Assembly: GCF_029814175.1 (NCBI RefSeq)
Contig: NZ_CP122312.1
Location: forward strand, 2,294,001 to 2,358,000
Origin: Halospeciosus flavus
Lineage (GTDB): Archaea > Halobacteriota > Halobacteria > Halobacteriales > Halobacteriaceae
Reading direction: 5' to 3'
DNA length: 64,000 bases
How positions within the stretch are numbered: position 1 is the stretch's first letter; the number at the start of each line of letters is the position of its first letter. Under the pieces are notes generated by a model. That model saw only the letters and a program-made list of their open reading frames with translations. It made no database searches and was not told the origin of the DNA. Positions 1-64,000 of the stretch are shown in pieces. A program made the position numbers and the translations under genes.

Positions 1-1
1 G

Positions 2-2422
2 GGCCACGACGTCCTCTTCCCGCAGGGGTGGGACTGCCACGGCCTCCCGACCGAAGTGAAGGTCGAGGAGAACAACGACATCCACCGGACCGACGTCCCG
101 CGCGACGAGTTCCGCGACATGTGCATCGAGCACACCAACGCCCAGATCAACTCCATGAAGGAGACGATGGTGGAACTGGGCTTCTCGCAGGACTGGTCGG
201 CGGAGTATCGTACCATGGACCCCGAGTACTGGGGGAAGACCCAGCAGTCGTTCGTCGAGATGGCGGACGAGGGGATGGTCTACCGCGACGAACACCCGGT
301 CAACTGGTGTCCGCGCTGTGAGACCGCCATCGCGGACGCCGAGGTCGAACCCATCGACAAGCAAGGGACGCTCCACTTCGTCACCTTCCCCGGCGTCGGC
401 AACGAGGACGTCGAGATCGCCACCACGCGGCCGGAACTCCTCGCCGCGTGTGTCGGCATGGCCGTCCACCCCGACGACGAGCGCTACGAGGGCCGCATCG
501 GCGACACCTTCGAGGTGCCGCTGTTCGGACAGGAGGTCGAAATCGTCGCCGACGAGGAGGTCGACCCCGAGTTCGGGTCCGGCGCCGTCATGATCTGTAC
601 CTTCGGCGACAAGCAGGACGTCGACTGGTGGGCCGAACACGACCTCGACCTCCGCTCGGTGTTCACCGAGGACGGTCACCTCAACGAGAACGCCGGCGAG
701 TACGAGGGACTCACCATCGACGAGGCCAAGACGGAAATCGCCGAGGACCTCGACGAGGAAGGGTACCTGAACGACACCGAACCCACCGAACAGTCCGTCG
801 GCGCCTGCTGGCGGTGTGACACCCCCATCGAGATCCTCTCGAAGGAACAGTGGTTCGTCGAGGTCGACAAGGAGGGAATCCTCGAGAAGGCCCGCGAGGT
901 CGAGTGGATTCCCGAGCACATGTACCAGCGCCTCGAAGAGTGGACCGAGGGGATGGACTGGGACTGGGTCATCTCCCGCCAGCGCGTCTTCGCGACGCCC
1001 ATCCCGGCCTGGCACTGCGAGTCCTGTGGCCACTGGCACATCGCCCAGGAGGACGACGTGCCCGTCGACCCCACCGAGGAACCGCCGGAAGTCGGTACCT
1101 GCCCCGAGTGTGACGCCGACGACTGGACCGGCGAGACCGACGTGATGGACACCTGGATGGACTCCTCCATCACGCCGCTACACGTCGCCGGGTGGCCCAA
1201 GGACATCGAACTCGACGAGTTCGAACCCGTCTCCCTGCGCCCGCAGGGCCACGACATCATCCGGACGTGGGCGTTCTACACGCTCCTGCGCACCGGTTCG
1301 CTCACCGACGAGAAGCCGTGGGACGAGATCCTCGTCAACGGCATGGTGTTCGGTCCGGACGGCAACAAGATGAGCAAGAGCCGCGGGAACGTCGTCGCGC
1401 CCGGCGAGGCCGTCGAGGAGTACTCCGCCGACGCCTTCCGGCAGGCGCTCGCTCTCGGCGGCCAACCCGGCAGCGACGTCCAGTACCAGTGGAAGGAGGT
1501 GAAGTCCGCCTCCCGCTTCCTCACGAAGCTCTGGAACCTCTTCCAGTTCTCCGCGAACCAGTTCGACGAGGATACCCCGGACATCGAGGACCCCGAGTAC
1601 CGCGACGCCGACGAGTGGCTCCTCTCGAAGCTCACCCGCGTCGCCGAGGAAGTCGAGGCCGAGATGGACGACTACCGCTACGACGCGGCCCTCCGCAAAG
1701 TGCGGGAGTTCGTCTGGGAGGACTTCGCCGACGACTACGTCGAACTCGTGAAGGGCCGCCTCTACAACGGCCCACCCGAGGCGCAGGCCGGCGCCCTCGA
1801 CACCCTCTACACGACGCTCTCGGCGGTCGTCCGTATGCTCTCGCCGTTCAGCCCGCACCTCACCGAGGAGATCTGGGAGTACCTCCCCGGCACCGAGGGC
1901 AGCGTCCACAACGCGGCGTGGCCCGAACCCGACCACTACGACGAGGCCGCGGAGGTCCGCGGCGCCGTCGTCGCCGAGACCGCCCGCGAGGTCCGCGCGT
2001 GGAAGTCCGAGACGGCCCGCCCGCTCAACGCCGAACTCGACCGCGTCGAACTCTACTTCGAGCGCGGCGAGATTCGGGAGATCGACACCTTCGACCTGAG
2101 CCAGACGGTCAACGCCCGCATCGAGTTGGAGGCGGGTCGCCCGAACGTCGAACTCACCCCCGTGGACGTCGACCCCGACGAGTCGAAGATCGGCCCCGAG
2201 TTCCGCTCGCAGGCGGGACTCGTCCTGCAGGCGTTGAACGAGGCCGACCCCGCGGACGTCGCCGCCCAGAAGGAGGCCGGCGAGATCACCGTGGAAGCCG
2301 ACGGCGAGGAGTTCACCCTCGACCCCGAGTGGGTCGACGTCGAGGAGGAGTTCCGCGCCGAGTCCGGCGAGGAGGTCGCCGTGCTGGAGACGGAGTTCGG
2401 CACGGTGCTCGTGTACCCCTAA
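2..2422 (+). CDS. valS: Valyl-tRNA synthetase, N-terminus outside the window
   Basis: Class I aminoacyl-tRNA synthetase that charges tRNA-Val with valine in the cytoplasm. The reading frame is open from the first base, so the true start (probably some 80-90 codons upstream) is missing. The HIGH-type motif reads HGLP at 38-49 after the family phrase [11 protein letters not shown]. The KMSKS motif is intact at 1367-1381 ([10 protein letters not shown]). Between them lies the CP1 editing domain (TTRPELL), followed by several Cys pairs (CPRC, CWRC, CESC, CPEC) typical of the archaeal enzyme. The anticodon-binding helical domain and an acidic C-terminal tail follow. TTRPELL and CWRCDTP favour ValRS over IleRS or LeuRS. 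Confidence 0.97.
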
Positions 2423-2754
2423 GCCCTCGTCGTGCGCCCCTACGAGGGCGCGCTCATCGCCCTTAGAGATTCCGCCAGGACGCTCACTGGCGTCGCACGG
2501 GCGACCCGCAAGTCGCCCGTGCGGACTAACGAAACGGCTTTGCAGTCTCGTCACGGTTCGCTCACGAGGACGGTACCACGATACTGAACCCGGCGAAGCC
2601 GGGTTGGACGGAATCGCTTCGCGACCCCATCACGGTGCTTTTTCACTGTCGCCCCGGAGCCACTCGTTCTCCCGACGCCGATTTCTCGCGAGTCGTGAGT
2701 GTTCGCTTCGGCGACACCTTTATCTGTGTTGGAAATTACTACCAAGGTAGTAAA
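2423..2754. other. Intergenic stretch with a string of five hairpins
   Basis: No credible gene lies between valS and the 46-residue ORF. The first 183 bases contain five successive hairpins: GCCCTCGT/ACGAGGGC (2423-2449), CGCCAG/CTGGCG (2473-2492), GCACGGGCGAC/GTCGCCCGTGC (2495-2522), CTCGT/ACGAG (2547-2568) and AACCCGGC-GAA-GCCGGGTT (2587-2605). The first begins immediately after the valS stop and could act in 3'-end formation. The rest have no obvious role. A TATA-like TTTATC at 2719-2724 precedes the next gene. Confidence 0.6.
2736..2753 (+). promoter_or_regulatory. 18-bp palindrome abutting a start codon, probable operator
   Basis: The sequence TTACTACC-AA-GGTAGTAA is a perfect 8-bp inverted repeat around two central bases and ends one base before the ATG at 2755. 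A TATA-like TTTATC lies about 31-36 bases upstream of that ATG, so transcription would start at or near the ATG and the palindrome would cover the initiation region, a usual repressor position in archaea. The cognate regulator is unknown. Confidence 0.55.
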
Positions 2755-2895
2755 ATGTCCGACGGACACTACACCCAGCGCCAGTACGGAAGTTTCGGAG
2801 ACACGCCGAGAGACGAGGAGAGCGACGGCCCGACGAGTGACACACCGGGCCGCGAATCGCCCGACGGACCGCAGGTCGCCGTCGAGGCCGAGTAG
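2755..2895 (+). CDS. Small acidic protein of unknown function (46 aa)
   Basis: Short ORF beginning MSDGHYTQRQYG and ending in an acidic tail (VAVEAE). It is hydrophilic and rich in Asp, Glu, Ser, Thr and Gly, with no Cys, no membrane segment and no recognisable domain. The start chosen is the ATG directly after the palindrome at 2736-2753, which with the TATA-like box implies a leaderless, regulated transcript. A longer upstream in-frame reading (from 2635) would run through the promoter and is less likely. Support comes from promoter geometry and haloarchaeal composition only. The next gene (CBS protein) starts 55 bases downstream with the same orientation. Confidence 0.5.
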   Translation: MSDGHYTQRQYGSFGDTPRDEESDGPTSDTPGRESPDGPQVAVEAE

Positions 2896-2949
2896 CGACT
2901 CTGGGGCGGCCACCACGTTTTCCCGATAGCCGGGCGCGGTTTCTCACGT

Positions 2950-3366
2950 ATGACGCAGTCTCTCTCCAAGCGTGTCCACCGGGAAGTCGCGACCGTCACC
3001 CCAGTGACCTCCGTCCCGCAGATCGTCGAGGAGATGGCCGAGTGGGACGTCGGCGACGTCATTGTCGTGGACGACGGGGACATCGTCGGCATCGTCACCG
3101 ACCGCGACGTCGCGCTGGCGATGCGCGACAGCCCCGACCCCATCGCGGTCACCGCGGACGACATCATGACGCGCGACCCCATCACCGTCCAGGAGGAGTG
3201 GGGGACCGCCCGCATCGTCGACGAACTCCGCGAGGCCGGCGTCCGTCGCGCCCCGGTCGTCGACGACGAGGGTGACCTCGTCGGTGTCGTCTCCCTCGAC
3301 GACATCCTCGTCCTCCTCGGCCGCGAGGCGGGGAGCGTCGCCGACCTCGTCGAGGAGCAAGCGTAA
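2950..3366 (+). CDS. CBS domain-pair protein
   Basis: Stand-alone Bateman module of 138 residues with two CBS domains, roughly residues 10-65 and 73-130. Each has the typical strand-helix pattern: VGDVIVVDDGDIVGIVTDRDVA in the first (broken by the usual turn) and RAPVVDDEGDLVGVVSLDDIL in the second, linked by a MTRDPITV segment. Such proteins bind adenine nucleotides or S-adenosylmethionine and act as soluble sensors for unknown partners. No effector domain is attached and the neighbours do not suggest a target. Confidence 0.9.
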   Translation: MTQSLSKRVHREVATVTPVTSVPQIVEEMAEWDVGDVIVVDDGDIVGIVTDRDVALAMRDSPDPIAVTADDIMTRDPITVQEEWGTARIVDELREAGVRRAPVVDDEGDLVGVVSLDDILVLLGREAGSVADLVEEQA

Positions 3367-3408
3367 CGGGACCTCCGTTCTTTTTGTCGCGCCGGTCGAA
3401 GCGCAGGT

Positions 3409-4515
3409 ATGGACGACCGAATCCACGAACACGCCGAGGTGCTGGTCGACTGGAGCGCCCGCGTCGACGAGGGCGACGACGTCGTCGTCTCCGTCGGCGA
3501 GGACGCCCACGAACTCGCCGTCGCCGTCGCCGAACTGCTCGGCGAACGCGGCGCCAATCCCGTCACGCTCTACGGCTCCGACGAAGTCTCGCGCGCCTAC
3601 CTCCACGGCCACGAGGGGGACTTCGACGACGACCCCGCCCACGAACTCGCACTCTACGAACACGCAGATGTGGCCCTCTTCCTCCGCGGCGGCCGCAACA
3701 CGACCGCGACGGCCGACGTGCCGAGCGAGACCCGGCAGACCTACAACACCGCCCGCGAGGGCGTCCGGGAGGCGCGGATGGACACCGACTGGGTGAGCAC
3801 CCTCCACCCGACTCGCTCGGGCGCCCAGCAGGCCGGGATGGCCTACGAGGAGTACCAGGACTTCGTCTACGACGCGGTCCTCCGCGACTGGCAGGCGCTC
3901 GCCGACGAACAGGCGAAACTGAAGGACCTCCTCGACGAGGGGAGCGAAGTCCGCATCGTGAAGGAGGAGACCGACCTCACCGTGTCCATCGAGGACCGCG
4001 TCGCCGTCAACTCCGCGGCGTCCGTCGACTACGACTCGCACAACCTCCCAAGCGGCGAGGTGTTCACCGCCCCGCACGCAACCGAGGGCGAGGTGTTCTT
4101 CGACGTCCCCATGACCATCAACGACCGCCGCGTCCGGAACGTCCACCTCACCTTCGAAGACGGCGAGGTCGTCGACTGGTCGGCCGAACAAGGCGAGAAG
4201 TCCATCCGGGAAACCCTCGAAACCGACGAGGGCGCCCGCCGCCTCGGCGAACTCGGCATCGGCATGAACCGCGGCATCGACCGCGTCACCGACAACATCC
4301 TCTTCGACGAGAAGATGGGCGGCACCGTCCACCTCGCGCTCGGGCGCGCCTACGAGTCGAACTACCCGCCCGGCCACGAGTCGGAGGCCGTCGAGTCGGC
4401 CGTCCACGTCGACCTGATCACCGACATGCAGGAGGAGGGGTCGCGCCTCGAAGTCGACGGCGAAGTCGTCCAGCGGGACGGGATATTCCGCTGGGAGGAC
4501 GGCTTCGAGGGGTAG
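3409..4515 (+). CDS. Aminopeptidase, M29 family
   Basis: A 368-residue cytosolic metallo-aminopeptidase of the AmpS/aminopeptidase T family, which removes N-terminal residues from peptides using a co-catalytic metal pair. Visible family marks are the start HEHAEVLVDWS, the central phrase LPSGEVFTAPHATEGEVFFD (broken here into LPSGEVFTAP and ATEGEV), and a C-terminal ELGIGMNRGI...ILFDEKMGGTVHLALG stretch that carries metal-binding Glu and His residues. Length matches the family. It follows the CBS gene by 42 bases. Its stop lies 3 bases from the stop of the convergent cyclophilin-like gene. Confidence 0.92.
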   Translation: MDDRIHEHAEVLVDWSARVDEGDDVVVSVGEDAHELAVAVAELLGERGANPVTLYGSDEVSRAYLHGHEGDFDDDPAHELALYEHADVALFLRGGRNTTATADVPSETRQTYNTAREGVREARMDTDWVSTLHPTRSGAQQAGMAYEEYQDFVYDAVLRDWQALADEQAKLKDLLDEGSEVRIVKEETDLTVSIEDRVAVNSAASVDYDSHNLPSGEVFTAPHATEGEVFFDVPMTINDRRVRNVHLTFEDGEVVDWSAEQGEKSIRETLETDEGARRLGELGIGMNRGIDRVTDNILFDEKMGGTVHLALGRAYESNYPPGHESEAVESAVHVDLITDMQEEGSRLEVDGEVVQRDGIFRWEDGFEG

Positions 4516-4518
4516 GGA

Positions 4519-4896
4519 TCAGGTCTCCTCGACGCGGACCTGCGCGCCGCCGTCGACGCTATCGAGGGCGTCGACGTCCCTGACCCGCGCGACGACGTTC
4601 ACCGGACCGGCGGCTTTCGGCGCGTCGCCGTCGCTGGCGGGCGTCGGTCCCCAGAACAGACAGAGTGCGTTCCCCTGCGCCCAGTAGGCGAGCGCCCCCG
4701 TCGCGACCTCCAACCGGCTACTCTCGGGGTCGACGTCGACGGACGTCCGGAAGTAGAGTTCGTCGCCCCACCGCGTGGCGTCGCCGGCCAGCGGGAGCGC
4801 CTCCCTGATGGCCGCCCGCGTCTCCGGGTTCTCTTCGACCCAGTCGGCGGCGAGTTCGTGGTCGTCGACGGCGACGGTCAGGTCCGCGTCACTCAT
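4519..4896 (-). CDS. Cyclophilin-like fold protein (DUF369/COG2164 type)
   Basis: A 125-residue protein of a small archaeal/bacterial family with a cyclophilin-like beta barrel but no demonstrated isomerase activity. Family marks are NPETRAAIREALP near residue 23, RWGDELYFRTSV and the glycine/tryptophan-rich LAYWAQGNALCLFWGPTP. The ATG at 4896 is preferred to an in-frame start eight codons upstream because it sits against a 22-bp inverted repeat (4896-4917) and matches the family N-terminus. It lies 49 bases downstream of the CDF exporter on the same strand, so it may be co-transcribed or have its own regulated promoter. Confidence 0.8.
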   Translation of the reverse strand: MSDADLTVAVDDHELAADWVEENPETRAAIREALPLAGDATRWGDELYFRTSVDVDPESSRLEVATGALAYWAQGNALCLFWGPTPASDGDAPKAAGPVNVVARVRDVDALDSVDGGAQVRVEET

Positions 4897-4917
4897 TACC
4901 ACACAGAATCGTGGTAA
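4896..4917 (-). promoter_or_regulatory. Inverted repeat at the start codon, possible operator
   Basis: On the minus strand TTACCAC and GTGGTAA (7-bp arms, 8-base spacer) end exactly where the ATG of the cyclophilin-like gene begins. The layout resembles the palindrome at 2736-2753. It may be an operator or a structure limiting access to the start codon of a message running on from the upstream exporter gene. Confidence 0.4.
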
Positions 4918-4945
4918 CACTTGTCAATCTGTCGGTGGCGGAAGT

Positions 4946-5920
4946 TCACTCCGGGGTGTAGCAGTCGAAGTCGGCCGTCTCGCACTCGCCGCTGGGCGTC
5001 TCGACCTGGATGGTCGCGTGGTCGACGTCGAAGCGCTCGCCGAGGAGGTGCCGACACCGGTCGAGGACGGCGTCGCGGTCGGCGTCCTCCTCGACGACCA
5101 CGTGGGCGGTACAGGCGTACTGCCCGGAGGAGAGCGCCCAGACGTGGACGTCGTGGGCCTCGTGGACGCCGTCGATGGACTCCAACGCCTCGACGACCTC
5201 CGGAATGGGGACGTCCTGCGGTGCGCCCTGCAGGAGGATGTTGACGCTCTCGGCGAGGAGGTCCTTCGTCGAGTAGAGGACGAGTCCGGCGACGAGGACG
5301 GCGAACAGCGGGTCGAGGACGTAGAAGTCGGTGAAGTAGAGCGCGACGCCGAGGAGGATAGCGGCGACGCTGCCCGCGGCGTCGGCGAGGAGGTGGAGAT
5401 ACGCGCCCTCCACGTTGAGGTTCTCGCGGCCGCCGTGGATGGCGTAGGCCGCGAGGAGGTTGGCCGCGAGTCCGACGACGCCGACGCCGACGACGACGAG
5501 CGGCTTGATCGGACGGGGGTCCTGGAAGCGCTGAACCGCGTCGTAGAGGATGTACGCGACGACACCGAGGAGGAAGACGCCGTTGGCGAGCGCCCCCAGA
5601 ATCTCCGCGCGCTGGTAGCCGTAGGTGCGGCGCTGGTCGGCCGGGCGGGCGGCCATCCAGGCCGCGAACAGCGCGAGGCCGAGGCTCGCGGAGTCGGTGA
5701 TCATGTGCGCGGCGTCCGCGAGCAGCGTCAGCGAGTCGGCGTACAGCGCGCCGACGAGTTCGACGACGAAGAAGGCCGTGTTGATGGCGAGCGCGACGGC
5801 GAGTCCACGGAAGTTGCCGTCCCCGCCGTGGTCGTGCGAGTGGGCGTGGCCGCCGTGGTCGTGACCGTGACCGCCGTGGTCGTGACCGTGGTCCCCGTCG
5901 TCGTGTGCGTGGTCCGCCAT
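4946..5920 (-). CDS. Cation diffusion facilitator (zinc/divalent metal exporter)
   Basis: A 324-residue CDF-family proton antiporter exporting Zn2+ or a similar divalent cation across the membrane. The first 35 residues are a His/Asp/Gly-rich cytosolic tail (repeats of HDHGG and HGHDH) that can bind metal. Six membrane helices follow. The first metal-site motif reads LLADAAHMITD in TM2 and the second HLLADAAGS in TM5, supplying the tetrahedral His/Asp site. A cytosolic ferredoxin-like domain ends the protein (HDVHVWALSSGQ, HLLGERFDVDHATIQVE). The last residues carry two Cys. It resembles the CzcD/ZitB group; metal specificity cannot be read. Confidence 0.95.
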   Translation of the reverse strand: MADHAHDDGDHGHDHGGHGHDHGGHAHSHDHGGDGNFRGLAVALAINTAFFVVELVGALYADSLTLLADAAHMITDSASLGLALFAAWMAARPADQRRTYGYQRAEILGALANGVFLLGVVAYILYDAVQRFQDPRPIKPLVVVGVGVVGLAANLLAAYAIHGGRENLNVEGAYLHLLADAAGSVAAILLGVALYFTDFYVLDPLFAVLVAGLVLYSTKDLLAESVNILLQGAPQDVPIPEVVEALESIDGVHEAHDVHVWALSSGQYACTAHVVVEEDADRDAVLDRCRHLLGERFDVDHATIQVETPSGECETADFDCYTPE

Positions 5921-6054
5921 CGGTCCTGTCCGTGTGTTTTCGTCTCGGCGTTATCAAATCCGCTGTTAATAGCGGGACTCAGCTAGTAGAGGTTGTTAAG
6001 AAATCGGACCTGTATTGCTAAAACACGTACCGGTCGACGAGCCGACGGCTCAGA

Positions 6055-6487
6055 CGTAGTGAGAGTCGAGCTGCGGGGAGTAAGCCCCCTTCTGTTCGTT
6101 CCGGCATTCGGCTGAGCGTCCACGCCCGCCCCGAGGGGCGACGCCGGGCTACCTTGCGGCGTGGACTTGCACCGGCGAGGGTTGGCCGTTCCATCGGTCC
6201 TCTCCCGTCTGCCCTCTGTGGGTTAGCTCCCTCGACGCTTCAGCCGAGGTTCGCGCACGTCATCGGTCGGGGAGAGACGTGTCGTCTCTGTTCCAGTGCC
6301 GACGGTCTCCCGCCCCGGGCTTGTGCCCGGTCGCCTGCCCGGCCGGTGGGGGGACTTTCCTCATACAGGCGCGTCGCGGACGCACGCGAGAAACCCTCGC
6401 GTCACCTGCGACGCCGTTGAGGCGGCGACGCGGGCGACGTCCGCGACGTGAGCCTGCACGGGGGCCGGACTCCCGCTGCTCACTCGT
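6055..6487 (-). ncRNA. rnpB: RNase P RNA (M1 homologue)
   Basis: Catalytic RNA of ribonuclease P, which trims the 5' leader of precursor tRNAs. On the minus strand the universal CR-I element GAGGAAAGTCC is at 6352-6362 and the CR-V element AGAAGGGGGCTTA at about 6081-6093; these pair to form helix P4. The CR-I element follows a long P3-type hairpin (GTCGCGGACG with CGTCCGCGAC). AGTGAG near 6479-6484 pairs with CTCACT at 6058-6063 as P1, which fixes the ends to within a few bases. The length of about 433 nt fits haloarchaeal RNase P RNA. A TTAA-containing TATA-like site lies near 6510. Confidence 0.93.
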
Positions 6488-6718
6488 TCTAGGGCCGTCG
6501 GCGGGTTAAGGGGTTCGGTCGGGCGGACGACGGCCCGAAGCGCTATATCGGAACGGCACCAGCGACTTAGTACCTTGTGGCCCAGCGGCCGTGCGAGATA
6601 GTGGCAGTTACACCGAGTCGGAGGCGCTACTGCGACAAATTTGGCGTTTCGTAATTGTACATCATTTTCGATTAGAAGGGAAGGATTGAAGGGTGTTAAC
6701 CCAGTATATGTGAGTGAA

Positions 6719-7348
6719 ATGTCCGGGCCCCAGACAGTACAACTCTCTTTCGAGGACGGTGCTCGGGCGGTCGAACTGGCGCGCGATTCTGTCGAGGCGT
6801 TCGTCCGCAACGGTCAGCGCGAACAGCCAGGCAGCATGCGCGACGCGTTCTACAACCGGACCAGTGCGTTCGTTCGCCTCGAGTCCACGCGGGGACGAGG
6901 CCAACTGCGCGGCTGTGCCGGTGCCCACGAGACCGTCCGCGAGCTCGGTAACGAGGACAAACAGCTCGGTCACGCGATCGTCGAGGCGGCCATCCAGGCC
7001 GCCAGCGAGTCGTCGTGTGGCTCGGAGGTCGAAGCCGCCGAACTCCCGAACATCCGCGTCTCCGTCTGTGCGGTCTCGAACCTCGTCCTCACCGACGACC
7101 CCGTCAGCGACCTCGAACTCGGTCGACACGGGGTCGCCGTCGACGGGCACGGCAAGTACGGCTGGATGTACCCGACCGTCCCCGTCGAGCAGGGCTGGAG
7201 TCCCTTCGAGTACCTCGACCGGACCTGCCGGAAGGCCGGTCTCGGCGACGGTGCCTGGGAGGACGACGACGTGATGGTGACTCTCTTCGAGGGGCAGGTC
7301 TTCCGCGAGGCCGAACCCGAAGGGCCCGCCGAAGAACTGACGAACTAG
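6719..7348 (+). CDS. AMMECR1-domain protein
   Basis: A 209-residue protein of the AMMECR1 family, conserved in archaea and eukaryotes but of unproven biochemical function. The characteristic motif appears as LRGCAGAHE (family consensus LRGCIG), followed by HAIVEAAIQAA and the GWMYPTVPVEQGW segment, all in the usual order. The ATG at 6719 is chosen. A GTG three codons upstream (6710) is also possible, while the longer reading from 6641 enters the promoter region. It is convergent with the nicotinate phosphoribosyltransferase gene: their stop codons abut. Confidence 0.92.
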   Translation: MSGPQTVQLSFEDGARAVELARDSVEAFVRNGQREQPGSMRDAFYNRTSAFVRLESTRGRGQLRGCAGAHETVRELGNEDKQLGHAIVEAAIQAASESSCGSEVEAAELPNIRVSVCAVSNLVLTDDPVSDLELGRHGVAVDGHGKYGWMYPTVPVEQGWSPFEYLDRTCRKAGLGDGAWEDDDVMVTLFEGQVFREAEPEGPAEELTN

Positions 7349-8503
7349 TCACTCGAACCCGACGCGGTCGGCGTCCGCGAGGGCGTGGCTGGCCGCGTCG
7401 TCGAGGTCGAACTCTCTGACGATTTCTCCGTCCCGAATGAGTGGGTCGAGCAGTGCCTCCGCGCCGTCCGGGGCCGAGCGCTTCGCCAGACCGATGCTGT
7501 GGGCACCGTCCGCCGTCCGGTACACTTCCTTCCGCCCGGAGAGTTTCCCGCGCTTCGCGCAGGGTTCGCCGTCGCGTTCGACGAGGTCCAGCGCGAAGTC
7601 GACGGGGTCCGCGTTGCTGACGTAGCCACCGACGCCGAACCCCTCGACGTAGTCGCGGAGTTCCCAGAGGTCGTCGGGACCGAGACCGCCGCTGACGAAG
7701 ATGCCGACGTCTTCGCGGTCGTGCGCGTCGAGTTCCCAGCGCACCTCCCTGACGATGTGTTCGAAGTCACCGCGGCGTGACCCGGTCGTGTCGAGACGGA
7801 TGCTGTCGAGGGCGTCGCCGAGTTCGTCGACCGCGCGGAGGACCTCGTCTTTCTCGTCGGAGTAGGTGTCACAGAGCGCGATGCGCGGGACGTCGGCGTC
7901 GACCGCCTCGTCGAAGGCCCGCCACGCCGCCTCCTGTTCGCCGCGGCCGAAGCAGATGATCAGGGCGTGGGGCATCGTCCCCGACGCCTCGCGGCCGATG
8001 ACCTCGCCCGCCGCGACGTGGGAGATGCCGTCGAGGTTGCCGACGAGGGCGCTCCGCTCGACCATCGCCGCGATGGACGGGTGGACGTGTCGTGCACCGA
8101 AACTGAACACCTGCGAGTCGGGGGCCGCCCGCCGGGCACGCAACGCGTTGGTCGCGACACCGCTCGCGTGCGAGAGGAAGCCCAGGAGGGAGGTCTCGTA
8201 GCGGGCGAAGTCGCGGTACTTCCCCTCGATGGTGAGCACGGGACCGCCGTCGAACAGCGTCCCCTCGGGGAGCGCGTCGACGTCGACCGGCAACCCTTCG
8301 AGGAGGTGCGCAGCGTCTTTCACCCCGGCGAGCACCTCGAACTCGCCGTCGGGGAACTGGTCGGCCGTCACTTCGGCGACGACGTGGGGGTTCTTCCCCG
8401 CGTGGTCGAGCGCTTCGACGGTGCGCTCGAAGTACGCGTCCGTCGCTCGACCGTCGGCGATGGCGTCCGACGGGATCAGGTCGAACGGGGAGTCCTCAGA
8501 CAT
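7349..8503 (-). CDS. pncB: Nicotinate phosphoribosyltransferase
   Basis: A 384-residue enzyme that condenses nicotinate with phosphoribosyl pyrophosphate, with ATP, to give nicotinate mononucleotide in the Preiss-Handler NAD salvage route. Typical features are SDAIADGRATDAYFER at the start (broken: DGRATDAYF), SFGARHVHPS in the middle, the IRLDTTGSRRGDFEHI substrate-binding strand and the glycine-rich IFVSGGLGPDDL phosphate site. The C-terminal zinc-ribbon-like part of the short archaeal form is weak (CAKRGKLSGRKEVYR). A nicotinamidase-type gene lies 1.6 kb away, so both steps from nicotinamide to NaMN are close together. Confidence 0.93.
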   Translation of the reverse strand: MSEDSPFDLIPSDAIADGRATDAYFERTVEALDHAGKNPHVVAEVTADQFPDGEFEVLAGVKDAAHLLEGLPVDVDALPEGTLFDGGPVLTIEGKYRDFARYETSLLGFLSHASGVATNALRARRAAPDSQVFSFGARHVHPSIAAMVERSALVGNLDGISHVAAGEVIGREASGTMPHALIICFGRGEQEAAWRAFDEAVDADVPRIALCDTYSDEKDEVLRAVDELGDALDSIRLDTTGSRRGDFEHIVREVRWELDAHDREDVGIFVSGGLGPDDLWELRDYVEGFGVGGYVSNADPVDFALDLVERDGEPCAKRGKLSGRKEVYRTADGAHSIGLAKRSAPDGAEALLDPLIRDGEIVREFDLDDAASHALADADRVGFE

Positions 8504-8571
8504 ACTCGTCCCTCCGTTGGTGCATATCGGGACGTCGAACGCCGCGTCGAAAAAGCCCTAGGGCCTGCGAC

Positions 8572-10023
8572 TCAGGCCGTCGGGGTGCCCGCCCGCACGT
8601 CGTCGAGTTGGTCTGTCGTCGGTGCGTTCACGACGACGACGGTGTCGCCCTCGACGTGGACGTAGAAGGCGTCGGCGAACTGACCGGAGGGGATCCGCCA
8701 GACGCCCTGCGCGCCGGAGACCTGCTGGCCGCCCCAGTACCGGAGGAGTCCGCGGTAGGCGGTGGCGAACTCCGTTGCGTCCTCGTGGGACTCCCAGGCG
8801 AACTTCCAGACGTAGGCCGTCTCGTCGCCGTTCTGCTGTTCGTAGATGTAGAGTTTGTCACCCTCCCACCCACCGGCGTACGGGTTCGTGTAGTTGAACG
8901 GGTCCGTCCGGCTCACCTGCCCGTCCGGCTGGAAGTTGAGGAACGTCCGCGGGTCGACGACGCCCTGGTTCGTCCCGTCGCCGTCCTGTTCCTGGTGGTA
9001 GGACGGCCAGGCGACCATCGCGGTGATGCCGGAGACACCGACCTCGCCGAAGGGCGCCCGTCCCCGCGGCGTGACGCGGTTCCAGGCGTCACTACTCCGG
9101 TCGGCGAGCGAGACGTTCACCGGCGGGTCCGACTTGTACTTCGACGGGACGGCCACCTGCTCGGCCGAGTCCGCCGGGTCCTCGTAGAGTTGGTTGACGC
9201 GCTCCCAGCCACCCTGCTCTTTGAAGTGGCCGACGAAGCCCGGCCCGTCACTGTACGGGAAGTACTTCATGATGTAGATGCCGAGGTGGAACGTACTGCC
9301 GCCGCTCTGGGTGCTCCCCCCGCCGCTCTTAGCGGGCGGACTGACGCAGGACCACTCCTGACCGCAGCGCTGGCTGTAGAGGTGGTCGACGTAGGAGGCG
9401 TCGCCCTCGATGAGTCCCGAGACGGCGTTGGCCTCGTCGCGGGTCGACTGCTCGTACCCCATCTCGAAGGTCCGGAACTGCGCGGCGTGGACGAGTTCGT
9501 GGCCGAGCGTGGTCTCCTGGATGGCGGGCGTCTCCGACTCGGAGATGATGACGATGCGGTCGGCGCTCGGCGAGTAGAACCCGAGGACGCTCGACCCGCG
9601 GTTCTGTGACTGCTGGTCGAGCGAGTCGCCGGTCTCGCCGACGAGGAGCAACGCCTCGAACTTCGCGTTGTCGAAGGTTCGGATGGCGCTCGACGCGTTC
9701 CCGCCGCCCGCGTACTGCGTGCGGTACTGCTGGCGGGAGATGACCTCGACGGGCACCCGCTTCTCGAACTCGAGGTGTCGGAGGTGTTCGACGCGCGCCA
9801 TCGAGCGGCCGACGACGGCGTTCAACTCCGACTGGTTCAGGCCGTTCGCCGTGGTGACGGGCAGCGACTCGTTGTGCCAGTAGCCCTGCTCCCACCCGAG
9901 GGTGTCCTCGGCGGGGTCGGGCGGCGCGGTCGGACTCGACAACCCGAGGTCCGTCGGCGCGGTACACCCCGCGAGGGCGACGAGGACACCGAGGACCAGC
10001 AGAGCGGCGACGTGACGTCTCAT
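8572..10023 (-). CDS. Exported lipoprotein with a gluzincin-like metalloprotease motif
   Basis: A 483-residue surface protein. The ATG at 10023 gives a signal peptide (MRRHVAALLVLGVLVALAG) with lipobox ALAGC, so Cys20 is probably lipidated. HELVH at residues 175-179 is an HExxH zinc motif within TTLGHELVHAAQFR. Glu206 in GLIEGDAS, about 27 residues later, is placed like the third zinc ligand of gluzincins. The rest is rich in aromatic and Gly/Ser residues, with no second membrane segment. From memory it resembles a haloarchaeal surface-protein family represented by Hvo_1808; I could not check this. Proteolytic activity is inferred from the motif alone. Confidence 0.75.
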   Translation of the reverse strand: MRRHVAALLVLGVLVALAGCTAPTDLGLSSPTAPPDPAEDTLGWEQGYWHNESLPVTTANGLNQSELNAVVGRSMARVEHLRHLEFEKRVPVEVISRQQYRTQYAGGGNASSAIRTFDNAKFEALLLVGETGDSLDQQSQNRGSSVLGFYSPSADRIVIISESETPAIQETTLGHELVHAAQFRTFEMGYEQSTRDEANAVSGLIEGDASYVDHLYSQRCGQEWSCVSPPAKSGGGSTQSGGSTFHLGIYIMKYFPYSDGPGFVGHFKEQGGWERVNQLYEDPADSAEQVAVPSKYKSDPPVNVSLADRSSDAWNRVTPRGRAPFGEVGVSGITAMVAWPSYHQEQDGDGTNQGVVDPRTFLNFQPDGQVSRTDPFNYTNPYAGGWEGDKLYIYEQQNGDETAYVWKFAWESHEDATEFATAYRGLLRYWGGQQVSGAQGVWRIPSGQFADAFYVHVEGDTVVVVNAPTTDQLDDVRAGTPTA

Positions 10024-10115
10024 GCCTCTCCCTGGGGTCGGCAGCGACAAAAAAGCCCCCGGCATCGGCGGGAACCGGGACAACGGCTTTGCCGTCCGCG
10101 TGCACACCCCCGCAC

Positions 10116-10691
10116 ATGCCTACGTTCGACCCCGAGCGAACCGCCGTCGTGGTCGTCGACGTGCAGAACGGCTTCTGTCACCCGGAGGGGAGTCTGTACG
10201 CGCCGGCCAGCGAGGAGGCACTCGACCCCGTAACCGACCTCGTCTCGCGCGCCCGCGACGCCGGCGCGAGCGTCGTCTACACCCGCGACGTCCACACCGA
10301 AGCGCAGTTCGAGGACGCCCACTACTACGACGAGTTCGAGCGCTGGGGCGAACACGTCGTCGAGGGGACGTGGGACGCCCAACTCCACGACCGTCTCGAC
10401 GTCCGGGACGCCGACCACGTCGTCGAGAAACACACCTACGACGCCTTCTACCAGACCGAACTGGCGGGGTGGCTCGACGCCCACGGAATCGACGACCTCC
10501 TGCTCTGCGGGACGCTCGCCAACGTCTGCGTGCTCCACACCGCGTCCTCGGCCGGGTTACGCGACTACCGACCGGTCCTCGTCGAGGACGCCGTCGGCTA
10601 CATCGAGGAAGCCCACCGGGAGTACGCCCTCGACCACGCGGATTGGCTGTTCGGCGAGGTGACCGACCTCGCGGCAGTCGACTTCGACTGA
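10116..10691 (+). CDS. pncA: Nicotinamidase-type cysteine hydrolase (isochorismatase fold)
   Basis: A 191-residue hydrolase with the Asp-Lys-Cys catalytic triad: Asp15 in VVVDVQNGF, Lys105 in VEKHTYDAF and Cys138 in ANVCVLHTA. It also keeps the nicotinamidase metal site: Asp58 and His60 in TRDVH, and His80 in WGEHVVEGT (the family phrase is WPxHC). This favours nicotinamidase (nicotinamide to nicotinate plus ammonia) over isochorismatase, which lacks the metal. The neighbouring nicotinate phosphoribosyltransferase supports the same pathway. The ATG at 10116 is 92 bases from the divergent lipoprotein start. Confidence 0.82.
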   Translation: MPTFDPERTAVVVVDVQNGFCHPEGSLYAPASEEALDPVTDLVSRARDAGASVVYTRDVHTEAQFEDAHYYDEFERWGEHVVEGTWDAQLHDRLDVRDADHVVEKHTYDAFYQTELAGWLDAHGIDDLLLCGTLANVCVLHTASSAGLRDYRPVLVEDAVGYIEEAHREYALDHADWLFGEVTDLAAVDFD

Positions 10692-10694
10692 GAG

Positions 10695-11141
10695 TCAGAC
10701 GTCCTCTTCTTCGGGCGTCGCGACGTTCGTCCGCTGGACGACGTAGAGCGCGGACACGAGTGCGAACAGCAGTAGCGCGTAGCCAGCGGCGGCGATAGTC
10801 GAGTCGAGCGGCGTGCCGTACTCGCCGGCGTGGAAACTGATTATCTTCCGCGCCACGGCGATGATGCCCGCCGCGATGACGATGCGAATGACGCTGCGCT
10901 CCTGTGCGTAGGCGACGACCGTCTGGAAGATCTCGACGATGATGAAGAGCAGGAGAATCTCGTCGATGAGACCGACGACGGCCTCCGTCTGGGCGATTTC
11001 GCCCGTCCGGACGAGCGTGACGATCTCCAGCAGGAAGTCGAAGACGCCGACGCCGAACAGTCCGACGAGGATGAAGGCGGCGACGACTTCGAGGTAGCGC
11101 ATCAGGCGCTCGGAGAGGTGGACGGAGTCCTCGATATCCAT
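10695..11141 (-). CDS. PsiE-family membrane protein
   Basis: A 148-residue integral membrane protein with four predicted helices (about residues 15-40, 55-80, 87-103 and 116-134) and a short acidic C-terminal tail. The segment IIVEIFQTVVAYAQERSVIRIVIAAGIIAVARKII, read in parts, matches the phosphate-starvation-inducible PsiE family; the ARKI motif after the third helix is typical. Function is not established for any archaeal member. Its stop is 3 bases from the stop of the convergent nicotinamidase gene. Confidence 0.85.
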   Translation of the reverse strand: MDIEDSVHLSERLMRYLEVVAAFILVGLFGVGVFDFLLEIVTLVRTGEIAQTEAVVGLIDEILLLFIIVEIFQTVVAYAQERSVIRIVIAAGIIAVARKIISFHAGEYGTPLDSTIAAAGYALLLFALVSALYVVQRTNVATPEEEDV

Positions 11142-11185
11142 CGGGTGGGGCTACTCGCGCCCGGCCCTAAAGTGCCATCCCCGAG

Positions 11186-12040
11186 TCAGCCGAGGTGGAC
11201 CGGATTCTCGGTCGGGTCGAGGCGCACCCGGAGGGCGTCGCCCACCGCGAAGTCGTGGTCCGGGCAGACGACCTTCGTCCCCAGCGAGTCGCGGCTGGCG
11301 AACAGCGAGAGGCCCGTACACCGCGTGCCGTTCGCGGAGACCGCGACGTCGCGCCAGGCGACCGTCCGCCGGTCGTCGCACACGTCCCCGACCGGCGTTC
11401 CGAGGAGCGAGACGGAGTCGCCCGCGTCGGCGCCGGCCCCGAGGACGCCGCCCCCCGAGTAGTGGACCAGTCCGCCGTCGAGGGGGAGACCGTCGTCCGT
11501 CGCGAGCGCGGCGAAGATACCCGAACTGGGGTGGTCGGGTGCGTCGAGGACGACGTACGTCTCGCCGGTCTCGACCACCTCGCCGGTCCCGTCCCAGGTG
11601 ACGGGTTCGACCGGGACGTCGAGCGACAGCGACAGCGACCCGGAGGCGCGGACGGGGTTCGCGTCCCGCTCCCTGAAGCCGAGGTGGACGTGGTTGTCGA
11701 CCCACGGGGCGAAGAAGCCAGAGCGGACCATCGTCCCGAGGGAGTCCCCCACCGCTACCTCGTCGCCCGCGTCGACCGAGGGGTCGACGTGGAGGACGCG
11801 GGCGTAGTGGGTCCCCGTGTCGACGACGACGAGGTGGTCGTAGTCGGCGGCGTAGGGTTTCGGCGGGCAGCGGACGGTTCGCGTCTCGACGACCTCGCCG
11901 GCGACCGGACTCGGCGCGTCGTCGTCGGGCGTCTCGGGGTAGAAGTCGACCGCGCAACCGGCGTCGTGTTCGGGGTACGGGGAGTTGTAGAGCGAGAATC
12001 GGGGGTAGCGACGGACGACCGACGCCGGGAGCGTGACCAT
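11186..12040 (-). CDS. M23/LytM-like duplicated-hybrid-motif protein
   Basis: A 284-residue protein whose N-terminal half has the layout of the M23 (LytM) metallopeptidase fold: His25 and Asp32 in PEHDAGCAVDF, His84 in RVLHVD, and the HxH pair His117/His119 in DNHVHLGF, with the typical barrel strands SPVAGEVVE and AGDEVAVGDSLG. All expected zinc ligands seem present. The C-terminal half (residues 135-284) is a beta-rich domain I do not recognise. No signal peptide is visible, and haloarchaea lack peptidoglycan, so the usual substrate is absent. It may act on another peptide or be a binding protein. Confidence 0.65.
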   Translation of the reverse strand: MVTLPASVVRRYPRFSLYNSPYPEHDAGCAVDFYPETPDDDAPSPVAGEVVETRTVRCPPKPYAADYDHLVVVDTGTHYARVLHVDPSVDAGDEVAVGDSLGTMVRSGFFAPWVDNHVHLGFRERDANPVRASGSLSLSLDVPVEPVTWDGTGEVVETGETYVVLDAPDHPSSGIFAALATDDGLPLDGGLVHYSGGGVLGAGADAGDSVSLLGTPVGDVCDDRRTVAWRDVAVSANGTRCTGLSLFASRDSLGTKVVCPDHDFAVGDALRVRLDPTENPVHLG

Positions 12041-12428
12041 CGCCCGACGGTAGGACGAACGGGGGGATAAGCGCCTCGGGAGGTGGGCACCGCCCGGCGG
12101 CGTTCGCGGTCACGCTGCCGGTCGTCGAGCCCTTACTTTGTATATCAGGGCCGTTACTCTTAATATCTGAAGTGTCCTTGATAAAGGTGGGTGTCACCAC
12201 TCCACGGTCGTGTCAGCACGAATCCGAACGAGTCGGCGAGAACCCCACCAAAGTCCCACCTCTCGTGCCAGTCCGTTTCGAATCGCCGCTGCCTCGACCA
12301 CCCCCTCCCCCCTACATCGACCCCACGGACGCCCTCTCCCACCGAGGGCGTTTTTAGTGACGCGACGCCGATCCGCCGCAGCGCACCAGTACCGCTCGGC
12401 CCGTCGGTCACGCCGAGTGCGACCTGGT

Positions 12429-12568
12429 CGCGATAACTCGACAAACACGGCCCATATCTCACCAACTCGGCGTATATCTCGACAACTCGCCGTATATCTC
12501 CACAACGTGGCCCACAACTGAGTTATCGTGACCGATAGTTGAGATATGGGCGCCCATATCTGAGAAGC
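12429..12568 (+). repeat. Iteron-like array of degenerate 20-bp direct repeats
   Basis: Three contiguous units at 12449, 12469 and 12489 share the pattern GGCsyATATCTCnmCAACTC, each exactly 20 bp. Weaker copies flank them at about 12431 (GATAACTCGACAA) and 12509 (CACAACTGAG). An inverted copy (GATAGTTGAGATATGGGC, 12533-12551) and a final direct half-copy (GCCCATATCTGAGAAG) follow. A 20-bp period places the copies near the same face of the helix, as in regulator-binding or iteron arrays. There are no unique spacers, so this is not a CRISPR array. Confidence 0.65.
12542..12561 (+). promoter_or_regulatory. 20-bp perfect palindrome at the end of the array
   Basis: AGATATGGGC-GCCCATATCT is a perfect palindrome made by two head-to-head copies of the repeat core (GCCCATATCT). 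It lies about 73-92 bases upstream of the lipoate ligase homologue. It is a plausible dimer-binding operator for the factor that recognises the array. Confidence 0.5.
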
Positions 12569-12633
12569 GGCGTGCTTCAGACGAGGGGCGACGAGGCCCG
12601 ACAGTTTACGTACTCCGGCGCTTACCCATCCCC

Positions 12634-13317
12634 ATGCGACTCCTGCGTGGCCGGGCCGACACGCGGCGGGCGGACCGCGAGGCGACCCGCCACCTCGTCG
12701 ACCGCGTCGGCGAGACCGGCGAACCCGCAGTCCGGGTGTGGCGGCCCGGTCGGCAGGTGGCCTTCGGCCGGCGCGACACGCGACAGGACGGCCACGAACG
12801 GGCGGCCGAGTGCGCCCGCGAGCGTGGATTCCCGCCGGTCGATCGGAGCGTCGGCGGTCGGGCGGTCGCCTACACGGAGACGACCGTGGCGTTCGCCCGC
12901 GTCGAACCCGTCGACGACATCCGCGAGGGACTCGACGCGCGTTACACCGCACTCGTCGACGACGTCCAGCGCGCACTCTGGCAGTTGGGCGTCCCCGCCC
13001 AGCGCGGCGAACCCGACGCCTCGTTCTGTCCGGGCGCACACTCGCTCCAGTACCGCGGGAAACTCGTGGGCATCGCCCAGCGCGTCCGCTCGGACGCCGC
13101 GCTCGTCTCGGGCGTACTCGTCGTCGACGGCCACGACCCCATCGCCGACGTCCTGACTCACGTCTACGAGGCGCTCGACCACCCCTTCGACCCGGGGAGC
13201 GTCGGGAGCCTCGCCCGCGCCGGCGGCGACACCTCGCCCGAACGCGTCCTCCGGACGCTCGAAGACACGCTCGTCGGCGACGACGACGTCCGCGTCGAAC
13301 ACGTCCGTCAGGCTTAG
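12634..13317 (+). CDS. Lipoate-protein ligase / octanoyltransferase family protein
   Basis: A 227-residue member of the BPL/LplA/LipB fold, which attaches lipoate or octanoate to the lipoyl lysine of 2-oxoacid dehydrogenase E2 and similar proteins. Seen are VRVWRPGRQVAFGRRD near the start, the RSVGGRAVAY strand (family RRxGGG), FCPGAHSLQYRGKLVGIAQR with the catalytic-type lysine in GKLVGIAQ, and VSGVLVVDG. It lacks the LplA C-terminal accessory domain. Lipoyl synthase and a lipoylated E2 are encoded at 60-64 kb, giving a complete route in this window. Whether it transfers lipoate, octanoate or another acyl group is not clear. Confidence 0.8.
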   Translation: MRLLRGRADTRRADREATRHLVDRVGETGEPAVRVWRPGRQVAFGRRDTRQDGHERAAECARERGFPPVDRSVGGRAVAYTETTVAFARVEPVDDIREGLDARYTALVDDVQRALWQLGVPAQRGEPDASFCPGAHSLQYRGKLVGIAQRVRSDAALVSGVLVVDGHDPIADVLTHVYEALDHPFDPGSVGSLARAGGDTSPERVLRTLEDTLVGDDDVRVEHVRQA

Positions 13318-13341
13318 GCCCCGGGCCGCCGGACTCCCGGT

Positions 13342-14625
13342 ATGCGAGTCATCCGCAACGCCGAACTCGCGGACGGTCGAACCCGCGACGTCCGCATCGC
13401 CGACGACGGGCGCATCGACGCCGTCGGGGAAGACCTCGACGGCGAGACGCTCGTCGACGCCGACGGCATGCTCCTCCTCCCGGGGATGGTCGACGTCCAC
13501 GTCCACTTCCGCCAACCCGGCGACGCTCACAAAGAGACCTGGTCGAGCGGGTCTCGGAGCGCCGCCGCGGGCGGAGTCACCACCGTCGTCGACCAGCCGA
13601 ACACCGACCCGCCGACGACGACGGGCGAGGCCTTCGACGCGAAGGAAGACCTCGCGCGCAACGCGCTCGTCGACTACGGCATCAACGGCGGCGTCACCGA
13701 GGAGTGGGACCCCGACTCGCTCTTCGAGCGTCCGCTGTTCGCGCTCGGCGAGGTGTTCCTCGCGGACTCGACCGGCGACATGGGCATCGACACGGAGTTG
13801 TTCGAGACCGCCCTCGAACGCGCCGCCGACGCGGACGTCCCCGTGACCGTCCACGCGGAGGACGCGGACCTGTTCGACGAGGGCGCACGCGAGCGTGACG
13901 ACGCGGACGCGTGGAGCGCCTACCGGACCGCCGAGGCCGAACAGATCGCCGTCGAGGACGCCGTCGCCGTCGCCGATGGGACGGGTGCCCAGGTCCACGT
14001 CGCCCACACGAGCACTCCCGAGGGCGTCGACGCCGCGAAAGACGGCGGGGCGACCTGCGAGGTGACGCCCCACCACCTCTTCCTCTCGCGCGACGACCTC
14101 GACGCGCTCGGGACGTTCGGGCGAATGAACCCGCCACTCCGCAGCGAGGAGCGTCGGGCCGCCCTCGTCGAGCGACTCGTCGACGGGACAATCGACGTGG
14201 TCGCGACCGACCACGCACCCCACACCCGCGAGGAGAAACAGGCGAGCATCTGGGACGCCCCGAGCGGCGTACCGGGCGTCGAGACGGCGCTCCCACTCCT
14301 GCTCGCGGCCGCCCGCGACGACGACACCGCACTCACCTTCGAGCGCGTCCGGGACGTGACGGCCGCCAACCCGGCCGACATCTTCGGACTCCCGCAGAAG
14401 GGACGGATCGAGGAGGGCCGCGACGCCGACCTGGTGCTCGTCGACCCCGACGAGACCGAACCCATCCGCGGCGAGCGACTCCACTCGAAGTGTTCGTGGA
14501 CGCCGTTCGAAGGGTTCGAGGGCGTCTTCCCGAAGACGACGCTGGTCCGCGGCAACCGCGTCTACGACCGTCTCGGCGGCGCGGAGTCGTTCCTCCCGAC
14601 GGCCGGACAGAACGTCCGACGGTAG
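13342..14625 (+). CDS. pyrC: Dihydroorotase
   Basis: A 427-residue amidohydrolase that cyclises N-carbamoyl-aspartate to dihydroorotate, the third step of pyrimidine synthesis. Metal-site motifs are in order: VDVHVHFRQPG at residue ~52, DQPNTDPPT, a His in VTVHAED, VHVAHTST, and Asp in VVATDHAPHTREEK. The C-terminal barrel segment (NPADIFGLPQKGRIEEGRDADLVLVD, read in parts) is typical of class I dihydroorotases. It starts 24 bases after the lipoate ligase homologue, so the two may share a transcript. pyrD lies at 47.9 kb. Confidence 0.95.
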   Translation: MRVIRNAELADGRTRDVRIADDGRIDAVGEDLDGETLVDADGMLLLPGMVDVHVHFRQPGDAHKETWSSGSRSAAAGGVTTVVDQPNTDPPTTTGEAFDAKEDLARNALVDYGINGGVTEEWDPDSLFERPLFALGEVFLADSTGDMGIDTELFETALERAADADVPVTVHAEDADLFDEGARERDDADAWSAYRTAEAEQIAVEDAVAVADGTGAQVHVAHTSTPEGVDAAKDGGATCEVTPHHLFLSRDDLDALGTFGRMNPPLRSEERRAALVERLVDGTIDVVATDHAPHTREEKQASIWDAPSGVPGVETALPLLLAAARDDDTALTFERVRDVTAANPADIFGLPQKGRIEEGRDADLVLVDPDETEPIRGERLHSKCSWTPFEGFEGVFPKTTLVRGNRVYDRLGGAESFLPTAGQNVRR

Positions 14626-14744
14626 TCGGGGACGACGCCGTCGCTGCTCGACGTTAGACGTATCGACCGCGAGCGCCGTCGCTCTCGGGTGTGTGAAAAA
14701 CGGGGAGAAGATTCAGTTGTTGCTTCGGAAGGAAGCGAGCCGAT

Positions 14745-14939
14745 TTAAAGGCGCGTGACGTTCGTCGCGCGCGGGCCTTTATCGGCCTCTTCGATGTCGA
14801 ACTCGACTTCCTGTCCTTCCTCAAGGTCCGGGCCGCCAACGTCCTCCATGTGGAAGAAAACGTCCTCGTCCGCGTCCTCAGTCTCGATGAAACCGTAACC
14901 GCCAGTGTCGTTGAAGAAATCAACGGTACCTTTCGCCAT
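14745..14939 (-). CDS. cspA: Cold-shock domain protein
   Basis: A 64-residue single-domain nucleic-acid chaperone of the CspA family. It starts MAKGTVDFFNDTGGYGFIE, with RNP1 as GYGFIE and RNP2 as DVFFHMED, and ends GPRATNVTRL. Compared with bacterial CspA it is highly acidic (EEGQEVEFDIEEADK), as expected in a high-salt cytoplasm. Such proteins melt RNA structure and often respond to temperature or growth phase. It is transcribed convergently with pyrC. Confidence 0.96.
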   Translation of the reverse strand: MAKGTVDFFNDTGGYGFIETEDADEDVFFHMEDVGGPDLEEGQEVEFDIEEADKGPRATNVTRL

Positions 14940-15042
14940 TACATACTAACAGAGGCCCCCCACACTGATACATCTTGTCCGACACACAGTGACACACTCG
15001 TCAGCCCGAACGCTCATCCGACCGCCGGCCGTGGCACGGACG

Positions 15043-15888
15043 ATGGCAGACGGAGTCGGAGTCGACGCGTGGCGGGAGCGATTCGTCCGAGCCCTCGACG
15101 TCGCGAAGGCGACCCTCGGCGTCGTCACCGAGCGGAACCTCACGTTCATCGCGGGGTCGATCGCCTACTCCGCGTTCCTCTCGCTCGTCCCGTTGCTCGT
15201 CCTGCTGTTCGCCGTCACGACGCTCCTCCGCGGCGAGGGGGTCGCCTCGCTCGTGCTCACGGGCGTCGGCCGGTACCTCACGCCGACCGCCGAGGCACTC
15301 CTCCGCGACGCGCTCGGCCGACGGAGCGGCGTGTTCGGTGCTTCTCTCGTCGGGTTCGTGGTGCTCGCGTGGAGTTCGCTCAAGGTCTTCCGCGGACTCA
15401 ACGTCGCGTTCGCAGCGGTGTACGGGGAGATGGACACCTCGTTCGTCGGGACGGTACGCGACGGGCTCACGGCCCTCGCCTGTCTCGTCGTCGCCGTCGG
15501 CGCGCTCGTCGCCATCGAGGGCGCGCTCACGCTGTTCGTCGACCGACTCCTCCTGGAACTCCTCGGCCCGGTCCTCCTCCTCGCGACGGTCGCGACCCTG
15601 CTCTTCCCCATCTACTACGTCCTCCCGGACGTCCCGGTGACGGTCCGCGAAGTCGTCCCGGGGACGGTGTTCACCGCCGCCGGGTGGCTCGGACTCGGCG
15701 CCGGCTTCCGGGTCTACGTCGCGCTCGTCGGCGGCGTCGCGGGCGCGCTCGGTGCAGTCGTCCTCCTCCTGACGTGGCTGTACGTCGCCGCGCTCCTCCT
15801 GCTGGTCGGGGGCGCCCTCAACGCGGTGCTCGGCGGGAAGGAGCACCGACGACCGACGGCCGAACTGACGGAGGTCGGCGAGACCTAA
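15043..15888 (+). CDS. YihY/BrkB-family membrane protein
   Basis: A 281-residue integral membrane protein with about six helices. Family marks are ERNLTFIAGSIAYSAFLSLVPLL at the start (read in parts: LTFIAGSIAYSAF, LSLVPLL), a VLAWSSLKVFRGLNVAF loop and the PDVPVTVREVVPGTVFTAAGW segment before the last helices. The family was once called ribonuclease BN, which is not supported; its role is unknown. The ATG at 15043 is preferred to a GTG at 14989, which would add 18 non-conserved residues. It is divergent from cspA. Confidence 0.87.
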   Translation: MADGVGVDAWRERFVRALDVAKATLGVVTERNLTFIAGSIAYSAFLSLVPLLVLLFAVTTLLRGEGVASLVLTGVGRYLTPTAEALLRDALGRRSGVFGASLVGFVVLAWSSLKVFRGLNVAFAAVYGEMDTSFVGTVRDGLTALACLVVAVGALVAIEGALTLFVDRLLLELLGPVLLLATVATLLFPIYYVLPDVPVTVREVVPGTVFTAAGWLGLGAGFRVYVALVGGVAGALGAVVLLLTWLYVAALLLLVGGALNAVLGGKEHRRPTAELTEVGET

Positions 15889-15935
15889 GTGGCCCCGAAA
15901 CCGACGTTTTTGCTCCTCCGCGACGGACGCACACT

Positions 15936-16886
15936 ATGGTACCGACCAACGACGAGTCGAACGACTCGTTCGCGCTCTCCGACCGTGCCCGCATCGGCCG
16001 GGTCGCCCTCCGCGTCGCGGCACTCGACGACGTCCTCCCGTTCTACCGCGACGTCGTCGGTCTCTCGCCACTCGGACAGGGGACAGATTCCCGTTCCACC
16101 CGCGCCACTCGCGGAGACACAGTCGACCTCGGCGTCGAACGCGGTGACGAGACGGCGGACGAGACGCTCCTCGTCCTCCGCGAGACCCCCGACGTACCGG
16201 CGCGTGGCCCCGCGGAGGCGGGCCTGTTCCACCTCGCCATCCGGGTCCCGGACCGGGCAGCGCTCGGTGCTGTCCTCCGACGCGCCCGCGAACACGACGT
16301 CGCGCCGACCGGTGCGTCCGACCACCTCGTCAGCGAGGCACTGTACTTCCGCGACCCCGCGGGCAACGGCGTCGAGGTCTACCGCGACCGACCCCGCGAG
16401 GCGTGGCCCCGCACCGACGACGGCCGCGTCGAGATGGACACGCGCCCGCTCGATCTCGACGATTTACGAAGGACGGCGGAAGGCGGCGAGAGCGCGGACG
16501 AGACGCTCCCGGGGGGGACCGACGTGGGACACGTCCACCTCGAAGTGACGGACCTCGACCGGGCGGAGTCGTTCTACGGCGACGCGCTCGGGCTGCGCGT
16601 CCGCGACCGGTTCGGAGACGCGGCGTGTTTCCTCGCGGCGGGCGACTACCACCACCACGTCGGCCTCAACACGTGGAACGGCCGGAGCGAGCCGTCGGGA
16701 GAGCACCTCGGTCTCGACTGGTTCGAATTCGTCCTCCCGGACGCGGAGACGCTCGGGACCGTCCGCGACCGACTCCGGGACGGGGGCTACTCCGTCGAAT
16801 CGGTCGGAGACGCCGTCGAGACCGTCGACCCGGACCAAATCCGGGTCAGACTGACCGTCGCGGACACGCCCCCGAGAGACGACTAG
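15936..16886 (+). CDS. Two-domain VOC (glyoxalase/dioxygenase fold) protein
   Basis: A 316-residue cytosolic protein with two vicinal-oxygen-chelate modules, about residues 18-150 and 190-310. The first holds ARIGRVALRVAALDDVLPFYRDVVGL and FHLAIRVPDRAALG, ending GNGVEVYRDRP. The second holds GHVHLEVTDLDRAESFYGDALGL and HHHVGLNTWNG. Candidate metal ligands are His in LFHLAI and GHVHLE and Glu in GVEVY and WFEFVL. The pattern resembles CatE-type extradiol dioxygenases, but substrate cannot be deduced. It starts 47 bases after the BrkB gene. Confidence 0.88.
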   Translation: MVPTNDESNDSFALSDRARIGRVALRVAALDDVLPFYRDVVGLSPLGQGTDSRSTRATRGDTVDLGVERGDETADETLLVLRETPDVPARGPAEAGLFHLAIRVPDRAALGAVLRRAREHDVAPTGASDHLVSEALYFRDPAGNGVEVYRDRPREAWPRTDDGRVEMDTRPLDLDDLRRTAEGGESADETLPGGTDVGHVHLEVTDLDRAESFYGDALGLRVRDRFGDAACFLAAGDYHHHVGLNTWNGRSEPSGEHLGLDWFEFVLPDAETLGTVRDRLRDGGYSVESVGDAVETVDPDQIRVRLTVADTPPRDD

Positions 16887-16922
16887 CAACCTTTTCCCTC
16901 GTCCCGACTCCACCTCCCGGGC

Positions 16923-17489
16923 ATGAGCGACGAGACCCCCGAAGAGACGGACGGCGACGGTTCCGAGGAGACGCCGGACGGCGCGGCCGTCGAGCAACCG
17001 ACGGCCGCCCGCGGGAGTGAGAACGCGGGCGTCCCAGCGTCGCTGGGCGCGTGGGACGCCGTCGTCGGCGACATGGAGTCGACGGCCGACGCCTACGAGG
17101 AAGCCGGTTGGGAGACGCTACAGTGTCACCCCGGCGACGTGACCGTCGTGACCGACGAGGAAGGGGAGACGACCCCGCACGTCGACGTCCTCCTCCCGGA
17201 CAACGAGTACGCCGACGTCGAGGCGCTCCTGGAGTCGGGCGTCTCCTTCGGCGAGTACGAAGTGCTGAAGGCCGAGGAAGGGGGCGTCCTCTACTTCGTC
17301 GTCGTGATGGAGGACCCCGAAGAAGAGGTCGCGCTCCTCTACCCCGGCTACTACCAGCGCTCGGAGGCCGAGGAACTGCTCGAACACGCCCGCGAGTCGG
17401 GCGAGTTGCTCACGCGACTGCGACGGCTGGACGGCGAGTACGTCGAACTCGTCCACGAGGACCCCGAACTGTTCGCACCCGAAGAGTGA
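16923..17489 (+). CDS. Conserved haloarchaeal protein of unknown function
   Basis: A 188-residue soluble acidic protein. The first 40 residues are low-complexity (Glu, Thr, Asp, Gly) and probably disordered. The remainder looks globular, with LGAWDAVVGDMESTADAYEEAGWE, LQCHPGDVTVV, HVDVLLPDNEY and GGVLYFVVVMEDPEEEVALLYPGYY (read in parts). The phrase GDMESTADAYEEAGWETLQCHPGDV is one I associate with a haloarchaea-only family. No catalytic motif is evident. It starts 36 bases after the VOC gene in the same orientation and converges on the next gene. Confidence 0.8.
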   Translation: MSDETPEETDGDGSEETPDGAAVEQPTAARGSENAGVPASLGAWDAVVGDMESTADAYEEAGWETLQCHPGDVTVVTDEEGETTPHVDVLLPDNEYADVEALLESGVSFGEYEVLKAEEGGVLYFVVVMEDPEEEVALLYPGYYQRSEAEELLEHARESGELLTRLRRLDGEYVELVHEDPELFAPEE

Positions 17490-17516
17490 AGAGCGGAGTG
17501 TCGCGAGAGTGCGCCG

Positions 17517-18224
17517 TCAGTCGTCGGCTTCGGCCGGTTCCATCTCGTGGCCGCAGTTCGGACAGTGGTGTTCCTCGTGGCGGAGTTGGTCGCTGGCCTC
17601 GCGGACGTCGCGCATGACCTCCGAGATGCGGTCCTCGGCGTCGAGTTCCTCCTCGACGGCGAGGTCGACCCCCTCGACTTCGAGGAGGAACTTCGCGACC
17701 TCCGTCACCTCGTACATGAGGTCGTCGAGTTCGTCGGCGGTGAAGAAGTCGGACATCGCGCCGTAGAGGAACGTCGCGCCGGCCTTGCTGACCTTGTCCT
17801 CGAACGCCGAGCGCGCCTGGTTGACGGCCTGCGGCGAGTAGGTGTCCGTCATGAACGGCACGAGGTAGGGGAGGTTCTCGCCGATCTTGGTCATCTCGAC
17901 GCCCGTCTCCGTCCGGAAGTCGGCACAGAGGCGGGCGATGGCCCACTCGCGGGCCGTGATGTACGTCCGGTCGCGCAGGAAGTCGTTGACGCGCTCGTAC
18001 TGCGCGCCGTCGACCTTCTTGAATCGGTCGTACTTCTGCACGTCGTCAGGCACGGCCTGATGGGGCTCGTCGTCTCCCGACGACTCACCATCGTCAGGCT
18101 GTGCCTGACGGGACTCGGAGCTTCGCTCCTCGCCGTCGTCGACTGCCGGCGTCTCCTCGGTTCCGTCCGCGGCCTCGGGCGCGTCGTCGGTCGGGTCGGC
18201 GGAACCCTCGGCGTCCTGCGTCAT
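17517..18224 (-). CDS. Conserved haloarchaeal protein with C-terminal zinc-knuckle pair (DUF5806-like)
   Basis: A 235-residue protein. Residues 1-65 are a disordered acidic linker whose DNA is full of small palindromes (see 18045-18130). A conserved helical core follows (VPDDVQKYDRFKKVDGAQYERVNDFLRDRTYITAREWAIARLCADFRTETG, read in parts; KIGENLPYLVPFMTDTY). The C-terminus has a single CPNCGHEM motif, half of a zinc site. I believe it is the family catalogued as DUF5806, from memory only. The RTYITAREWAIARLC segment looks like a helix-turn-helix, so a nucleic-acid role is possible. The ATG at 18224 is chosen over one 14 codons upstream because the core family starts MTQDA. Confidence 0.82.
   Translation of the reverse strand: MTQDAEGSADPTDDAPEAADGTEETPAVDDGEERSSESRQAQPDDGESSGDDEPHQAVPDDVQKYDRFKKVDGAQYERVNDFLRDRTYITAREWAIARLCADFRTETGVEMTKIGENLPYLVPFMTDTYSPQAVNQARSAFEDKVSKAGATFLYGAMSDFFTADELDDLMYEVTEVAKFLLEVEGVDLAVEEELDAEDRISEVMRDVREASDQLRHEEHHCPNCGHEMEPAEADD
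18045..18130. repeat. Cluster of short palindromes inside a coding linker
   Basis: Four successive palindromes lie in the DNA for the disordered N-terminal linker of the DUF5806-like gene: TCAGGC-ACG-GCCTGA (18046-18060), GTCGTC-TCCC-GACGAC near 18069-18084, CGTCAGGC-TGT-GCCTGACG (18092-18110) and GGAGC-TTC-GCTCC (18117-18129). Three have 3-nt loops. The first and third are also near-perfect inverted copies of each other. They resemble the hairpins at 2587-2605 and 32797-32891. Confidence 0.55.
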
Positions 18225-18400
18225 GGCACGTAGTACCGCCTTCCGGTGGAAAAGCCCTCCGCTCACGCCGTCGAGACCCAGTCGACCCCGGCGGCGCCCG
18301 CCCGACCGCCGGAGAGTGACTGACTGCGTCCGAATTTCACCAGTTCATCGTGATTCACTAACAGAACCGTCATAGAAGAGTATATCTGTAACCACTGTTA

Positions 18401-18407
18401 AGGAGGA
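18401..18407 (+). promoter_or_regulatory. Shine-Dalgarno site
   Basis: AGGAGGA ends 4 bases before the ATG of the TAXI binding protein and is complementary to the anti-Shine-Dalgarno at the 16S 3' end in this window (CACCTCC). Most genes here appear leaderless or lack such a site, so this start is unusually well supported. A TATATC block lies at 18381-18386. Confidence 0.65.
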
Positions 18408-18411
18408 TTCC

Positions 18412-19479
18412 ATGCGTGTAAACGGCAATCATTCCGGTGTCGACCGACGGACGTTCCTCAAGAGCACGGCCGGGGTCGCCGGCGTCGGCGCCTTCGCCGG
18501 GTGTACCGGCGGGAGCGGTGGCAGCAGTAGCAGCGGCGGGAGCGGCGAGAAACCCGGGGCCGACGGCGAGATGGTGATGACCACGTCGACGGAGACGACG
18601 GCGGCCTACGCCATGAGCCAGGCCATCGCGAACGCGGTCAACCAGAACACCGACAAGATCCGCGTCGGCGCTCGGCCGAGCGAGGGGACCAACGCCAACA
18701 TCGGTCGACTCGCACGCCAGGAGTCCGACATCGCGTATATCCAGAACTGGACCGCGAACAAGATCGCGGAAGGCAAGGGGAGTTTCGCGGACCTGAGCTA
18801 CACCCCCTACCAGGTGTTCCACCTCTACGACCTGGCGTGGTTCCTCGCGTCCGGGAACGACGGGTGGACCTCCGTCACCGACATCTCGAAGGACAGTCGC
18901 GTCTCCCCCACGCCGCGCGGGTCGGGGACGGCCGAGATGCTCGAACACTCGCTCGACTACGCGGTCGGCGACTACGAGCGTATCAGCATCAAGTACGGGA
19001 GCCAGGCCAGCGCGATGAGTTCGGGGCGCCTCGACGTCGGCGCCGCGACGTACGTCAACCTCTCCGTCGAACCGGGGTGGCTCCAGCAGATGAAGGGGAC
19101 CGTCGACCTGCGCGTCCTCGGGTGGCCCGACGACGCCGTCGCGAAACTCGAAGAGGACCCCGCCATCATCCTCTCGGACATCGACATGAGCCAGTTCGAC
19201 GGCTACGGCTACACGCCCGAGACGCTCACGACCCCGACCCTCGCGTACAACTTCGTCGTTCGCGACGACTTCTCCTACGACACGCTCTACACGTTCCTCG
19301 AGACGCTGTGGGCCCAGCGAGAGGGCCTCCAGGAGGACAACGCACTCCTCGGCAAACTCGCCGACGGCGAGTTCTGGACGACGAACGCCTACGAGGGTCT
19401 CCCGTTCCACCCGGCCGCGGCTGACTTCTACAAGGAGAAGGGCGTCTGGTCCGACGATCTCGAGCGCGGGAAGGAGTAA
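18412..19479 (+). CDS. TAXI-family TRAP transporter solute-binding lipoprotein
   Basis: A 355-residue extracytoplasmic substrate-binding protein of the TRAP-associated TAXI type. The N-terminus has a twin-arginine motif (DRRTFLKS) and lipobox FAGCT, followed by a Gly/Ser linker, so it is exported folded by Tat and anchored by lipid. Mature-domain phrases such as GEMVMTTSTETTAAYAMSQAIANAVN, SDIAYIQNWTANKIAEG and ETLTTPTLAYNFVVRDD (read in parts) match the family pattern. The fused permease starts 44 bases downstream. Ligand class cannot be read; TAXI systems are linked to dicarboxylates and glutamate-like compounds in a few bacteria. Confidence 0.92.
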   Translation: MRVNGNHSGVDRRTFLKSTAGVAGVGAFAGCTGGSGGSSSSGGSGEKPGADGEMVMTTSTETTAAYAMSQAIANAVNQNTDKIRVGARPSEGTNANIGRLARQESDIAYIQNWTANKIAEGKGSFADLSYTPYQVFHLYDLAWFLASGNDGWTSVTDISKDSRVSPTPRGSGTAEMLEHSLDYAVGDYERISIKYGSQASAMSSGRLDVGAATYVNLSVEPGWLQQMKGTVDLRVLGWPDDAVAKLEEDPAIILSDIDMSQFDGYGYTPETLTTPTLAYNFVVRDDFSYDTLYTFLETLWAQREGLQEDNALLGKLADGEFWTTNAYEGLPFHPAAADFYKEKGVWSDDLERGKE

Positions 19480-19523
19480 CCGACGGCGAGCGACCGAGCC
19501 CCCGATTCACCTACTACACGACT

Positions 19524-21818
19524 ATGACTGATACGACACGTGACCGGAACCGGCCGACGACGTCGCCGAGGGCCGCCTTCGACTCGCTCGAGGCCCGTTC
19601 GCCGACCGAACAGGTGCTGGTCGCACTCGTCACGGTTATCGGTATCGCGCTGACGGCCTCGACGCTCTACTTCGCCTGGGAGCGGCCGATGGTCCGCTCG
19701 CGCTGGGGAATCATCTTCCTCGGCGCCGGAATGACGCTGTACTACCTCGACCGGACGCTGGCGAAACTCGGCGAACCCGACTCGGAGGGCGGGTCGGGCT
19801 TCTTCGTCGGCCGACTCGACGACCGCCAGTACGCGATGGCTCGGCGACTCGACGCGGTGCTGTGTCTGGTGTCGGCCGTCGCGGCCGCCGGCGCGAGCGC
19901 GTACGTCCAGGTAAACTTCGAGCGACTGTTCACTGAGGCCATCGTCGTCGGGTTCAGACAACCCGACGTCGTCGCCGGGTTGGTCGTCGTCGCGCTCGTG
20001 ACCGACGCCACCCGCCGGGCGTACGGGTGGTCCATCTCGCTGGTCGTCGTCGGGTCCGTCGCGTACGCGCTGTTCGGGACGGCGCTCCCGGGCTTCCTCT
20101 CGCACACCGGGATGACGCTCCGCGACGTCGCGACGTACGGCGCCGTCCGCATCAGCGGGGCGTACGGCTTCATCCTCGAGATCGGTGCGACCTGGGTGGC
20201 CATCTTCATCATGTTCGCGGGGCTCGCCCGGGTCTACGGCGCACTCGACGTCATCCTCGACCTCGGCGAACGGGTGAGTCAGAACCTCCGGAGCGGCGTC
20301 GTCCACATGGCCGTCATCTCCAGTATGGCGATGGGGTCGATCACCGGGAGCGCCGCGGCCAACACGGCGACGACCGGGAGTTTCACCATCCCGATGATGA
20401 AGCGCCAGGGCGTCCGTGCCGACTTCGCGGCGGCCATCGAGAGCGTCGCCTCCTCCGGCGGGCAGATCATGCCGCCGGTGATGGGTGTCGCCGCGTTCCT
20501 GATGGCGGACATCCTGGGCGTCTCCTACGTCCGCATCATCCAGGCCGCCATCATCCCGGCGCTCCTGTTCTACTTCAGCGTCGGCGTCGCGGTCCAGTTC
20601 GCCGTCCTCCGCTACGGGTGGACGACCGAGAAGACCGAATCGGCGGGGTTCCTCCGCGCGGCCTTCAGCCTGGAGACGCTCGTGACGACCGGGTACGCAG
20701 TCCTCCTCGGTGCCGCGTTCTACGCGGCCAGGGACGTCCTCGGTCTCTCCCTGATCTGGGGCGGCCTCCTCGCCGCGGGCGTCGTGTTGACGGTCCGGTT
20801 CGGTCACGCACTGGTCGTCGAGCCGTCGCCCACTGACGCGAGAGACGCCGTCGGGACCTCCCTCGAACGGTTCTTCACGGGTGGCCACTTCGCCATCCCG
20901 ATGCTGGTGCTCGTCTACACCCTCGTCGTCATGCGGCTCTCCCCCCTCGCCGCCGGGTTGTACACGACGGTCACGATGATCGCGACGATGTACGTCCGCG
21001 ACCTGTTCGTCGACGGCGCGACGCCGTCGACACCCGTCGGGACGACCGTCAAGACCCTCGAAGGGTTCAAACAGGGCGCACTCGACATGGCTCCGCTCGT
21101 CGGCGTCCTGGCGTCGATGGGCGTCATCATCTCGATGCTCACCCAGACGGGGCTGACCCAGAAGGTCAGCCTCCGGATGGTCGCACTCGGCGGCGGCGTC
21201 CTCGTCTTCGTCCTCCTCCTGGCGATGTGTTCGAGCATCCTCTTCGGTCTCGGGATGCCGACCCCCGCCGCGTACATCCTCGTCCAGGCGCTCGTCGCTC
21301 CGGCTCTCGTCGGTCTCGGCGTCGCCGACATCACCGCACACCTGTTCGTCTTCTACTTCGCGATGCTGTCGGCCATCACCCCGCCGGTCGCGGTCGGCGT
21401 CGCGGTCGGGTCGCGCATCGCGGACAGCGGGTTCCTGACCTCGGCCATCCAGGCCCTCAGGATCGGTGCGGCGGGCTTCCTCATCCCGTTCGCGCTGGTG
21501 GCCAACGACAGTCTCGTCACCTGGACTGTGACCGAGACGCCGGTCGCCACGGCTGCCGTCCTCGTCGGAGTCGTCTCGCTGACGGCCGCGACGATCGGCT
21601 ACGACGGCCGTCACGTCCTCGGCTACCCCCGGCGCGTGGTCTACCTCGCCCTCTCGCTGCTGGCGATGTACGCGCCCGCGCTCGGCGGTATCGTCGGGTC
21701 GTCCGGCGCGATGGGTCTCCAACTCGGCGCCGCGGCGCTCGCACTCCTCGGACTCGGACTGGCACACGTCGGCCGCCTCCCGCGACCGCTCGCCCCGCCC
21801 GTGAAGCCCGAAGAGTAG
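19524..21818 (+). CDS. TRAP transporter fused permease (DctQM type, TAXI system)
   Basis: A 764-residue inner-membrane protein combining the small 4-helix and large 12-helix TRAP subunits. The N-terminal third has four to five helices. The large subunit begins near FILEIGATWVAIFIMFAG and contains the signature loops SSMAMGSITGSAAANTATTGSFTIPMMKR (read in parts) and ASSGGQIMPPVMGVAAFLMAD. A second inverted half holds SILFGLGMPTPAAYILVQAL and FYFAMLSAITPPVAVGVAVGS. TRAP transporters use the ion gradient, not ATP. Paired with the upstream binding protein and followed by a USP gene. Confidence 0.95.
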   Translation: MTDTTRDRNRPTTSPRAAFDSLEARSPTEQVLVALVTVIGIALTASTLYFAWERPMVRSRWGIIFLGAGMTLYYLDRTLAKLGEPDSEGGSGFFVGRLDDRQYAMARRLDAVLCLVSAVAAAGASAYVQVNFERLFTEAIVVGFRQPDVVAGLVVVALVTDATRRAYGWSISLVVVGSVAYALFGTALPGFLSHTGMTLRDVATYGAVRISGAYGFILEIGATWVAIFIMFAGLARVYGALDVILDLGERVSQNLRSGVVHMAVISSMAMGSITGSAAANTATTGSFTIPMMKRQGVRADFAAAIESVASSGGQIMPPVMGVAAFLMADILGVSYVRIIQAAIIPALLFYFSVGVAVQFAVLRYGWTTEKTESAGFLRAAFSLETLVTTGYAVLLGAAFYAARDVLGLSLIWGGLLAAGVVLTVRFGHALVVEPSPTDARDAVGTSLERFFTGGHFAIPMLVLVYTLVVMRLSPLAAGLYTTVTMIATMYVRDLFVDGATPSTPVGTTVKTLEGFKQGALDMAPLVGVLASMGVIISMLTQTGLTQKVSLRMVALGGGVLVFVLLLAMCSSILFGLGMPTPAAYILVQALVAPALVGLGVADITAHLFVFYFAMLSAITPPVAVGVAVGSRIADSGFLTSAIQALRIGAAGFLIPFALVANDSLVTWTVTETPVATAAVLVGVVSLTAATIGYDGRHVLGYPRRVVYLALSLLAMYAPALGGIVGSSGAMGLQLGAAALALLGLGLAHVGRLPRPLAPPVKPEE

Positions 21819-21896
21819 TCCAGACCGTCGGCACGCTGGCCGTCCGCCGACGGCGGGACAGCACCTTTTAAGCGCGGCGCGCGCAACGAAGCGCAC

Positions 21897-22265
21897 ATGA
21901 AGGTACTGCTCGGTATCGGGGGGACCGACGACTCGCTGGACGCCCTCGAGAAGACGATTGCGCGGGCGAAGGAAGCGGGCGACGACCTCACCGTGGCCGT
22001 ACTCGAGAACCCCGAGAGCGACCGGACGCCCGAGGAGGTCGAGGCGGCGGTCGAGGCGGCGTTCGACGCCGCCGACTTCGAGGCGACCGTCCGCCACCTC
22101 TCGGGAGACCCCGGTAGTTCGCTGGTGGAGTTGGCCGAACGCGAGGAGTTCGAACAGATCGCGCTCGGCGGCGGTGAACGGAGTCCAATGGGGAAGATCC
22201 GCCTCGGGCCCGTCTCGGAGTTCGTCCTGTTGAACTCCCACGTCAGCGTCAAACTCGTCCGATGA
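21897..22265 (+). CDS. Universal stress protein domain protein (TRAP-linked)
   Basis: A 122-residue USP with the start MKVLLGIGGTDDSLDALEKTI and end GPVSEFVLLNSHVSVKLVR. The nucleotide-binding loop near the C-terminus (normally G-x2-G-x9-G-S/T) is altered to GGGERSPMGKIRLGPVSE, so ATP binding is uncertain. It lies 78 bases after the TRAP permease and its stop overlaps the next start (ATGA at 22262), implying translational coupling. In Halomonas the USP TeaD is encoded with and modulates the TeaABC TRAP transporter; a comparable role here is inference. Confidence 0.88.
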   Translation: MKVLLGIGGTDDSLDALEKTIARAKEAGDDLTVAVLENPESDRTPEEVEAAVEAAFDAADFEATVRHLSGDPGSSLVELAEREEFEQIALGGGERSPMGKIRLGPVSEFVLLNSHVSVKLVR

Positions 22266-22807
22266 CTGGTGTCACAGAGTACCCCGACGAACCGGCGGGT
22301 CCGTTCCCCAAACCGCCGGTCGAGTTCACCGACGCCGAGGGCCGCGACGTCGAGGTCCGCGCCTACGAGGAGGGCGACTACGAGGACCTCGTCGAGATGT
22401 ACGACGACTTCGACCCGGCCGACCGCGCGCAGGGTCTTCCCCCGGTCGGCGAGGACCGCATCCGGGACTGGCTCGACATCCTCCTCACCGGCGACGGCTA
22501 CAACGTCGTCGCGTGGGACGACGGAGACGCCATCGGCCACGCCACGCTCGTCCCCGACGGCGAGGGTGGCTACGAACTCGCCATCTTCGTCCACCAGTCC
22601 CACCAGGGAGCGGGTATCGGGACGCGACTCATCGAGGGACTCCTCGGGCACGGCGCCGCTGGCGGCGCCGAGACGGTGTGGCTCACGGTCGAGCGCTGGA
22701 ACAAACCCGCGGTCAGCCTCTACGAGAAGGTCGGCTTCGAGACGATGAGTTCGGAGAGCTTCGAGCTAGAGATGGCGATCCGTCTCGCCGGCGACTCCGA
22801 CGAGTAG
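22262..22807 (+). CDS. GNAT-family N-acetyltransferase
   Basis: A 181-residue acetyl-CoA-dependent acyltransferase. Motif A appears as ELAIFVHQSHQGAGIGTRLIEGLL (read in parts: the Q/R-x2-G-x-G/A signature is QGAGIG), followed by motif B, LTVERWNKPAVSLYEKVGFE. The N-terminal substrate part begins VEFTDAEGRDVEVRAYEEGDYEDL. Overlap with the upstream USP gene by the ATGA tetranucleotide suggests coupled translation. Substrate unknown; co-transcription with a transporter and a USP would fit modification of either, though nothing in the sequence shows this. Confidence 0.9.
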   Translation: MTGVTEYPDEPAGPFPKPPVEFTDAEGRDVEVRAYEEGDYEDLVEMYDDFDPADRAQGLPPVGEDRIRDWLDILLTGDGYNVVAWDDGDAIGHATLVPDGEGGYELAIFVHQSHQGAGIGTRLIEGLLGHGAAGGAETVWLTVERWNKPAVSLYEKVGFETMSSESFELEMAIRLAGDSDE

Positions 22808-22863
22808 AGTACCCGGCCGTCGTCGCTCGTCGCTCGCTGCTCCGTCACCACCCCGTCGCCGGC

Positions 22864-23307
22864 TCACACCGACAGGACGGGCTGGCTCGCGTACAGCAGG
22901 ACGTACTCGGCGGCCTTCTCCAGGACGTTCCCCGACCCGTCGAGGTCGGTGCTCCGCGGGACGACGATGAAGTCCGCGTCCACGTCGGCAGCCGCGTCGA
23001 GGGTGACGCTGCCGGGGTGGTGGAGCTTTCGCGTCGTCGAGAAGGCGTTGGCGGTCGACGTCGTGACGGCGACCCCCTCGGGGGCCAGCGCCTCGACGTC
23101 GGCGACGAACGCCTGGTGGTCCTCGGCGACGGCCGACTCGTCGACCTCGCCGGTCTCGATACCGCGAGCGACCGTCTCGCCGATGACGAACAGCGCGTGG
23201 ATGTCGGCTCCGTAGCGGTCCGCGATGGCGGCCGCGTACTCGGCGGCGTGGGCCGACGCCTCGCTCCCGTCGACCGGGACGAGTACCGTCTCCACTTCGA
23301 GGCTCAT
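22864..23307 (-). CDS. Universal stress protein
   Basis: A 147-residue single-domain USP (MSLEVETVLVPVDGSEASAHAAEYA, read in parts). The usual Asp of the first strand is present (VDGSE). The ATP-loop region reads VVPRSTDLDGSGNVLEKAAEYVLLYASQPVLSV, lacking the canonical Gly pair in part, so binding may be weak. The start at 23307 is used because longer readings enter the promoter shared with the divergent USP gene at 23381. Three USP genes within 2 kb suggest a local stress-response cluster. Confidence 0.9.
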   Translation of the reverse strand: MSLEVETVLVPVDGSEASAHAAEYAAAIADRYGADIHALFVIGETVARGIETGEVDESAVAEDHQAFVADVEALAPEGVAVTTSTANAFSTTRKLHHPGSVTLDAAADVDADFIVVPRSTDLDGSGNVLEKAAEYVLLYASQPVLSV

Positions 23308-23380
23308 GTTCGGACGTGCGCGAGCCGACGGTAAAAACGCTCCGTGTACGTTTATGTAGGCCGCGCCGGAACCCACAGGC

Positions 23381-23845
23381 ATGATCGACACGGTCGTCAT
23401 CGCCACCGACGGGTCGGAGAGCGTCGAGCGGGCGGTCGACGTGGCACTCGACCTCGCCGACCGCTTCGACGCGACCGTCCACGCACTCTACGTGATCGAC
23501 GAGAGCGAGATCGAGAACGCCCCGGAGGACCTCCGCGAGGAACTCCACGACGCGCTCGAGGAACGCGCCGAGTCGGCCCTCGACACCGTCTCGACGAAGG
23601 CGTCCCGCGATGTCCACGCCGTCGTCCGGGAGGGGCGCCCGTCCTCGGAGATCACGAGCTACGCCCGCGACGTCGACGCCGACGTGGTCGCGACCGGGAC
23701 GCGCGGTCGACACGGCGAGAACCGCTTCCTCGTCGGGAGCGTCGCCGAACGGGTCGTCCGGACCTGCCCGGTCCCCGTGTTGACGGTCCGGCAACTCGAC
23801 GAGGACGAGACCCGGACCGGAGACGGCACCGGCCGAGTCGCGTAG
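23381..23845 (+). CDS. Universal stress protein
   Basis: A 154-residue USP with all hallmarks of the ATP-binding class: IATDGSESVERAVDVALDLADRF at the start, VVREGRPSSEITSYARDVDADVVATGTRGRHG and the nucleotide loop G-R-H-G-ENRFLVGSVAERVVRTCPVPVLTV. It is divergent from the USP gene on the minus strand with 73 bases between starts, so the promoters face outward from one small regulatory region. The next gene (DHH phosphoesterase) follows after 48 bases. Confidence 0.94.
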   Translation: MIDTVVIATDGSESVERAVDVALDLADRFDATVHALYVIDESEIENAPEDLREELHDALEERAESALDTVSTKASRDVHAVVREGRPSSEITSYARDVDADVVATGTRGRHGENRFLVGSVAERVVRTCPVPVLTVRQLDEDETRTGDGTGRVA

Positions 23846-23893
23846 CCGTACCCAACCGTCGCCTTCTTTGCGCGTCCGCTCGGCAGCCTAGCT

Positions 23894-25030
23894 ATGGAAG
23901 AGCACGTTCTCGACGCCGAGACCCTCCCACTCGAACGGAAATCTCTCCTTCCGGGCCGGGGCTTCTTCGTCCCCGACGACGTCCGCGAAGCACAGGCCGA
24001 CCAGGAGGCTCGCGAGCGCGCCGCGACGGCCGACGTCATCGTCGTCGCCGACGGAGACGCCGACGGGTTGGGCGCGACCGCCGTCATCGCCGAAGTGTTC
24101 GACGACGAGGAGGTCGCCCTGCTCACGGCGAGTCCGCACAACCTCGAAGACGGACTCCGCCGCGCCGCCGAGTACGGTCCCGAAGACGCCCACGTCTTCG
24201 TCTGCGACCTCTGTCCCGACGAGTACCGGTACGTCGAAGAGGAGTTGGAACTCCTCGTCGACCACGCCGGCGACGTCCAGTGGTTCGACCACCACCAGTG
24301 GAGCGACGAGGCCGCCGCCGCGGTCCGCGAGGCCGGCGTCGACCTCGTCGTCGGCGACTCCGACGAGGAGTGTACGGCCGACGTGGCCCTCCGCGCACTC
24401 GACGCCGAACACGACCTCCCCCGACACATCGTTGAACTCGCCGCCGTCACCCGCGACCACGACCTCTGGATCAAGGAGGACCCACGCTCGGACGACCTGG
24501 CGGACTACTCGCGGTGGGTCGACGCGGAGGAGTACCTCGACGTCGTCCGCGAACACGGCCCGGACCTCCCCGAGACCGCCCGCGAGTTCCTCGCGGAGCG
24601 CCGCGAGGAGAAGGAGGCCCTCATCGAGAAGGCCGTCGAGCGCGCGTCCATCAAGGAAGTGAACGGCGTCACCGTCGGCGTCACCTACGGCCGGTGTTCG
24701 CAGAACGAGGTGGCCGAGGAACTCCGCCAACGCGGCGCCGACGCGGCCGTCGTCGTCAAGCCCGCCGGGAGCGCGAGCATCCGCGGGAGCGAGGACTTCG
24801 AGCGCTGCCACGAAGTCGCCGACCAGGTGAACGGCGGCGGCCACCCCCGCGCCGCCGGCTGTAAGCCCCGTATCTACGACGACATGATGGACTACGCCCA
24901 CCACTGGACGACCCAGGGCGCGGTCACGAAGCAGGTCATCCTCGACGGTTTCCGTAACCTCCCGGAAACGGAAGAGAGCGAGGAAGCCGCCGAGAGTGAA
25001 GAAGAGACCGACGAAGAGAGCGAAGAGTAG
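23894..25030 (+). CDS. DHH/DHHA1 phosphoesterase (RecJ-like)
   Basis: A 378-residue cytosolic member of the DHH superfamily, which holds RecJ exonucleases and nanoRNases or cyclic-dinucleotide hydrolases. Metal motifs in order are VVADGDADGLGA (motif I, near residue 50), VCDLCP, FDHHQW (the DHH motif) and an Asp in TRDHDLW. The DHHA1 substrate-binding domain ends with VNGGGHPRAAGCK. The last 25 residues are a Glu-rich tail. Haloarchaea carry several RecJ-like proteins; whether this one degrades DNA, RNA or small molecules cannot be decided by eye. Confidence 0.9.
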   Translation: MEEHVLDAETLPLERKSLLPGRGFFVPDDVREAQADQEARERAATADVIVVADGDADGLGATAVIAEVFDDEEVALLTASPHNLEDGLRRAAEYGPEDAHVFVCDLCPDEYRYVEEELELLVDHAGDVQWFDHHQWSDEAAAAVREAGVDLVVGDSDEECTADVALRALDAEHDLPRHIVELAAVTRDHDLWIKEDPRSDDLADYSRWVDAEEYLDVVREHGPDLPETAREFLAERREEKEALIEKAVERASIKEVNGVTVGVTYGRCSQNEVAEELRQRGADAAVVVKPAGSASIRGSEDFERCHEVADQVNGGGHPRAAGCKPRIYDDMMDYAHHWTTQGAVTKQVILDGFRNLPETEESEEAAESEEETDEESEE

Positions 25031-25057
25031 CGCGTCGAACGGGTCCGATTTCGGTCT

Positions 25058-25501
25058 CTACTCTTCGACGACCCAGCGGTCGGAGTAGGCCTCGCCGCAG
25101 TCGCAGTAGGCGTAGGCGTGGACGACCGGTCCTTCGGCGTAGAGCCCGCCGACTTCCTCGTTCTGTTCCTCGGCGAAGGCGAAGACGTAGCGGACGCCGT
25201 GTTCGGACTCGTCTTCGACCTCGGGGCGGGCCGGGCACTCGCCGCCGGAGAGGTCGTCGTCGATGTCGCCGTCGGTGTCCATCGCGGACTGGGCGAACTG
25301 CATCGCCTCCACCCCGGTGACCTGCTGGAACACCGACCGGCCCTTCTCGCCGTCGACGACGAGGACGATTCCGTCGTCGGTCTCTTCACCGTACTCGGCC
25401 AGCGGGCCGAGGTCACCGACGACGTCCTCGGAGAGGAAGACTGCGACGTCGTCGGGTCGCTCACCCGACAGGAACGACTGGAAGCGCTCGCTCACGTTCA
25501 T
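25058..25501 (-). CDS. Conserved haloarchaeal protein (DUF5807-like)
   Basis: A 147-residue acidic protein with a conserved haloarchaeal look: FLSGERPDDVAVFLSEDVVGDLG, VLVVDGEKGRSVFQQVTG, YVFAFAEEQNEEVGGLYAEG and the C-terminal AYAYCDCGEAYSDRWVVEE, whose Cys pair resembles half of a zinc knuckle. I believe it corresponds to the family catalogued as DUF5807, from memory only. No catalytic motif or membrane segment is seen. It is convergent with the DHH gene, 27 bases apart. Confidence 0.8.
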   Translation of the reverse strand: MNVSERFQSFLSGERPDDVAVFLSEDVVGDLGPLAEYGEETDDGIVLVVDGEKGRSVFQQVTGVEAMQFAQSAMDTDGDIDDDLSGGECPARPEVEDESEHGVRYVFAFAEEQNEEVGGLYAEGPVVHAYAYCDCGEAYSDRWVVEE

Positions 25502-25576
25502 ACTCGAACAAAGAGGTTCGCGCTGAAAAGGGACCCGCTCCGGGTCGGAACGGGCGACTCCCGGGAGCGAGTAGAG

Positions 25577-25981
25577 TTACTCGCTCTCTTCTTCGCCGCC
25601 TTCGCCGAGGAGGTCCTCGACGGACTCCTCGCCGTACTCGACGATCTTCACGTTGAGCTGTGCCGTCACGTCGGCGACCTCGCGGCCGCGGACGGAGACA
25701 CGCTTGCGCTCGCCGTCACGGGACGGCGTGTAGCCCGTCCCGCCGGTGAGCAGACGGTCCGCGAGACCGGTCCCCGGGACGTCTTCGCGCATGGGACGAC
25801 CGGCCGCGTCGGAGCCGCCGGTGATTTCGAGCGTGTACCCGTCGGTCAGTCCAACGGCGCCACCGTCGACCTCGTCGCCGATTTCCCGACCGATGAAGCG
25901 ATTGGCGTCCTGTCCTTCGACTTCGACCTGGTAGGACCGACCCTCCTCGGGGTCGGCTACCACGACGTCAAACGTAGCCAT
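25577..25981 (-). CDS. rps6e: Ribosomal protein S6e
   Basis: A 134-residue small-subunit ribosomal protein (eS6), shared by archaea and eukaryotes. Family marks are [23 protein letters not shown] at the start, [40 protein letters not shown] (read in parts: [10 protein letters not shown] and [13 protein letters not shown]) and [23 protein letters not shown]. The ATG at 25981 gives the family N-terminus; a longer reading adds nine unrelated residues. It appears as a stand-alone gene, as in other haloarchaea. Confidence 0.95.
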
Positions 25982-26226
25982 GTACGAGGAAAGTCGGAGA
26001 AGGGCCAAAAGTGCGTCGAAACGCGGTGTGTCCCGGTGGCGTCGACGTCGACGCGCCGGCGTCTCCCTCGTGCTGACGACACCGGGGCACTCCGGCGGAC
26101 AGGCGGCGCGCTCCCTCCCGCAGACGGGTGCGCCGCACTCACCGAATCCGCCCGTCAGCGGCCGTCGTCACTGCACGCCCCGTGTTGGGCCCGTTTTAGT
26201 ACTCGAACCTTCGCACACTGCGCCCC

Positions 26227-27717
26227 TCAGAAGGGGTACTCGCGGGGTTCGTGCTGGACGGAGATCCACTTCGTCTCCGTGATCTCTCGGAGGAACGCCT
26301 CGCTGTTGTAGTGGCCCATTCCGGAGGCGCCGATGCCGCCGAACGGGACGTGGGCCTCGTCGTTGATAGGCTGGTCGCCGATGTGGACGTGACCCGTCTC
26401 CATGCGGTCGGCGATCTCCTTCGCGACGCCGAGGTCGCCCGCGTGGACCGAACCGGAGAGCCCGTACTCGGTGTCGTTGGCGAGTTCGACCGCCTCGTCG
26501 ACGTCCGAGAAGGGGACGACCGGGGCGATGGGGCCGAAGTGCTCGTTGCACGCCGCGGCCATGTCGTTCGTCACGTCGGAGAGGACGGTGGGTTCGACGA
26601 CGAGCGAGTCGTCCACTCCGTCCAGGTCGACCGTCCCGCCGCCGGTCTCGAGGGTCGCGCCGGCGTCGAGGGTCTCCTCGACGTACTCGAGCATCTCGTC
26701 GCGCTGTGACTCGTCGACGATGGGGCCGACCACGGTCTCGTCGTCGTGGGCACTCCCCGTGGGCAGGTCGGCCGCGCGTTCGGCGAGGCGTTCGACGTAC
26801 TCGTCGTAGACGTCTTCGTGGACGAGGTGGCGGTTGATGGAGATACACACCTGACCCTGGTGGACGAACGAACCGAACACGGCGGCGTCGACGGCGCGGT
26901 CGAGGTCGGCGTCGGCGGTGACGACGTGGGCGTTGTTGCCGCCGAGTTCCATCGCGGGCGTCGCGAGGTTCTCCGCGGCGGTCGCGGCGACCTGGCGGCC
27001 GACGGGCGTCGACCCGGTGAACGCGACGACGTCGCTCTCGGGGTGGCCGGCGACCCGGTCGCCGATGTCCGACCCGCGGCCGGTGACGACGTTCAGGACA
27101 CCGTCCGGGACGCCAGCCTCCTCGAACAGTTTCGCGAGGAGGAGACCGCCAGTGATGGGCGTGTTCGTCGCGGGCTTGAGGACGACCGTGTTCCCCGCGG
27201 CGATGGCGGGCGCGACGGCGCGCATCGAGAGGTTGAGCGGGAAGTTCCACGGTGAGATGACCGTGACCACGCCCTTCGGTTCGCGCTGGACGACGTGTTC
27301 CTTCCCGGGGACGTTCGAGTCGGCGTGTTCGCCCTTCATCCGTCGGGGGAGCGTCGCCGCCTCGGCGGCCTGGTCGGCAGCGAGGTCGACCGACGTCTCG
27401 CCCATGATGTGCGTCCCACCGGCCTCGTGGGCGAGCAGGTCGTCGATCGCTTCGCGGTGCTCGTCGAGGAGCGACTCGACGCGCTGGACGACCTCCCGGC
27501 GTCGGGCGGGCGGGGCGTCGGCCCACTCAGTCTGTGCGTCGGCCGCGGCCTCGTAGGCGGCGTCGACGTCCGCCTCGTTTCCCGCGGGGACCGTCGCGAC
27601 CTCCTCGCGCGTCGAGGGGTCCGTGACCGGGATGTACTCGTCGCTCACGGACGGCACCCACTCCCCGTCGATGTACAGGTAACTCCAGTCGGCGTCGATG
27701 GCGAGTTCCGGGGTCAT
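26227..27717 (-). CDS. Aldehyde dehydrogenase, NAD(P)+-dependent
   Basis: A 496-residue ALDH-superfamily enzyme oxidising an aldehyde to the acid. Motifs in order are SPWNFPLNLSMRAVAPAIAAGNTVVLKPA (cofactor lead-in, read in parts), AFTGSTPVGRQ, the general base in AMELGGNNAHVV and the nucleophile in FVHQGQVCISINR. The C-terminus has FGGIGASGMGHYNSEAFLREITETKWISVQ. The pattern is nearest to benzaldehyde/salicylaldehyde-type and broad-range ALDHs, but substrate is not determined. The start at 27717 (MTPELAIDADW) avoids a non-conserved extension into the divergent promoter region. Confidence 0.94.
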   Translation of the reverse strand: MTPELAIDADWSYLYIDGEWVPSVSDEYIPVTDPSTREEVATVPAGNEADVDAAYEAAADAQTEWADAPPARRREVVQRVESLLDEHREAIDDLLAHEAGGTHIMGETSVDLAADQAAEAATLPRRMKGEHADSNVPGKEHVVQREPKGVVTVISPWNFPLNLSMRAVAPAIAAGNTVVLKPATNTPITGGLLLAKLFEEAGVPDGVLNVVTGRGSDIGDRVAGHPESDVVAFTGSTPVGRQVAATAAENLATPAMELGGNNAHVVTADADLDRAVDAAVFGSFVHQGQVCISINRHLVHEDVYDEYVERLAERAADLPTGSAHDDETVVGPIVDESQRDEMLEYVEETLDAGATLETGGGTVDLDGVDDSLVVEPTVLSDVTNDMAAACNEHFGPIAPVVPFSDVDEAVELANDTEYGLSGSVHAGDLGVAKEIADRMETGHVHIGDQPINDEAHVPFGGIGASGMGHYNSEAFLREITETKWISVQHEPREYPF

Positions 27718-27839
27718 CGTGAACGCGTGTTCGGACGGACGACACAAAACCCCGGTGGCGCAGGCGCAGGTCGCGACGAACACCACGCTGAAGGGACCCA
27801 GCACTACACCCAAGGGTGGTGCAGCCGTAGTGTGGACCG

Positions 27840-28148
27840 ATGTGTCCGGGATTCGACCGACGCGACCTCCGCGAGTCGCTCGCCGAGACCTTCGACGGGT
27901 CGCGGGCCGAGCGTCGCGTCGTCGCCCGCGCGGCCGGTGACCTGGCGGACTCGGGGCAGTACGAGCGACACACGGGTACCGAACTCACGGTCGAGACGGT
28001 CGTCGACAACCTCCGCGACGCACCTGCACCGGACCGTGCCGCGGCGGACGGCGGCGTCGCGACGCGGTGGAACTGGTGGATGGGGTCGTTGGAACTCGCC
28101 TTCGGTGGGTACGAACGGTTCCGAGTCTACGGGTGGACCGCGGAGTGA
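27840..28148 (+). CDS. Small haloarchaeal protein of unknown function (102 aa)
   Basis: Acidic, mainly helical N-terminal half (RRDLRESLAETFDGSRAERRVVARAAGDLADSG, read in parts) and a Trp-rich C-terminus (TRWNWWMGSLELAFGGYERFRVYGW). No Cys pair beyond Cys2, no membrane helix and no catalytic motif. The unusual composition (Trp clusters in an acidic protein) and clean third-position GC bias suggest a real gene. Its stop lies 1 base from the stop of the convergent HTH_10 regulator. It is divergent from the aldehyde dehydrogenase. Confidence 0.65.
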   Translation: MCPGFDRRDLRESLAETFDGSRAERRVVARAAGDLADSGQYERHTGTELTVETVVDNLRDAPAPDRAAADGGVATRWNWWMGSLELAFGGYERFRVYGWTAE

Positions 28149-28149
28149 C

Positions 28150-28797
28150 CTACGCCGAGGGGAGGTGGAAGTAGTCGTGGAGACAGTTGCGTATCGCACG
28201 GTTCAAGCGCTGTGAGACCGCTTGCTGAGAGATACCGAGTTCGTCGCCGAGGTCGGTGAGCGTCGTCTGTTTCGGGATGTCGAAGTACCCCGCGTCGAGT
28301 GCGAGCAACAGCGCCTCGCGTTGCTCGTCGGTCAGACTCGTCGTCCGGTGGGCACAGCCGGCCTCCGACTCGATCTGGTCGACGTCGAAGTCGATCCCGA
28401 GGTCGCGACACCGGTCGTGGAAGGCGAGGAGGTCGTCGCGGTCGGGGAACCGGAGGACGAACCTCCACTCGCCGCCGTCCACGGAGCCGTCGAGGACGAC
28501 CGCGTTCGTCTCCGCGGTGGCGGCGACGAACTCGTCGGCCTGGTGGTCCCACTGGAGGGAGTACTGGGCGGACTCGTCGCTCTCGCAGACCGTCCGGAGT
28601 CCATCCACCTGGTCGTGCTCGCGGACTCGGGTCTCGAAGCGCTCGCGCTCGTCGCCGTGCACCCAGAACAGGGTGAACGGGGCCTGGTAGCCGGGGACGA
28701 CGTTGGCGAGTTGGACGCGGACGTCGGCGTCAGTAGAGGCGATACGGCCGAACTGGAACTCGTCGGGGGCGATGGAGAGGGAGAGTACGACGCACAT
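28150..28797 (-). CDS. HTH_10 (Bat-type) transcriptional regulator
   Basis: A 215-residue regulator of the haloarchaeal bacterio-opsin-activator type. Residues 1-150 form the N-terminal sensory part of this class (SLSIAPDEFQFGRIAS, FTLFWVHGDERERFETRVREHDQV, RDLGIDFDVDQI). The C-terminal HTH_10 domain reads LTDEQREALLLALDAGYFDIPKQTTLTDLGDELGISQQAVSQRLNRAIRNCL (in parts), where the AGYFDIP turn and the recognition helix SQQAVSQRLNRA are diagnostic. It is divergent from the beta-CASP nuclease gene with an AT-rich palindrome between them. Confidence 0.92.
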   Translation of the reverse strand: MCVVLSLSIAPDEFQFGRIASTDADVRVQLANVVPGYQAPFTLFWVHGDERERFETRVREHDQVDGLRTVCESDESAQYSLQWDHQADEFVAATAETNAVVLDGSVDGGEWRFVLRFPDRDDLLAFHDRCRDLGIDFDVDQIESEAGCAHRTTSLTDEQREALLLALDAGYFDIPKQTTLTDLGDELGISQQAVSQRLNRAIRNCLHDYFHLPSA

Positions 28798-28905
28798 AGA
28801 GTTGGTGAGTGTCGGTGGTCAGATGGAACGATCGGGGGGAATCGCGTGCGGGCGTCGGATCGTCGTCGGTTATTAAGAGGTGGTCTACGGTGGAAAGCAA
28901 TGTCT

Positions 28906-28919
28906 ATTGTATATACAAT
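28906..28919 (+). promoter_or_regulatory. AT-rich 14-bp palindrome between divergent genes
   Basis: ATTGTATATACAAT is a perfect palindrome in a GC-rich genome, in the 247-bp gap between the HTH_10 regulator and the beta-CASP gene, about 125 bases before the latter's ATG. A TTATTAAG block lies at 28869-28876. It may be a TATA element bound symmetrically by a regulator, possibly the adjacent HTH_10 protein itself. Confidence 0.4.
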
Positions 28920-29044
28920 TCACTTATACCTCGCAGTGGCACGGCGACCCAGGGGCGACGAGAGCGCGGGTGGGGAGGTGACTTGGACGGAGGCGTCCGC
29001 GTGCGACCGGTGGAGGGAAACACGCCGAGACGGTAGAGACGACA

Positions 29045-30277
29045 ATGAATCTCCAGTTCCTGGGCGGTGCTCGGGAGGTGGGTCGAAGCGCGGTCCTCGT
29101 GAACGACTCTCTCCTGCTCGACTTCGGAATCCTGACGGGCAACCCACCGCGGTTCCCCGTCGACACGCCGGAGGCCGACGCGGTCGTCGTCTCGCACGGC
29201 CACCTCGACCACGTCGGGACCATTCCGTCGTTACTCTCGGGCGACAATCGCCCGCCGATTCACTGGACACCGCCGACGTACGAGTTGGCGCTGACGCTCG
29301 CGCGCGACACGCTCAAACTGCACGGCGGGTCGCTCAACTGTCCGTTCACGGAGAACGACGTGAAGCGCGTCACCGAGGTCTCGCAGACGCACGGCTACCG
29401 CGAGACGTTCGAGGCGGCGGGCCACGAAGTGACGTTCTTCGACGCCGGCCACATTCCCGGGAGCGCGCACGTCCTCGTCGACGACGGCGACACTCGACTC
29501 CTCTACACCGGCGACTTCCACACCGAGGACCAGCGTCTGGTGGCGGGAACGACTGCACGACCCGAGGCAGACATCGTTATCTGCGAGAGTACCTACTCCG
29601 ACGTCGAACACGAGGAGCGAGTCGACGTCGAGGAGCGATTCGTCCGGAGCGTCGAGACGACGCTCTGGGACGGTGGAACGGTCGTCGTCCCAGCCTTCGC
29701 CATCGGCCGAACGCAGGAGATGATGCTCGTCTGCGAGGAGTACGACATCCCCTGTTACGTCGACGGAATGGGCAAGCAGGTGACCGAGATGCTCCGCCAG
29801 TACCCGGAGTTCATCCGCGACGCCGACGCACTCCAGCGTGCGACGTCCCACGCGCGGTTCGTGACCGGGCGTGACGGCCAGCGCAAGAGGATTACCGACC
29901 AGAAAGCGGCCATCATCACCACCAGCGGCATGCTCTCCGGTGGCCCCGCGATGACCTACATCCCCGAGATTCGCTCGAACCCGACGAACAAGATCGCGAT
30001 GACCGGCTACCAGGTCGAAGGAACTCCCGGGAGGGACCTCCTGGAGACCGGGAGCGCGGAGATCGACGGCCGCGTGATGCCGATCAGTGCCCAGGTCGAG
30101 CAGTACGACTTCTCCGCGCACGCCGACCACGACGGACTGCGGGAGTTCCTCGACGACTATCGCGACGCCGAGGTCCTCGTCAACCACGGCGACCGCTGCG
30201 AGGCGTTCGCCGCGGAGTTACGCGACGACGGCTACGTCGTGTCCGCACCCGGTGCCGGTAACGTCGTCACCGTTTGA
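29045..30277 (+). CDS. Beta-CASP metallo-beta-lactamase-fold ribonuclease
   Basis: A 410-residue metallo-hydrolase of the archaeal CPSF/RNase J group. The zinc motif HGHLDHVG is near residue 57, with further ligands in DAGHIPGSAHV and YTGDFH. The beta-CASP cap follows (PAFAIGRTQEMM, SGMLSGGPA), then the C-terminal RNA-specificity motif PISAQVEQYDFSAHADHDGLREFL (in parts) and LVNHGD. It lacks the N-terminal KH domains of aCPSF1, so it is like aCPSF2 or a short RNase J, probably processing RNA ends in the cytoplasm. No Shine-Dalgarno site is seen before the ATG. Confidence 0.93.
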   Translation: MNLQFLGGAREVGRSAVLVNDSLLLDFGILTGNPPRFPVDTPEADAVVVSHGHLDHVGTIPSLLSGDNRPPIHWTPPTYELALTLARDTLKLHGGSLNCPFTENDVKRVTEVSQTHGYRETFEAAGHEVTFFDAGHIPGSAHVLVDDGDTRLLYTGDFHTEDQRLVAGTTARPEADIVICESTYSDVEHEERVDVEERFVRSVETTLWDGGTVVVPAFAIGRTQEMMLVCEEYDIPCYVDGMGKQVTEMLRQYPEFIRDADALQRATSHARFVTGRDGQRKRITDQKAAIITTSGMLSGGPAMTYIPEIRSNPTNKIAMTGYQVEGTPGRDLLETGSAEIDGRVMPISAQVEQYDFSAHADHDGLREFLDDYRDAEVLVNHGDRCEAFAAELRDDGYVVSAPGAGNVVTV

Positions 30278-30387
30278 GGACTGGTCCACGGCACGAGTCG
30301 AGCGGTGGACCGTCACCGGAAATCGACCACATATCGGAAAGTATTGCCCCTATCCACGTTCTCGCGTCGAGAGCGGCAGGGAAAGAG

Positions 30388-30427
30388 GCAACACCCGCCA
30401 GTTTCGGCTAGCGCGGGCGGGTGTTGC
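30388..30427 (+). promoter_or_regulatory. Long hairpin/inverted repeat before a mini-ORF group
   Basis: GCAACACCCGCC (30388-30399) and GGCGGGTGTTGC (30416-30427) are perfect 12-bp arms around a 16-base centre. It lies after the beta-CASP stop (30277) and 14 bases before a TATA-like CTTAAAC (30441-30447). It can be read as a terminator for the beta-CASP transcript or as an operator upstream of the next promoter. Confidence 0.5.
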
Positions 30428-30472
30428 TCGCGGAGGTGGCCTTAAACGTGAGTACACCGTTGAGTGAACACG

Positions 30473-30526
30473 ATGACTGAACGGACTATCGACCGGACGC
30501 CAGCAACCCTGGAGGTCGAGGCATGA
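30473..30526 (+). CDS. Possible 17-residue leader peptide
   Basis: A very short ORF, MTERTIDRTPATLEVEA, whose ATG lies 26-32 bases after the TATA-like CTTAAAC at 30441-30447. That is the spacing expected if transcription starts on this ATG (leaderless). Its TGA overlaps the ATG of the next 40-residue ORF as GCATGA, a translational-coupling arrangement. A 10-codon GTG ORF (30448-30480) also overlaps its start but lies upstream of the predicted transcription start. No function can be assigned; it could be a regulatory leader. Confidence 0.35.
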   Translation: MTERTIDRTPATLEVEA

Positions 30527-30645
30527 CTGCGGAAGTCGAGACCGAGGAGACCGAGCGCGACGACGCGCACCTCGACGACGTCGAACCCGGCGCGGGGTGC
30601 ACCGAGATCTGGGAGCACCTCTCCGAAGAGCGCGACGAGGAGTAG
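30523..30645 (+). CDS. Small acidic protein of unknown function (40 aa)
   Basis: MTAEVETEETERDDAHLDDV followed by EPGAGCTEIWEHLSEERDEE. It is strongly acidic, with one Cys in a GAGCTEIWEHL motif that looks conserved rather than random, and no membrane segment. It starts by overlap with the 17-residue ORF (ATGA) and ends 33 bases before the next gene, so the three probably form one transcription unit. Being under 60 codons it would be missed by many gene callers. Function unknown. Confidence 0.6.
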   Translation: MTAEVETEETERDDAHLDDVEPGAGCTEIWEHLSEERDEE

Positions 30646-30678
30646 CACCTTTATGCGGACCCACACGTACCGCACAGC

Positions 30679-31365
30679 ATGACGGACGGTCCAGCGGACG
30701 ACGGGCCCCTCGGCGAACCACCGACCGACCGGAAATCGCCAGTCGGCGAACCGGTCATCCGTGGCGACGAACGTGTTACAGGTGAGCACGCCGAGCGTGC
30801 GGTCCGCTTCGATCCCAACGACCCCGAGAGCGTCGAGCGCGCGGCACAGACAGTGTACGACTTCGCGAACGGCAACCTCGGCGAGGACCGCTTCTACATG
30901 CTCCGCGGCGCCGCCGCCTGCGCCGCACTGGTCCGCGCCGAGGGGTCGTACAAGGCCGCGGCCGAACGCGCCGGCGACGGAGTCACTGTCTCTTTCATTC
31001 GGAAGTGGGCCCGCGTCCACGACCTGCCCCGGCCCGTCCGCCGACACGTCGCGCTCGGACACATCCCGCCGACCGCCGCCAAGCACATCGCCCGCGTCGG
31101 CGGCGAGGCCCGGTACCAACTCGCGTGGGCCGTCATCGACAACGACCTCACGGTCAGGGAAGTCCGGACTATCGCCAGCGAGATCAACGACGGGCGCGAC
31201 CTCAACGACGCGCTCGAAGAACGGGGCGTGACGCCGGGCGAACTCGACGTCGTGCTCCCGACCGAAGTGTACCGCGAACTCCGACGTGAAGCGGTCCTCG
31301 AAGACGCCTCGCCCAGCGCAATCGTCGCCGACGCGCTCCGCGAACGCTACGCCGACGAGAGGTAA
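30679..31365 (+). CDS. Conserved haloarchaeal protein with HTH/ParB-like helices (DUF7119-like)
   Basis: A 228-residue protein common in haloarchaea (probably the family called DUF7119, from memory). An acidic N-terminal tail is followed by GEPVIRGDERVTGEHAERAVRF, then a helical core: RGAAACAALVRAEGSYKAAAERAGDGVTVSFIRKWARVHDLPRPVRRHVALGHIPPTAAKHIARV (in parts). The phrases SYKAAAERAG-SFIRKWARVHDLP and VRRHVALGHIPPTAAKHIA closely resemble the helix-turn-helix and DNA-binding core of ParB/KorB-type proteins. A C-terminal ribbon-helix-like piece (LPTEVYRELRREAVLED) ends it. It is likely DNA-binding; partner genes are unknown. The last 19 bases overlap the convergent M20 gene. Confidence 0.82.
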   Translation: MTDGPADDGPLGEPPTDRKSPVGEPVIRGDERVTGEHAERAVRFDPNDPESVERAAQTVYDFANGNLGEDRFYMLRGAAACAALVRAEGSYKAAAERAGDGVTVSFIRKWARVHDLPRPVRRHVALGHIPPTAAKHIARVGGEARYQLAWAVIDNDLTVREVRTIASEINDGRDLNDALEERGVTPGELDVVLPTEVYRELRREAVLEDASPSAIVADALRERYADER

Positions 31366-32630
31366 CGCCGCGTCGCGTCCGCGAGGACGTCGACTGCCGT
31401 CAGGACGTCGTCCCACTGGATCGTCTCGTCGGGGAAGTGCGCCTGGTCGATACTCCCCGCACCGAAGATTACCGTCGGAATCCCCGCCTCGATGTAGTGG
31501 CGAGCGTCCGCGCCGTAGGTGACCCCCTCGGGTTCGGTCCCGGGACACCCGAGCGCGTCCATCGCGTCCTGGACGGCGTCGACGACCGGTTCGTCGGGGT
31601 CGATCTCCGAGGGTTCGAACTGGACGGAGAAGCGCTCGAACGTCGGCGGGTGGGCCGCGAGCCACTCGTCGTCGGCGACGACCTCGGCGAGACGGTCCTC
31701 GAACTGTGCTTCGACCTCGTCGACGGTCTCACCGGGTGCGACGCCGATCCTGACCTCGGCGACGAGTGACTCGGGCACCGTCGACGCCCAGTTCCCCGCC
31801 CGGACCGTCCCGAAGACGACGGGCCACCGGGACGGGTAGTCGTCGTAGAGCGGGTGGGTGACGTCGTCGTGTCGTTCCTGCTCCAGCGTCTCGAAGGCGC
31901 GGCGGATCGCCTCGAACCGAGGGAGGACGTCCTCGCCACGCCACGCCGTCGCCGCGTGGGCCGACCGCCCGGTGAGTTCGAGGCGCTTCATCACCGACCC
32001 CTCCGTGGCGACCACAGGTCGGAGTTCGGTCGGTTCGGTGACGACCGCGGCGTCCCGCTCGAAGGGGTAGGGGTTGTCCATCGCCGCCGCGGCCGCCCCG
32101 ATACCGCCCTCCTCCTCGCCGGCGACGCCCTCGACGACGATGCGTCCGTCCAGTCCCGACGCTTCGGCGCGTTCGGCCGCCGCGAGCGCCGCGAACACGG
32201 CGGTCGCCACGCCGGACTTCATGTCCGCGGCGCCGCGGGCGACGAGTTCGGCTCCCTCGTCTGTCTCGTGCCACGTCGGCTCGAACGGCGGCGACGACCA
32301 GTTCTCGGCTTCGGCCGGGACGACGTCGACGTGTCCCATCAGGACGAGAGTCTTCCCCGCATCTGGGTCGCCGAACTCCAGTACGCCGCCGACGCTCGGG
32401 CGGTCGACCACGTCGATGTCGGCAGGGTCGTCGGGGAAGGAGGGGTGCTCGGCGAGGCGAGCGGCGTCCGCGGCCCACCGGTAGGTGTCGAAGCCGAGGT
32501 CGTCGAGGCGACCGTCGAGCCACTCGACGGCCGGTCCTTCGCTCCCGGGCGTCGTCTCGAAGGCAAGCAGGTCGTCGACGAACGAGCGCATCTCCGCGTC
32601 GTACTCCGACGCGGCACTGTCGGCGGTCAT
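31347..32630 (-). CDS. M20-family metallopeptidase/deacylase (ArgE/DapE-like)
   Basis: A 427-residue zinc amidohydrolase. Metal-site motifs are LVLMGHVDVVPAEAENW (first His and Asp), VARGAADMKSGVATAV (bridging Asp) and the Glu-Glu pair in GVAGEEEGGIGAAAA, with a late His in GSIDQAHFPDE. The dimerisation domain lies between residues 205 and 320 (LELTGRSAHAATAWRGEDVL). Possible activities are N-acyl-amino-acid or dipeptide hydrolysis; the exact substrate is not readable. Its 3' end overlaps the convergent DUF7119-like gene by 19 bases. Confidence 0.92.
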   Translation of the reverse strand: MTADSAASEYDAEMRSFVDDLLAFETTPGSEGPAVEWLDGRLDDLGFDTYRWAADAARLAEHPSFPDDPADIDVVDRPSVGGVLEFGDPDAGKTLVLMGHVDVVPAEAENWSSPPFEPTWHETDEGAELVARGAADMKSGVATAVFAALAAAERAEASGLDGRIVVEGVAGEEEGGIGAAAAAMDNPYPFERDAAVVTEPTELRPVVATEGSVMKRLELTGRSAHAATAWRGEDVLPRFEAIRRAFETLEQERHDDVTHPLYDDYPSRWPVVFGTVRAGNWASTVPESLVAEVRIGVAPGETVDEVEAQFEDRLAEVVADDEWLAAHPPTFERFSVQFEPSEIDPDEPVVDAVQDAMDALGCPGTEPEGVTYGADARHYIEAGIPTVIFGAGSIDQAHFPDETIQWDDVLTAVDVLADATRRYLSSA

Positions 32631-32724
32631 ACGGGTCGTGTCGTCCGATTCGAGCGTAAGGGTTCTGGTCCGACGGCGGGGCGGATGAAAAGTGTTTAAA
32701 CGACGGCGGACGGAGTACGGATGA

Positions 32725-32796
<72 letters not shown>

Positions 32797-32798
<2 letters not shown>

Positions 32799-32824
32799 TT
32801 TTCTGTCGCGGAGCGACGAAAACG
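32797..32824 (+). terminator. Hairpin directly after tRNA-Lys
   Basis: CGTTTTC (32797-32803) pairs with GAAAACG (32818-32824), and GTCGC (32805-32809) with GCGAC (32813-32817), leaving a single bulged T and a GGA triloop. It begins on the last bases of the tRNA. It may act in termination or 3'-end trimming, or belong to the dispersed triloop-palindrome family in this window. Confidence 0.45.
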
Positions 32825-32829
32825 GCCAA

Positions 32830-32891
32830 GGGATTTGGACTAGACCGAGGTTCCGCGCGGAGCGCGGGTTCTCGGGCGTAGTTCGAATCCC
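32830..32891. repeat. 62-bp inverted-repeat element with T-arm-like ends
   Basis: The left end GGGATTTGGACTA (32830-32842) and right end TAGTTCGAATCCC (32879-32891) are inverted repeats with two mismatches. The right end reads as a tRNA T-arm consensus (GTTCGAATCCC). Inside is a second palindrome, CCGCGC-GGA-GCGCGG (32853-32867), again with a GGA triloop. It lies 32 bases after tRNA-Lys. It may be a small non-autonomous element or a decayed tRNA-derived sequence. Confidence 0.5.
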
Positions 32892-32957
32892 GGAGCGACT
32901 TCACCGCTCCGACCCACGGCCCGCTTCTGCGAGAACCGACGCCGCGTAGCCCCGACG

Positions 32958-33323
32958 CTACTCCATACGCTTCCCACAGCGCGGGCAGTAGTGCGCTCGC
33001 GACAACACGGGGTGGACGAACCGGACGGCGAACTCGTGGCCGCAGTGCGGGCAGGTGTAGCGCGGCGCCGGTTTGATCCAGACGATGGGTTTCTCCTCGC
33101 CGCCCGGCGTCTTCTTCTCGACCTCGTCCTCGACGTAGAGGGCGTCGAGGAGCCTCCGCGCGAGTCTCCGCGGGACGTCGAGGAGACTGGCGACCTCGGT
33201 CGTCGTGTACGGTTCGAGCGGGTCCATCGCCTCCAGTGCGACCGTCGGGTCGGGTTCGCCGTCCCCGTCGGTTTCGCCGGTCTCGTTTGTCTCGTCCGTC
33301 TCGTCGGCCCCGTCGCGAGTCAT
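32958..33323 (-). CDS. Zinc-ribbon protein with winged-helix-like core
   Basis: A 121-residue protein. Residues 1-30 are a disordered Asp/Glu/Thr tail. The core MDPLEPYTTTEVASLLDVPRRLARRLLDALYVEDEVEKKTPGG (in parts) looks like a winged helix-turn-helix, with TTTEVASLLDVPRRLARRLL as the HTH. The C-terminus is a treble-clef or zinc-ribbon: CPHCGHEFAVRF and CPRCGKRME. The combination suggests a small DNA- or RNA-binding regulator. The start at 33323 is chosen because the upstream extension is Arg-rich and out of keeping with haloarchaeal proteins. Confidence 0.8.
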   Translation of the reverse strand: MTRDGADETDETNETGETDGDGEPDPTVALEAMDPLEPYTTTEVASLLDVPRRLARRLLDALYVEDEVEKKTPGGEEKPIVWIKPAPRYTCPHCGHEFAVRFVHPVLSRAHYCPRCGKRME

Positions 33324-33451
33324 ACCCGAGGTGTCGGGCACCTCGTGGTTAAACCCTCTCACCACACCTCGCGGGCACCACGTCGAGGCACTCCTGTACC
33401 GGAGCGGCCGCCACGCGCGACTTATGTACCTCGGTCGGCTAGGCACACCGA

Positions 33452-34087
33452 ATGCCGGACTGCGACTACTGCGGGACGTCCCTCGACGACGAGGACGCCT
33501 ACCTCGACCACCTCGGAGCCGAACACGACGACGAACTCGGCCGAATCGAGCGCCGTCGCGTCGACGAGCACCGCGCGGCCGTCGAGGAGACGCGCCGGAA
33601 GCGCTACAACCTCGCACTCGGGTTGTTCCTCGCCATCGGGGTCGGTCTCCTCGCCGGCGGGGCGTACTTCTTCCTCGCCGGGGGCGGCGGTGGCACGGCG
33701 AACGCCGCCGGTTCGGGTGGCTCGGCCCCGCACGCGTACGGGTCGGTCCACTGGCACGGACAGATTGAGGTCGTCGTCGACGGCCACCACGTCGACTTCT
33801 CGAAGGACCGCTACCAGGTGCAGGACAAGTACTTCCACTTCGAGAACGGGAACGGCGAGCGCTGGCACGTCCACGGGAAGGGCGTCACCCTCGCGTACGG
33901 ACTCGACACGCTCGGAATCGACGTCACGAACTCGAGTGTGACCTACGACGGGACCACGTACCGCGAGTCCGACCCCGGGACGAACGTCACGGTGACGGTG
34001 AACGGCGACCCCGTCGCACCGCGCTCCCACGTGCTCCAGGACGGCGACACCGTCCGCGTCGTCGTCGAGCAGAACGAGTCGGCCTGA
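33452..34087 (+). CDS. Membrane protein: cytosolic C2H2 finger, one helix, His-rich outer domain
   Basis: A 211-residue protein in three parts. Residues 1-25 are a C2H2 finger (Cys4, Cys7, His20, His25; C-x2-C-x12-H-x4-H). A charged helical linker (EETRRKRYNL) leads to one membrane helix (about 52-76, LALGLFLAIGVGLLAGGAYFFLAG in parts). After a Gly-rich linker comes an outer domain rich in His (HWHGQIEVVVDGHH, YFHFENGNGERWHVHG) with strands DGDTVRVVVEQNE at the end. The finger-inside, metal-binding-domain-outside layout is unusual and suggests signal or metal sensing; this is inference. It is divergent from the zinc-ribbon gene. Confidence 0.78.
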   Translation: MPDCDYCGTSLDDEDAYLDHLGAEHDDELGRIERRRVDEHRAAVEETRRKRYNLALGLFLAIGVGLLAGGAYFFLAGGGGGTANAAGSGGSAPHAYGSVHWHGQIEVVVDGHHVDFSKDRYQVQDKYFHFENGNGERWHVHGKGVTLAYGLDTLGIDVTNSSVTYDGTTYRESDPGTNVTVTVNGDPVAPRSHVLQDGDTVRVVVEQNESA

Positions 34088-34103
34088 GTCGCGGCCCGCC
34101 GAC

Positions 34104-34514
34104 TCACTCCCGAACGTCGTCGATTTCTACTCCGTCCGGACGGACCGTGACCTGAACGACTGCGAGTGACGGCGTGTTCTCGACCGTCCGGGTCGTCGCC
34201 GGCCCGCCGTCGACCGACGCGGCGACGCGGAACGTCTCGGTCCCCCGAGAGGCGCTCGCGGCCGGGAGAGCGTCGGGGAACGAGACCCACTCGTCGGCGG
34301 CGAGGTCGACCCGCTCGGAGAGGTGCGTCGGCCCGTCGACCGTCCGCGCGGACACCGTGACCGTGTGCGGCGCCGCGTCGGCGTTGTGGACCGCGACGTC
34401 GGCCGGTTCGTCCGCAGTGAGCGTCGAACACCCGGCCAGCGTCGAGACCGTCGCAGCGACGCCACAGAGGAACGAACGCCGACGCGATCGCGAGAGGGAG
34501 CGACGAGGAACCAC
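34104..34514 (-). CDS. Tat-exported lipoprotein, unknown function
   Basis: A 136-residue protein with an Arg-rich Tat signal (SRSRRRSFLCGVAA) and lipobox LAGCS near residue 29. The mature part (ADVAVHNADAAPHTVTVSARTVDG, in parts) looks like a small beta-sandwich of about 100 residues, with the DVAVHN-TVTV pattern typical of haloarchaeal surface proteins that decorate the membrane. No catalytic residues are evident. It is convergent with the C2H2-membrane gene, 16 bases between stops. Confidence 0.78.
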   Translation of the reverse strand: MVPRRSLSRSRRRSFLCGVAATVSTLAGCSTLTADEPADVAVHNADAAPHTVTVSARTVDGPTHLSERVDLAADEWVSFPDALPAASASRGTETFRVAASVDGGPATTRTVENTPSLAVVQVTVRPDGVEIDDVRE

Positions 34515-34591
34515 GTCGAGACACCGCGGACGCCGGGCAGATAGTCGTTCCGTTCCGGTAGGATTAGGAGTCGGGCGTCGAACACTCGTGT

Positions 34592-34801
34592 ATGAACCTC
34601 GACCTCGACTCCCTCGACACGCTGGACGTGCTCGCCGTCCCGACCGGTATCTTCGTGGCGCTCGTGGGTCTCGCGACCCTCGCGGGGACGCCGTGGACCT
34701 ACGAGACCAGCACCGTCGCCGCCATCGGGCAGATTCTCGGGGCCGTCGGCGCCGTCGTCCTCGGACTCGCGCTGGCCTGGTTCGTCTTCACCACCGAGTG
34801 A
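34592..34801 (+). CDS. Small two-helix membrane protein (69 aa)
   Basis: MNLDLDSLDTLDVLAVPTG leads into two predicted membrane helices (about residues 14-32 and 42-66) joined by a short loop (TPWTYETST). No charged motif or Cys. Start supported by codon bias and by the divergent lipoprotein upstream. Function unknown; small membrane proteins of this kind are frequent in haloarchaea. Confidence 0.7.
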   Translation: MNLDLDSLDTLDVLAVPTGIFVALVGLATLAGTPWTYETSTVAAIGQILGAVGAVVLGLALAWFVFTTE

Positions 34802-34812
34802 GGGTAGGCGTC

Positions 34813-35610
34813 TCAGTACCGCGGTGGCAGGAAGGCCAACATCACCAGGAGGACGGCGGCGAGACCGCTGATGATGGAGATTCCCCACAGCCCGTTCGTC
34901 CGCTCGTGGAAGTACCGCTGATTCTCGACTTCTTGCTGGTAGACGCCGAACTCGTCGGTCAGGACGACGACGTTCTCGCTGGGGAAGTGTGCGAGGTACG
35001 TCTTCCCGGAGAGCGTGGTGTTCTCCCCCTGGGAGAACGTGACGGTGGTCGTCCGCTCGCCGACCCACTCGAGGGTCACGACCTCCGCCTCGATAGTGGC
35101 GACCGTCGTGGAGTGGTTCTGGTAGTCGAGCGTGTCGCCCTCCTCGAACGTGTGAGTCGTCGGTTCCGGGAGGTACTCGTCGCGGGGGACGAGCGTCCGG
35201 TTGTCGCCGCCGTTCTCCTCGACCACGACGTAGACGGTGCCGTTGACCGTCACCGTCGGTTCGTCGATGGTCTGGACCTCGCGGAGTGTGAACTGTGACG
35301 GGTCGGACCCGTTGGGAATCGTGACGTTGTACGTCTCTCCCTGGTAGGTCACCTGCTGTCCACGCTTCAACTGGGCCGTGTAGCGGTAGGACTCGTTCGT
35401 GTGCGCGGCCGTCGCCGACCCGCCGCCGACTTTCGTCAGCGAGTACGTCTTCCCGCCGACGGAGAAGGTGTCGCCTCGCTGGAGTTGGTGGTCGACACTG
35501 GCCTCGTCGACGGTGATCGGGGGTGAGGACGTCGTCGCGACGAGCGCGTAGGACCCGGCCGAGAGGACGAGGAAGAATGCGACAGAGATTGCCACGGCGC
35601 GTCGTTGCAT
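34813..35610 (-). CDS. Membrane-anchored exported protein with repeated beta domain
   Basis: A 265-residue protein with an N-terminal membrane segment (AVAISVAFFLVLSAGSYALV, in parts), a long outer domain and a C-terminal helix (GLWGISIISGLAAVLLVMLAF). The outer part shows imperfect repeats of a G-x-T-Y motif: GDTFSVGGKTYSLT, GQQVTYQGETYNVT, TVTVNGTVYVVVEE, GENTTLSGKTYLAHF, which suggests four related beta units of about 40-50 residues. Several NxS/T sites would allow N-glycosylation. The ATG at 35610 is used. Function unknown. Confidence 0.75.
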   Translation of the reverse strand: MQRRAVAISVAFFLVLSAGSYALVATTSSPPITVDEASVDHQLQRGDTFSVGGKTYSLTKVGGGSATAAHTNESYRYTAQLKRGQQVTYQGETYNVTIPNGSDPSQFTLREVQTIDEPTVTVNGTVYVVVEENGGDNRTLVPRDEYLPEPTTHTFEEGDTLDYQNHSTTVATIEAEVVTLEWVGERTTTVTFSQGENTTLSGKTYLAHFPSENVVVLTDEFGVYQQEVENQRYFHERTNGLWGISIISGLAAVLLVMLAFLPPRY

Positions 35611-35691
35611 ACCAGTGGCGACGAAATCCCTGCGTATAATAGTTACTCTGAGGAGGAAGGGATAACCGACCACCGCCCCTACGATCGACCG

Positions 35692-35952
35692 ATGAGCGAC
35701 CCCGTCCGCGTGACGATCTACTCCCGCGAGGTCTGCCCCCTCTGCGAGGAGGCGAAGGAGACCGTCGACGCCGTCGTCGAGCGGGTCGAGGCGGACGCGA
35801 CCGTCGAAGAGGTCGACGTCGACACCGACCCCGACCTCCGAGAACAGTACGGCGAGCGCGTCCCCTACGTGTTCGTCGACGGGACACCGAAGTTCAAGTT
35901 TCGTGTGGACGCTCGCGAACTAGAGCGAGCGATCACCGACGCGGCGGAGTAG
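35692..35952 (+). CDS. Glutaredoxin-like thioredoxin-fold protein
   Basis: An 86-residue redox protein: VTIYSREVCPLCEEAKETVDAVV with active-site Cys pair CPLC, then the strand EEVDVDTDPDLREQYGERVPYVFVDG with the cis-proline (RVPYVF) that marks the thioredoxin fold. It matches the short family often annotated as glutaredoxin-like or DUF836. A thiol-disulfide role is probable. It is divergent from the membrane protein before it and converges on the bc-type cluster. Confidence 0.87.
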   Translation: MSDPVRVTIYSREVCPLCEEAKETVDAVVERVEADATVEEVDVDTDPDLREQYGERVPYVFVDGTPKFKFRVDARELERAITDAAE

Positions 35953-35959
35953 CGGCCCG

Positions 35960-36172
35960 CTACGGTTCGTCGGACGGGTCCTCGTCCGACTTCTCGTCGA
36001 CGTCGACGAACGCCGTCGCGACACCGACGAGGACTCCCAGGATCCCCAGGACGAGTGAGTACTCGGGGAGGACGTCGGGGAGCAACGCGAGCGTCAACAG
36101 CAGGAGACCGACGAGTTTGCTCACGCGGTCGAGGTAGAAGTAGACGCGCGACGAGACGGTGAAAACGGCCAT
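35960..36172 (-). CDS. Small membrane protein downstream of cytochrome b (70 aa)
   Basis: MAVFTVSSRVYFYLDRVSK precedes two predicted helices (LVGLLLLTLALLPDVLPEYSLVLGILGVLVGVATAFV, in parts) and an acidic tail (DEKSDEDPSDEP). The ATG at 36172 is chosen because an in-frame extension overlaps the upstream gap with Arg-rich sequence. It lies 34 bases after the cytochrome b stop in the same direction, so it is probably the last gene of that operon and may be an accessory or assembly subunit. Confidence 0.7.
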   Translation of the reverse strand: MAVFTVSSRVYFYLDRVSKLVGLLLLTLALLPDVLPEYSLVLGILGVLVGVATAFVDVDEKSDEDPSDEP

Positions 36173-36206
36173 GTGAGGGGTGGAGAAGAGAAGAAGTGAC
36201 CAGCGT

Positions 36207-37628
36207 TCAGTCGTCCGATTCGGTGAGTCCGGCCGCGGCGTGGCTCGGGTCGACCGTGTTCTCACGCTCCTTCCGCCGCTTGAGGAGCCAGTAGGTGAGG
36301 AATCCCCAGACGACCGGAACGACGATCATCGACAACTGGAGCGGGAGTTGCAGTTTCCCGGAGGGGATACCGGTGATGGTCGCGACGATGTTGTTCATCC
36401 CGGCCAGCGACGCCATCATGATGTGGGCGATGCCCGCGACGGCGACGGCGGTCGGGACGGGGCGTCGGATCGGGTCAGCCGTGAAGTGGACCTCTTTCGA
36501 GGAGTAGTCGATGAACGGCCAGAGGACGAGGACCGTCCCGACGATACCGGGGATGAGGACCCCACCGAAGAACTCGGCGAGACTGACCCCACCGAGGAGT
36601 TCGGAGAGCCCGAAGTAGTAGCTCGGCACCATCTTCAGGTAGCCGAACGTCCAGAGGAGGAACCAGTCCGGCCCGACGCCCGCGGGCGTCGTCGTCGGGT
36701 CGGACGGCCCGAAGACGGCGATCCGCTGGAGCGGGAGGAAGCCGGCGAGGAACGAGAGGACCCCGAGTGTCATGAAGAAGACGACGAGGGTCACGTACGT
36801 CTGGTTGGGGACGAGCGGCGTCCCGACGACCACGCTCTGGTCGTCCTTCGGCGGGTCGTGTGGCTCACGAGCGCCGGCCTGCTCGGTGTGCTTCTGCCGG
36901 ACGAGCAGGAACATGTGCACGCCGACGAGTCCCGCGATGACGAGTGGGACGAGGAAGACGTGCAGGAAGAACAGCCGCGGGATGACCGCGGACGCGCCGG
37001 TGGGCCACTCGCCGCCGAAGACGAGCATCACGATTTCGTGGCCGATGAACGGGACGGACCCCGCGATTTCGAGGGTGATACTCGTCGCCGTCGCGGAGAA
37101 CTCGTCGAACGGGAGCGCGTAGCCGAACACACCCTCGAGTAGCGAGATGAAGAGGATGGACGCGCCGACCATCCAGTTGATCTCGCGGGGGTTGCGGTAG
37201 GCGCCGCTGAAGAGGACGCGCAGCATGTGCAGCGTCATCGCGGCGATGAACAGGTACGACGCCCAGTGGTGGAGATAACGGACGAACATCCCGAAGCGGA
37301 CGTCGTACGTGATCCTGAGGACGGACGCGAACGCGGCCGGCACCTCCTTGTTGTGGTACTTCGCGACCTGACCGATGTACTCGACGGGCGCGACCGCCGG
37401 GACGTACAGGAGCCCGAGGAACGTCCCGGTGAGGACGAGGATCGCGAAGGAGAACAGCGACACCTCGCCGAGCAGGAAGGAGGCGTACTCGTCTTCGGGG
37501 AACGCCTTCCCCAGGAACTTGTCCTGGACACCGAGTCGGTCGTCGAGCCAGTTGTACACCCGGCTGTTCGAGTAGTTGTCTGCCGATTCCTCGGTTTCTT
37601 CGGTATCGTCGCCGGTCATCGTACTCAT
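36207..37628 (-). CDS. petB: Cytochrome b of a bc-type complex (fused, b6f-like features)
   Basis: A 473-residue quinol-oxidising cytochrome b in the membrane. The heme ligands are two His pairs: His120-x13-His134 in helix B and His223-x14-His238 in helix D. Fourteen residues in helix D is the b6f-type spacing. The Qo-site motif, usually PEWY, reads PDWF at residues 320-323. The C-terminal helices normally found in a separate subunit IV of b6f complexes are fused. It follows the Rieske gene with only 3 bases between them. No cytochrome c1 or f gene is near; a blue copper protein is encoded upstream. Confidence 0.94.
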   Translation of the reverse strand: MSTMTGDDTEETEESADNYSNSRVYNWLDDRLGVQDKFLGKAFPEDEYASFLLGEVSLFSFAILVLTGTFLGLLYVPAVAPVEYIGQVAKYHNKEVPAAFASVLRITYDVRFGMFVRYLHHWASYLFIAAMTLHMLRVLFSGAYRNPREINWMVGASILFISLLEGVFGYALPFDEFSATATSITLEIAGSVPFIGHEIVMLVFGGEWPTGASAVIPRLFFLHVFLVPLVIAGLVGVHMFLLVRQKHTEQAGAREPHDPPKDDQSVVVGTPLVPNQTYVTLVVFFMTLGVLSFLAGFLPLQRIAVFGPSDPTTTPAGVGPDWFLLWTFGYLKMVPSYYFGLSELLGGVSLAEFFGGVLIPGIVGTVLVLWPFIDYSSKEVHFTADPIRRPVPTAVAVAGIAHIMMASLAGMNNIVATITGIPSGKLQLPLQLSMIVVPVVWGFLTYWLLKRRKERENTVDPSHAAAGLTESDD

Positions 37629-37631
37629 TGG

Positions 37632-38294
37632 TTAGGGAGGTCCGAGCGGTGCTTCGAAGTGGCCCGTCGCTACGAGGAGCTGGCCGTCTTCGGTCGTTCC
37701 GATGGGCAGCTGCGGGAGCGGCTTCGACGCGGGACCGCCGACGACCTTCGCGCCCTGGAGTGGGTCGAACAGGCTGCCGTGACACGGACAGCTGAGGTTC
37801 TGGCCCTCTCGGCCGCTGACGATACACCCAGCGTGCGTACAGACGCCCGAGTACGCCGCGTAGCCCTGTACCGTGGAGTCGAGGTTCGTCGGCTTCTTGT
37901 AGGCGTCCTCGGAGTAGCGCACGAGGAGCGTCGTCGCGAGCTTCTTCTTGAGGGCGCCACCGCCCTCGGCCTCGGGGTAGACCGAGAGCTTCTCGCCCGA
38001 CCCCTTCTCGAGGCGGCCGACCTTGACCGGGTTCCCGTCCTGGTCGACGAGGCGAGTGCCCTTCACGTAGATGTTCTTGTACGTGAGCTGTTCACCGCCC
38101 TCGACGCCGCCGGCCTTCCAGAGACCGGTCAGTCCGGTGACGGCGAAGCTCCCGACGGCGGCGGCGCCGCCGATGGCTGCGAAGAACTTCGCGGCGTTCC
38201 GTCGGGTCTCGACGAGCGTGTCGTCCGCGGGCCCGTCGTCGGACTCTTCGGAGGGCTGTTCGACTGCCTCAGAATTTTCGTTGGTACTCGACAT
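37632..38294 (-). CDS. petA: Rieske iron-sulfur protein
   Basis: A 220-residue subunit carrying a [2Fe-2S] cluster and passing electrons from quinol to the next carrier. The cluster motifs are VCTHAGC (Cys152, His154) and SCPCHGS (Cys169, His172), with Cys157 and Cys171 placed for the stabilising disulfide. The N-terminus has an acidic tail, then ETRRNAAKFFAAIGGAAAVG, a Tat-like membrane anchor. GGPASKPLPQLP is the conserved Pro loop. It lies between the small membrane subunit (1 base before) and cytochrome b (3 bases after). Confidence 0.95.
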   Translation of the reverse strand: MSSTNENSEAVEQPSEESDDGPADDTLVETRRNAAKFFAAIGGAAAVGSFAVTGLTGLWKAGGVEGGEQLTYKNIYVKGTRLVDQDGNPVKVGRLEKGSGEKLSVYPEAEGGGALKKKLATTLLVRYSEDAYKKPTNLDSTVQGYAAYSGVCTHAGCIVSGREGQNLSCPCHGSLFDPLQGAKVVGGPASKPLPQLPIGTTEDGQLLVATGHFEAPLGPP

Positions 38295-38295
38295 G

Positions 38296-38871
38296 TTAGT
38301 GGCGTGCCTCCACGACGTCAATACTCGGTACGAAGTGCGCGTAGTAGAGCATCACCGTCTCGCCGAGCGAGAGCGTGAGGAGACCCGCGTACAGTCCGAT
38401 GAACTGTGTGCGAGCCATCCCGAGCACCTCGCTGGCGAGCAACGATGCGAACGCGACGTCCAGCAGGGCGAAGATGCCGACGAGCCAGACGCCGCCGATA
38501 CTCGCGGACGGCGTCCAGTACGCGACGACTTCCCGACCCTTCGTCAGGTACGGCGGGAGGTCGAGGTCCGCCGTCGCCTCGCCTTCGACCGCGTCACCTT
38601 CGCGACCGACCCGACGCAGGTAGCGCGTCGACAGCAGGAGTATCCCCATCAACGCGAACAGGGCGATCCAGGTGACGACGCCGGACCGATAGATACCCGT
38701 CTCGACCGGCATCGGCGCGAAGTGGCCGAGGGCGTTCAGTGACTCGTTCGGCATCGGCCTGAGGACGACCTCTTCGTGGTGTGCCATAGCACCGCTCGTC
38801 ATCGCGACGTACCACACGGGGAGTACGACGAGACTGATGAGCAGCAAGATGATGGCCGTTTCCCGTCTCAT
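38296..38871 (-). CDS. Membrane subunit at the head of the bc-type operon
   Basis: A 191-residue protein with about four helices (residues 8-30, 63-80, 124-143 and 151-180) and a short outer loop with HHEEVVLRPMPNESLNALGHF. No heme-binding CxxCH is present. Its place directly before Rieske and cytochrome b suggests a structural or assembly subunit of this complex. I do not recognise a named family. The start at 38871 (MRRETAIILLL) is preferred to a long N-terminal extension that would cross the divergent promoter region. Confidence 0.75.
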   Translation of the reverse strand: MRRETAIILLLISLVVLPVWYVAMTSGAMAHHEEVVLRPMPNESLNALGHFAPMPVETGIYRSGVVTWIALFALMGILLLSTRYLRRVGREGDAVEGEATADLDLPPYLTKGREVVAYWTPSASIGGVWLVGIFALLDVAFASLLASEVLGMARTQFIGLYAGLLTLSLGETVMLYYAHFVPSIDVVEARH

Positions 38872-39070
38872 GTTAGTTAACTCGTTTGTTACCCGCCGGT
38901 AGCAGACGTGCTGCCCGACGGAATTTCGGTAGGCGAAGGTTTGGACGTGATGTATAACGTTGTTTCGGTTCCGTGAGGGCAGCGGCGCCGTCGTGCCTGC
39001 CATCGTCACCCACGATTCGCAGCCCGCGACCGAAACACACTCAATATCGGCCGCACAACTCCCGACCAAG

Positions 39071-39775
39071 ATGGACGACTCTACCCAGCGCTCCGAGCCA
39101 CGCCTGGACCGCCGGCAGTTCCTCGCCGGCGCCACCGGTGTCGGAGCGGCGAGCGTCGGTCTCGGGTCGGGACTCGTCGGACGGGCGAGCGCCCAACAGG
39201 GAACGACACACAAGGTCGCGATGATCACCGAGGGGAGCGAGTACATCTTCGATCCCATCGGACTGTACATCGAGCCGGGCGACACGGTCCAGTTCTACAT
39301 CGACTCCGGGGACCACTCCGCGACGGCCTACCACCCGAACAACCCCCGCGCGAGCACGCGTCGTATCCCCGAAGGGGCGGCGAACTTCGACAGCGGGACG
39401 CTCACGGAGAAGGGCGCCGCTTACGAGCACACCTTCGAGACGAAGGGGACCTACGACTACTACTGCATCCCCCACAAGACGCTCGGGATGGTCGGCCGCC
39501 TCGTCGTCGGCGAACCCGGCGGTCCCGCGACCGAGTCACCGATTCCCGACAAACCGGGGTCCGGCATCATGCCGCCCTCGGACAAGATCGTCGAGGAGAA
39601 GAAGATCTCCTACCCCTACGTCCCGGAGACCGGCGGTGGCTCGCTCCCGGGGCTCGCCCTCGGCGGCGCCGCGCTCTTCGCACTCGCGAACACGTACCTC
39701 CTCTCGGACTACGACGTCCGATCCGGCCGCTACAGCGAAGAAGAGTTCGAAGACGACACCGAGACCGGCCGCTGA
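39071..39775 (+). CDS. Halocyanin-like blue copper protein, membrane-anchored
   Basis: A 234-residue exported electron carrier. RLDRRQFLAGATGVG is a Tat signal. The plastocyanin-like domain (about residues 48-147) has type-1 copper ligands: a His in GDHSATAYH (82 or 88) and the loop Cys132-x2-His135-x4-Met140 (YYCIPHKTLGM). After a Pro-rich linker, one C-terminal helix (GSLPGLALGGAALFALANTYLL, in parts) anchors it, leaving an acidic cytosolic tail. It is divergent from the bc-type operon with 199 bases between starts and probably accepts electrons from it. Confidence 0.9.
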   Translation: MDDSTQRSEPRLDRRQFLAGATGVGAASVGLGSGLVGRASAQQGTTHKVAMITEGSEYIFDPIGLYIEPGDTVQFYIDSGDHSATAYHPNNPRASTRRIPEGAANFDSGTLTEKGAAYEHTFETKGTYDYYCIPHKTLGMVGRLVVGEPGGPATESPIPDKPGSGIMPPSDKIVEEKKISYPYVPETGGGSLPGLALGGAALFALANTYLLSDYDVRSGRYSEEEFEDDTETGR

Positions 39776-39889
39776 CACCCGACACACAACTATTTCTCGA
39801 CACCGTCCGCGCGTCCACGGACGGGGACCGCCGCACAACGTACCTCGACTCCGGTCGACTGACCCTCGAAGGGTCGAGATCGACGGGCG

Positions 39890-40534
39890 CTATCGCGTTC
39901 GAGTGACCCCCACGAGGTAGGCCGGGGTCTCACCCCAGTCCCGTTCGAAGACCGTCTCGACGACGAAGTCGACGCGCCACCCGTCCGCGTCACGGAACCG
40001 TTCGCGTATCTCGCGTTTCGAGATTCCACCTTCGTACACCGGCCGGTCGTCGGGCCGGTGGTCACCGACGACGACGTAGCGGCCACCGGGACGGAGTACC
40101 GACGCGAGTTCGTCGACGAACCGCTCGCGCTCGAGTGCGCCGAAGACGTGGAACATCGCCGAGTCGACGACGGTGTCGAACTCCAGGCCGAGTTCGCCGA
40201 GTCGGAGGGCATCCCAGACGAGGAACTGCGCCGCACTCCCGCGAGCGTGTGCTTTCGCTCGCGCGCGCTGGATCGCCGACGGTGCGAAGTCGACTCCCAG
40301 GACGTCGTACCCGCGGTCGGCCAGGAACATCGCGAGTTCGCCGGTCCCGCAACCGACGTCGAGGACACGTCCACCGATGTAGCCCGCCGCTTCGAGAACG
40401 ACGAACGGGGCCTGGGCGTAGCCGACGTCCCAGTTCGGTGACGGTCCCCGGTAGGACGCGTCGTACGCCCGGACCATCGGCCGGTTCAATGCCGCCCCTC
40501 GGCCCGACTGCGCTGCGGGACTACGACCGGACAT
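39890..40534 (-). CDS. SAM-dependent methyltransferase, class I
   Basis: A 214-residue Rossmann-fold methyltransferase. Motif I reads GGRVLDVGCGTGELAMFLADRG, motif II VLGVDFAPSAI and motif IV FDTVVDSAMFHVF, followed by LRPGGRYVVVGD. The first 20 residues (MSGRSPAAQSG) may not be conserved; an internal ATG at 40477 (MVRAYDASY) is an alternative start. No substrate domain is recognisable, so small-molecule or other substrates are possible. The nearest gene upstream is unrelated. Confidence 0.88.
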   Translation of the reverse strand: MSGRSPAAQSGRGAALNRPMVRAYDASYRGPSPNWDVGYAQAPFVVLEAAGYIGGRVLDVGCGTGELAMFLADRGYDVLGVDFAPSAIQRARAKAHARGSAAQFLVWDALRLGELGLEFDTVVDSAMFHVFGALERERFVDELASVLRPGGRYVVVGDHRPDDRPVYEGGISKREIRERFRDADGWRVDFVVETVFERDWGETPAYLVGVTRTR

Positions 40535-40624
40535 CACCGGACTCCGTCGTTACGTGCATAGTCGTACCCGGGCCGGAGCGGACGTAACTCCACCGACAGT
40601 CCTTCGTTGGCCACGGACCGAAGT

Positions 40625-40852
40625 CTACGAGACGTCGGTGACGAGTTCGGTGTATCGCCCCCCTGGCGAGTCGAGTTCGTCGACGCGCTGGTCGACCGTC
40701 TCACCCTCGATCCCAGCGACGTTCGAGAGCGGGACGACGACTTCTTCGTCGGACACCGTCGCCCACGCGACGTTACCGAGGATACGGACCTCCTCACAGT
40801 CGATACGCTGTCGATCGTCGAGCGGTTCGTCGAGGAACAGTGTCGCACTCAT
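40625..40852 (-). CDS. Small haloarchaeal protein of unknown function (75 aa)
   Basis: MSATLFLDEPLDDRQRIDCEE leads into alternating strands (VRILGNVAWATVSDEEVVVPLSNVAGIEG) and an acidic C-terminus. It looks like a small all-beta domain. No Cys pair, membrane helix or catalytic motif. The overlapping plus-strand reading (40607-40867) is equally open, but the minus-strand protein has the better haloarchaeal composition and a natural ATG. It lies 88 bases from tRNA-Cys. Confidence 0.55.
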   Translation of the reverse strand: MSATLFLDEPLDDRQRIDCEEVRILGNVAWATVSDEEVVVPLSNVAGIEGETVDQRVDELDSPGGRYTELVTDVS

Positions 40853-40940
40853 GCCGAACGTGACTGACGACGGTCGCTCACTCGTAACTGGTGGCCGGCG
40901 AACCCGCGGCGACGACGCTCGTCGACGAGAAGTCGTGAAA

Positions 40941-41016
40941 AGCCAAGGGCCGGATTCGAACCGGCGATGGGCGGCTCTGCAGGCCGCTGCGTTAGGCCGG
41001 ACTCTGCCACCTTGGC
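40941..41016 (-). tRNA. tRNA-Cys (anticodon GCA)
   Basis: A complete cloverleaf on the minus strand: acceptor GCCAAGG pairs with CCTTGGC, discriminator U as in other tRNA-Cys, anticodon stem GCGGC/GCCGC with loop CTGCAGA giving GCA, and T-arm GCCGGTTCGAATCCGGC. It is the last gene of the rRNA operon, the usual haloarchaeal place, although 424 bases separate it from 5S. Confidence 0.97.
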
Positions 41017-41439
41017 GCGATTACTCCTTGACGGTCGGGCGATTTAGGCGTTGCGGAACGCCTCCGTCCCGCCATCCTGCGGTTTCGGGGCACTTCCCCA
41101 CGTATCGCGGAAGCGATCTCCCTCCGAGTAGGACGGACTCTGGAGTGGAGTCAGTCGAGCTGCCCGACGTCCACTTCCACCGATAGCAGAGTGGACAGCC
41201 CAGGGGGACTAGCTCTGAGAAGCGTTAGACAGGGGACAACGACGGTACACACTCGGAGTGTGTCCTCGACGGCGAGAAGCCACCGCCGTGACCTGACTTC
41301 GGTTAGCAATCGTTCTCGAAGTCTCTGTATCGGGGCGTGGGTGATTCCAAATGCGGAGTGACGGCGAGACTGTCGTCTCGGCGGTTGTACAAATGAAGAG
41401 AGCCCGACGCACGCGATGTGCGTCGGGCTCTATATGATT
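41017..41439. other. Spacer between tRNA-Cys and 5S rRNA
   Basis: A 423-base stretch within the rRNA operon on the minus strand, with no protein-coding or RNA gene that I can support. Its only strong structure is the 14-bp-stem hairpin at 41399-41431 next to 5S. Short ORFs across it have no haloarchaeal composition. Confidence 0.6.
41399..41431 (-). terminator. Strong hairpin 3' of 5S rRNA
   Basis: AGAGCCCGACGCAC and GTGCGTCGGGCTCT are perfect 14-bp arms around a 5-base loop. On the transcript it begins 9 bases after the 5S 3' end. It can be a terminator, a processing signal, or an attenuator between 5S and the distal tRNA-Cys. No T-run of bacterial type follows on the minus strand. Confidence 0.6.
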
Positions 41440-41561
41440 GGTCGGCGGCTAACCGGATTTCCCAGAGGCTCGCGCACTCCAGTACTGACCGGAACGTGGG
41501 TGGGCTTAACGTCCGTGTTCGGGATGGGTACGGGTGATCCCCACCGCTCTGGCCGCCGTAA
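41440..41561 (-). rRNA. rrf: 5S ribosomal RNA
   Basis: About 122 nt on the minus strand. It begins TTACGGCGGCCAGAGCGG, contains CCCGTACCCATCCCGAACACGG and TTCCGGTCAGTACTGGAGTG, and ends GGTTAGCCGCCGACC. The terminal helix GGCGGC/GCCGCC pairs, and the sequence is close to known halobacterial 5S RNA. Ends are estimated to within a few bases. Confidence 0.96.
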
Positions 41562-41658
41562 TGCCGACTCGCGGAATCGAACCGCGATCCTACCAATGTC
41601 GGTTACGGCCACTACTGTGGCTCGTACTCTCGCCCGTCGAACTACTCGACGACGAGTA

Positions 41659-41680
41659 CCGTGTGTAAGTGCAATCCAGT
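41659..41680 (-). repeat. Right arm of the 23S processing helix
   Basis: This 22-base block is a perfect inverted repeat of 44727-44748. The two flank the 23S gene and fold into the long precursor stem containing the bulge-helix-bulge cut by the tRNA splicing endonuclease during archaeal rRNA maturation; that enzyme is encoded at 54155-55207. Confidence 0.88.
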
Positions 41681-41744
41681 TAACACCTGGACCCGAATCA
41701 CCGACCTATACTGCACAGCATGTCTCTGTGATCCGGATGCGGAT

Positions 41745-44662
<2,918 letters not shown>

Positions 44663-44893
44663 CAGTCGGATCACTTCAACTTCAACTTCTTAATTATAGA
44701 CTCGGTGATACGAGTCCAGTGAATGTCTGGATTGCACTTACACACGGTGTCATCGAACTGCCCCGGTGGTAAGGGGGCGTTCGTCGACCCTTCCCAGTCG
44801 CGCTTGCGCGGACTGGTGCATCAGTCGAACTCGACTCTTCCTTCCTGCGTCTCCCACTTAAGGGACACGCTTCGAGGGTGGAGTCGAATCGAA
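44663..44893. other. Internal spacer between tRNA-Ala and 23S
   Basis: A 231-base spacer holding the left arm of the 23S processing helix (44727-44748) and an AT-rich segment (AACTTCTTAATTATAGAC region, 44680-44702) next to the 23S 5' end. That segment could include a box-type promoter element, but nothing proves internal initiation. Confidence 0.6.
44727..44748 (-). repeat. Left arm of the 23S processing helix
   Basis: Perfect 22-base inverted repeat of 41659-41680 on the other side of 23S. Together they bring both 23S ends together for precursor cleavage. Confidence 0.88.
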
Positions 44894-44965
44894 TGGACCC
44901 ACTGGGATTCGAACCCAGGGCATCCTCCTTGCAAAGGAGGCACTCTCCCACTGAGCTATGGGCCC
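44894..44965 (-). tRNA. tRNA-Ala (anticodon UGC) in the 16S-23S spacer
   Basis: Minus-strand cloverleaf: acceptor GGGCCCA pairs with TGGGTCC through one G-U, D-arm TAGCTCAGTGGGAGAGT, anticodon stem CCTCC/GGAGG with loop TTTGCAA giving TGC, T-arm CTGGGTTCGAATCCCAG, discriminator A. Spacer tRNA-Ala is standard in haloarchaeal rRNA operons. Confidence 0.97.
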
Positions 44966-44990
44966 ACTACTCCCGCGAGGGAGTAGATTC

Positions 44991-45008
44991 GTTAGCCCTG
45001 GTAGTTCG
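44991..45008 (-). repeat. 3' arm of the 16S processing helix
   Basis: GTTAGCCCTGGTAGTTCG is a perfect 18-bp inverted repeat of 46721-46738. Just outside the arms the pairing breaks and resumes (GCTCGGCCGG with CCGACCGAG), the expected shape of a bulge-helix-bulge cleavage site. Confidence 0.85.
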
Positions 45009-45126
45009 TAAGTGCTCGGCCGGGTCACCGGCGCGGCGTCGAACACAACGACGATTCGAGTGTCGACCCGCCCAGGGGTCGACAGGGAATGTAGGTGGGC
45101 CACTCCAAAGGAGTGGTCCCGGTCAG

Positions 45127-46598
<1,472 letters not shown>

Positions 46599-47253
46599 GT
46601 GCTGGGGCGAGGCCCCAGCGATAGGCGGGCGTCATCCCGTGAGGGATGACGTATAAATGATGTATTGGTGAATGGTCGTTAGTGTTCGGCGACGCGGACG
46701 GGGAGCCGACCGAGTGTCACCGAACTACCAGGGCTAACATCAGATTCCATCGTGTACGGCGGACCGCAGGGGTGGAATCCTCATGTCCTTCGGACTTGGA
46801 CGTCGGTTCCGGTTGGGTAAGAACCCTTCGGAACGTCGTTCGTCGAGTCCGACGTGCGCATTTCTTTCGAGGTGTGAGATTCACTTAAGGGTGTCGTCTC
46901 GGCCTCGGTGAGAGGCGAGTCGACGGTCGGGCGTGGTGCCCGACGCCTCGAAAGCATGCATCAGCGGCGCCGGGGTGTGCCCGGGCCACCTCACGTTCTT
47001 CGCATTAGTCCGAATGGCCGGGTTACACTTAACACCGTCGAACCGGAGGCTGTTCGGGTCGGCGCCGCACGGTGGTTCCTCTCACGCGGAGAAGTGTATC
47101 GCACGGGTGGAGGCCGACCAGTCATTCCGCGCTCGGACGTTCGGTCCGGCCGGGTGTCGCCCGCGCACGCGGGTGTAGGCACGACGTCCCAATAACTCTC
47201 ACGGGACGACACACTGTCGGGCGAGATTCGATAAGGGGTGGTGCAGAAGGGAC
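46599..47253. promoter_or_regulatory. rRNA operon leader and promoter region
   Basis: The stretch is read on the minus strand, between MC1 and 16S. Three TATA-like blocks occur: GTTATTGGG near 47188-47197, GTGTTAAGTGT at 47024-47034 (within TTCGACGGTGTTAAGTG, resembling known haloarchaeal rRNA promoters) and CCTTAAGTGAA at 46883-46893. Several start sites in tandem are typical of these operons. The 5' processing arm (46721-46738) and two leader hairpins next to 16S follow: GCTGGGGC-GAG-GCCCCAGC (46601-46619) and GTCATCCC-GTGA-GGGATGAC (46631-46650). No gene is seen in it. Confidence 0.65.
46721..46738 (-). repeat. 5' arm of the 16S processing helix
   Basis: CGAACTACCAGGGCTAAC, perfect inverted repeat of 44991-45008. 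It places the primary transcript start upstream of this point, consistent with the promoter blocks at 46.88-47.2 kb. Confidence 0.85.
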
Positions 47254-47568
47254 TCAGACGTCTTCGACGTGCTCGATTCCCTTCTTCGAAACGTTCGCTT
47301 CGGTGATTCGGTTGGGCATCCAGTCGGGGGAGTCGTCCGGCGACTCCTCCTCCCACGCCCACGCGTCGTAGATGTGGACCTTGTCGGATCCCTTCTCACG
47401 GAGCCGAATCTCCTGGTGTGGCGCCTGTTGTTCGGTCTCTCCCTTGTCTTCGAGTCGGCGGGCGGCTTTCAGTGCAGCCTGCCGTGGGGTGTTCCCACTG
47501 AAGACACTGGTCTCGTTTCCATCGACGTCTCGGAGTGCGAAATTCCGTTTCCCGTCCTCACGTGCCAT
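47254..47568 (-). CDS. Chromosomal protein MC1
   Basis: A 104-residue DNA-bending architectural protein of the archaeal MC1 family, which helps compact the chromosome. Family marks are RNFALRDVDGNETSVFSGNTPRQAALKAARRLE, EIRLREKGSDKVHIYDAWAWEEESPDDSPDWMP and ITEANVSKKGIEHVEDV (all read in parts). Compared with methanogen MC1 it has an acidic insertion typical of halophiles. The ATG at 47568 is used; a longer reading adds 25 unrelated residues. It lies directly upstream of the rRNA promoters on the same strand, so some read-through into the rRNA leader is possible. Confidence 0.95.
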   Translation of the reverse strand: MAREDGKRNFALRDVDGNETSVFSGNTPRQAALKAARRLEDKGETEQQAPHQEIRLREKGSDKVHIYDAWAWEEESPDDSPDWMPNRITEANVSKKGIEHVEDV

Positions 47569-47741
47569 TGTGGTTGCTCCATGCGAATGAAACACAGACG
47601 GTGTTATAAATATACCGGCAAAATCACCCGGAGGGAGCGACATCGACGACGATTTTCCGCGGCTCGGCGCCGTTCGTGACGCGAGCGGTCGGAAGAGCTT
47701 AAGTATATCCTGTGGCGAAGGGACACGTAAGATAGAACGCG

Positions 47742-47939
47742 ATGGTCCGCAAGAAGAAGCTCAGCCCGAGTGGCGCGAAAGGCGAGGACGGCGAGTACCA
47801 CAACGCCCACGTCAACCTCCACGAGGACGAGCTCGCCGTCGCCGGTCTCGAAATCGGCGACGAAGTGTTCGTCCGCGTCCGCGAGGACAAGATCATCATC
47901 CAGAAGGCAGACCCCGACGAGGTCGAGCACGACTTCTAA
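47742..47939 (+). CDS. AbrB/SpoVT-like small protein
   Basis: A 65-residue protein: MVRKKKLSPSGAKGEDGEY, then NAHVNLHEDELAVAGLEIGDEVFVRVREDKIIIQKADPDE. The second part has the swapped-hairpin AbrB pattern (strand, helix, strand, with LEIGDEVFVRV). Such domains dimerise and bind DNA or serve as antitoxins; no toxin gene is adjacent. Its stop is 2 bases before the pyrD start, so the two are probably co-transcribed. It is divergent from MC1. Confidence 0.8.
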   Translation: MVRKKKLSPSGAKGEDGEYHNAHVNLHEDELAVAGLEIGDEVFVRVREDKIIIQKADPDEVEHDF

Positions 47940-47941
47940 CC

Positions 47942-48991
47942 GTGTACCGAGCGGTCCGACCACTGCTTTTCCAACTGCCGGCCGAAACCGCCCATCGAAC
48001 AGTACACACGCTCCTCCGGGCCGTCCAGGCGACACCCGCGCGGTACGCGCTCCGTGAACGATACGTCGTCGACGACCCACGCCTACGCGTGCACGCGTTC
48101 GACTGTTCGTTCCCGAACCCCGTCGGCGTCGCCGCCGGGTTCGACAAGAACGCCGAGATTCCGCGGGCACTCGCCGACCTCGGCTTCGGCCACGTCGAGA
48201 TCGGCGGCGTCACCGCCGAGGGCCAGTCGGGGAATCCCCGCCCGCGGATGTTCCGCCTCCCGGAGGACGAGGCCATCGTCAACCGCATGGGGTTCAACAA
48301 CGAGGGCGCCGACGTCGTCGGCCGACGACTCGACAGCCAGCCGAAACCGGACGTGCCGCTCGGCGTGAACATCGGGAAGTCGAAGTCGACGCCCCTCGAA
48401 GAAGCGCCGAGCGACTACCGCTACACGTACGAGCGCGTCGCGGACGCGGGCGACTACTTCGTCGTCAACGTCTCCAGTCCGAACACGCCCGGACTGCGCG
48501 AACTCCAGCACGGCGACGCGCTCCGGAACATCCTCTCGGAACTCGTCGACGCGGGCGCCGACCCGCTCCTGGTGAAACTCTCGCCGGACCTCCACCGCGA
48601 GGCCGTCGCCGACGCCGTCGACCTCGCCGACGAACTGGGGTTGTCGGGAATCATCGCGACGAACACGACGACCGAGCGCCCGGACTCCCTCCAGCACCCG
48701 AACCGCGTCGAGGACGGCGGACTCTCCGGGAAGCCACTCGAAGGACGCGCCACCGACCAGGTCCGCTTCGTCGCCCAGCGCACCGACCTCCCCGTAGTGG
48801 GTGTCGGTGGCGTCTTCACCGCCGAGGACGCCTACGAGAAGATTCGGGCGGGCGCCTCGGTCGTCCAACTCTACACCGGTCTCGTCTACGAGGGACCGTC
48901 CATCGCCCGCGACATCAACGAGGGCCTACTCGACCTACTCGACCGCGACGGCTTCGACACCGTCGAGGACGCGGTCGGCGCGGACCTCTAG
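47942..48991 (+). CDS. pyrD: Dihydroorotate dehydrogenase, quinone-dependent (class 2)
   Basis: A 349-residue FMN enzyme oxidising dihydroorotate to orotate with electrons passed to membrane quinone. The N-terminal amphipathic helices of class 2 enzymes are present (YRAVRPLLFQLPAETAHRTVHTLLRA, in parts). Then come NPVGVAAGFDKNAE, FGHVEIGGVTAEGQSGNPRPRMFR, the Asn-rich VNVSSPNTPGLRELQ with the catalytic Ser, LVKLSPDL, TNTTTERP and the FMN phosphate site VGVGGVFTAEDAYEKIRAGASVVQLYT. A GTG start at 47942 is used; no ATG lies near the family N-terminus. Confidence 0.95.
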   Translation: MYRAVRPLLFQLPAETAHRTVHTLLRAVQATPARYALRERYVVDDPRLRVHAFDCSFPNPVGVAAGFDKNAEIPRALADLGFGHVEIGGVTAEGQSGNPRPRMFRLPEDEAIVNRMGFNNEGADVVGRRLDSQPKPDVPLGVNIGKSKSTPLEEAPSDYRYTYERVADAGDYFVVNVSSPNTPGLRELQHGDALRNILSELVDAGADPLLVKLSPDLHREAVADAVDLADELGLSGIIATNTTTERPDSLQHPNRVEDGGLSGKPLEGRATDQVRFVAQRTDLPVVGVGGVFTAEDAYEKIRAGASVVQLYTGLVYEGPSIARDINEGLLDLLDRDGFDTVEDAVGADL

Positions 48992-49077
48992 GACGGCCGC
49001 GAACGGTCTCTCCTCGCACAATTTCTCGAAGGCGTACCGCGGGACACGAGATGCGAAACGGAGAGAAGGTAGTTCCC

Positions 49078-50844
49078 TCACTCCAGCGCGTCCAGTCGGA
49101 ACTCGAACGCGGAGACGGGGACTTCGAGGTCGTGGTCGACGAGAATCTCCGGGTGGATCTCGCCGACGACGCCCACTTCCTCGCCGTCCATCTCGATGGC
49201 GGCCACGCGGCCGTCGATGAACGCGGGGTGGTCGGTCGGTGGCGTCTCCAGGTCGACGTCGAAGTTGCGCGCGACGGCCTGGAGGCGGGCCTTCGCGTCC
49301 TCGTAGGAGGCGTCGTGGCGGGCGACGACGCCCGCGACCGTCCGGCGCTCGGCGACACCCGTGTTCTCGGAGTCGTCGACGGCCGTCGCGAGACCGATTT
49401 CGGCGAGGTCCTGCGGGTAGGACCGGTGAGTGTTGTTCTCTAGGACCATCATCAGCGAGGGGAGCGCCCACGTACGGACGAGTTCGTACTCCTCGCTGTA
49501 GGGTTCGCGGATAGTCGGGGCTTCGGCGCCGCCGAGGACGTCGCTCCCCTCCTCGACGCGCATCCGCTCGTAGTTGTCCTCGTGACTGATGAGGTGGAAG
49601 TTGAGCAGGTCCTCGAAGCCGAGCCCCACCAACACGTTGCGGGCGGCCCGCTCCAGTTCAGACTCGTCGGTCCGACCCCCGACGGTGCTCACCTCGGGGT
49701 AGCGCGGGACGAGTTCGTTGAAGCCGTACGCGCGGCCCACGTCGTCGACGAGGTCGACCGGGTGGAGCACGTCGACGCGGTAGGGTGGGACGTCGACGGC
49801 GTACTGGAGGGAGTCGTCGGTGGGTTCGACCTCGGCGTCGAGACCTGCGCGCTCGAAGAGGTCCTCGACCGTGTCGGGGTCGAGGTCGATTCCCAGCATG
49901 GTCTCGATGCGGTCGTGGGGGACGCGCTTCGTGTCCACGTCGAAGTCGGGGCGGAGGAGCGTCCGGTCCGAGTACTCCACCTCGACTTCCTCGACCTGCC
50001 CGCCGCGGGCGTCGAGGGCGTAGCAGATGATGTTGCACATCCGGTCGACGGTCCACTGGTCGGTCCCCGTCAACTCGATGAAGAGGTCGCGGGAGTCCTC
50101 GGAGACCTCCGTCCGGCGGCCGTTGATGACCGGCGGGAACGAGAAGAGACCGATGTCGTCGTAGATGGCGGGGAAGCGCTCGTACTCCTCGACCAGGTCG
50201 GCGTACTTCTCCCCGGTCGGGTGCTCCTCCAGAACCTCGGCGGGGGTGAGTTCCTGGTCGGAGTCGAGCGGAACGAACGTGTCGCCCTCGGGGTCGACGC
50301 CGCGGTAGGTGATGGAGTTCCGCGGCCCGCGCTCGCTCTCCTCGAAGGCCTGACTCGCGGTTTCACCGCTCGGTTCGTCGCTACTCTGTATCGACTGCCC
50401 CTTCAGCATCGTCAGGTCGTGGATACCGATGGCGCCCTTCGCGCGCTGGCGGCCCATCGTCGCGTGGAGTTTCTCCTGCAGTTGGATGATAGAGTCGAGG
50501 GCGTCCTCGGAGAGGTCGAGGCCGCGCACGACGGCGCCGGTCACGTAGGGGCGCTCGTCGGGGACGGACTCGTCGACCTCGATGGTCCACTCGGGGTCGT
50601 TCGTGTCGGGGACGTAGACGCCGCGGTCGTCGCCGTACTGGTACCGAAGCGAGCGAGCGACACCCTCGACGGAGAGGCGGTCGAGGCGGTCGGGGGCGAA
50701 CTCCAGTTGGAACTCGCCGTCCTCGGTGTCGCCCTCGTACTCCAGACCGAGCGCGAAGAGGTCGTCTTTCAGTTCGTCGTCCTCTTTCTCGTGGTGACCG
50801 GTGAGCCGACGGAGTTCGTCGGGGTCGACTTCGACGACGGGCAT
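49078..50844 (-). CDS. pheT: Phenylalanyl-tRNA synthetase beta subunit
   Basis: A 588-residue subunit of the heterotetrameric PheRS, holding the B3/B4 editing site, B5 and the catalytic-like domain. It begins MPVVEVDPDELRRLTGHHEKED, the archaeal/eukaryotic form without the bacterial EMAP domain. B3/B4 phrases are AKGAIGIHDLTMLKG and TPAEVLEEHPTGEKY; B5 contains VDTKRVPHDRIETMLGIDLD; the catalytic core has RDLFIELTGTD and EIGLATAVDDSENTG (all partial). Its start overlaps the pheS stop by one base (TAATG), implying coupled translation of a 1:1 pair. Confidence 0.96.
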   Translation of the reverse strand: MPVVEVDPDELRRLTGHHEKEDDELKDDLFALGLEYEGDTEDGEFQLEFAPDRLDRLSVEGVARSLRYQYGDDRGVYVPDTNDPEWTIEVDESVPDERPYVTGAVVRGLDLSEDALDSIIQLQEKLHATMGRQRAKGAIGIHDLTMLKGQSIQSSDEPSGETASQAFEESERGPRNSITYRGVDPEGDTFVPLDSDQELTPAEVLEEHPTGEKYADLVEEYERFPAIYDDIGLFSFPPVINGRRTEVSEDSRDLFIELTGTDQWTVDRMCNIICYALDARGGQVEEVEVEYSDRTLLRPDFDVDTKRVPHDRIETMLGIDLDPDTVEDLFERAGLDAEVEPTDDSLQYAVDVPPYRVDVLHPVDLVDDVGRAYGFNELVPRYPEVSTVGGRTDESELERAARNVLVGLGFEDLLNFHLISHEDNYERMRVEEGSDVLGGAEAPTIREPYSEEYELVRTWALPSLMMVLENNTHRSYPQDLAEIGLATAVDDSENTGVAERRTVAGVVARHDASYEDAKARLQAVARNFDVDLETPPTDHPAFIDGRVAAIEMDGEEVGVVGEIHPEILVDHDLEVPVSAFEFRLDALE

Positions 50845-52352
50845 TATCGCACCACCTCCGTCTCGCGGAGGAGTTCGAGGTCACACAGCGTTCCGTGCAC
50901 GTCGCGGATGTCTTCGAAGCCGTACATGAGCATGAGTAGTCGTTCGAGAGCGAGTCCCCAGGCCATCACGTCGCACTCCACGCCGAGCGGTTCGAGCACC
51001 TCGGGACGGAAGATACCCGAGTTGCCGATCTCGATGAGTTCGCCCGTCTCGGGGTGGCGGCCGAACAACTCGAAGGAGGGCTCGGTGTAGGGGTTGTAGT
51101 GCGGTTTGAACTGGATGTCGGTGATGCCGAACTGGCTGTAGAACTCGGTGAACGTCCCCATGAGGTCGCGCACCGAGAGGTCCTCGGCCATCACCCACCC
51201 TTCGATCTGGAAGAACTCCAGCAGGTGGGTGGCGTCGATGGTGTCGTTACGGTACACCTTCTCGACGCTGAAGTAGCGCTCGGGCGGTTCGAGGTCGCCG
51301 ACCTCGTGGCCCGAGAGGTAGCGCATCGACAGCGAGGTGGTGTGGCCGCGCAGGTCGATAGCGCGGGCGACGTCCTCCTCCCACGGCGAGTGGTAGCCGT
51401 CGCCGTCGGGGCCGACGCCGTGCTTGTGGGCGTCGCGGACCCGGTCGACGAGGTCGTCGGGGAGGTCCCGAATCTCCTCGGGTTTCTCCAGGGCGAACTG
51501 GTCCCAGTGGGTGCGCGCCGGGTGGTCCTGGGGCATGAACAGCGCGTCGTTGATCCAGAACTCGGCGTCGGCGTGGGGACCCTCCATCTCCGAGAAGCCC
51601 ATCCCGACGAGGACGTCCTTCACGCGCTCGGCGGTCTGCCGGAGGATGTGGGTCTTACCGCCCGAAATCTCCTCGGCGTCGGCCTCGACGTTGTACTCGG
51701 CGAACTCGGCGTCTCGCCACTCGCCGGTCGCGAGCATCTCGGGGGTGAGTTGACCGGTCTCGCCGGCCGCCTCGATACCCGACATGAGCGCGGTGACGCC
51801 CTCGTCGGTGAGCGTGACCGAGCGGACCGTCCGCTCGTGGCGCTCGACGAGGTCGCGTCGCTCCAGTTGGTCGAGGACGTCCTCGTCGGCCACCGCCTCG
51901 CCGGCGGCGAGGGAGGCGAGCGCGACCGCTTCCTCGTCCTCGCCGGGGTCGGCGTCCGGGTCGGCGGTGATTTCGCCGCCGCCGATGTCGCCGTACCCCT
52001 TCCGGGCGTAGTTCGAGAGCGCGATGTCGACCTCTGGGCCTTCGAGTCCCGACGCGCCGACGACCTGCCCCATCTGGGCGGGTTCCTCGTCGGCACCCTG
52101 GTCGAGTGCGGTCTCGTAGAGGCGCACCTCGGGGAGACCCTCCTCGGCGTACTCCGCGCCTTCGTCGGTCAGTTCGACCTCGACGGACGTCTCCTCGGAG
52201 ACGTCGACCAGCCCCTGTTCCTCCAACTCGAAGGCGGCGCCGGTCACCGTCTCGGGTTTCTCGCCCGTCTCGGCGGCCAATTCCTCGATCGTCGTCGGCT
52301 CGTCGGCGCTCAGTTCCTCGAGCACCGCGAGCTGGTTCCGTGGCAGTCGCAT
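50844..52352 (-). CDS. pheS: Phenylalanyl-tRNA synthetase alpha subunit
   Basis: A 502-residue catalytic subunit. The N-terminal part (residues 1-190) has the winged-helix DNA-binding-like domains of the archaeal/eukaryotic type (LPRNQLAVLEELSADEPTTIEELAAETG, in parts). The catalytic domain includes motif 1 MGFSEMEGPHADAEFWINDALFMPQDHPARTHWD, motif 2 HEVGDLEPPERYFSVEKVYRNDTID and motif 3 VMAWGLALERLLMLMYGF. The start at 52352 is chosen; an extension of 31 codons upstream has no family character. It is the first gene of the pheS-pheT pair. Confidence 0.96.
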   Translation of the reverse strand: MRLPRNQLAVLEELSADEPTTIEELAAETGEKPETVTGAAFELEEQGLVDVSEETSVEVELTDEGAEYAEEGLPEVRLYETALDQGADEEPAQMGQVVGASGLEGPEVDIALSNYARKGYGDIGGGEITADPDADPGEDEEAVALASLAAGEAVADEDVLDQLERRDLVERHERTVRSVTLTDEGVTALMSGIEAAGETGQLTPEMLATGEWRDAEFAEYNVEADAEEISGGKTHILRQTAERVKDVLVGMGFSEMEGPHADAEFWINDALFMPQDHPARTHWDQFALEKPEEIRDLPDDLVDRVRDAHKHGVGPDGDGYHSPWEEDVARAIDLRGHTTSLSMRYLSGHEVGDLEPPERYFSVEKVYRNDTIDATHLLEFFQIEGWVMAEDLSVRDLMGTFTEFYSQFGITDIQFKPHYNPYTEPSFELFGRHPETGELIEIGNSGIFRPEVLEPLGVECDVMAWGLALERLLMLMYGFEDIRDVHGTLCDLELLRETEVVR

Positions 52353-52601
52353 TCCTTGTCCTGTCGTGGGGTCCGGTAGTCGGAAAGCTATTGCGAAGCG
52401 CCCGAACGAGCGGTTTCGGGTAGGGTCGGCTCCCGCGTCACCCACCGTCCGCCGCCCGATTCAGGCGAAGAAGAACGCGAACCCCGTACTCGAAGCGGGT
52501 TCGTGGACGATCCGACCACACGTTCGGGGTTCGCTCCGCATGTGCGGAACCTCGACACAGGTGAGGAAAAACGTTTCCGTCCCGGCTCTCGGGAAGCCGA
52601 C

Positions 52602-54158
52602 TCAGCGACGCGGCGACTCCAGTTCGATGTCGGCTTCCTCGAGCAACTCTTCGACCTCCTCGCGTTTCTCCTGGTGTTCCGCGAGGAACTCCTTCATCAG
52701 GGTCGCCGCCTGCTCCTTGCAGTCACCACAGAGACGTTCGCCGCCGACGCACTCGTCGTAGACGCGTTCGGCGAACTCGTCGTCGTCGCCCGCGAGGAGG
52801 TAGGCGTACAGTTCGTACACCGGGCACTCGTCGGGCCGCCCGCCCTTCTCGCGTTGTTCCTCGGCGCTCTGCCGACCGCCGGTGGTCGCGGCCTTCACCT
52901 TGTCGTAGCCGTCCTCGGGATCGTCGAGCAGCGAGATGTGACTCGCCGGGATGGACGAGGACATCTTCCCGCCCGTGAGACCGGTCATGAAGCGGTGGTA
53001 GATGGAAGACGGCGGGAGGAAGCCGTAGCCGCCGTGGTCGACCTCCACCTGGCGGGCGAGTTCCTCCGCCTCCTCGTGGTCGAGTTCGAAGGAGTCGATG
53101 TGCTCTTCGAAGACGCGCTTCTCGCCCTCGACGGCGTCGATGAGTGCCTCGAAGGCTTCCTCGGTGGCGTTGCGGTCGAGGAAACGCACGCGCGGGCGGA
53201 GCGGTTCCTTGCCCGCGGCGGCGAGTTTCTTCTCCGCCGACTCGCGGACACCCGCGGGGTCGGGGACGTCCTTGGCGTCCTGGGCCGCGAGCCACTCGGC
53301 GGCGTCCTCACACCGGACCGGTTCGTCCGTCTCGGGGTCGGAGAGCGCCTCGTAGGCGGCGGCGACGAGTTCGCGCTCCTCGTCGGCGGTCTCGAAGGAG
53401 GCGTACGCCTCGGTCACACCGAAGTAGCGTGTCCGAGAGGCGAGGTCGCGCGCGAAGCGGACGTGCGGGTCCTGGTCGGGACCGACGGGGATGACCGTCG
53501 GCTTCGGTTCGTCGAGTTGCGGGTAGAGGATGTCCGCCATCTGCGTGACGACCGACTGCATGTGCGAGACGTCCGTCTCGCCGCCGAAGCCGTAGATGGC
53601 CTCCAACTCGGAGAAGTTCGCCTCGATACCGAGTTCGAAGCCGAGGTCCTGCACCTCGCGGTTGGTCGACTGGCGGTAGAGCGTCCCCTCCTCGGGGTCG
53701 AAGCCGAGCGCGAGCAACGAGAGCAGGTAGTCGCGGGCGTGCTCGTCGATCTCCTCCCACGAGAGTCCGCGGGCGCTGTGGGCTTCGAGGTCGGCGATGA
53801 GTCCGTAGGCGTCGCCGCCCTGCTGTTGGTGCCAGATGATCTCGTCGAAGACGAGTTTGTGGCCGATGTGGGGGTCGCCCGTCGGCATGAACCCGGAGAG
53901 GACGGCGAACGGTTCGTCCTCGTGCATCGCCTCCAGCACGCGGCGGTAGTCGCGGTGGCCGAAGATGATGGCCCGCCGCATCAGGTAGTGGGGGTTCGGG
54001 ACCTCCTCCAGGAGGTCGTCGAACTCCTCGATGCCGAACTCCTCGAACAGTTTGCGGTAGTCGGAGACCTTCGCCGACCCCCACGGGTCGAGGGCGACTT
54101 CGTCTGCACCTTCCGCTCCGTCCATCTCCGTCTCGGTCGTGTCAGTGTCGTCGGTCAT
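52602..54158 (-). CDS. trpS: Tryptophanyl-tRNA synthetase
   Basis: A 518-residue class I synthetase of archaeal/eukaryotic type. HIGH is at residues 97-100 in MPTGDPHIGHKLVF. The KMSKS equivalent is GGKMSSSIPAS. An N-terminal acidic tail and a long C-terminal Glu-rich tail flank the core. Four Cys near the C-terminal region (ECVGGERLCGDC) may bind zinc. Its ATG overlaps the stop of endA as ATGA (54155-54158), so the two are almost certainly one operon. Haloarchaeal elongator tRNA-Trp has an intron removed by EndA, which gives this gene pair a functional logic. Confidence 0.95.
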   Translation of the reverse strand: MTDDTDTTETEMDGAEGADEVALDPWGSAKVSDYRKLFEEFGIEEFDDLLEEVPNPHYLMRRAIIFGHRDYRRVLEAMHEDEPFAVLSGFMPTGDPHIGHKLVFDEIIWHQQQGGDAYGLIADLEAHSARGLSWEEIDEHARDYLLSLLALGFDPEEGTLYRQSTNREVQDLGFELGIEANFSELEAIYGFGGETDVSHMQSVVTQMADILYPQLDEPKPTVIPVGPDQDPHVRFARDLASRTRYFGVTEAYASFETADEERELVAAAYEALSDPETDEPVRCEDAAEWLAAQDAKDVPDPAGVRESAEKKLAAAGKEPLRPRVRFLDRNATEEAFEALIDAVEGEKRVFEEHIDSFELDHEEAEELARQVEVDHGGYGFLPPSSIYHRFMTGLTGGKMSSSIPASHISLLDDPEDGYDKVKAATTGGRQSAEEQREKGGRPDECPVYELYAYLLAGDDDEFAERVYDECVGGERLCGDCKEQAATLMKEFLAEHQEKREEVEELLEEADIELESPRR

Positions 54159-55207
54159 GGTGTGAGTCGGCTCGCGTACACCCAATCGAGTGTGTCGGTC
54201 TGGTCGGTCGTCGGTTCGAACGCGAAGACCATCTTCTTGCGGACGCCGCCAGCGAGGCGGACGTCGAGCGCCAGGTCGCGCGGGTCGAACGTGTAGCCGC
54301 CGGGGAGCGCCCGGACGAGCGCCTCGGAGTGCCCGAGGTCCTCGACGGACTCGACGTCGGCGTACACCCGGAAGTCGGCCCCGAACTTGAAGCCCGTCTT
54401 CGGAACGGACCCCGCGTCGCGGAGGTCGCGGTAGACGCGGAGGCGGCGGTCGAAGCGTTCCCCCTCGACCGCACGCCCCCGTTCGACGATGGCCTCGAAC
54501 GCGTCGTCGGACGCGTGCCCGAGCGTGAGCGCGCCCGTCGCCGCGAGGTAGGCCCCCTCGACGAGCGAGAGGTGAATCGCGTCGTAGTCGGCCGCACGGC
54601 CGGTGAGCGGCTGGCCGTAGAACCCGAGTCGGTGGAGGTCGCCCGCCGACCCCCACACGACGAGTCGGTCGTCAAGGAGGGTCGCGTCGACGGTCGTCTC
54701 GGGCGTGTACTCCGTCTCGCCGGTCGGGTCGTAGTGGCCCGTCTCGAAGTACGTGAGGTCGCCCTCCTCGTCGACGACGGCGAGGACGACGTCGCCAAGT
54801 TGCGAGACGCCGACCGCCCCTCGCTCGCCGAGGACGCGCACGCGGTACTCCGGTTCGGCGGCGTCGGTCGGTCCCTTGCCGCGCGGGTAGACGACGAAGT
54901 CGGTGTCGTCCCGCGGTTCGTCGACCCACCCCTCGCGGTCGGGCGAGAGGTAGAACCCGCGGTCGCGGAGGTCGGCGTAGACGAGGAACTTCGTCCCGAA
55001 CTCCGTCTCGGCCTCGGTCGTGAACTCGCGAAAGTCCATCCCGTCGACGGTGTCGAGGTCCCCCCGGAAGAGGAGGTGGCCCGCCTCGACCCACGAGAGG
55101 GCGATCTCGTTGCCGCCGACCGGCCGACCGTATCCCCGCGAGTCGTAGAACCGCTGGCGGGCGTCCTCCCCGACGCGGATTTCGCCGTCACGGAGTTGGC
55201 CGTCCAT
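54155..55207 (-). CDS. endA: tRNA-splicing endonuclease
   Basis: A 350-residue EndA that cuts bulge-helix-bulge motifs in intron-containing tRNAs and rRNA precursors. It is the duplicated (alpha-prime) form. The N-terminal half is degenerate (GTKFLVYADLRDRGFYLSP), while the C-terminal half keeps the catalytic triad: Tyr282 in DFRVYADV, His293 in LGHSEALVRAL and Lys324/325 in VRKKMVFAFEP. Two halves of this kind form a homodimer equivalent to the four-subunit enzyme. It overlaps trpS (ATGA) and lies 32 bases after the zinc-ribbon gene. It also acts on the 16S and 23S processing helices present in this window. Confidence 0.95.
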   Translation of the reverse strand: MDGQLRDGEIRVGEDARQRFYDSRGYGRPVGGNEIALSWVEAGHLLFRGDLDTVDGMDFREFTTEAETEFGTKFLVYADLRDRGFYLSPDREGWVDEPRDDTDFVVYPRGKGPTDAAEPEYRVRVLGERGAVGVSQLGDVVLAVVDEEGDLTYFETGHYDPTGETEYTPETTVDATLLDDRLVVWGSAGDLHRLGFYGQPLTGRAADYDAIHLSLVEGAYLAATGALTLGHASDDAFEAIVERGRAVEGERFDRRLRVYRDLRDAGSVPKTGFKFGADFRVYADVESVEDLGHSEALVRALPGGYTFDPRDLALDVRLAGGVRKKMVFAFEPTTDQTDTLDWVYASRLTP

Positions 55208-55239
55208 ACCTCTCCCTCGGGCGGGGCGCCTAAAAGTGC

Positions 55240-56034
55240 CTACGGTCGACCATCGGGAGACGCCGCCGACCCGCCGGTCGTCTCGCCCTCTCCACCCGCC
55301 CGCTCGCACGACGGGTCGAGACACCGCCGCGACCCGCTCGGCGTCTCGAACACCGGGAGCCCACACGCGCACGTGTCCACGACGCGCCCGTTCGGCACCA
55401 CGAACGAGCGACTGCACGCCTCGCACCCGGCACGCAGCCCTCGGTAGCGATAGATATTCATCCCCTCGCCGCACTCTGGACAGGGCCACTCGCCGCCGAA
55501 TCGGGCCGCGACGGCCTCGTCGAGCGACTCGCACGACCGGTCGAGACACACCGCGAAGCCGTCGCCGCGCTCGACCCGAAACAGGGGGAGTCCGCAGTCG
55601 TCGCACGTCTCGTCCAGGACTGTCGCGTCTCTCGGGACGGAGAAGGAGCGTCGACAGGAGACGCAGACGACGTCGCCCTTCGCCCGGACGAGCGCCCCGC
55701 CGCAGGTCGGACACTCCCCGACCGGGTCGCCCGCGGGCGAGACAGGGTAGTGGCCGTCGCCGTGTTCGACGTGGCTCTCGACGCGGATGGACTGGTCACC
55801 CTTCCCCGCGACGAGGCGGAAGCCCCGCCCGTCGGTCGACCCGTCGCGGGCGAACCGGACGACGTCCGCACGGGTCAACCACGCCGCTGGCTGGTAGCCG
55901 TCGGCGTCGTGGACCAGTACGGTCCCGTCGGGTTTGACGAGCGTCACGACTTCGCCGCGCTGTTCGCGGGTCTCGTCGCCGTCCTCGTAAGTGATGGTGC
56001 AATCGCCGGCCAGCACGCGGGTCGCGTCCTGCAT
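55240..56034 (-). CDS. NucS-N-like domain protein with four zinc-ribbon pairs
   Basis: A 264-residue protein. Residues 1-60 (VLAGDCTITYEDGDETREQRGEVVTLVKPDGTVLVHDADGYQPAAWLTRAD, in parts) match the N-terminal DNA-binding beta domain of NucS-type endonucleases, but no RecB-like nuclease domain follows. Instead there are Cys-rich units at 108-127 (CPTC, CVSC), 144-168 (CDDC, CLDRSC), 185-207 (CPEC, CEAC) and 222-243 (CAC, CLDPSC), resembling topoisomerase C4 zinc fingers. It probably binds nucleic acid. Its place before endA and trpS is suggestive. The ATG at 56034 gives the conserved MQDATRVLAGDC start. Confidence 0.8.
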   Translation of the reverse strand: MQDATRVLAGDCTITYEDGDETREQRGEVVTLVKPDGTVLVHDADGYQPAAWLTRADVVRFARDGSTDGRGFRLVAGKGDQSIRVESHVEHGDGHYPVSPAGDPVGECPTCGGALVRAKGDVVCVSCRRSFSVPRDATVLDETCDDCGLPLFRVERGDGFAVCLDRSCESLDEAVAARFGGEWPCPECGEGMNIYRYRGLRAGCEACSRSFVVPNGRVVDTCACGLPVFETPSGSRRCLDPSCERAGGEGETTGGSAASPDGRP

Positions 56035-56093
56035 CCCGACGAGTTGGGGCCGGCTTCGTACTTGAACGTCCACACCCGAATCTACTTCGACCG

Positions 56094-56204
56094 GTGTGCC
56101 GAGGTGACGGTACGAACGCCGCGACGAACCGCGCGCTCGGCGCCGCCGCGGCGCTCTTCTGGAACGTCGAGCGACTCGTCGAGTCGGAACTGGACGAGGA
56201 GTGA
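56094..56204 (+). CDS. Doubtful 36-residue ORF in the gap before the helicase
   Basis: A GTG-started ORF beginning MCRGDGTNAATN and ending FWNVERLVESELDEE. The acidic end has haloarchaeal composition, and the 180-bp gap between the NucS-N-like gene and the helicase stop is otherwise empty. There is no promoter or Shine-Dalgarno site that I can support, and its length is near chance. Confidence 0.2.
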   Translation: MCRGDGTNAATNRALGAAAALFWNVERLVESELDEE

Positions 56205-56210
56205 GCGGAA

Positions 56211-58565
56211 CTACTCGACCCGGACGGTCCGCGAGTCCGAGAACGGCAGGAGTGGCGCGTCGGGGAAGGTCACCTGGACGGTGAACGTCATCTCGTCGGC
56301 GTTCGCGCCGAAGACGCCGACCGGGAGCGTGAGCGCGTCGGTGAGGTAGGTCGACTTCTCGGTCATCTCGGCGGTCTTCTCGCCGGCGTCGACGACGACG
56401 CGGGCGGCCACGTGCTCGCCGCCGCCCGCGTTGCGGACGACGACCTCACACATCTCGTTCTCGCCGACGCTCACGGCGTCGGGGAAGTCACCCCAGTCCA
56501 CGGAGAGGTCGGGACAGTCGTGTGCCTGCGAGACGACGCTCTCCGCGACCCCACCCGAGAGTCCCGCGTCGACGAGTCCCTCGACACCGACCTCGCGGAC
56601 GTCGTCCGGGGAGGTGATTCCCTCCTGTGCGAGTTTGTGGCCGCGGCCGGAGCCGACGCCGTCGAGGGCGGTGAGACCCACGGCGTCCTTCGGGACGCTC
56701 GTCTCGGCGCGGGCGGCGAGTCGTTCGGCCAGGTTCGCGCCGCCGGGCCGGTCGAAGCGGTCCATGCACTCCGAGAGCGCCGCGAAGAGGCGGAGCGCGT
56801 TCTGCCGGATGACCCACGCGTCCGAGCGGAGTTCCGGCGGGACGGACTCGTCCATGCTCCCGCGGAGGATGGCGAGCACCTTTCGGGGACCGGGTTCGAG
56901 CGCGTCCCCCTCGTGCTGGAGGACCTCCCGAATCGCGTCGCCCTCCGATTGCCGGGCGTTCACGCTGTCGAACTCGGCGGCGGTGGCGACGGCGCGCATC
57001 AGGTCGGCGGCGTCGAGGTCGTCCTCCTCGTCGGCGAGGTCGGCGAACGCCTCGGCCGTGTCGAGACGGAGGTAGTAGGACGAGGCGAGGACGCCCAGCG
57101 TCGTCGGCGAGAGACCGAGGTCGTCGCCCGCCTCGACGAACCCGCGGTCGACGAGTCCGTGGAGCGTGTCGCGGACGCGCTGTTCGATGCCGTCGGCATC
57201 GTACGTCTCTGGCGCGCTCTGCGCGCGGTGGTAGTAGAAGGTCGTCTCCAGCCACCCCGAGACGTCCGTCAGGTCGCGGATCGTCCCGAGCGCGACCTCG
57301 GCGTTGAGGTGCTCTTCGAGGTGCTCGGCGAGTCGCGACTCGATCTCCTTGCCCTCGCGGAGGAGCGTCCGGTACTTGTCGGCCTCCGCGGCGTCGCAGA
57401 CGACCCAGCCGTAGCCGACGTCGTCGTAGCCCGGGCGGCCCGCCCGCCCGAGCATCTGGAGGACGTCGAGCGGACTCATGTCCACCTCGCCTTCGAGGGG
57501 GTCGTGGTACTTCGTGTCGCGAATGACGACACAGCGCGCGGGGAGGTTGACCCCCCACGCGAGCGTCGAGGTGGAGAAGAGGAGTTCGATCTTGCCCTCC
57601 TTGAACCACCGTTCGACGGCGTCCTTGTCGTTCTTCGAGAGGCCGGCGTGGTGGAACGCGACGCCGTCGAGGACGGACTTCCGAAGCGTCTGGTTGTCGA
57701 GGTCCTCGGCCTCCTGGTGGAAGTCGTAGTCGCCACGGGCGCCCATCGGGATGTCGCGCTCGGTGAGTTCGTCGCGGGCCTTCTCGGCGGCGCGGACGGT
57801 GTCCTGTCGGGAGGCGACGAAGACGAGCGCCTGCCCGTCTTCCCGGAGGTGGGGTTCGGCCTTGTCGAGGGCCGTGTACAGTCGTCGGTACTTGTCGGCG
57901 AAGGAGTTGTCCCCGTGCGAGTACGTCTGGACGTCGGCGTGCAGGTCGACCGGCCGGTACTCGTCGTCGAACGCGAACGTCGTCTCGGGCGGGGCGTCGA
58001 GCCACGCGGCCACGTCGTCGATGTTCGGCATGGTCGCCGAGAGCGCGACGACGCGCGGGTCACAGAGCCGTCGCATCCGGGAGACGACGACTTCGAGGAC
58101 CGCGCCCCGCTTCTCGGAGTCGAGGAGGTGGACCTCGTCGACGACGACGAGGTCGACGTCCGTGACGAACGAGTAGCGCGGGGAGTCGTGTTTCCGGGTC
58201 GCCGAGTCGACTTTCTCGGGCGTCATCACGAGGACGTCCGCGCGGGCGGCGCGTCGAGGGTTCAGGTCCCGCTCGCCGGTGACGACGTAGACGGAGTACC
58301 CCAGGTCCTCGAAGCGTTCCCACTCGGACTCCTTCTCGTTGGTGAGCGCCCGGAGCGGCGCGACGAACAGCGCGGTGCCGCCCTCGGAGAGAGTCTTGCA
58401 GATCGCGAGTTCCGCGAGTGCGGTCTTCCCGCTCCCCGTCGGTGCGCTCGCGACGACGTTCTCGTCGGCGTCGAGGACGGCGGGGAGCGCCTCGCGTTGC
58501 ATTCGGTTGAACTCCTCGAACGGGAACGCGTCCGCGAACTCCGGGACCGCCTCGGCGACCTCCAT
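56211..58565 (-). CDS. Ski2/Brr2-like superfamily 2 helicase with C-terminal beta domain
   Basis: A 784-residue ATP-dependent helicase. Motif I is APTGSGKTALAE (Walker A at 41-48), motif II VVDEVHLLDS (DEVH at 143-146), motif III LSATMPN and motif VI QMLGRAGRPGYDD. A winged-helix and Sec63-like ratchet domain follow (GWLETTFYYHR, LSPTTLGVLASSYYL), then a helix-hairpin-helix (LDGVGSGRGHKLAQEGI). The last 100 residues are a beta-sandwich (VSVGENEMCEVVVRNAGG, FTVQVTFPDAPLLP), as in Sec63 units of Brr2. Hel308 itself normally ends at the HhH domain, so this is a Brr2-like relative. Substrate (DNA or RNA) is open. Confidence 0.9.
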   Translation of the reverse strand: MEVAEAVPEFADAFPFEEFNRMQREALPAVLDADENVVASAPTGSGKTALAELAICKTLSEGGTALFVAPLRALTNEKESEWERFEDLGYSVYVVTGERDLNPRRAARADVLVMTPEKVDSATRKHDSPRYSFVTDVDLVVVDEVHLLDSEKRGAVLEVVVSRMRRLCDPRVVALSATMPNIDDVAAWLDAPPETTFAFDDEYRPVDLHADVQTYSHGDNSFADKYRRLYTALDKAEPHLREDGQALVFVASRQDTVRAAEKARDELTERDIPMGARGDYDFHQEAEDLDNQTLRKSVLDGVAFHHAGLSKNDKDAVERWFKEGKIELLFSTSTLAWGVNLPARCVVIRDTKYHDPLEGEVDMSPLDVLQMLGRAGRPGYDDVGYGWVVCDAAEADKYRTLLREGKEIESRLAEHLEEHLNAEVALGTIRDLTDVSGWLETTFYYHRAQSAPETYDADGIEQRVRDTLHGLVDRGFVEAGDDLGLSPTTLGVLASSYYLRLDTAEAFADLADEEDDLDAADLMRAVATAAEFDSVNARQSEGDAIREVLQHEGDALEPGPRKVLAILRGSMDESVPPELRSDAWVIRQNALRLFAALSECMDRFDRPGGANLAERLAARAETSVPKDAVGLTALDGVGSGRGHKLAQEGITSPDDVREVGVEGLVDAGLSGGVAESVVSQAHDCPDLSVDWGDFPDAVSVGENEMCEVVVRNAGGGEHVAARVVVDAGEKTAEMTEKSTYLTDALTLPVGVFGANADEMTFTVQVTFPDAPLLPFSDSRTVRVE

Positions 58566-58615
58566 CGGTGTGTGAAACGCCACTCGGGAGGAAAGGTCTA
58601 CCGGAACTCGGAGAC

Positions 58616-60019
58616 TCAGCCCGCGGCGTCGTCGGCCGCCCGGTCGAGCATCCCGCCGCGCGTCGCGTACCAGAAGTAGCCACAGAGACCCAGCGCGGCG
58701 ACGACGTTCGAGATGGTGACGCCCCAGAAGACGGCGAAGACACCGTAGCTGAGGACGAGTGCGCCGACGGCCGCGATCGGGAGCCGAACCAGCCAGTACT
58801 GGAGCATCGTCGACACCATGGAGACGCGCGTTCGGCCCGCGCCGTTGAACCCGGCCTCGATGGTGTAGATGACGCCGAGCGCCCAGTACCCGACCGCGAG
58901 GATCTGGAGGTAGGCGGTGCTGAGTTCGAGTCCGCGCGGCGTGATCTCGGGGACGAAGAGGAGCGCGATGGTCGCGGGGAAGAACCACTGGACGGCGCCG
59001 ACGAGACCCAGTCCGACCGCTGCGATTCCGACGGCGAGCCAGGCCGCGGTCTGTGCGCGCTCGGGCTTTCGTGCCCCGAGGTTCTGTCCGACGACGCTCG
59101 TCGCCGCCTGGCCGAGTCCCTGGGCGGGGACGAACGCGACGGTCGCGATGCGGGCACCGACCGTGTAGGCGGCGAGACCGGCCGCCCCGCTGACGAACGA
59201 GACGATGGCGATGACGAGGAGCCGCGCCACCTGCCGGGCCGTGTTCTGTCCCGCGGAGGGACCGCCGACGCCTACGAGTTCCCGGACGTCACCCCGGTCG
59301 AACGAGACGTCGGCCCTGGAGAGTGAGAACGTGTAGTTGCCGCGGAACGCCATCGTGGCGGCGAGGAGGAGACCCGTGGTGAACCCGAGGGCGGAGGCGA
59401 GCGCCGCCCCGAAGATGCCGAGTCCGACGCCGAGCAGGTCCGACCCGAAGACCGTATCGAGGATGAGGAACGGGTCGAGGACCGCGTTGACGACGACCGC
59501 GGTGACGTTGACGTAGAGGGCCGCGCGGGAGTCGCCGCTGCCGACGAACCCGCCTTCGAGGGCGTCGCTCACGCCGCTCGGTATCGAACCGGCGACGTAC
59601 ACCGTGAGGTAGGTGACCGCGAGCGGGACGACCGCTTCCGACGCACCGAGCAACCCGACGACGTCGGATGCGAAGAGGAAGACGAGGACGAACGCGACGA
59701 CCTGCAACACGAATCCGACGACGGCGGCGTTGACCGCGACGCGTCTCGCTGCCCCGGAGTCGTCGGCACCGACCCGCTGGGAGACGAGCACCTGCGACCC
59801 GACCGTAGAGATGTGGGAGGGCACCATCGCCAACCCGACCAACGGGAGGACCAGGCCGACGGCGGCGACCGCGTTCTCGCCCAGTCGACCGACCCAGAAG
59901 ACGTCGACGACTTGCTGGATCACGACGACGAAGTACTGGGCGACGAGTGGCGTCGAGAGGAGGACGAGCGCGCGTGGGAGGGACCCCTCGGTTATTTCTT
60001 CACGAGAAACATCAAACAT
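58616..60019 (-). CDS. MATE-family multidrug efflux transporter
   Basis: A 467-residue membrane antiporter with about 12 helices in two halves. Family patterns are FWVGRLGENAVAAVGLVLPL near the start, SQRVGADDSGAARRVAVNA, and the second-half equivalents VGQNLGARKPERAQTAAW and AGQNTARQVARLL. It exports cationic compounds or other solutes using Na+ or H+. It is separated from the helicase stop by 50 bases on the same strand. The divergent lipA promoter lies upstream. Confidence 0.93.
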   Translation of the reverse strand: MFDVSREEITEGSLPRALVLLSTPLVAQYFVVVIQQVVDVFWVGRLGENAVAAVGLVLPLVGLAMVPSHISTVGSQVLVSQRVGADDSGAARRVAVNAAVVGFVLQVVAFVLVFLFASDVVGLLGASEAVVPLAVTYLTVYVAGSIPSGVSDALEGGFVGSGDSRAALYVNVTAVVVNAVLDPFLILDTVFGSDLLGVGLGIFGAALASALGFTTGLLLAATMAFRGNYTFSLSRADVSFDRGDVRELVGVGGPSAGQNTARQVARLLVIAIVSFVSGAAGLAAYTVGARIATVAFVPAQGLGQAATSVVGQNLGARKPERAQTAAWLAVGIAAVGLGLVGAVQWFFPATIALLFVPEITPRGLELSTAYLQILAVGYWALGVIYTIEAGFNGAGRTRVSMVSTMLQYWLVRLPIAAVGALVLSYGVFAVFWGVTISNVVAALGLCGYFWYATRGGMLDRAADDAAG

Positions 60020-60157
60020 AGTGCATCGTCTCGGTAGTAACTAACATCTCGCTTTCCCTCTTGAAGGTGTGGGTTCCGAGATGGGAGCGTGCGAAATGAA
60101 GTCCGAACGGTCGGACCAATCCCTACGCTTTTGTCCCGTCGGCGGAATCCATAGGGT

Positions 60158-61093
60158 ATGAGCAGCCGGCGCAAGCCCGACTGGCTGAAGATGCGGCCGC
60201 CCTCGGGCGAGCGATTCACCGAGATCAAGTCTACCCTCCGCGAGCACGACCTCCACACGGTGTGCGAGGAGGCGTCCTGTCCGAACCTGGGCGAGTGCTG
60301 GAGCGGCCGGGACGGCCCGGGGACGGCGACGTTCATGCTGATGGGCGAGCGCTGTTCGCGCGGGTGTAACTTCTGTGACGTCGCGACCGGCGGGATGGAC
60401 CCCCTCGACCCCGACGAACCCGCGAACGTCGCGGACGCCGTCGCCGAAATCGGTCTCGACTACGTGGTCCTCACGAGCGTCGACCGCGACGACCTCGACG
60501 ACCAGGGCGCGGGCCACTTCGCCGAGACCATCCGCGAGATCAAACGCCGCGACCCCTCCGTCCTCGTCGAGTGTCTCGTCCCGGACTTCCAGGGCGACCC
60601 CGACCTCGTCCGGGAGATAATCGACGCCGGCCCCGACGTGTTCGCCCACAACGTCGAGACGGTCGAGCGCCGGCAGTTCCCCGTCCGCGACCGCCGGGCG
60701 GGCTACGAACAGTCGCTCTCGGTCCTCCAGCAGGTCGACCGGGAGTCGGACATCTACACGAAGACGTCGCTCATGCTCGGCGTCGGCGAGCGCGACCACG
60801 AGGTGTACCAGACGCTCTCGGACCTTCGCGAGGCCGGCGTCGACGTCGTGACGCTCGGACAGTACCTCCAGCCCTCGCGCTCGCACCTCGACGTCGCCGA
60901 CTACGTCCACCCCCACAAGTTCGACACCTGGCGGGCGGTGGCCGAGGAGGAACTCGGCTTCCTCTACTGCGCGTCCGGACCGATGGTCCGCTCCTCCTAC
61001 CGGGCGGGCGAACTCTTCGTCGACGCCGTGCTCCGCGACGGGAAGACCATCGAAGAGGCCCGCACGGAGGCCCGCAGTCGGGCCGGCGACTGA
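60158..61093 (+). CDS. lipA: Lipoyl synthase
   Basis: A 311-residue radical-SAM enzyme that inserts two sulfur atoms into protein-bound octanoate to make lipoyl groups. The auxiliary cluster motif is complete: Cys36-x4-Cys41-x5-Cys47 ([14 protein letters not shown]). The radical-SAM motif is Cys66-x3-Cys70-x2-Cys73 (CSRGCNFC). A conserved Ser in VRSSYRAGE near the C-terminus is the third auxiliary-cluster ligand. Downstream, in the same direction, lies the 2-oxoacid dehydrogenase operon whose E2 carries the lipoyl lysine. Confidence 0.97.
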
Positions 61094-61286
61094 CTGCACG
61101 TTCGTCCACACCGCCGCCGATTCACCTCGCGTTAGTTCCGATTTTCAACGATACCGCAACTTTTCGACGACTTCGGCGGAGAACGAACCGTCTCTCTGTA
61201 CTTCCGTCCAACATATCGGTCGTTCGCTGACCTTCCCGGAAGACCGTGACGAAAACTCTTTGGTGGACGGCAAAAACTGTCTAGGT

Positions 61287-61310
61287 ATGCAAGGACGGGG
61301 ATACCCGTGA
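61287..61310 (+). CDS. Possible 7-residue leader peptide before the E1 alpha gene
   Basis: The ORF MQGRGYP ends in a TGA that overlaps the GTG start of the E1 alpha gene (GTGA, 61307-61310). The overlap is of the kind seen in translational coupling. An A/T-rich AAACTCTTT block lies about 30 bases upstream, so the ATG could be the leaderless start of the transcript, with ribosomes then re-initiating on the GTG. It is too short for composition evidence. Confidence 0.3.
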
Positions 61311-62422
61311 CGTCGATTCTCCACCGCGACCACGACGACCAGTACCGCGTCCTCGACGAGGACGGGACCGTCGTCGACGGCGCGACGGCACCCGACCTCG
61401 ACGAGGAGACGTTCCTCGAGATGTACCGCCACCTGAAACTGGCTCGCCACTTCGACGAACGGGCGGTCAGCCTCCAGCGGCAGGGGCGGATCGGGACGTA
61501 CCCACCGCTCTCCGGCCAGGAGGGAGCACAGGTCGGGTCGGCGATGGCGCTCGCCGACGACGACTGGCTGTTCCCGAGTTACCGCGAGCACGCCGCGGCA
61601 CTCGTGAAGGGCGTCCCGCTGAAGCAGACGCTCCTCCTCTGGATGGGCCACGAGGAGGGGAACCTGATTCCCGAGGACGCCAACGTGTTCACCACCGCCG
61701 TCCCCATCGCCTCGCAACTCCCCCACGCCGTCGGTGCCGCGTGGGCGTCGAAGTTGCAGGGTGAGACGGACGAGGCGTTCTGCTGTTACTTCGGCGACGG
61801 CGCTACCTCGGAGGGAGACTTCCACGAGGCGCTCAACTTCGCGGGCGTCTTCGACACCCCCTCCATCTTCTTCTGCAACAACAACCAGTGGGCGATTTCG
61901 GTCCCGCGCGAGCGCCAGACGGCGAGCGCCACCCTCGCACAGAAGGCGACGGCCTACGGCTTCGAGGGCGTCCAGATCGACGGGATGGACCCGCTGGCAG
62001 TCTACAACGCGACGGCGGCGGCCCGCGAGAAGGCCCTCGACCCCAGCGAAGACGAGTTGCGGCCGACCCTCGTCGAGGCCGTCCAGTACCGCTTCGGCGC
62101 CCACACCACCGCCGACGACCCCACGAAGTACCGCGACGAGGAGGAGGTCGCGAAGTGGCGGGCGAAAGACCCCATCCCGCGACTGGAGAAGTACCTCCGG
62201 AGCGAGGGCATCCTCGACGACGAACGCGTCGCGGCCGTCGAATCGGACGTCGAGGAGCGCGTCGCCGACGCCATCGAGACGGCCGAGTCCGTCCCCCGCC
62301 CCGACCCCGCGGAGATGTTCGCGAACGTCTACGCGAACATGCCGGAACGACTGGGGGAACAGTTAACGTGGTTCGAACGCATCCGGGAGACGTACGGCGA
62401 CGACGCGCTGCTGCAACACTAA
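61307..62422 (+). CDS. pdhA: 2-oxoacid dehydrogenase E1 component, alpha subunit
   Basis: A 371-residue thiamine-diphosphate subunit that decarboxylates a 2-oxoacid, probably pyruvate or a branched-chain acid. ThDP motif is [20 protein letters not shown]...[11 protein letters not shown]. Also seen are [25 protein letters not shown] and [22 protein letters not shown] start at 61307 is used; no other start gives the family N-terminus, and it overlaps a 7-residue ORF. E1 beta starts one base after its stop. The family members in haloarchaea have been hard to assign to a substrate. Confidence 0.93.
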
Positions 62423-62423
62423 C

Positions 62424-63407
62424 ATGAGTGAGACACAGAACCTAACGCTGGTACAGGCGGTACGGGACGGCCTCCACGACGCGATGGCCGAAGACGAGGA
62501 CGTGATCGTCCTCGGTGAGGACGTCGGCCGGAACGGCGGCGTCTTCCGCGCGACGGAGGGACTCTACGAGGAGTTCGGCGACGACCGGGTCATCGACACG
62601 CCGCTGGCTGAGTCCGGTATCGTCGGTACCTCCATCGGGATGGCGGCCTACGGGATGAAACCGGTCCCGGAGATCCAGTTCTCCGGCTTCATGTACCCGG
62701 CGTTCGACCAGATCGTGAGCCACGCCGCGCGCCTCCGGACCCGGAGTCGCGGCCGGTACACGGCGCCAATCACGCTGCGCGCCCCCTACGGCGGCGGCAT
62801 CCGCGCCCCCGAACACCACTCCGAGTCGAAGGAGACCTTCTACGTCCACGAACCCGGACTGAAGGTGGTCGTCCCGAGCACCCCACACGACACGAAGGGG
62901 TTGCTCCTCTCGGCGATTCGCGAACCCGACCCCGTCATCTTCCTCGAACCGAAGAAGATCTACCGCGCCTTCCGCGAGGAGGTGCCCGACGAGAGCTACG
63001 AGATTCCGCTCGGCGAGGCGGCCGTCCGCCGCGAGGGGTCCGACATCTCGGTGTTCTGCTGGGGCGCGATGACCCGCCCGACGCTCGAAGCAGCGGAGAA
63101 CCTCGCACCCGACGTCGACGTCGAAGTCGTCGACCTCCGCACGCTCTCGCCGCTCGACTGGGACACCGTTATCGAGTCGTTCGAGAAGACCGGTCGCTCG
63201 GCGGTCGTCCACGAGGCCCCGAAGACCGCGGGTCTCGGCGCCGAAATCGCGGCCACCCTCCAGGAGGAGGCGCTCCTCTACCAGGAGGCGCCGGTGAAGC
63301 GCATCGCCGGCTTCGACGTGCCGATGCCCCTCTACGCGCTGGAAGACTACTACCTCCCCGAGGCGGCCCGAATCGAAGACGGTATCGAGGAGGCGCTGGC
63401 GTTCTAA
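62424..63407 (+). CDS. pdhB: 2-oxoacid dehydrogenase E1 component, beta subunit
   Basis: A 327-residue partner of E1 alpha that completes the thiamine-diphosphate active site. Family phrases are LVQAVRDGLHDAMAEDEDVIVLGEDVGRNGGVFRATEGL, DTPLAESGIVGTSIGMAAYG, RAPYGGGIRAPEHHSES and HEAPKTAGLGAEIAATLQEE (in parts). Start is one base after the E1 alpha stop (TAACATG), so expression is coupled. It precedes the E2 gene by 3 bases. Confidence 0.95.
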   Translation: MSETQNLTLVQAVRDGLHDAMAEDEDVIVLGEDVGRNGGVFRATEGLYEEFGDDRVIDTPLAESGIVGTSIGMAAYGMKPVPEIQFSGFMYPAFDQIVSHAARLRTRSRGRYTAPITLRAPYGGGIRAPEHHSESKETFYVHEPGLKVVVPSTPHDTKGLLLSAIREPDPVIFLEPKKIYRAFREEVPDESYEIPLGEAAVRREGSDISVFCWGAMTRPTLEAAENLAPDVDVEVVDLRTLSPLDWDTVIESFEKTGRSAVVHEAPKTAGLGAEIAATLQEEALLYQEAPVKRIAGFDVPMPLYALEDYYLPEAARIEDGIEEALAF

Positions 63408-63410
63408 CCT

Positions 63411-64000
63411 ATGCCACGCGAGTTCAAACTCCCCGACGTCGGCGAAGGCGTCGCCGAAGGGGAGATCGTCGAGTGGCTCGTCGAAGAGGGAGACCCCGTC
63501 TCCGAGGACCAACCCGTCGCCGAGGTCGAGACGGACAAGGCCGTCGTCGAGGTCCCCTCGCCCGTCGACGGGACGGTCCAGACACTCCACTACGAGGCGG
63601 GCGACGTCGTCCCCGTCGGGAGCGTCATCGTGACGTTCGCCGTCGAGGGCGAGGAAGCCGAGTCCGCCGAGAGCGAGGCGGAGTCCGAGGAGCCAGCGAC
63701 CGAGGAGCCGAGCGAGGTGAAAGAGGCCGTCACCCGCATCGAGGAAACCGAGTCCGAAGAAGCGGAGACCGAGGAAACCGAAGAGACCGGCCCGAGTCGG
63801 TCGTTCGCCCCACCGAGCGTCCGCCGACTCGCCCGTGAACTCGGCGTCGACCTCGACGAGGTGAGCGGCTCCGGCCCGTCCGGCCGCGTCACCGAGGGCG
63901 ACGTCCGCGCCGCGGCCGCCGGCACCGAGGAGGCAGCGGCCGGCGTCGAGGAGTCCGAAGTCGACTCTGCCGCACAGGTCCCGATGGGCGAGCAGACCGC
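63411..64000 (+). CDS. pdhC: Dihydrolipoamide acyltransferase (E2), 3' end outside the window
   Basis: The first 196 residues of E2. The lipoyl domain (1-80) carries the lipoylation lysine at residue 43 in VETDKAVVEVPSP. A long acidic linker of Glu/Ser/Ala repeats follows. The E1/E3-binding domain starts near residue 128 (APPSVRRLARELGVDLDEVSGSGPSGRVTEGDV, in parts). The catalytic acyltransferase domain lies beyond the edge. The gene for E3 is expected further downstream. Lipoylation of Lys43 would use lipA and probably the ligase homologue at 12.6 kb. Confidence 0.94.
   Translation, partial: MPREFKLPDVGEGVAEGEIVEWLVEEGDPVSEDQPVAEVETDKAVVEVPSPVDGTVQTLHYEAGDVVPVGSVIVTFAVEGEEAESAESEAESEEPATEEPSEVKEAVTRIEETESEEAETEETEETGPSRSFAPPSVRRLARELGVDLDEVSGSGPSGRVTEGDVRAAAAGTEEAAAGVEESEVDSAAQVPMGEQT

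Follow-up and report, generated by a model that had tools for sequence, protein, structure and literature searches.

What does an array of short repeats do in the gap upstream of a lipoate ligase-like gene of Halospeciosus flavus, and is it a matter of this locus alone? The window studied here is the whole stretch of 64,000 nucleotides that was analyzed. Its first-pass annotation described contiguous 20-bp units, weaker flanking copies and an inverted copy in a 593-bp gap between an M23-like gene and a lipoate ligase homologue. All these parts of the array were found again, as were the gap and the lplA-like neighbour, which matched Pfam LplA-B_cat (E 1.3e-12). The M23-like label of the minus-strand neighbour was not confirmed, as its product belongs to no Pfam family at E ≤ 1e-5. 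The features of the locus, in window positions, are the following.

11186 to 12040, minus strand: flanking gene, 284 aa (context only)
12041 to 12633, no strand: array-bearing gap of 593 bp; the syntenic divergent gap in the sister-genus genome G007 is about 50 bp
12433 to 12445, plus strand: unit 1, ATAACTCGACAAA
12454 to 12466, plus strand: unit 2, ATATCTCACCAAC, strong half first
12474 to 12486, plus strand: unit 3, ATATCTCGACAAC, the commonest unit type genome-wide (18 of 201)
12494 to 12506, plus strand: unit 4, ATATCTCCACAAC
12514 to 12526, no strand: unit 5, ACAACTGAGTTAT, a near-symmetric dyad
12535 to 12547, minus strand: unit 6, ATAGTTGAGATAT, inverted; its minus strand reads ATATCTCAACTAT
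12542 to 12561, no strand: perfect 20-bp palindrome, AGATATGGGCGCCCATATCT, composed of the halves that units 6 and 7 turn towards each other
12556 to 12568, plus strand: unit 7, ATATCTGAGAAGC
12634 to 13317, plus strand: flanking gene for an LplA/B catalytic-domain protein, 227 aa (context only)

The window array comprises seven 13-bp units in register, spanning 12433-12568. The three contiguous 20-bp units were confirmed at 12454, 12474 and 12494, and TRF reported a period of 20 over 12454-12506 (2.7 copies, 87% matches); the 28-nt family D1 also covers the repeat. Inverted copies fall within units 5-7. The palindrome reported by the annotation is indeed perfect but is no feature of its own, since it arises where units 6 and 7 face each other. 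The two-turn period, read there as fitting a protein bound along one face, belongs to a real array with 20/21-bp spacing. Between the minus-strand gene and the array lie about 390 bp (12041-12430) that have no counterpart in the sister-genus gap. No Rfam match was obtained at E ≤ 1, either for the array or for this stretch.

To what extent the array exceeds chance was evaluated in its own genome. The core ATATCTCNNCAAC gave 67 genome matches with at most one mismatch, against 21 for a reversed control, and 38 exact matches, many of them clustered at spacings of 20, 40 or 60 bp. A two-unit pattern gave 105 forward matches with up to three mismatches and 28 with up to one, compared with 18 and 0 for the control. 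The window array is far beyond chance. We then defined the family by searching the contigs of the genome with a four-unit sequence profile, and all 124 matches fell within 34 places on the main chromosome (C1, 3.18 Mb). The same search of the two smaller contigs, C2 and C3, detected no array; if placement were random, the absence of arrays from these 380 kb would have a probability of 0.02. Unit-like sites numbered 113 in 5 kb of array and 8 in 267 kb outside. The arrays are spread across the whole chromosome, with no significant unevenness (Rayleigh p 0.20). The window array is one of 34 arrays of common design on the main chromosome, and this shows that a repeat of 140 bp may be a small visible part of something that extends over a whole genome.

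A total of 201 units were assigned in the 34 arrays, with five units in eight arrays, six in 16, seven in nine and two in one. Unit spacing is 20 bp (n=137) or 21 bp (n=21), each unit being a 13-bp pseudo-dyad followed by a G+C-rich, unconserved spacer of 7 bp. The symmetrised consensus refined from the matched places is ATATCTSAGATAT, that is, ATATCT-S-AGATAT; the core motif of the annotation is enriched, but it is better written as this pseudo-dyad than as ATATCTCnnCAAC. Units are asymmetric, with a strong half, ATATCTC, conserved at 83-96% per base and a loose second half; 9 are exactly symmetric where 24 were expected. Those of one array mostly share their direction, far beyond chance (score 117, against a random mean of 60 and a maximum of 89 in 5000). 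When arrays were aligned on their first unit, the A+T profile displayed six sharp periods with background on either side. TpA steps occur at unit phases 1 and 10 (0.63 and 0.55), which suits DNA bending. In RNA folding, the arrays beat dinucleotide shuffles (mean z -2.3; 21 of 68 below -3); the reading as an RNA element was dropped, because palindromic units alone can yield better folding.

Gene positions around the arrays were taken from codon-usage gene calls made in this analysis. All 34 arrays are intergenic, in 20 codirectional, eight divergent and six convergent gaps, a mix not clearly different from the background of gaps of at least 40 bp (54/35/11%, in the same order). Their neighbours are diverse and include eS8, a TCP-1/cpn60 chaperonin, adenylosuccinate synthetase, MutL, phosphoglycerate dehydrogenase beside a HAD phosphatase, a class-I glutamine amidotransferase, an AlaX-like protein, MsrA, transporters and sensor kinases. 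We sought a common function among these flanking genes and found none, hence no theme of a local operator. The suggested link to lplA-like genes did not hold either: sister genera have no array at lplA, and the genes next to the remaining 33 arrays are unrelated ones.

Some flanking regions hold further elements. Three arrays have beside them (left flank of L011, left flank of L021 and right flank of L034) an intergenic repeat of another, unrelated kind, GAGATTCGG ... GAGAATCTCGG, whose copies reach about 130 bp and are 71-74% identical. The gap left of the array at L037 (about 3577-4016) contains a tRNA-like gene followed by two extra copies of its 3' end (CCCGGCGAGTCCA); these copies sit in 94-bp direct repeats and resemble stacked attachment sites or a tandem duplication. 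Elsewhere in the genome, the Cdc6/Orc1 C-terminal domain gave twelve matches above the cut-off, ten chromosomal and two on C2, the best one at C1:2457006.

We further compared the array gaps with those of related genomes. In the sister-genus genome G007, of which 1.6 of 2.2 Mb were read, five of the 34 gaps were comparable by synteny and none of the five holds an array. The lplA gap measures 51 bp there and 593 bp here, and the L028 gap 44 versus 367 bp. At L021, 103 bp lie between the alignment ends in G007, against a gap of 264 bp here; at L027 the G007 gap is the longer one (401 versus 194 bp), and no gap is left between the alignments at L043 for a comparison. Among 17 lplA-bearing genomes of the family, no array was found upstream of lplA. 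The array is thus missing from the orthologous place in relatives while its core is massively enriched in its own genome, and this split outcome indicates a lineage-specific element rather than the chance degeneracy that the annotation had named as the refuting outcome.

Across 394 genomes of the order, strong matches were found in the own genome alone. A motif-blind W/S pattern gave 26 matches in this genome; the next highest counts were 8, from a simple tandem repeat, and 7, and most genomes had 0-2. An exact-pattern scan of 84,980 species returned 15 single matches, the sole haloarchaeal one being in MAG QS_4_70_19. IMG/VR contributed one chance-like match, and a plasmid BLAST with the array region none. 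Weaker look-alikes turned up in a single other genus, g76 (family f4), two genomes of which had 23 and 21 weak matches at E ≤ 0.5, whereas ten control genomes had 0-1 each. The matched places show A/T phasing of about 10 bp and are enriched in GATATCC/ATATCCG; as they were picked with the own-genome profile, a second family of weaker look-alikes in g76 is likely, not proven. Intergenic-looking A/T-phased arrays with ATATCCG-type units were seen in the g76 genomes G367 and G236 (for example at L076 1501-1569, L073, L074 and L077), so that this genus may be another lineage that has a version of its own. When 381 kb of G367 were searched for chains of phased A/T runs, only a weak signal emerged. 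Different 20-bp repeats were also noticed: a tandem repeat of AATCGAGGCGAATAGCGCGA type in another genus (G076:C28:3053-3165), and a short direct repeat of AATTTCGCGTGAAACGGCC type with phased A/T runs in the same family (G009:C1:329351-329423). In the open-access literature that was searched, haloarchaeal arrays of this kind are undescribed.

We tentatively propose that the 34 arrays are a lineage-specific chromosomal protein-binding element, with dispersed organizing or segregation anchors as its likeliest role. Each pseudo-dyad would bind one dimer of a putative helix-turn-helix or ribbon-helix-helix protein, and the 20-bp spacing would set every site on one face of the DNA. Loading might then be cooperative, with about six dimers forming a filament of bounded length or wrapping some 115-135 bp of DNA, and the common unit direction would render the complex polar. 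Such complexes could serve as dispersed anchors for organization or segregation of the main chromosome, sparing genes and core promoters. An element of this kind appears more likely than a local operator because no theme links the neighbours, convergent gaps hold arrays as well, units hardly ever stand alone and arrays occur on the main chromosome only. This preference is a judgement, not a demonstration, with a regulon and insulators as live rivals. The sites are not concentrated near an origin, unlike those of many centromere systems, which counts against an anchor role, and given their lineage-specific presence any core role in segregation would be a recent acquisition. It is conceivable, but rather doubtful, that they are part of a haloarchaeal dispersed-centromere or anchoring system in which a lineage-specific protein forms polar six-dimer complexes on the 34 arrays and other genera, namely g76 with its ATATCCG-type units, evolved versions of this architecture for themselves.

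Alternatively, the arrays could be operators of a global transcription factor that binds cooperatively upstream of promoters and represses or activates a regulon of 34 loci. Of the 68 gene ends that face an array, 36 are start codons, so that regulation of some neighbours is possible. With one doubtful gene call aside, these codons lie at least 37 bp from the arrays (median 92 bp), which fits upstream sites, and the Lrp-type regulators of archaea bind 13-17-bp sites that lie in clusters, at intervals of two or three helical turns (PMC2995911). However, the six arrays in convergent gaps have no start codon there, the neighbours share no function, the near absence of isolated units is unusual for a regulon, and none of the 10 Lrp-family genes located in the genome adjoins an array. 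We regard operators as possible, if improbable.

Insulation of transcription, in which bound arrays just past genes would serve as roadblocks to read-through between transcription units, seems an unlikely role. Arrays often begin 2-25 bp past a stop codon (median distance 24 bp), and of the 20 arrays in codirectional gaps, 16 lie nearer to the stop codon upstream of them than to the start codon downstream, and 15 have their strong half on the coding strand (two-sided binomial p 0.04). This bias with transcription direction, together with the nearness of stop codons, would fit an insulator or terminator role too. Against it, in none of the eight divergent gaps does a stop codon face the array, the excess of stop-codon proximity is weak once promoter room is allowed for (p 0.06), and no T-run follows the arrays in the sequences.

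A further possibility, which we also find unlikely, is that a REP/MITE-like extragenic repeat or miniature mobile element spread and then decayed. The copies are lineage-specific and scattered between genes whatever the orientation of these genes, and the short sister-genus gaps at lplA and L028 would agree with insertion. REP/BIME elements are likewise dispersed, intergenic and palindromic, but the arrays bear no trace of copying, and their 20-bp phase is fixed and their length bounded (PMC3733652, PMC3116915). Whole arrays are no more alike than arrays of shuffled units (likeness 0.564 versus 0.573), and spacer identity is 0.36, the same within and between arrays; the unconserved spacers and the lack of between-array likeness indicate that site and phase are what is kept. 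Around the arrays, no target duplications or terminal repeats were evident, and no flank homology is common to them, with only a few gaps sharing other flanking repeats. The MITE hallmarks, namely terminal inverted repeats, target duplications and copies related by descent, are therefore lacking, and selection for binding is favoured over copying as the explanation. Of the roles suggested by the annotation, a regulatory or a nucleoid-organizing one may apply.

Plasmid iterons consist of several direct repeat copies of about 20 bp each. The 20-bp period and the inverted copy recall them, but the reading as replication iterons or remnants of an integrated replicon is highly improbable and was rejected for the family by number and location: the 34 dispersed arrays are all chromosomal, amid housekeeping genes, with no replicon of their own and no initiator gene among their flanking genes, and the smaller contigs are empty although C2 has its own Orc1/Cdc6 genes.

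To our knowledge, little is known of how haloarchaea organize and segregate their polyploid chromosomes. Phased, polar candidate arrays confined to the main chromosome, 34 in number, provide a ready bait for the binding protein and clear sites for ChIP and contact mapping. Haloarchaeal histones probably do not package the genome (PMC10128011). Regions bound by the histone HpyA resemble the arrays in their local A/T periodicity near 10 bp, but HpyA has no motif, the HstA motif is TCGNSSNCGA compared with ATATCTSAGATAT here, and both proteins bind coding as well as intergenic DNA, unlike the always intergenic arrays (PMC10128011). The SegB sites of chromosome segregation in Sulfolobales, 46 sites in 39 peaks in S. 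solfataricus, are closer: like the units described here, they are 13-bp palindromes with a central S, and tens of sites are distributed over one chromosome (PMC12284271). Their core nevertheless differs, AGA-S-TCT against TCT-S-AGA, and SegB sites are mostly single and intragenic, whereas 5-7 phased units form the intergenic arrays (PMC12284271). Archaeal Lrp targets are clustered imperfect inverted repeats of 13-17 bp around which the protein wraps about 100 bp of DNA (PMC2995911). The clustered 13-bp pseudo-dyads with 20/21-bp spacing are Lrp-like, Lrp sites being two or three helical turns apart, but the centre of an Lrp site is AT-rich, while the units described here have a CTSAG centre between AT-rich edges (PMC2995911). 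Lrp and SegB sites, neither fitting fully, are the nearest analogues of the arrays, which appear to act like a cooperative multi-dimer site and are assigned to none of the families compared.
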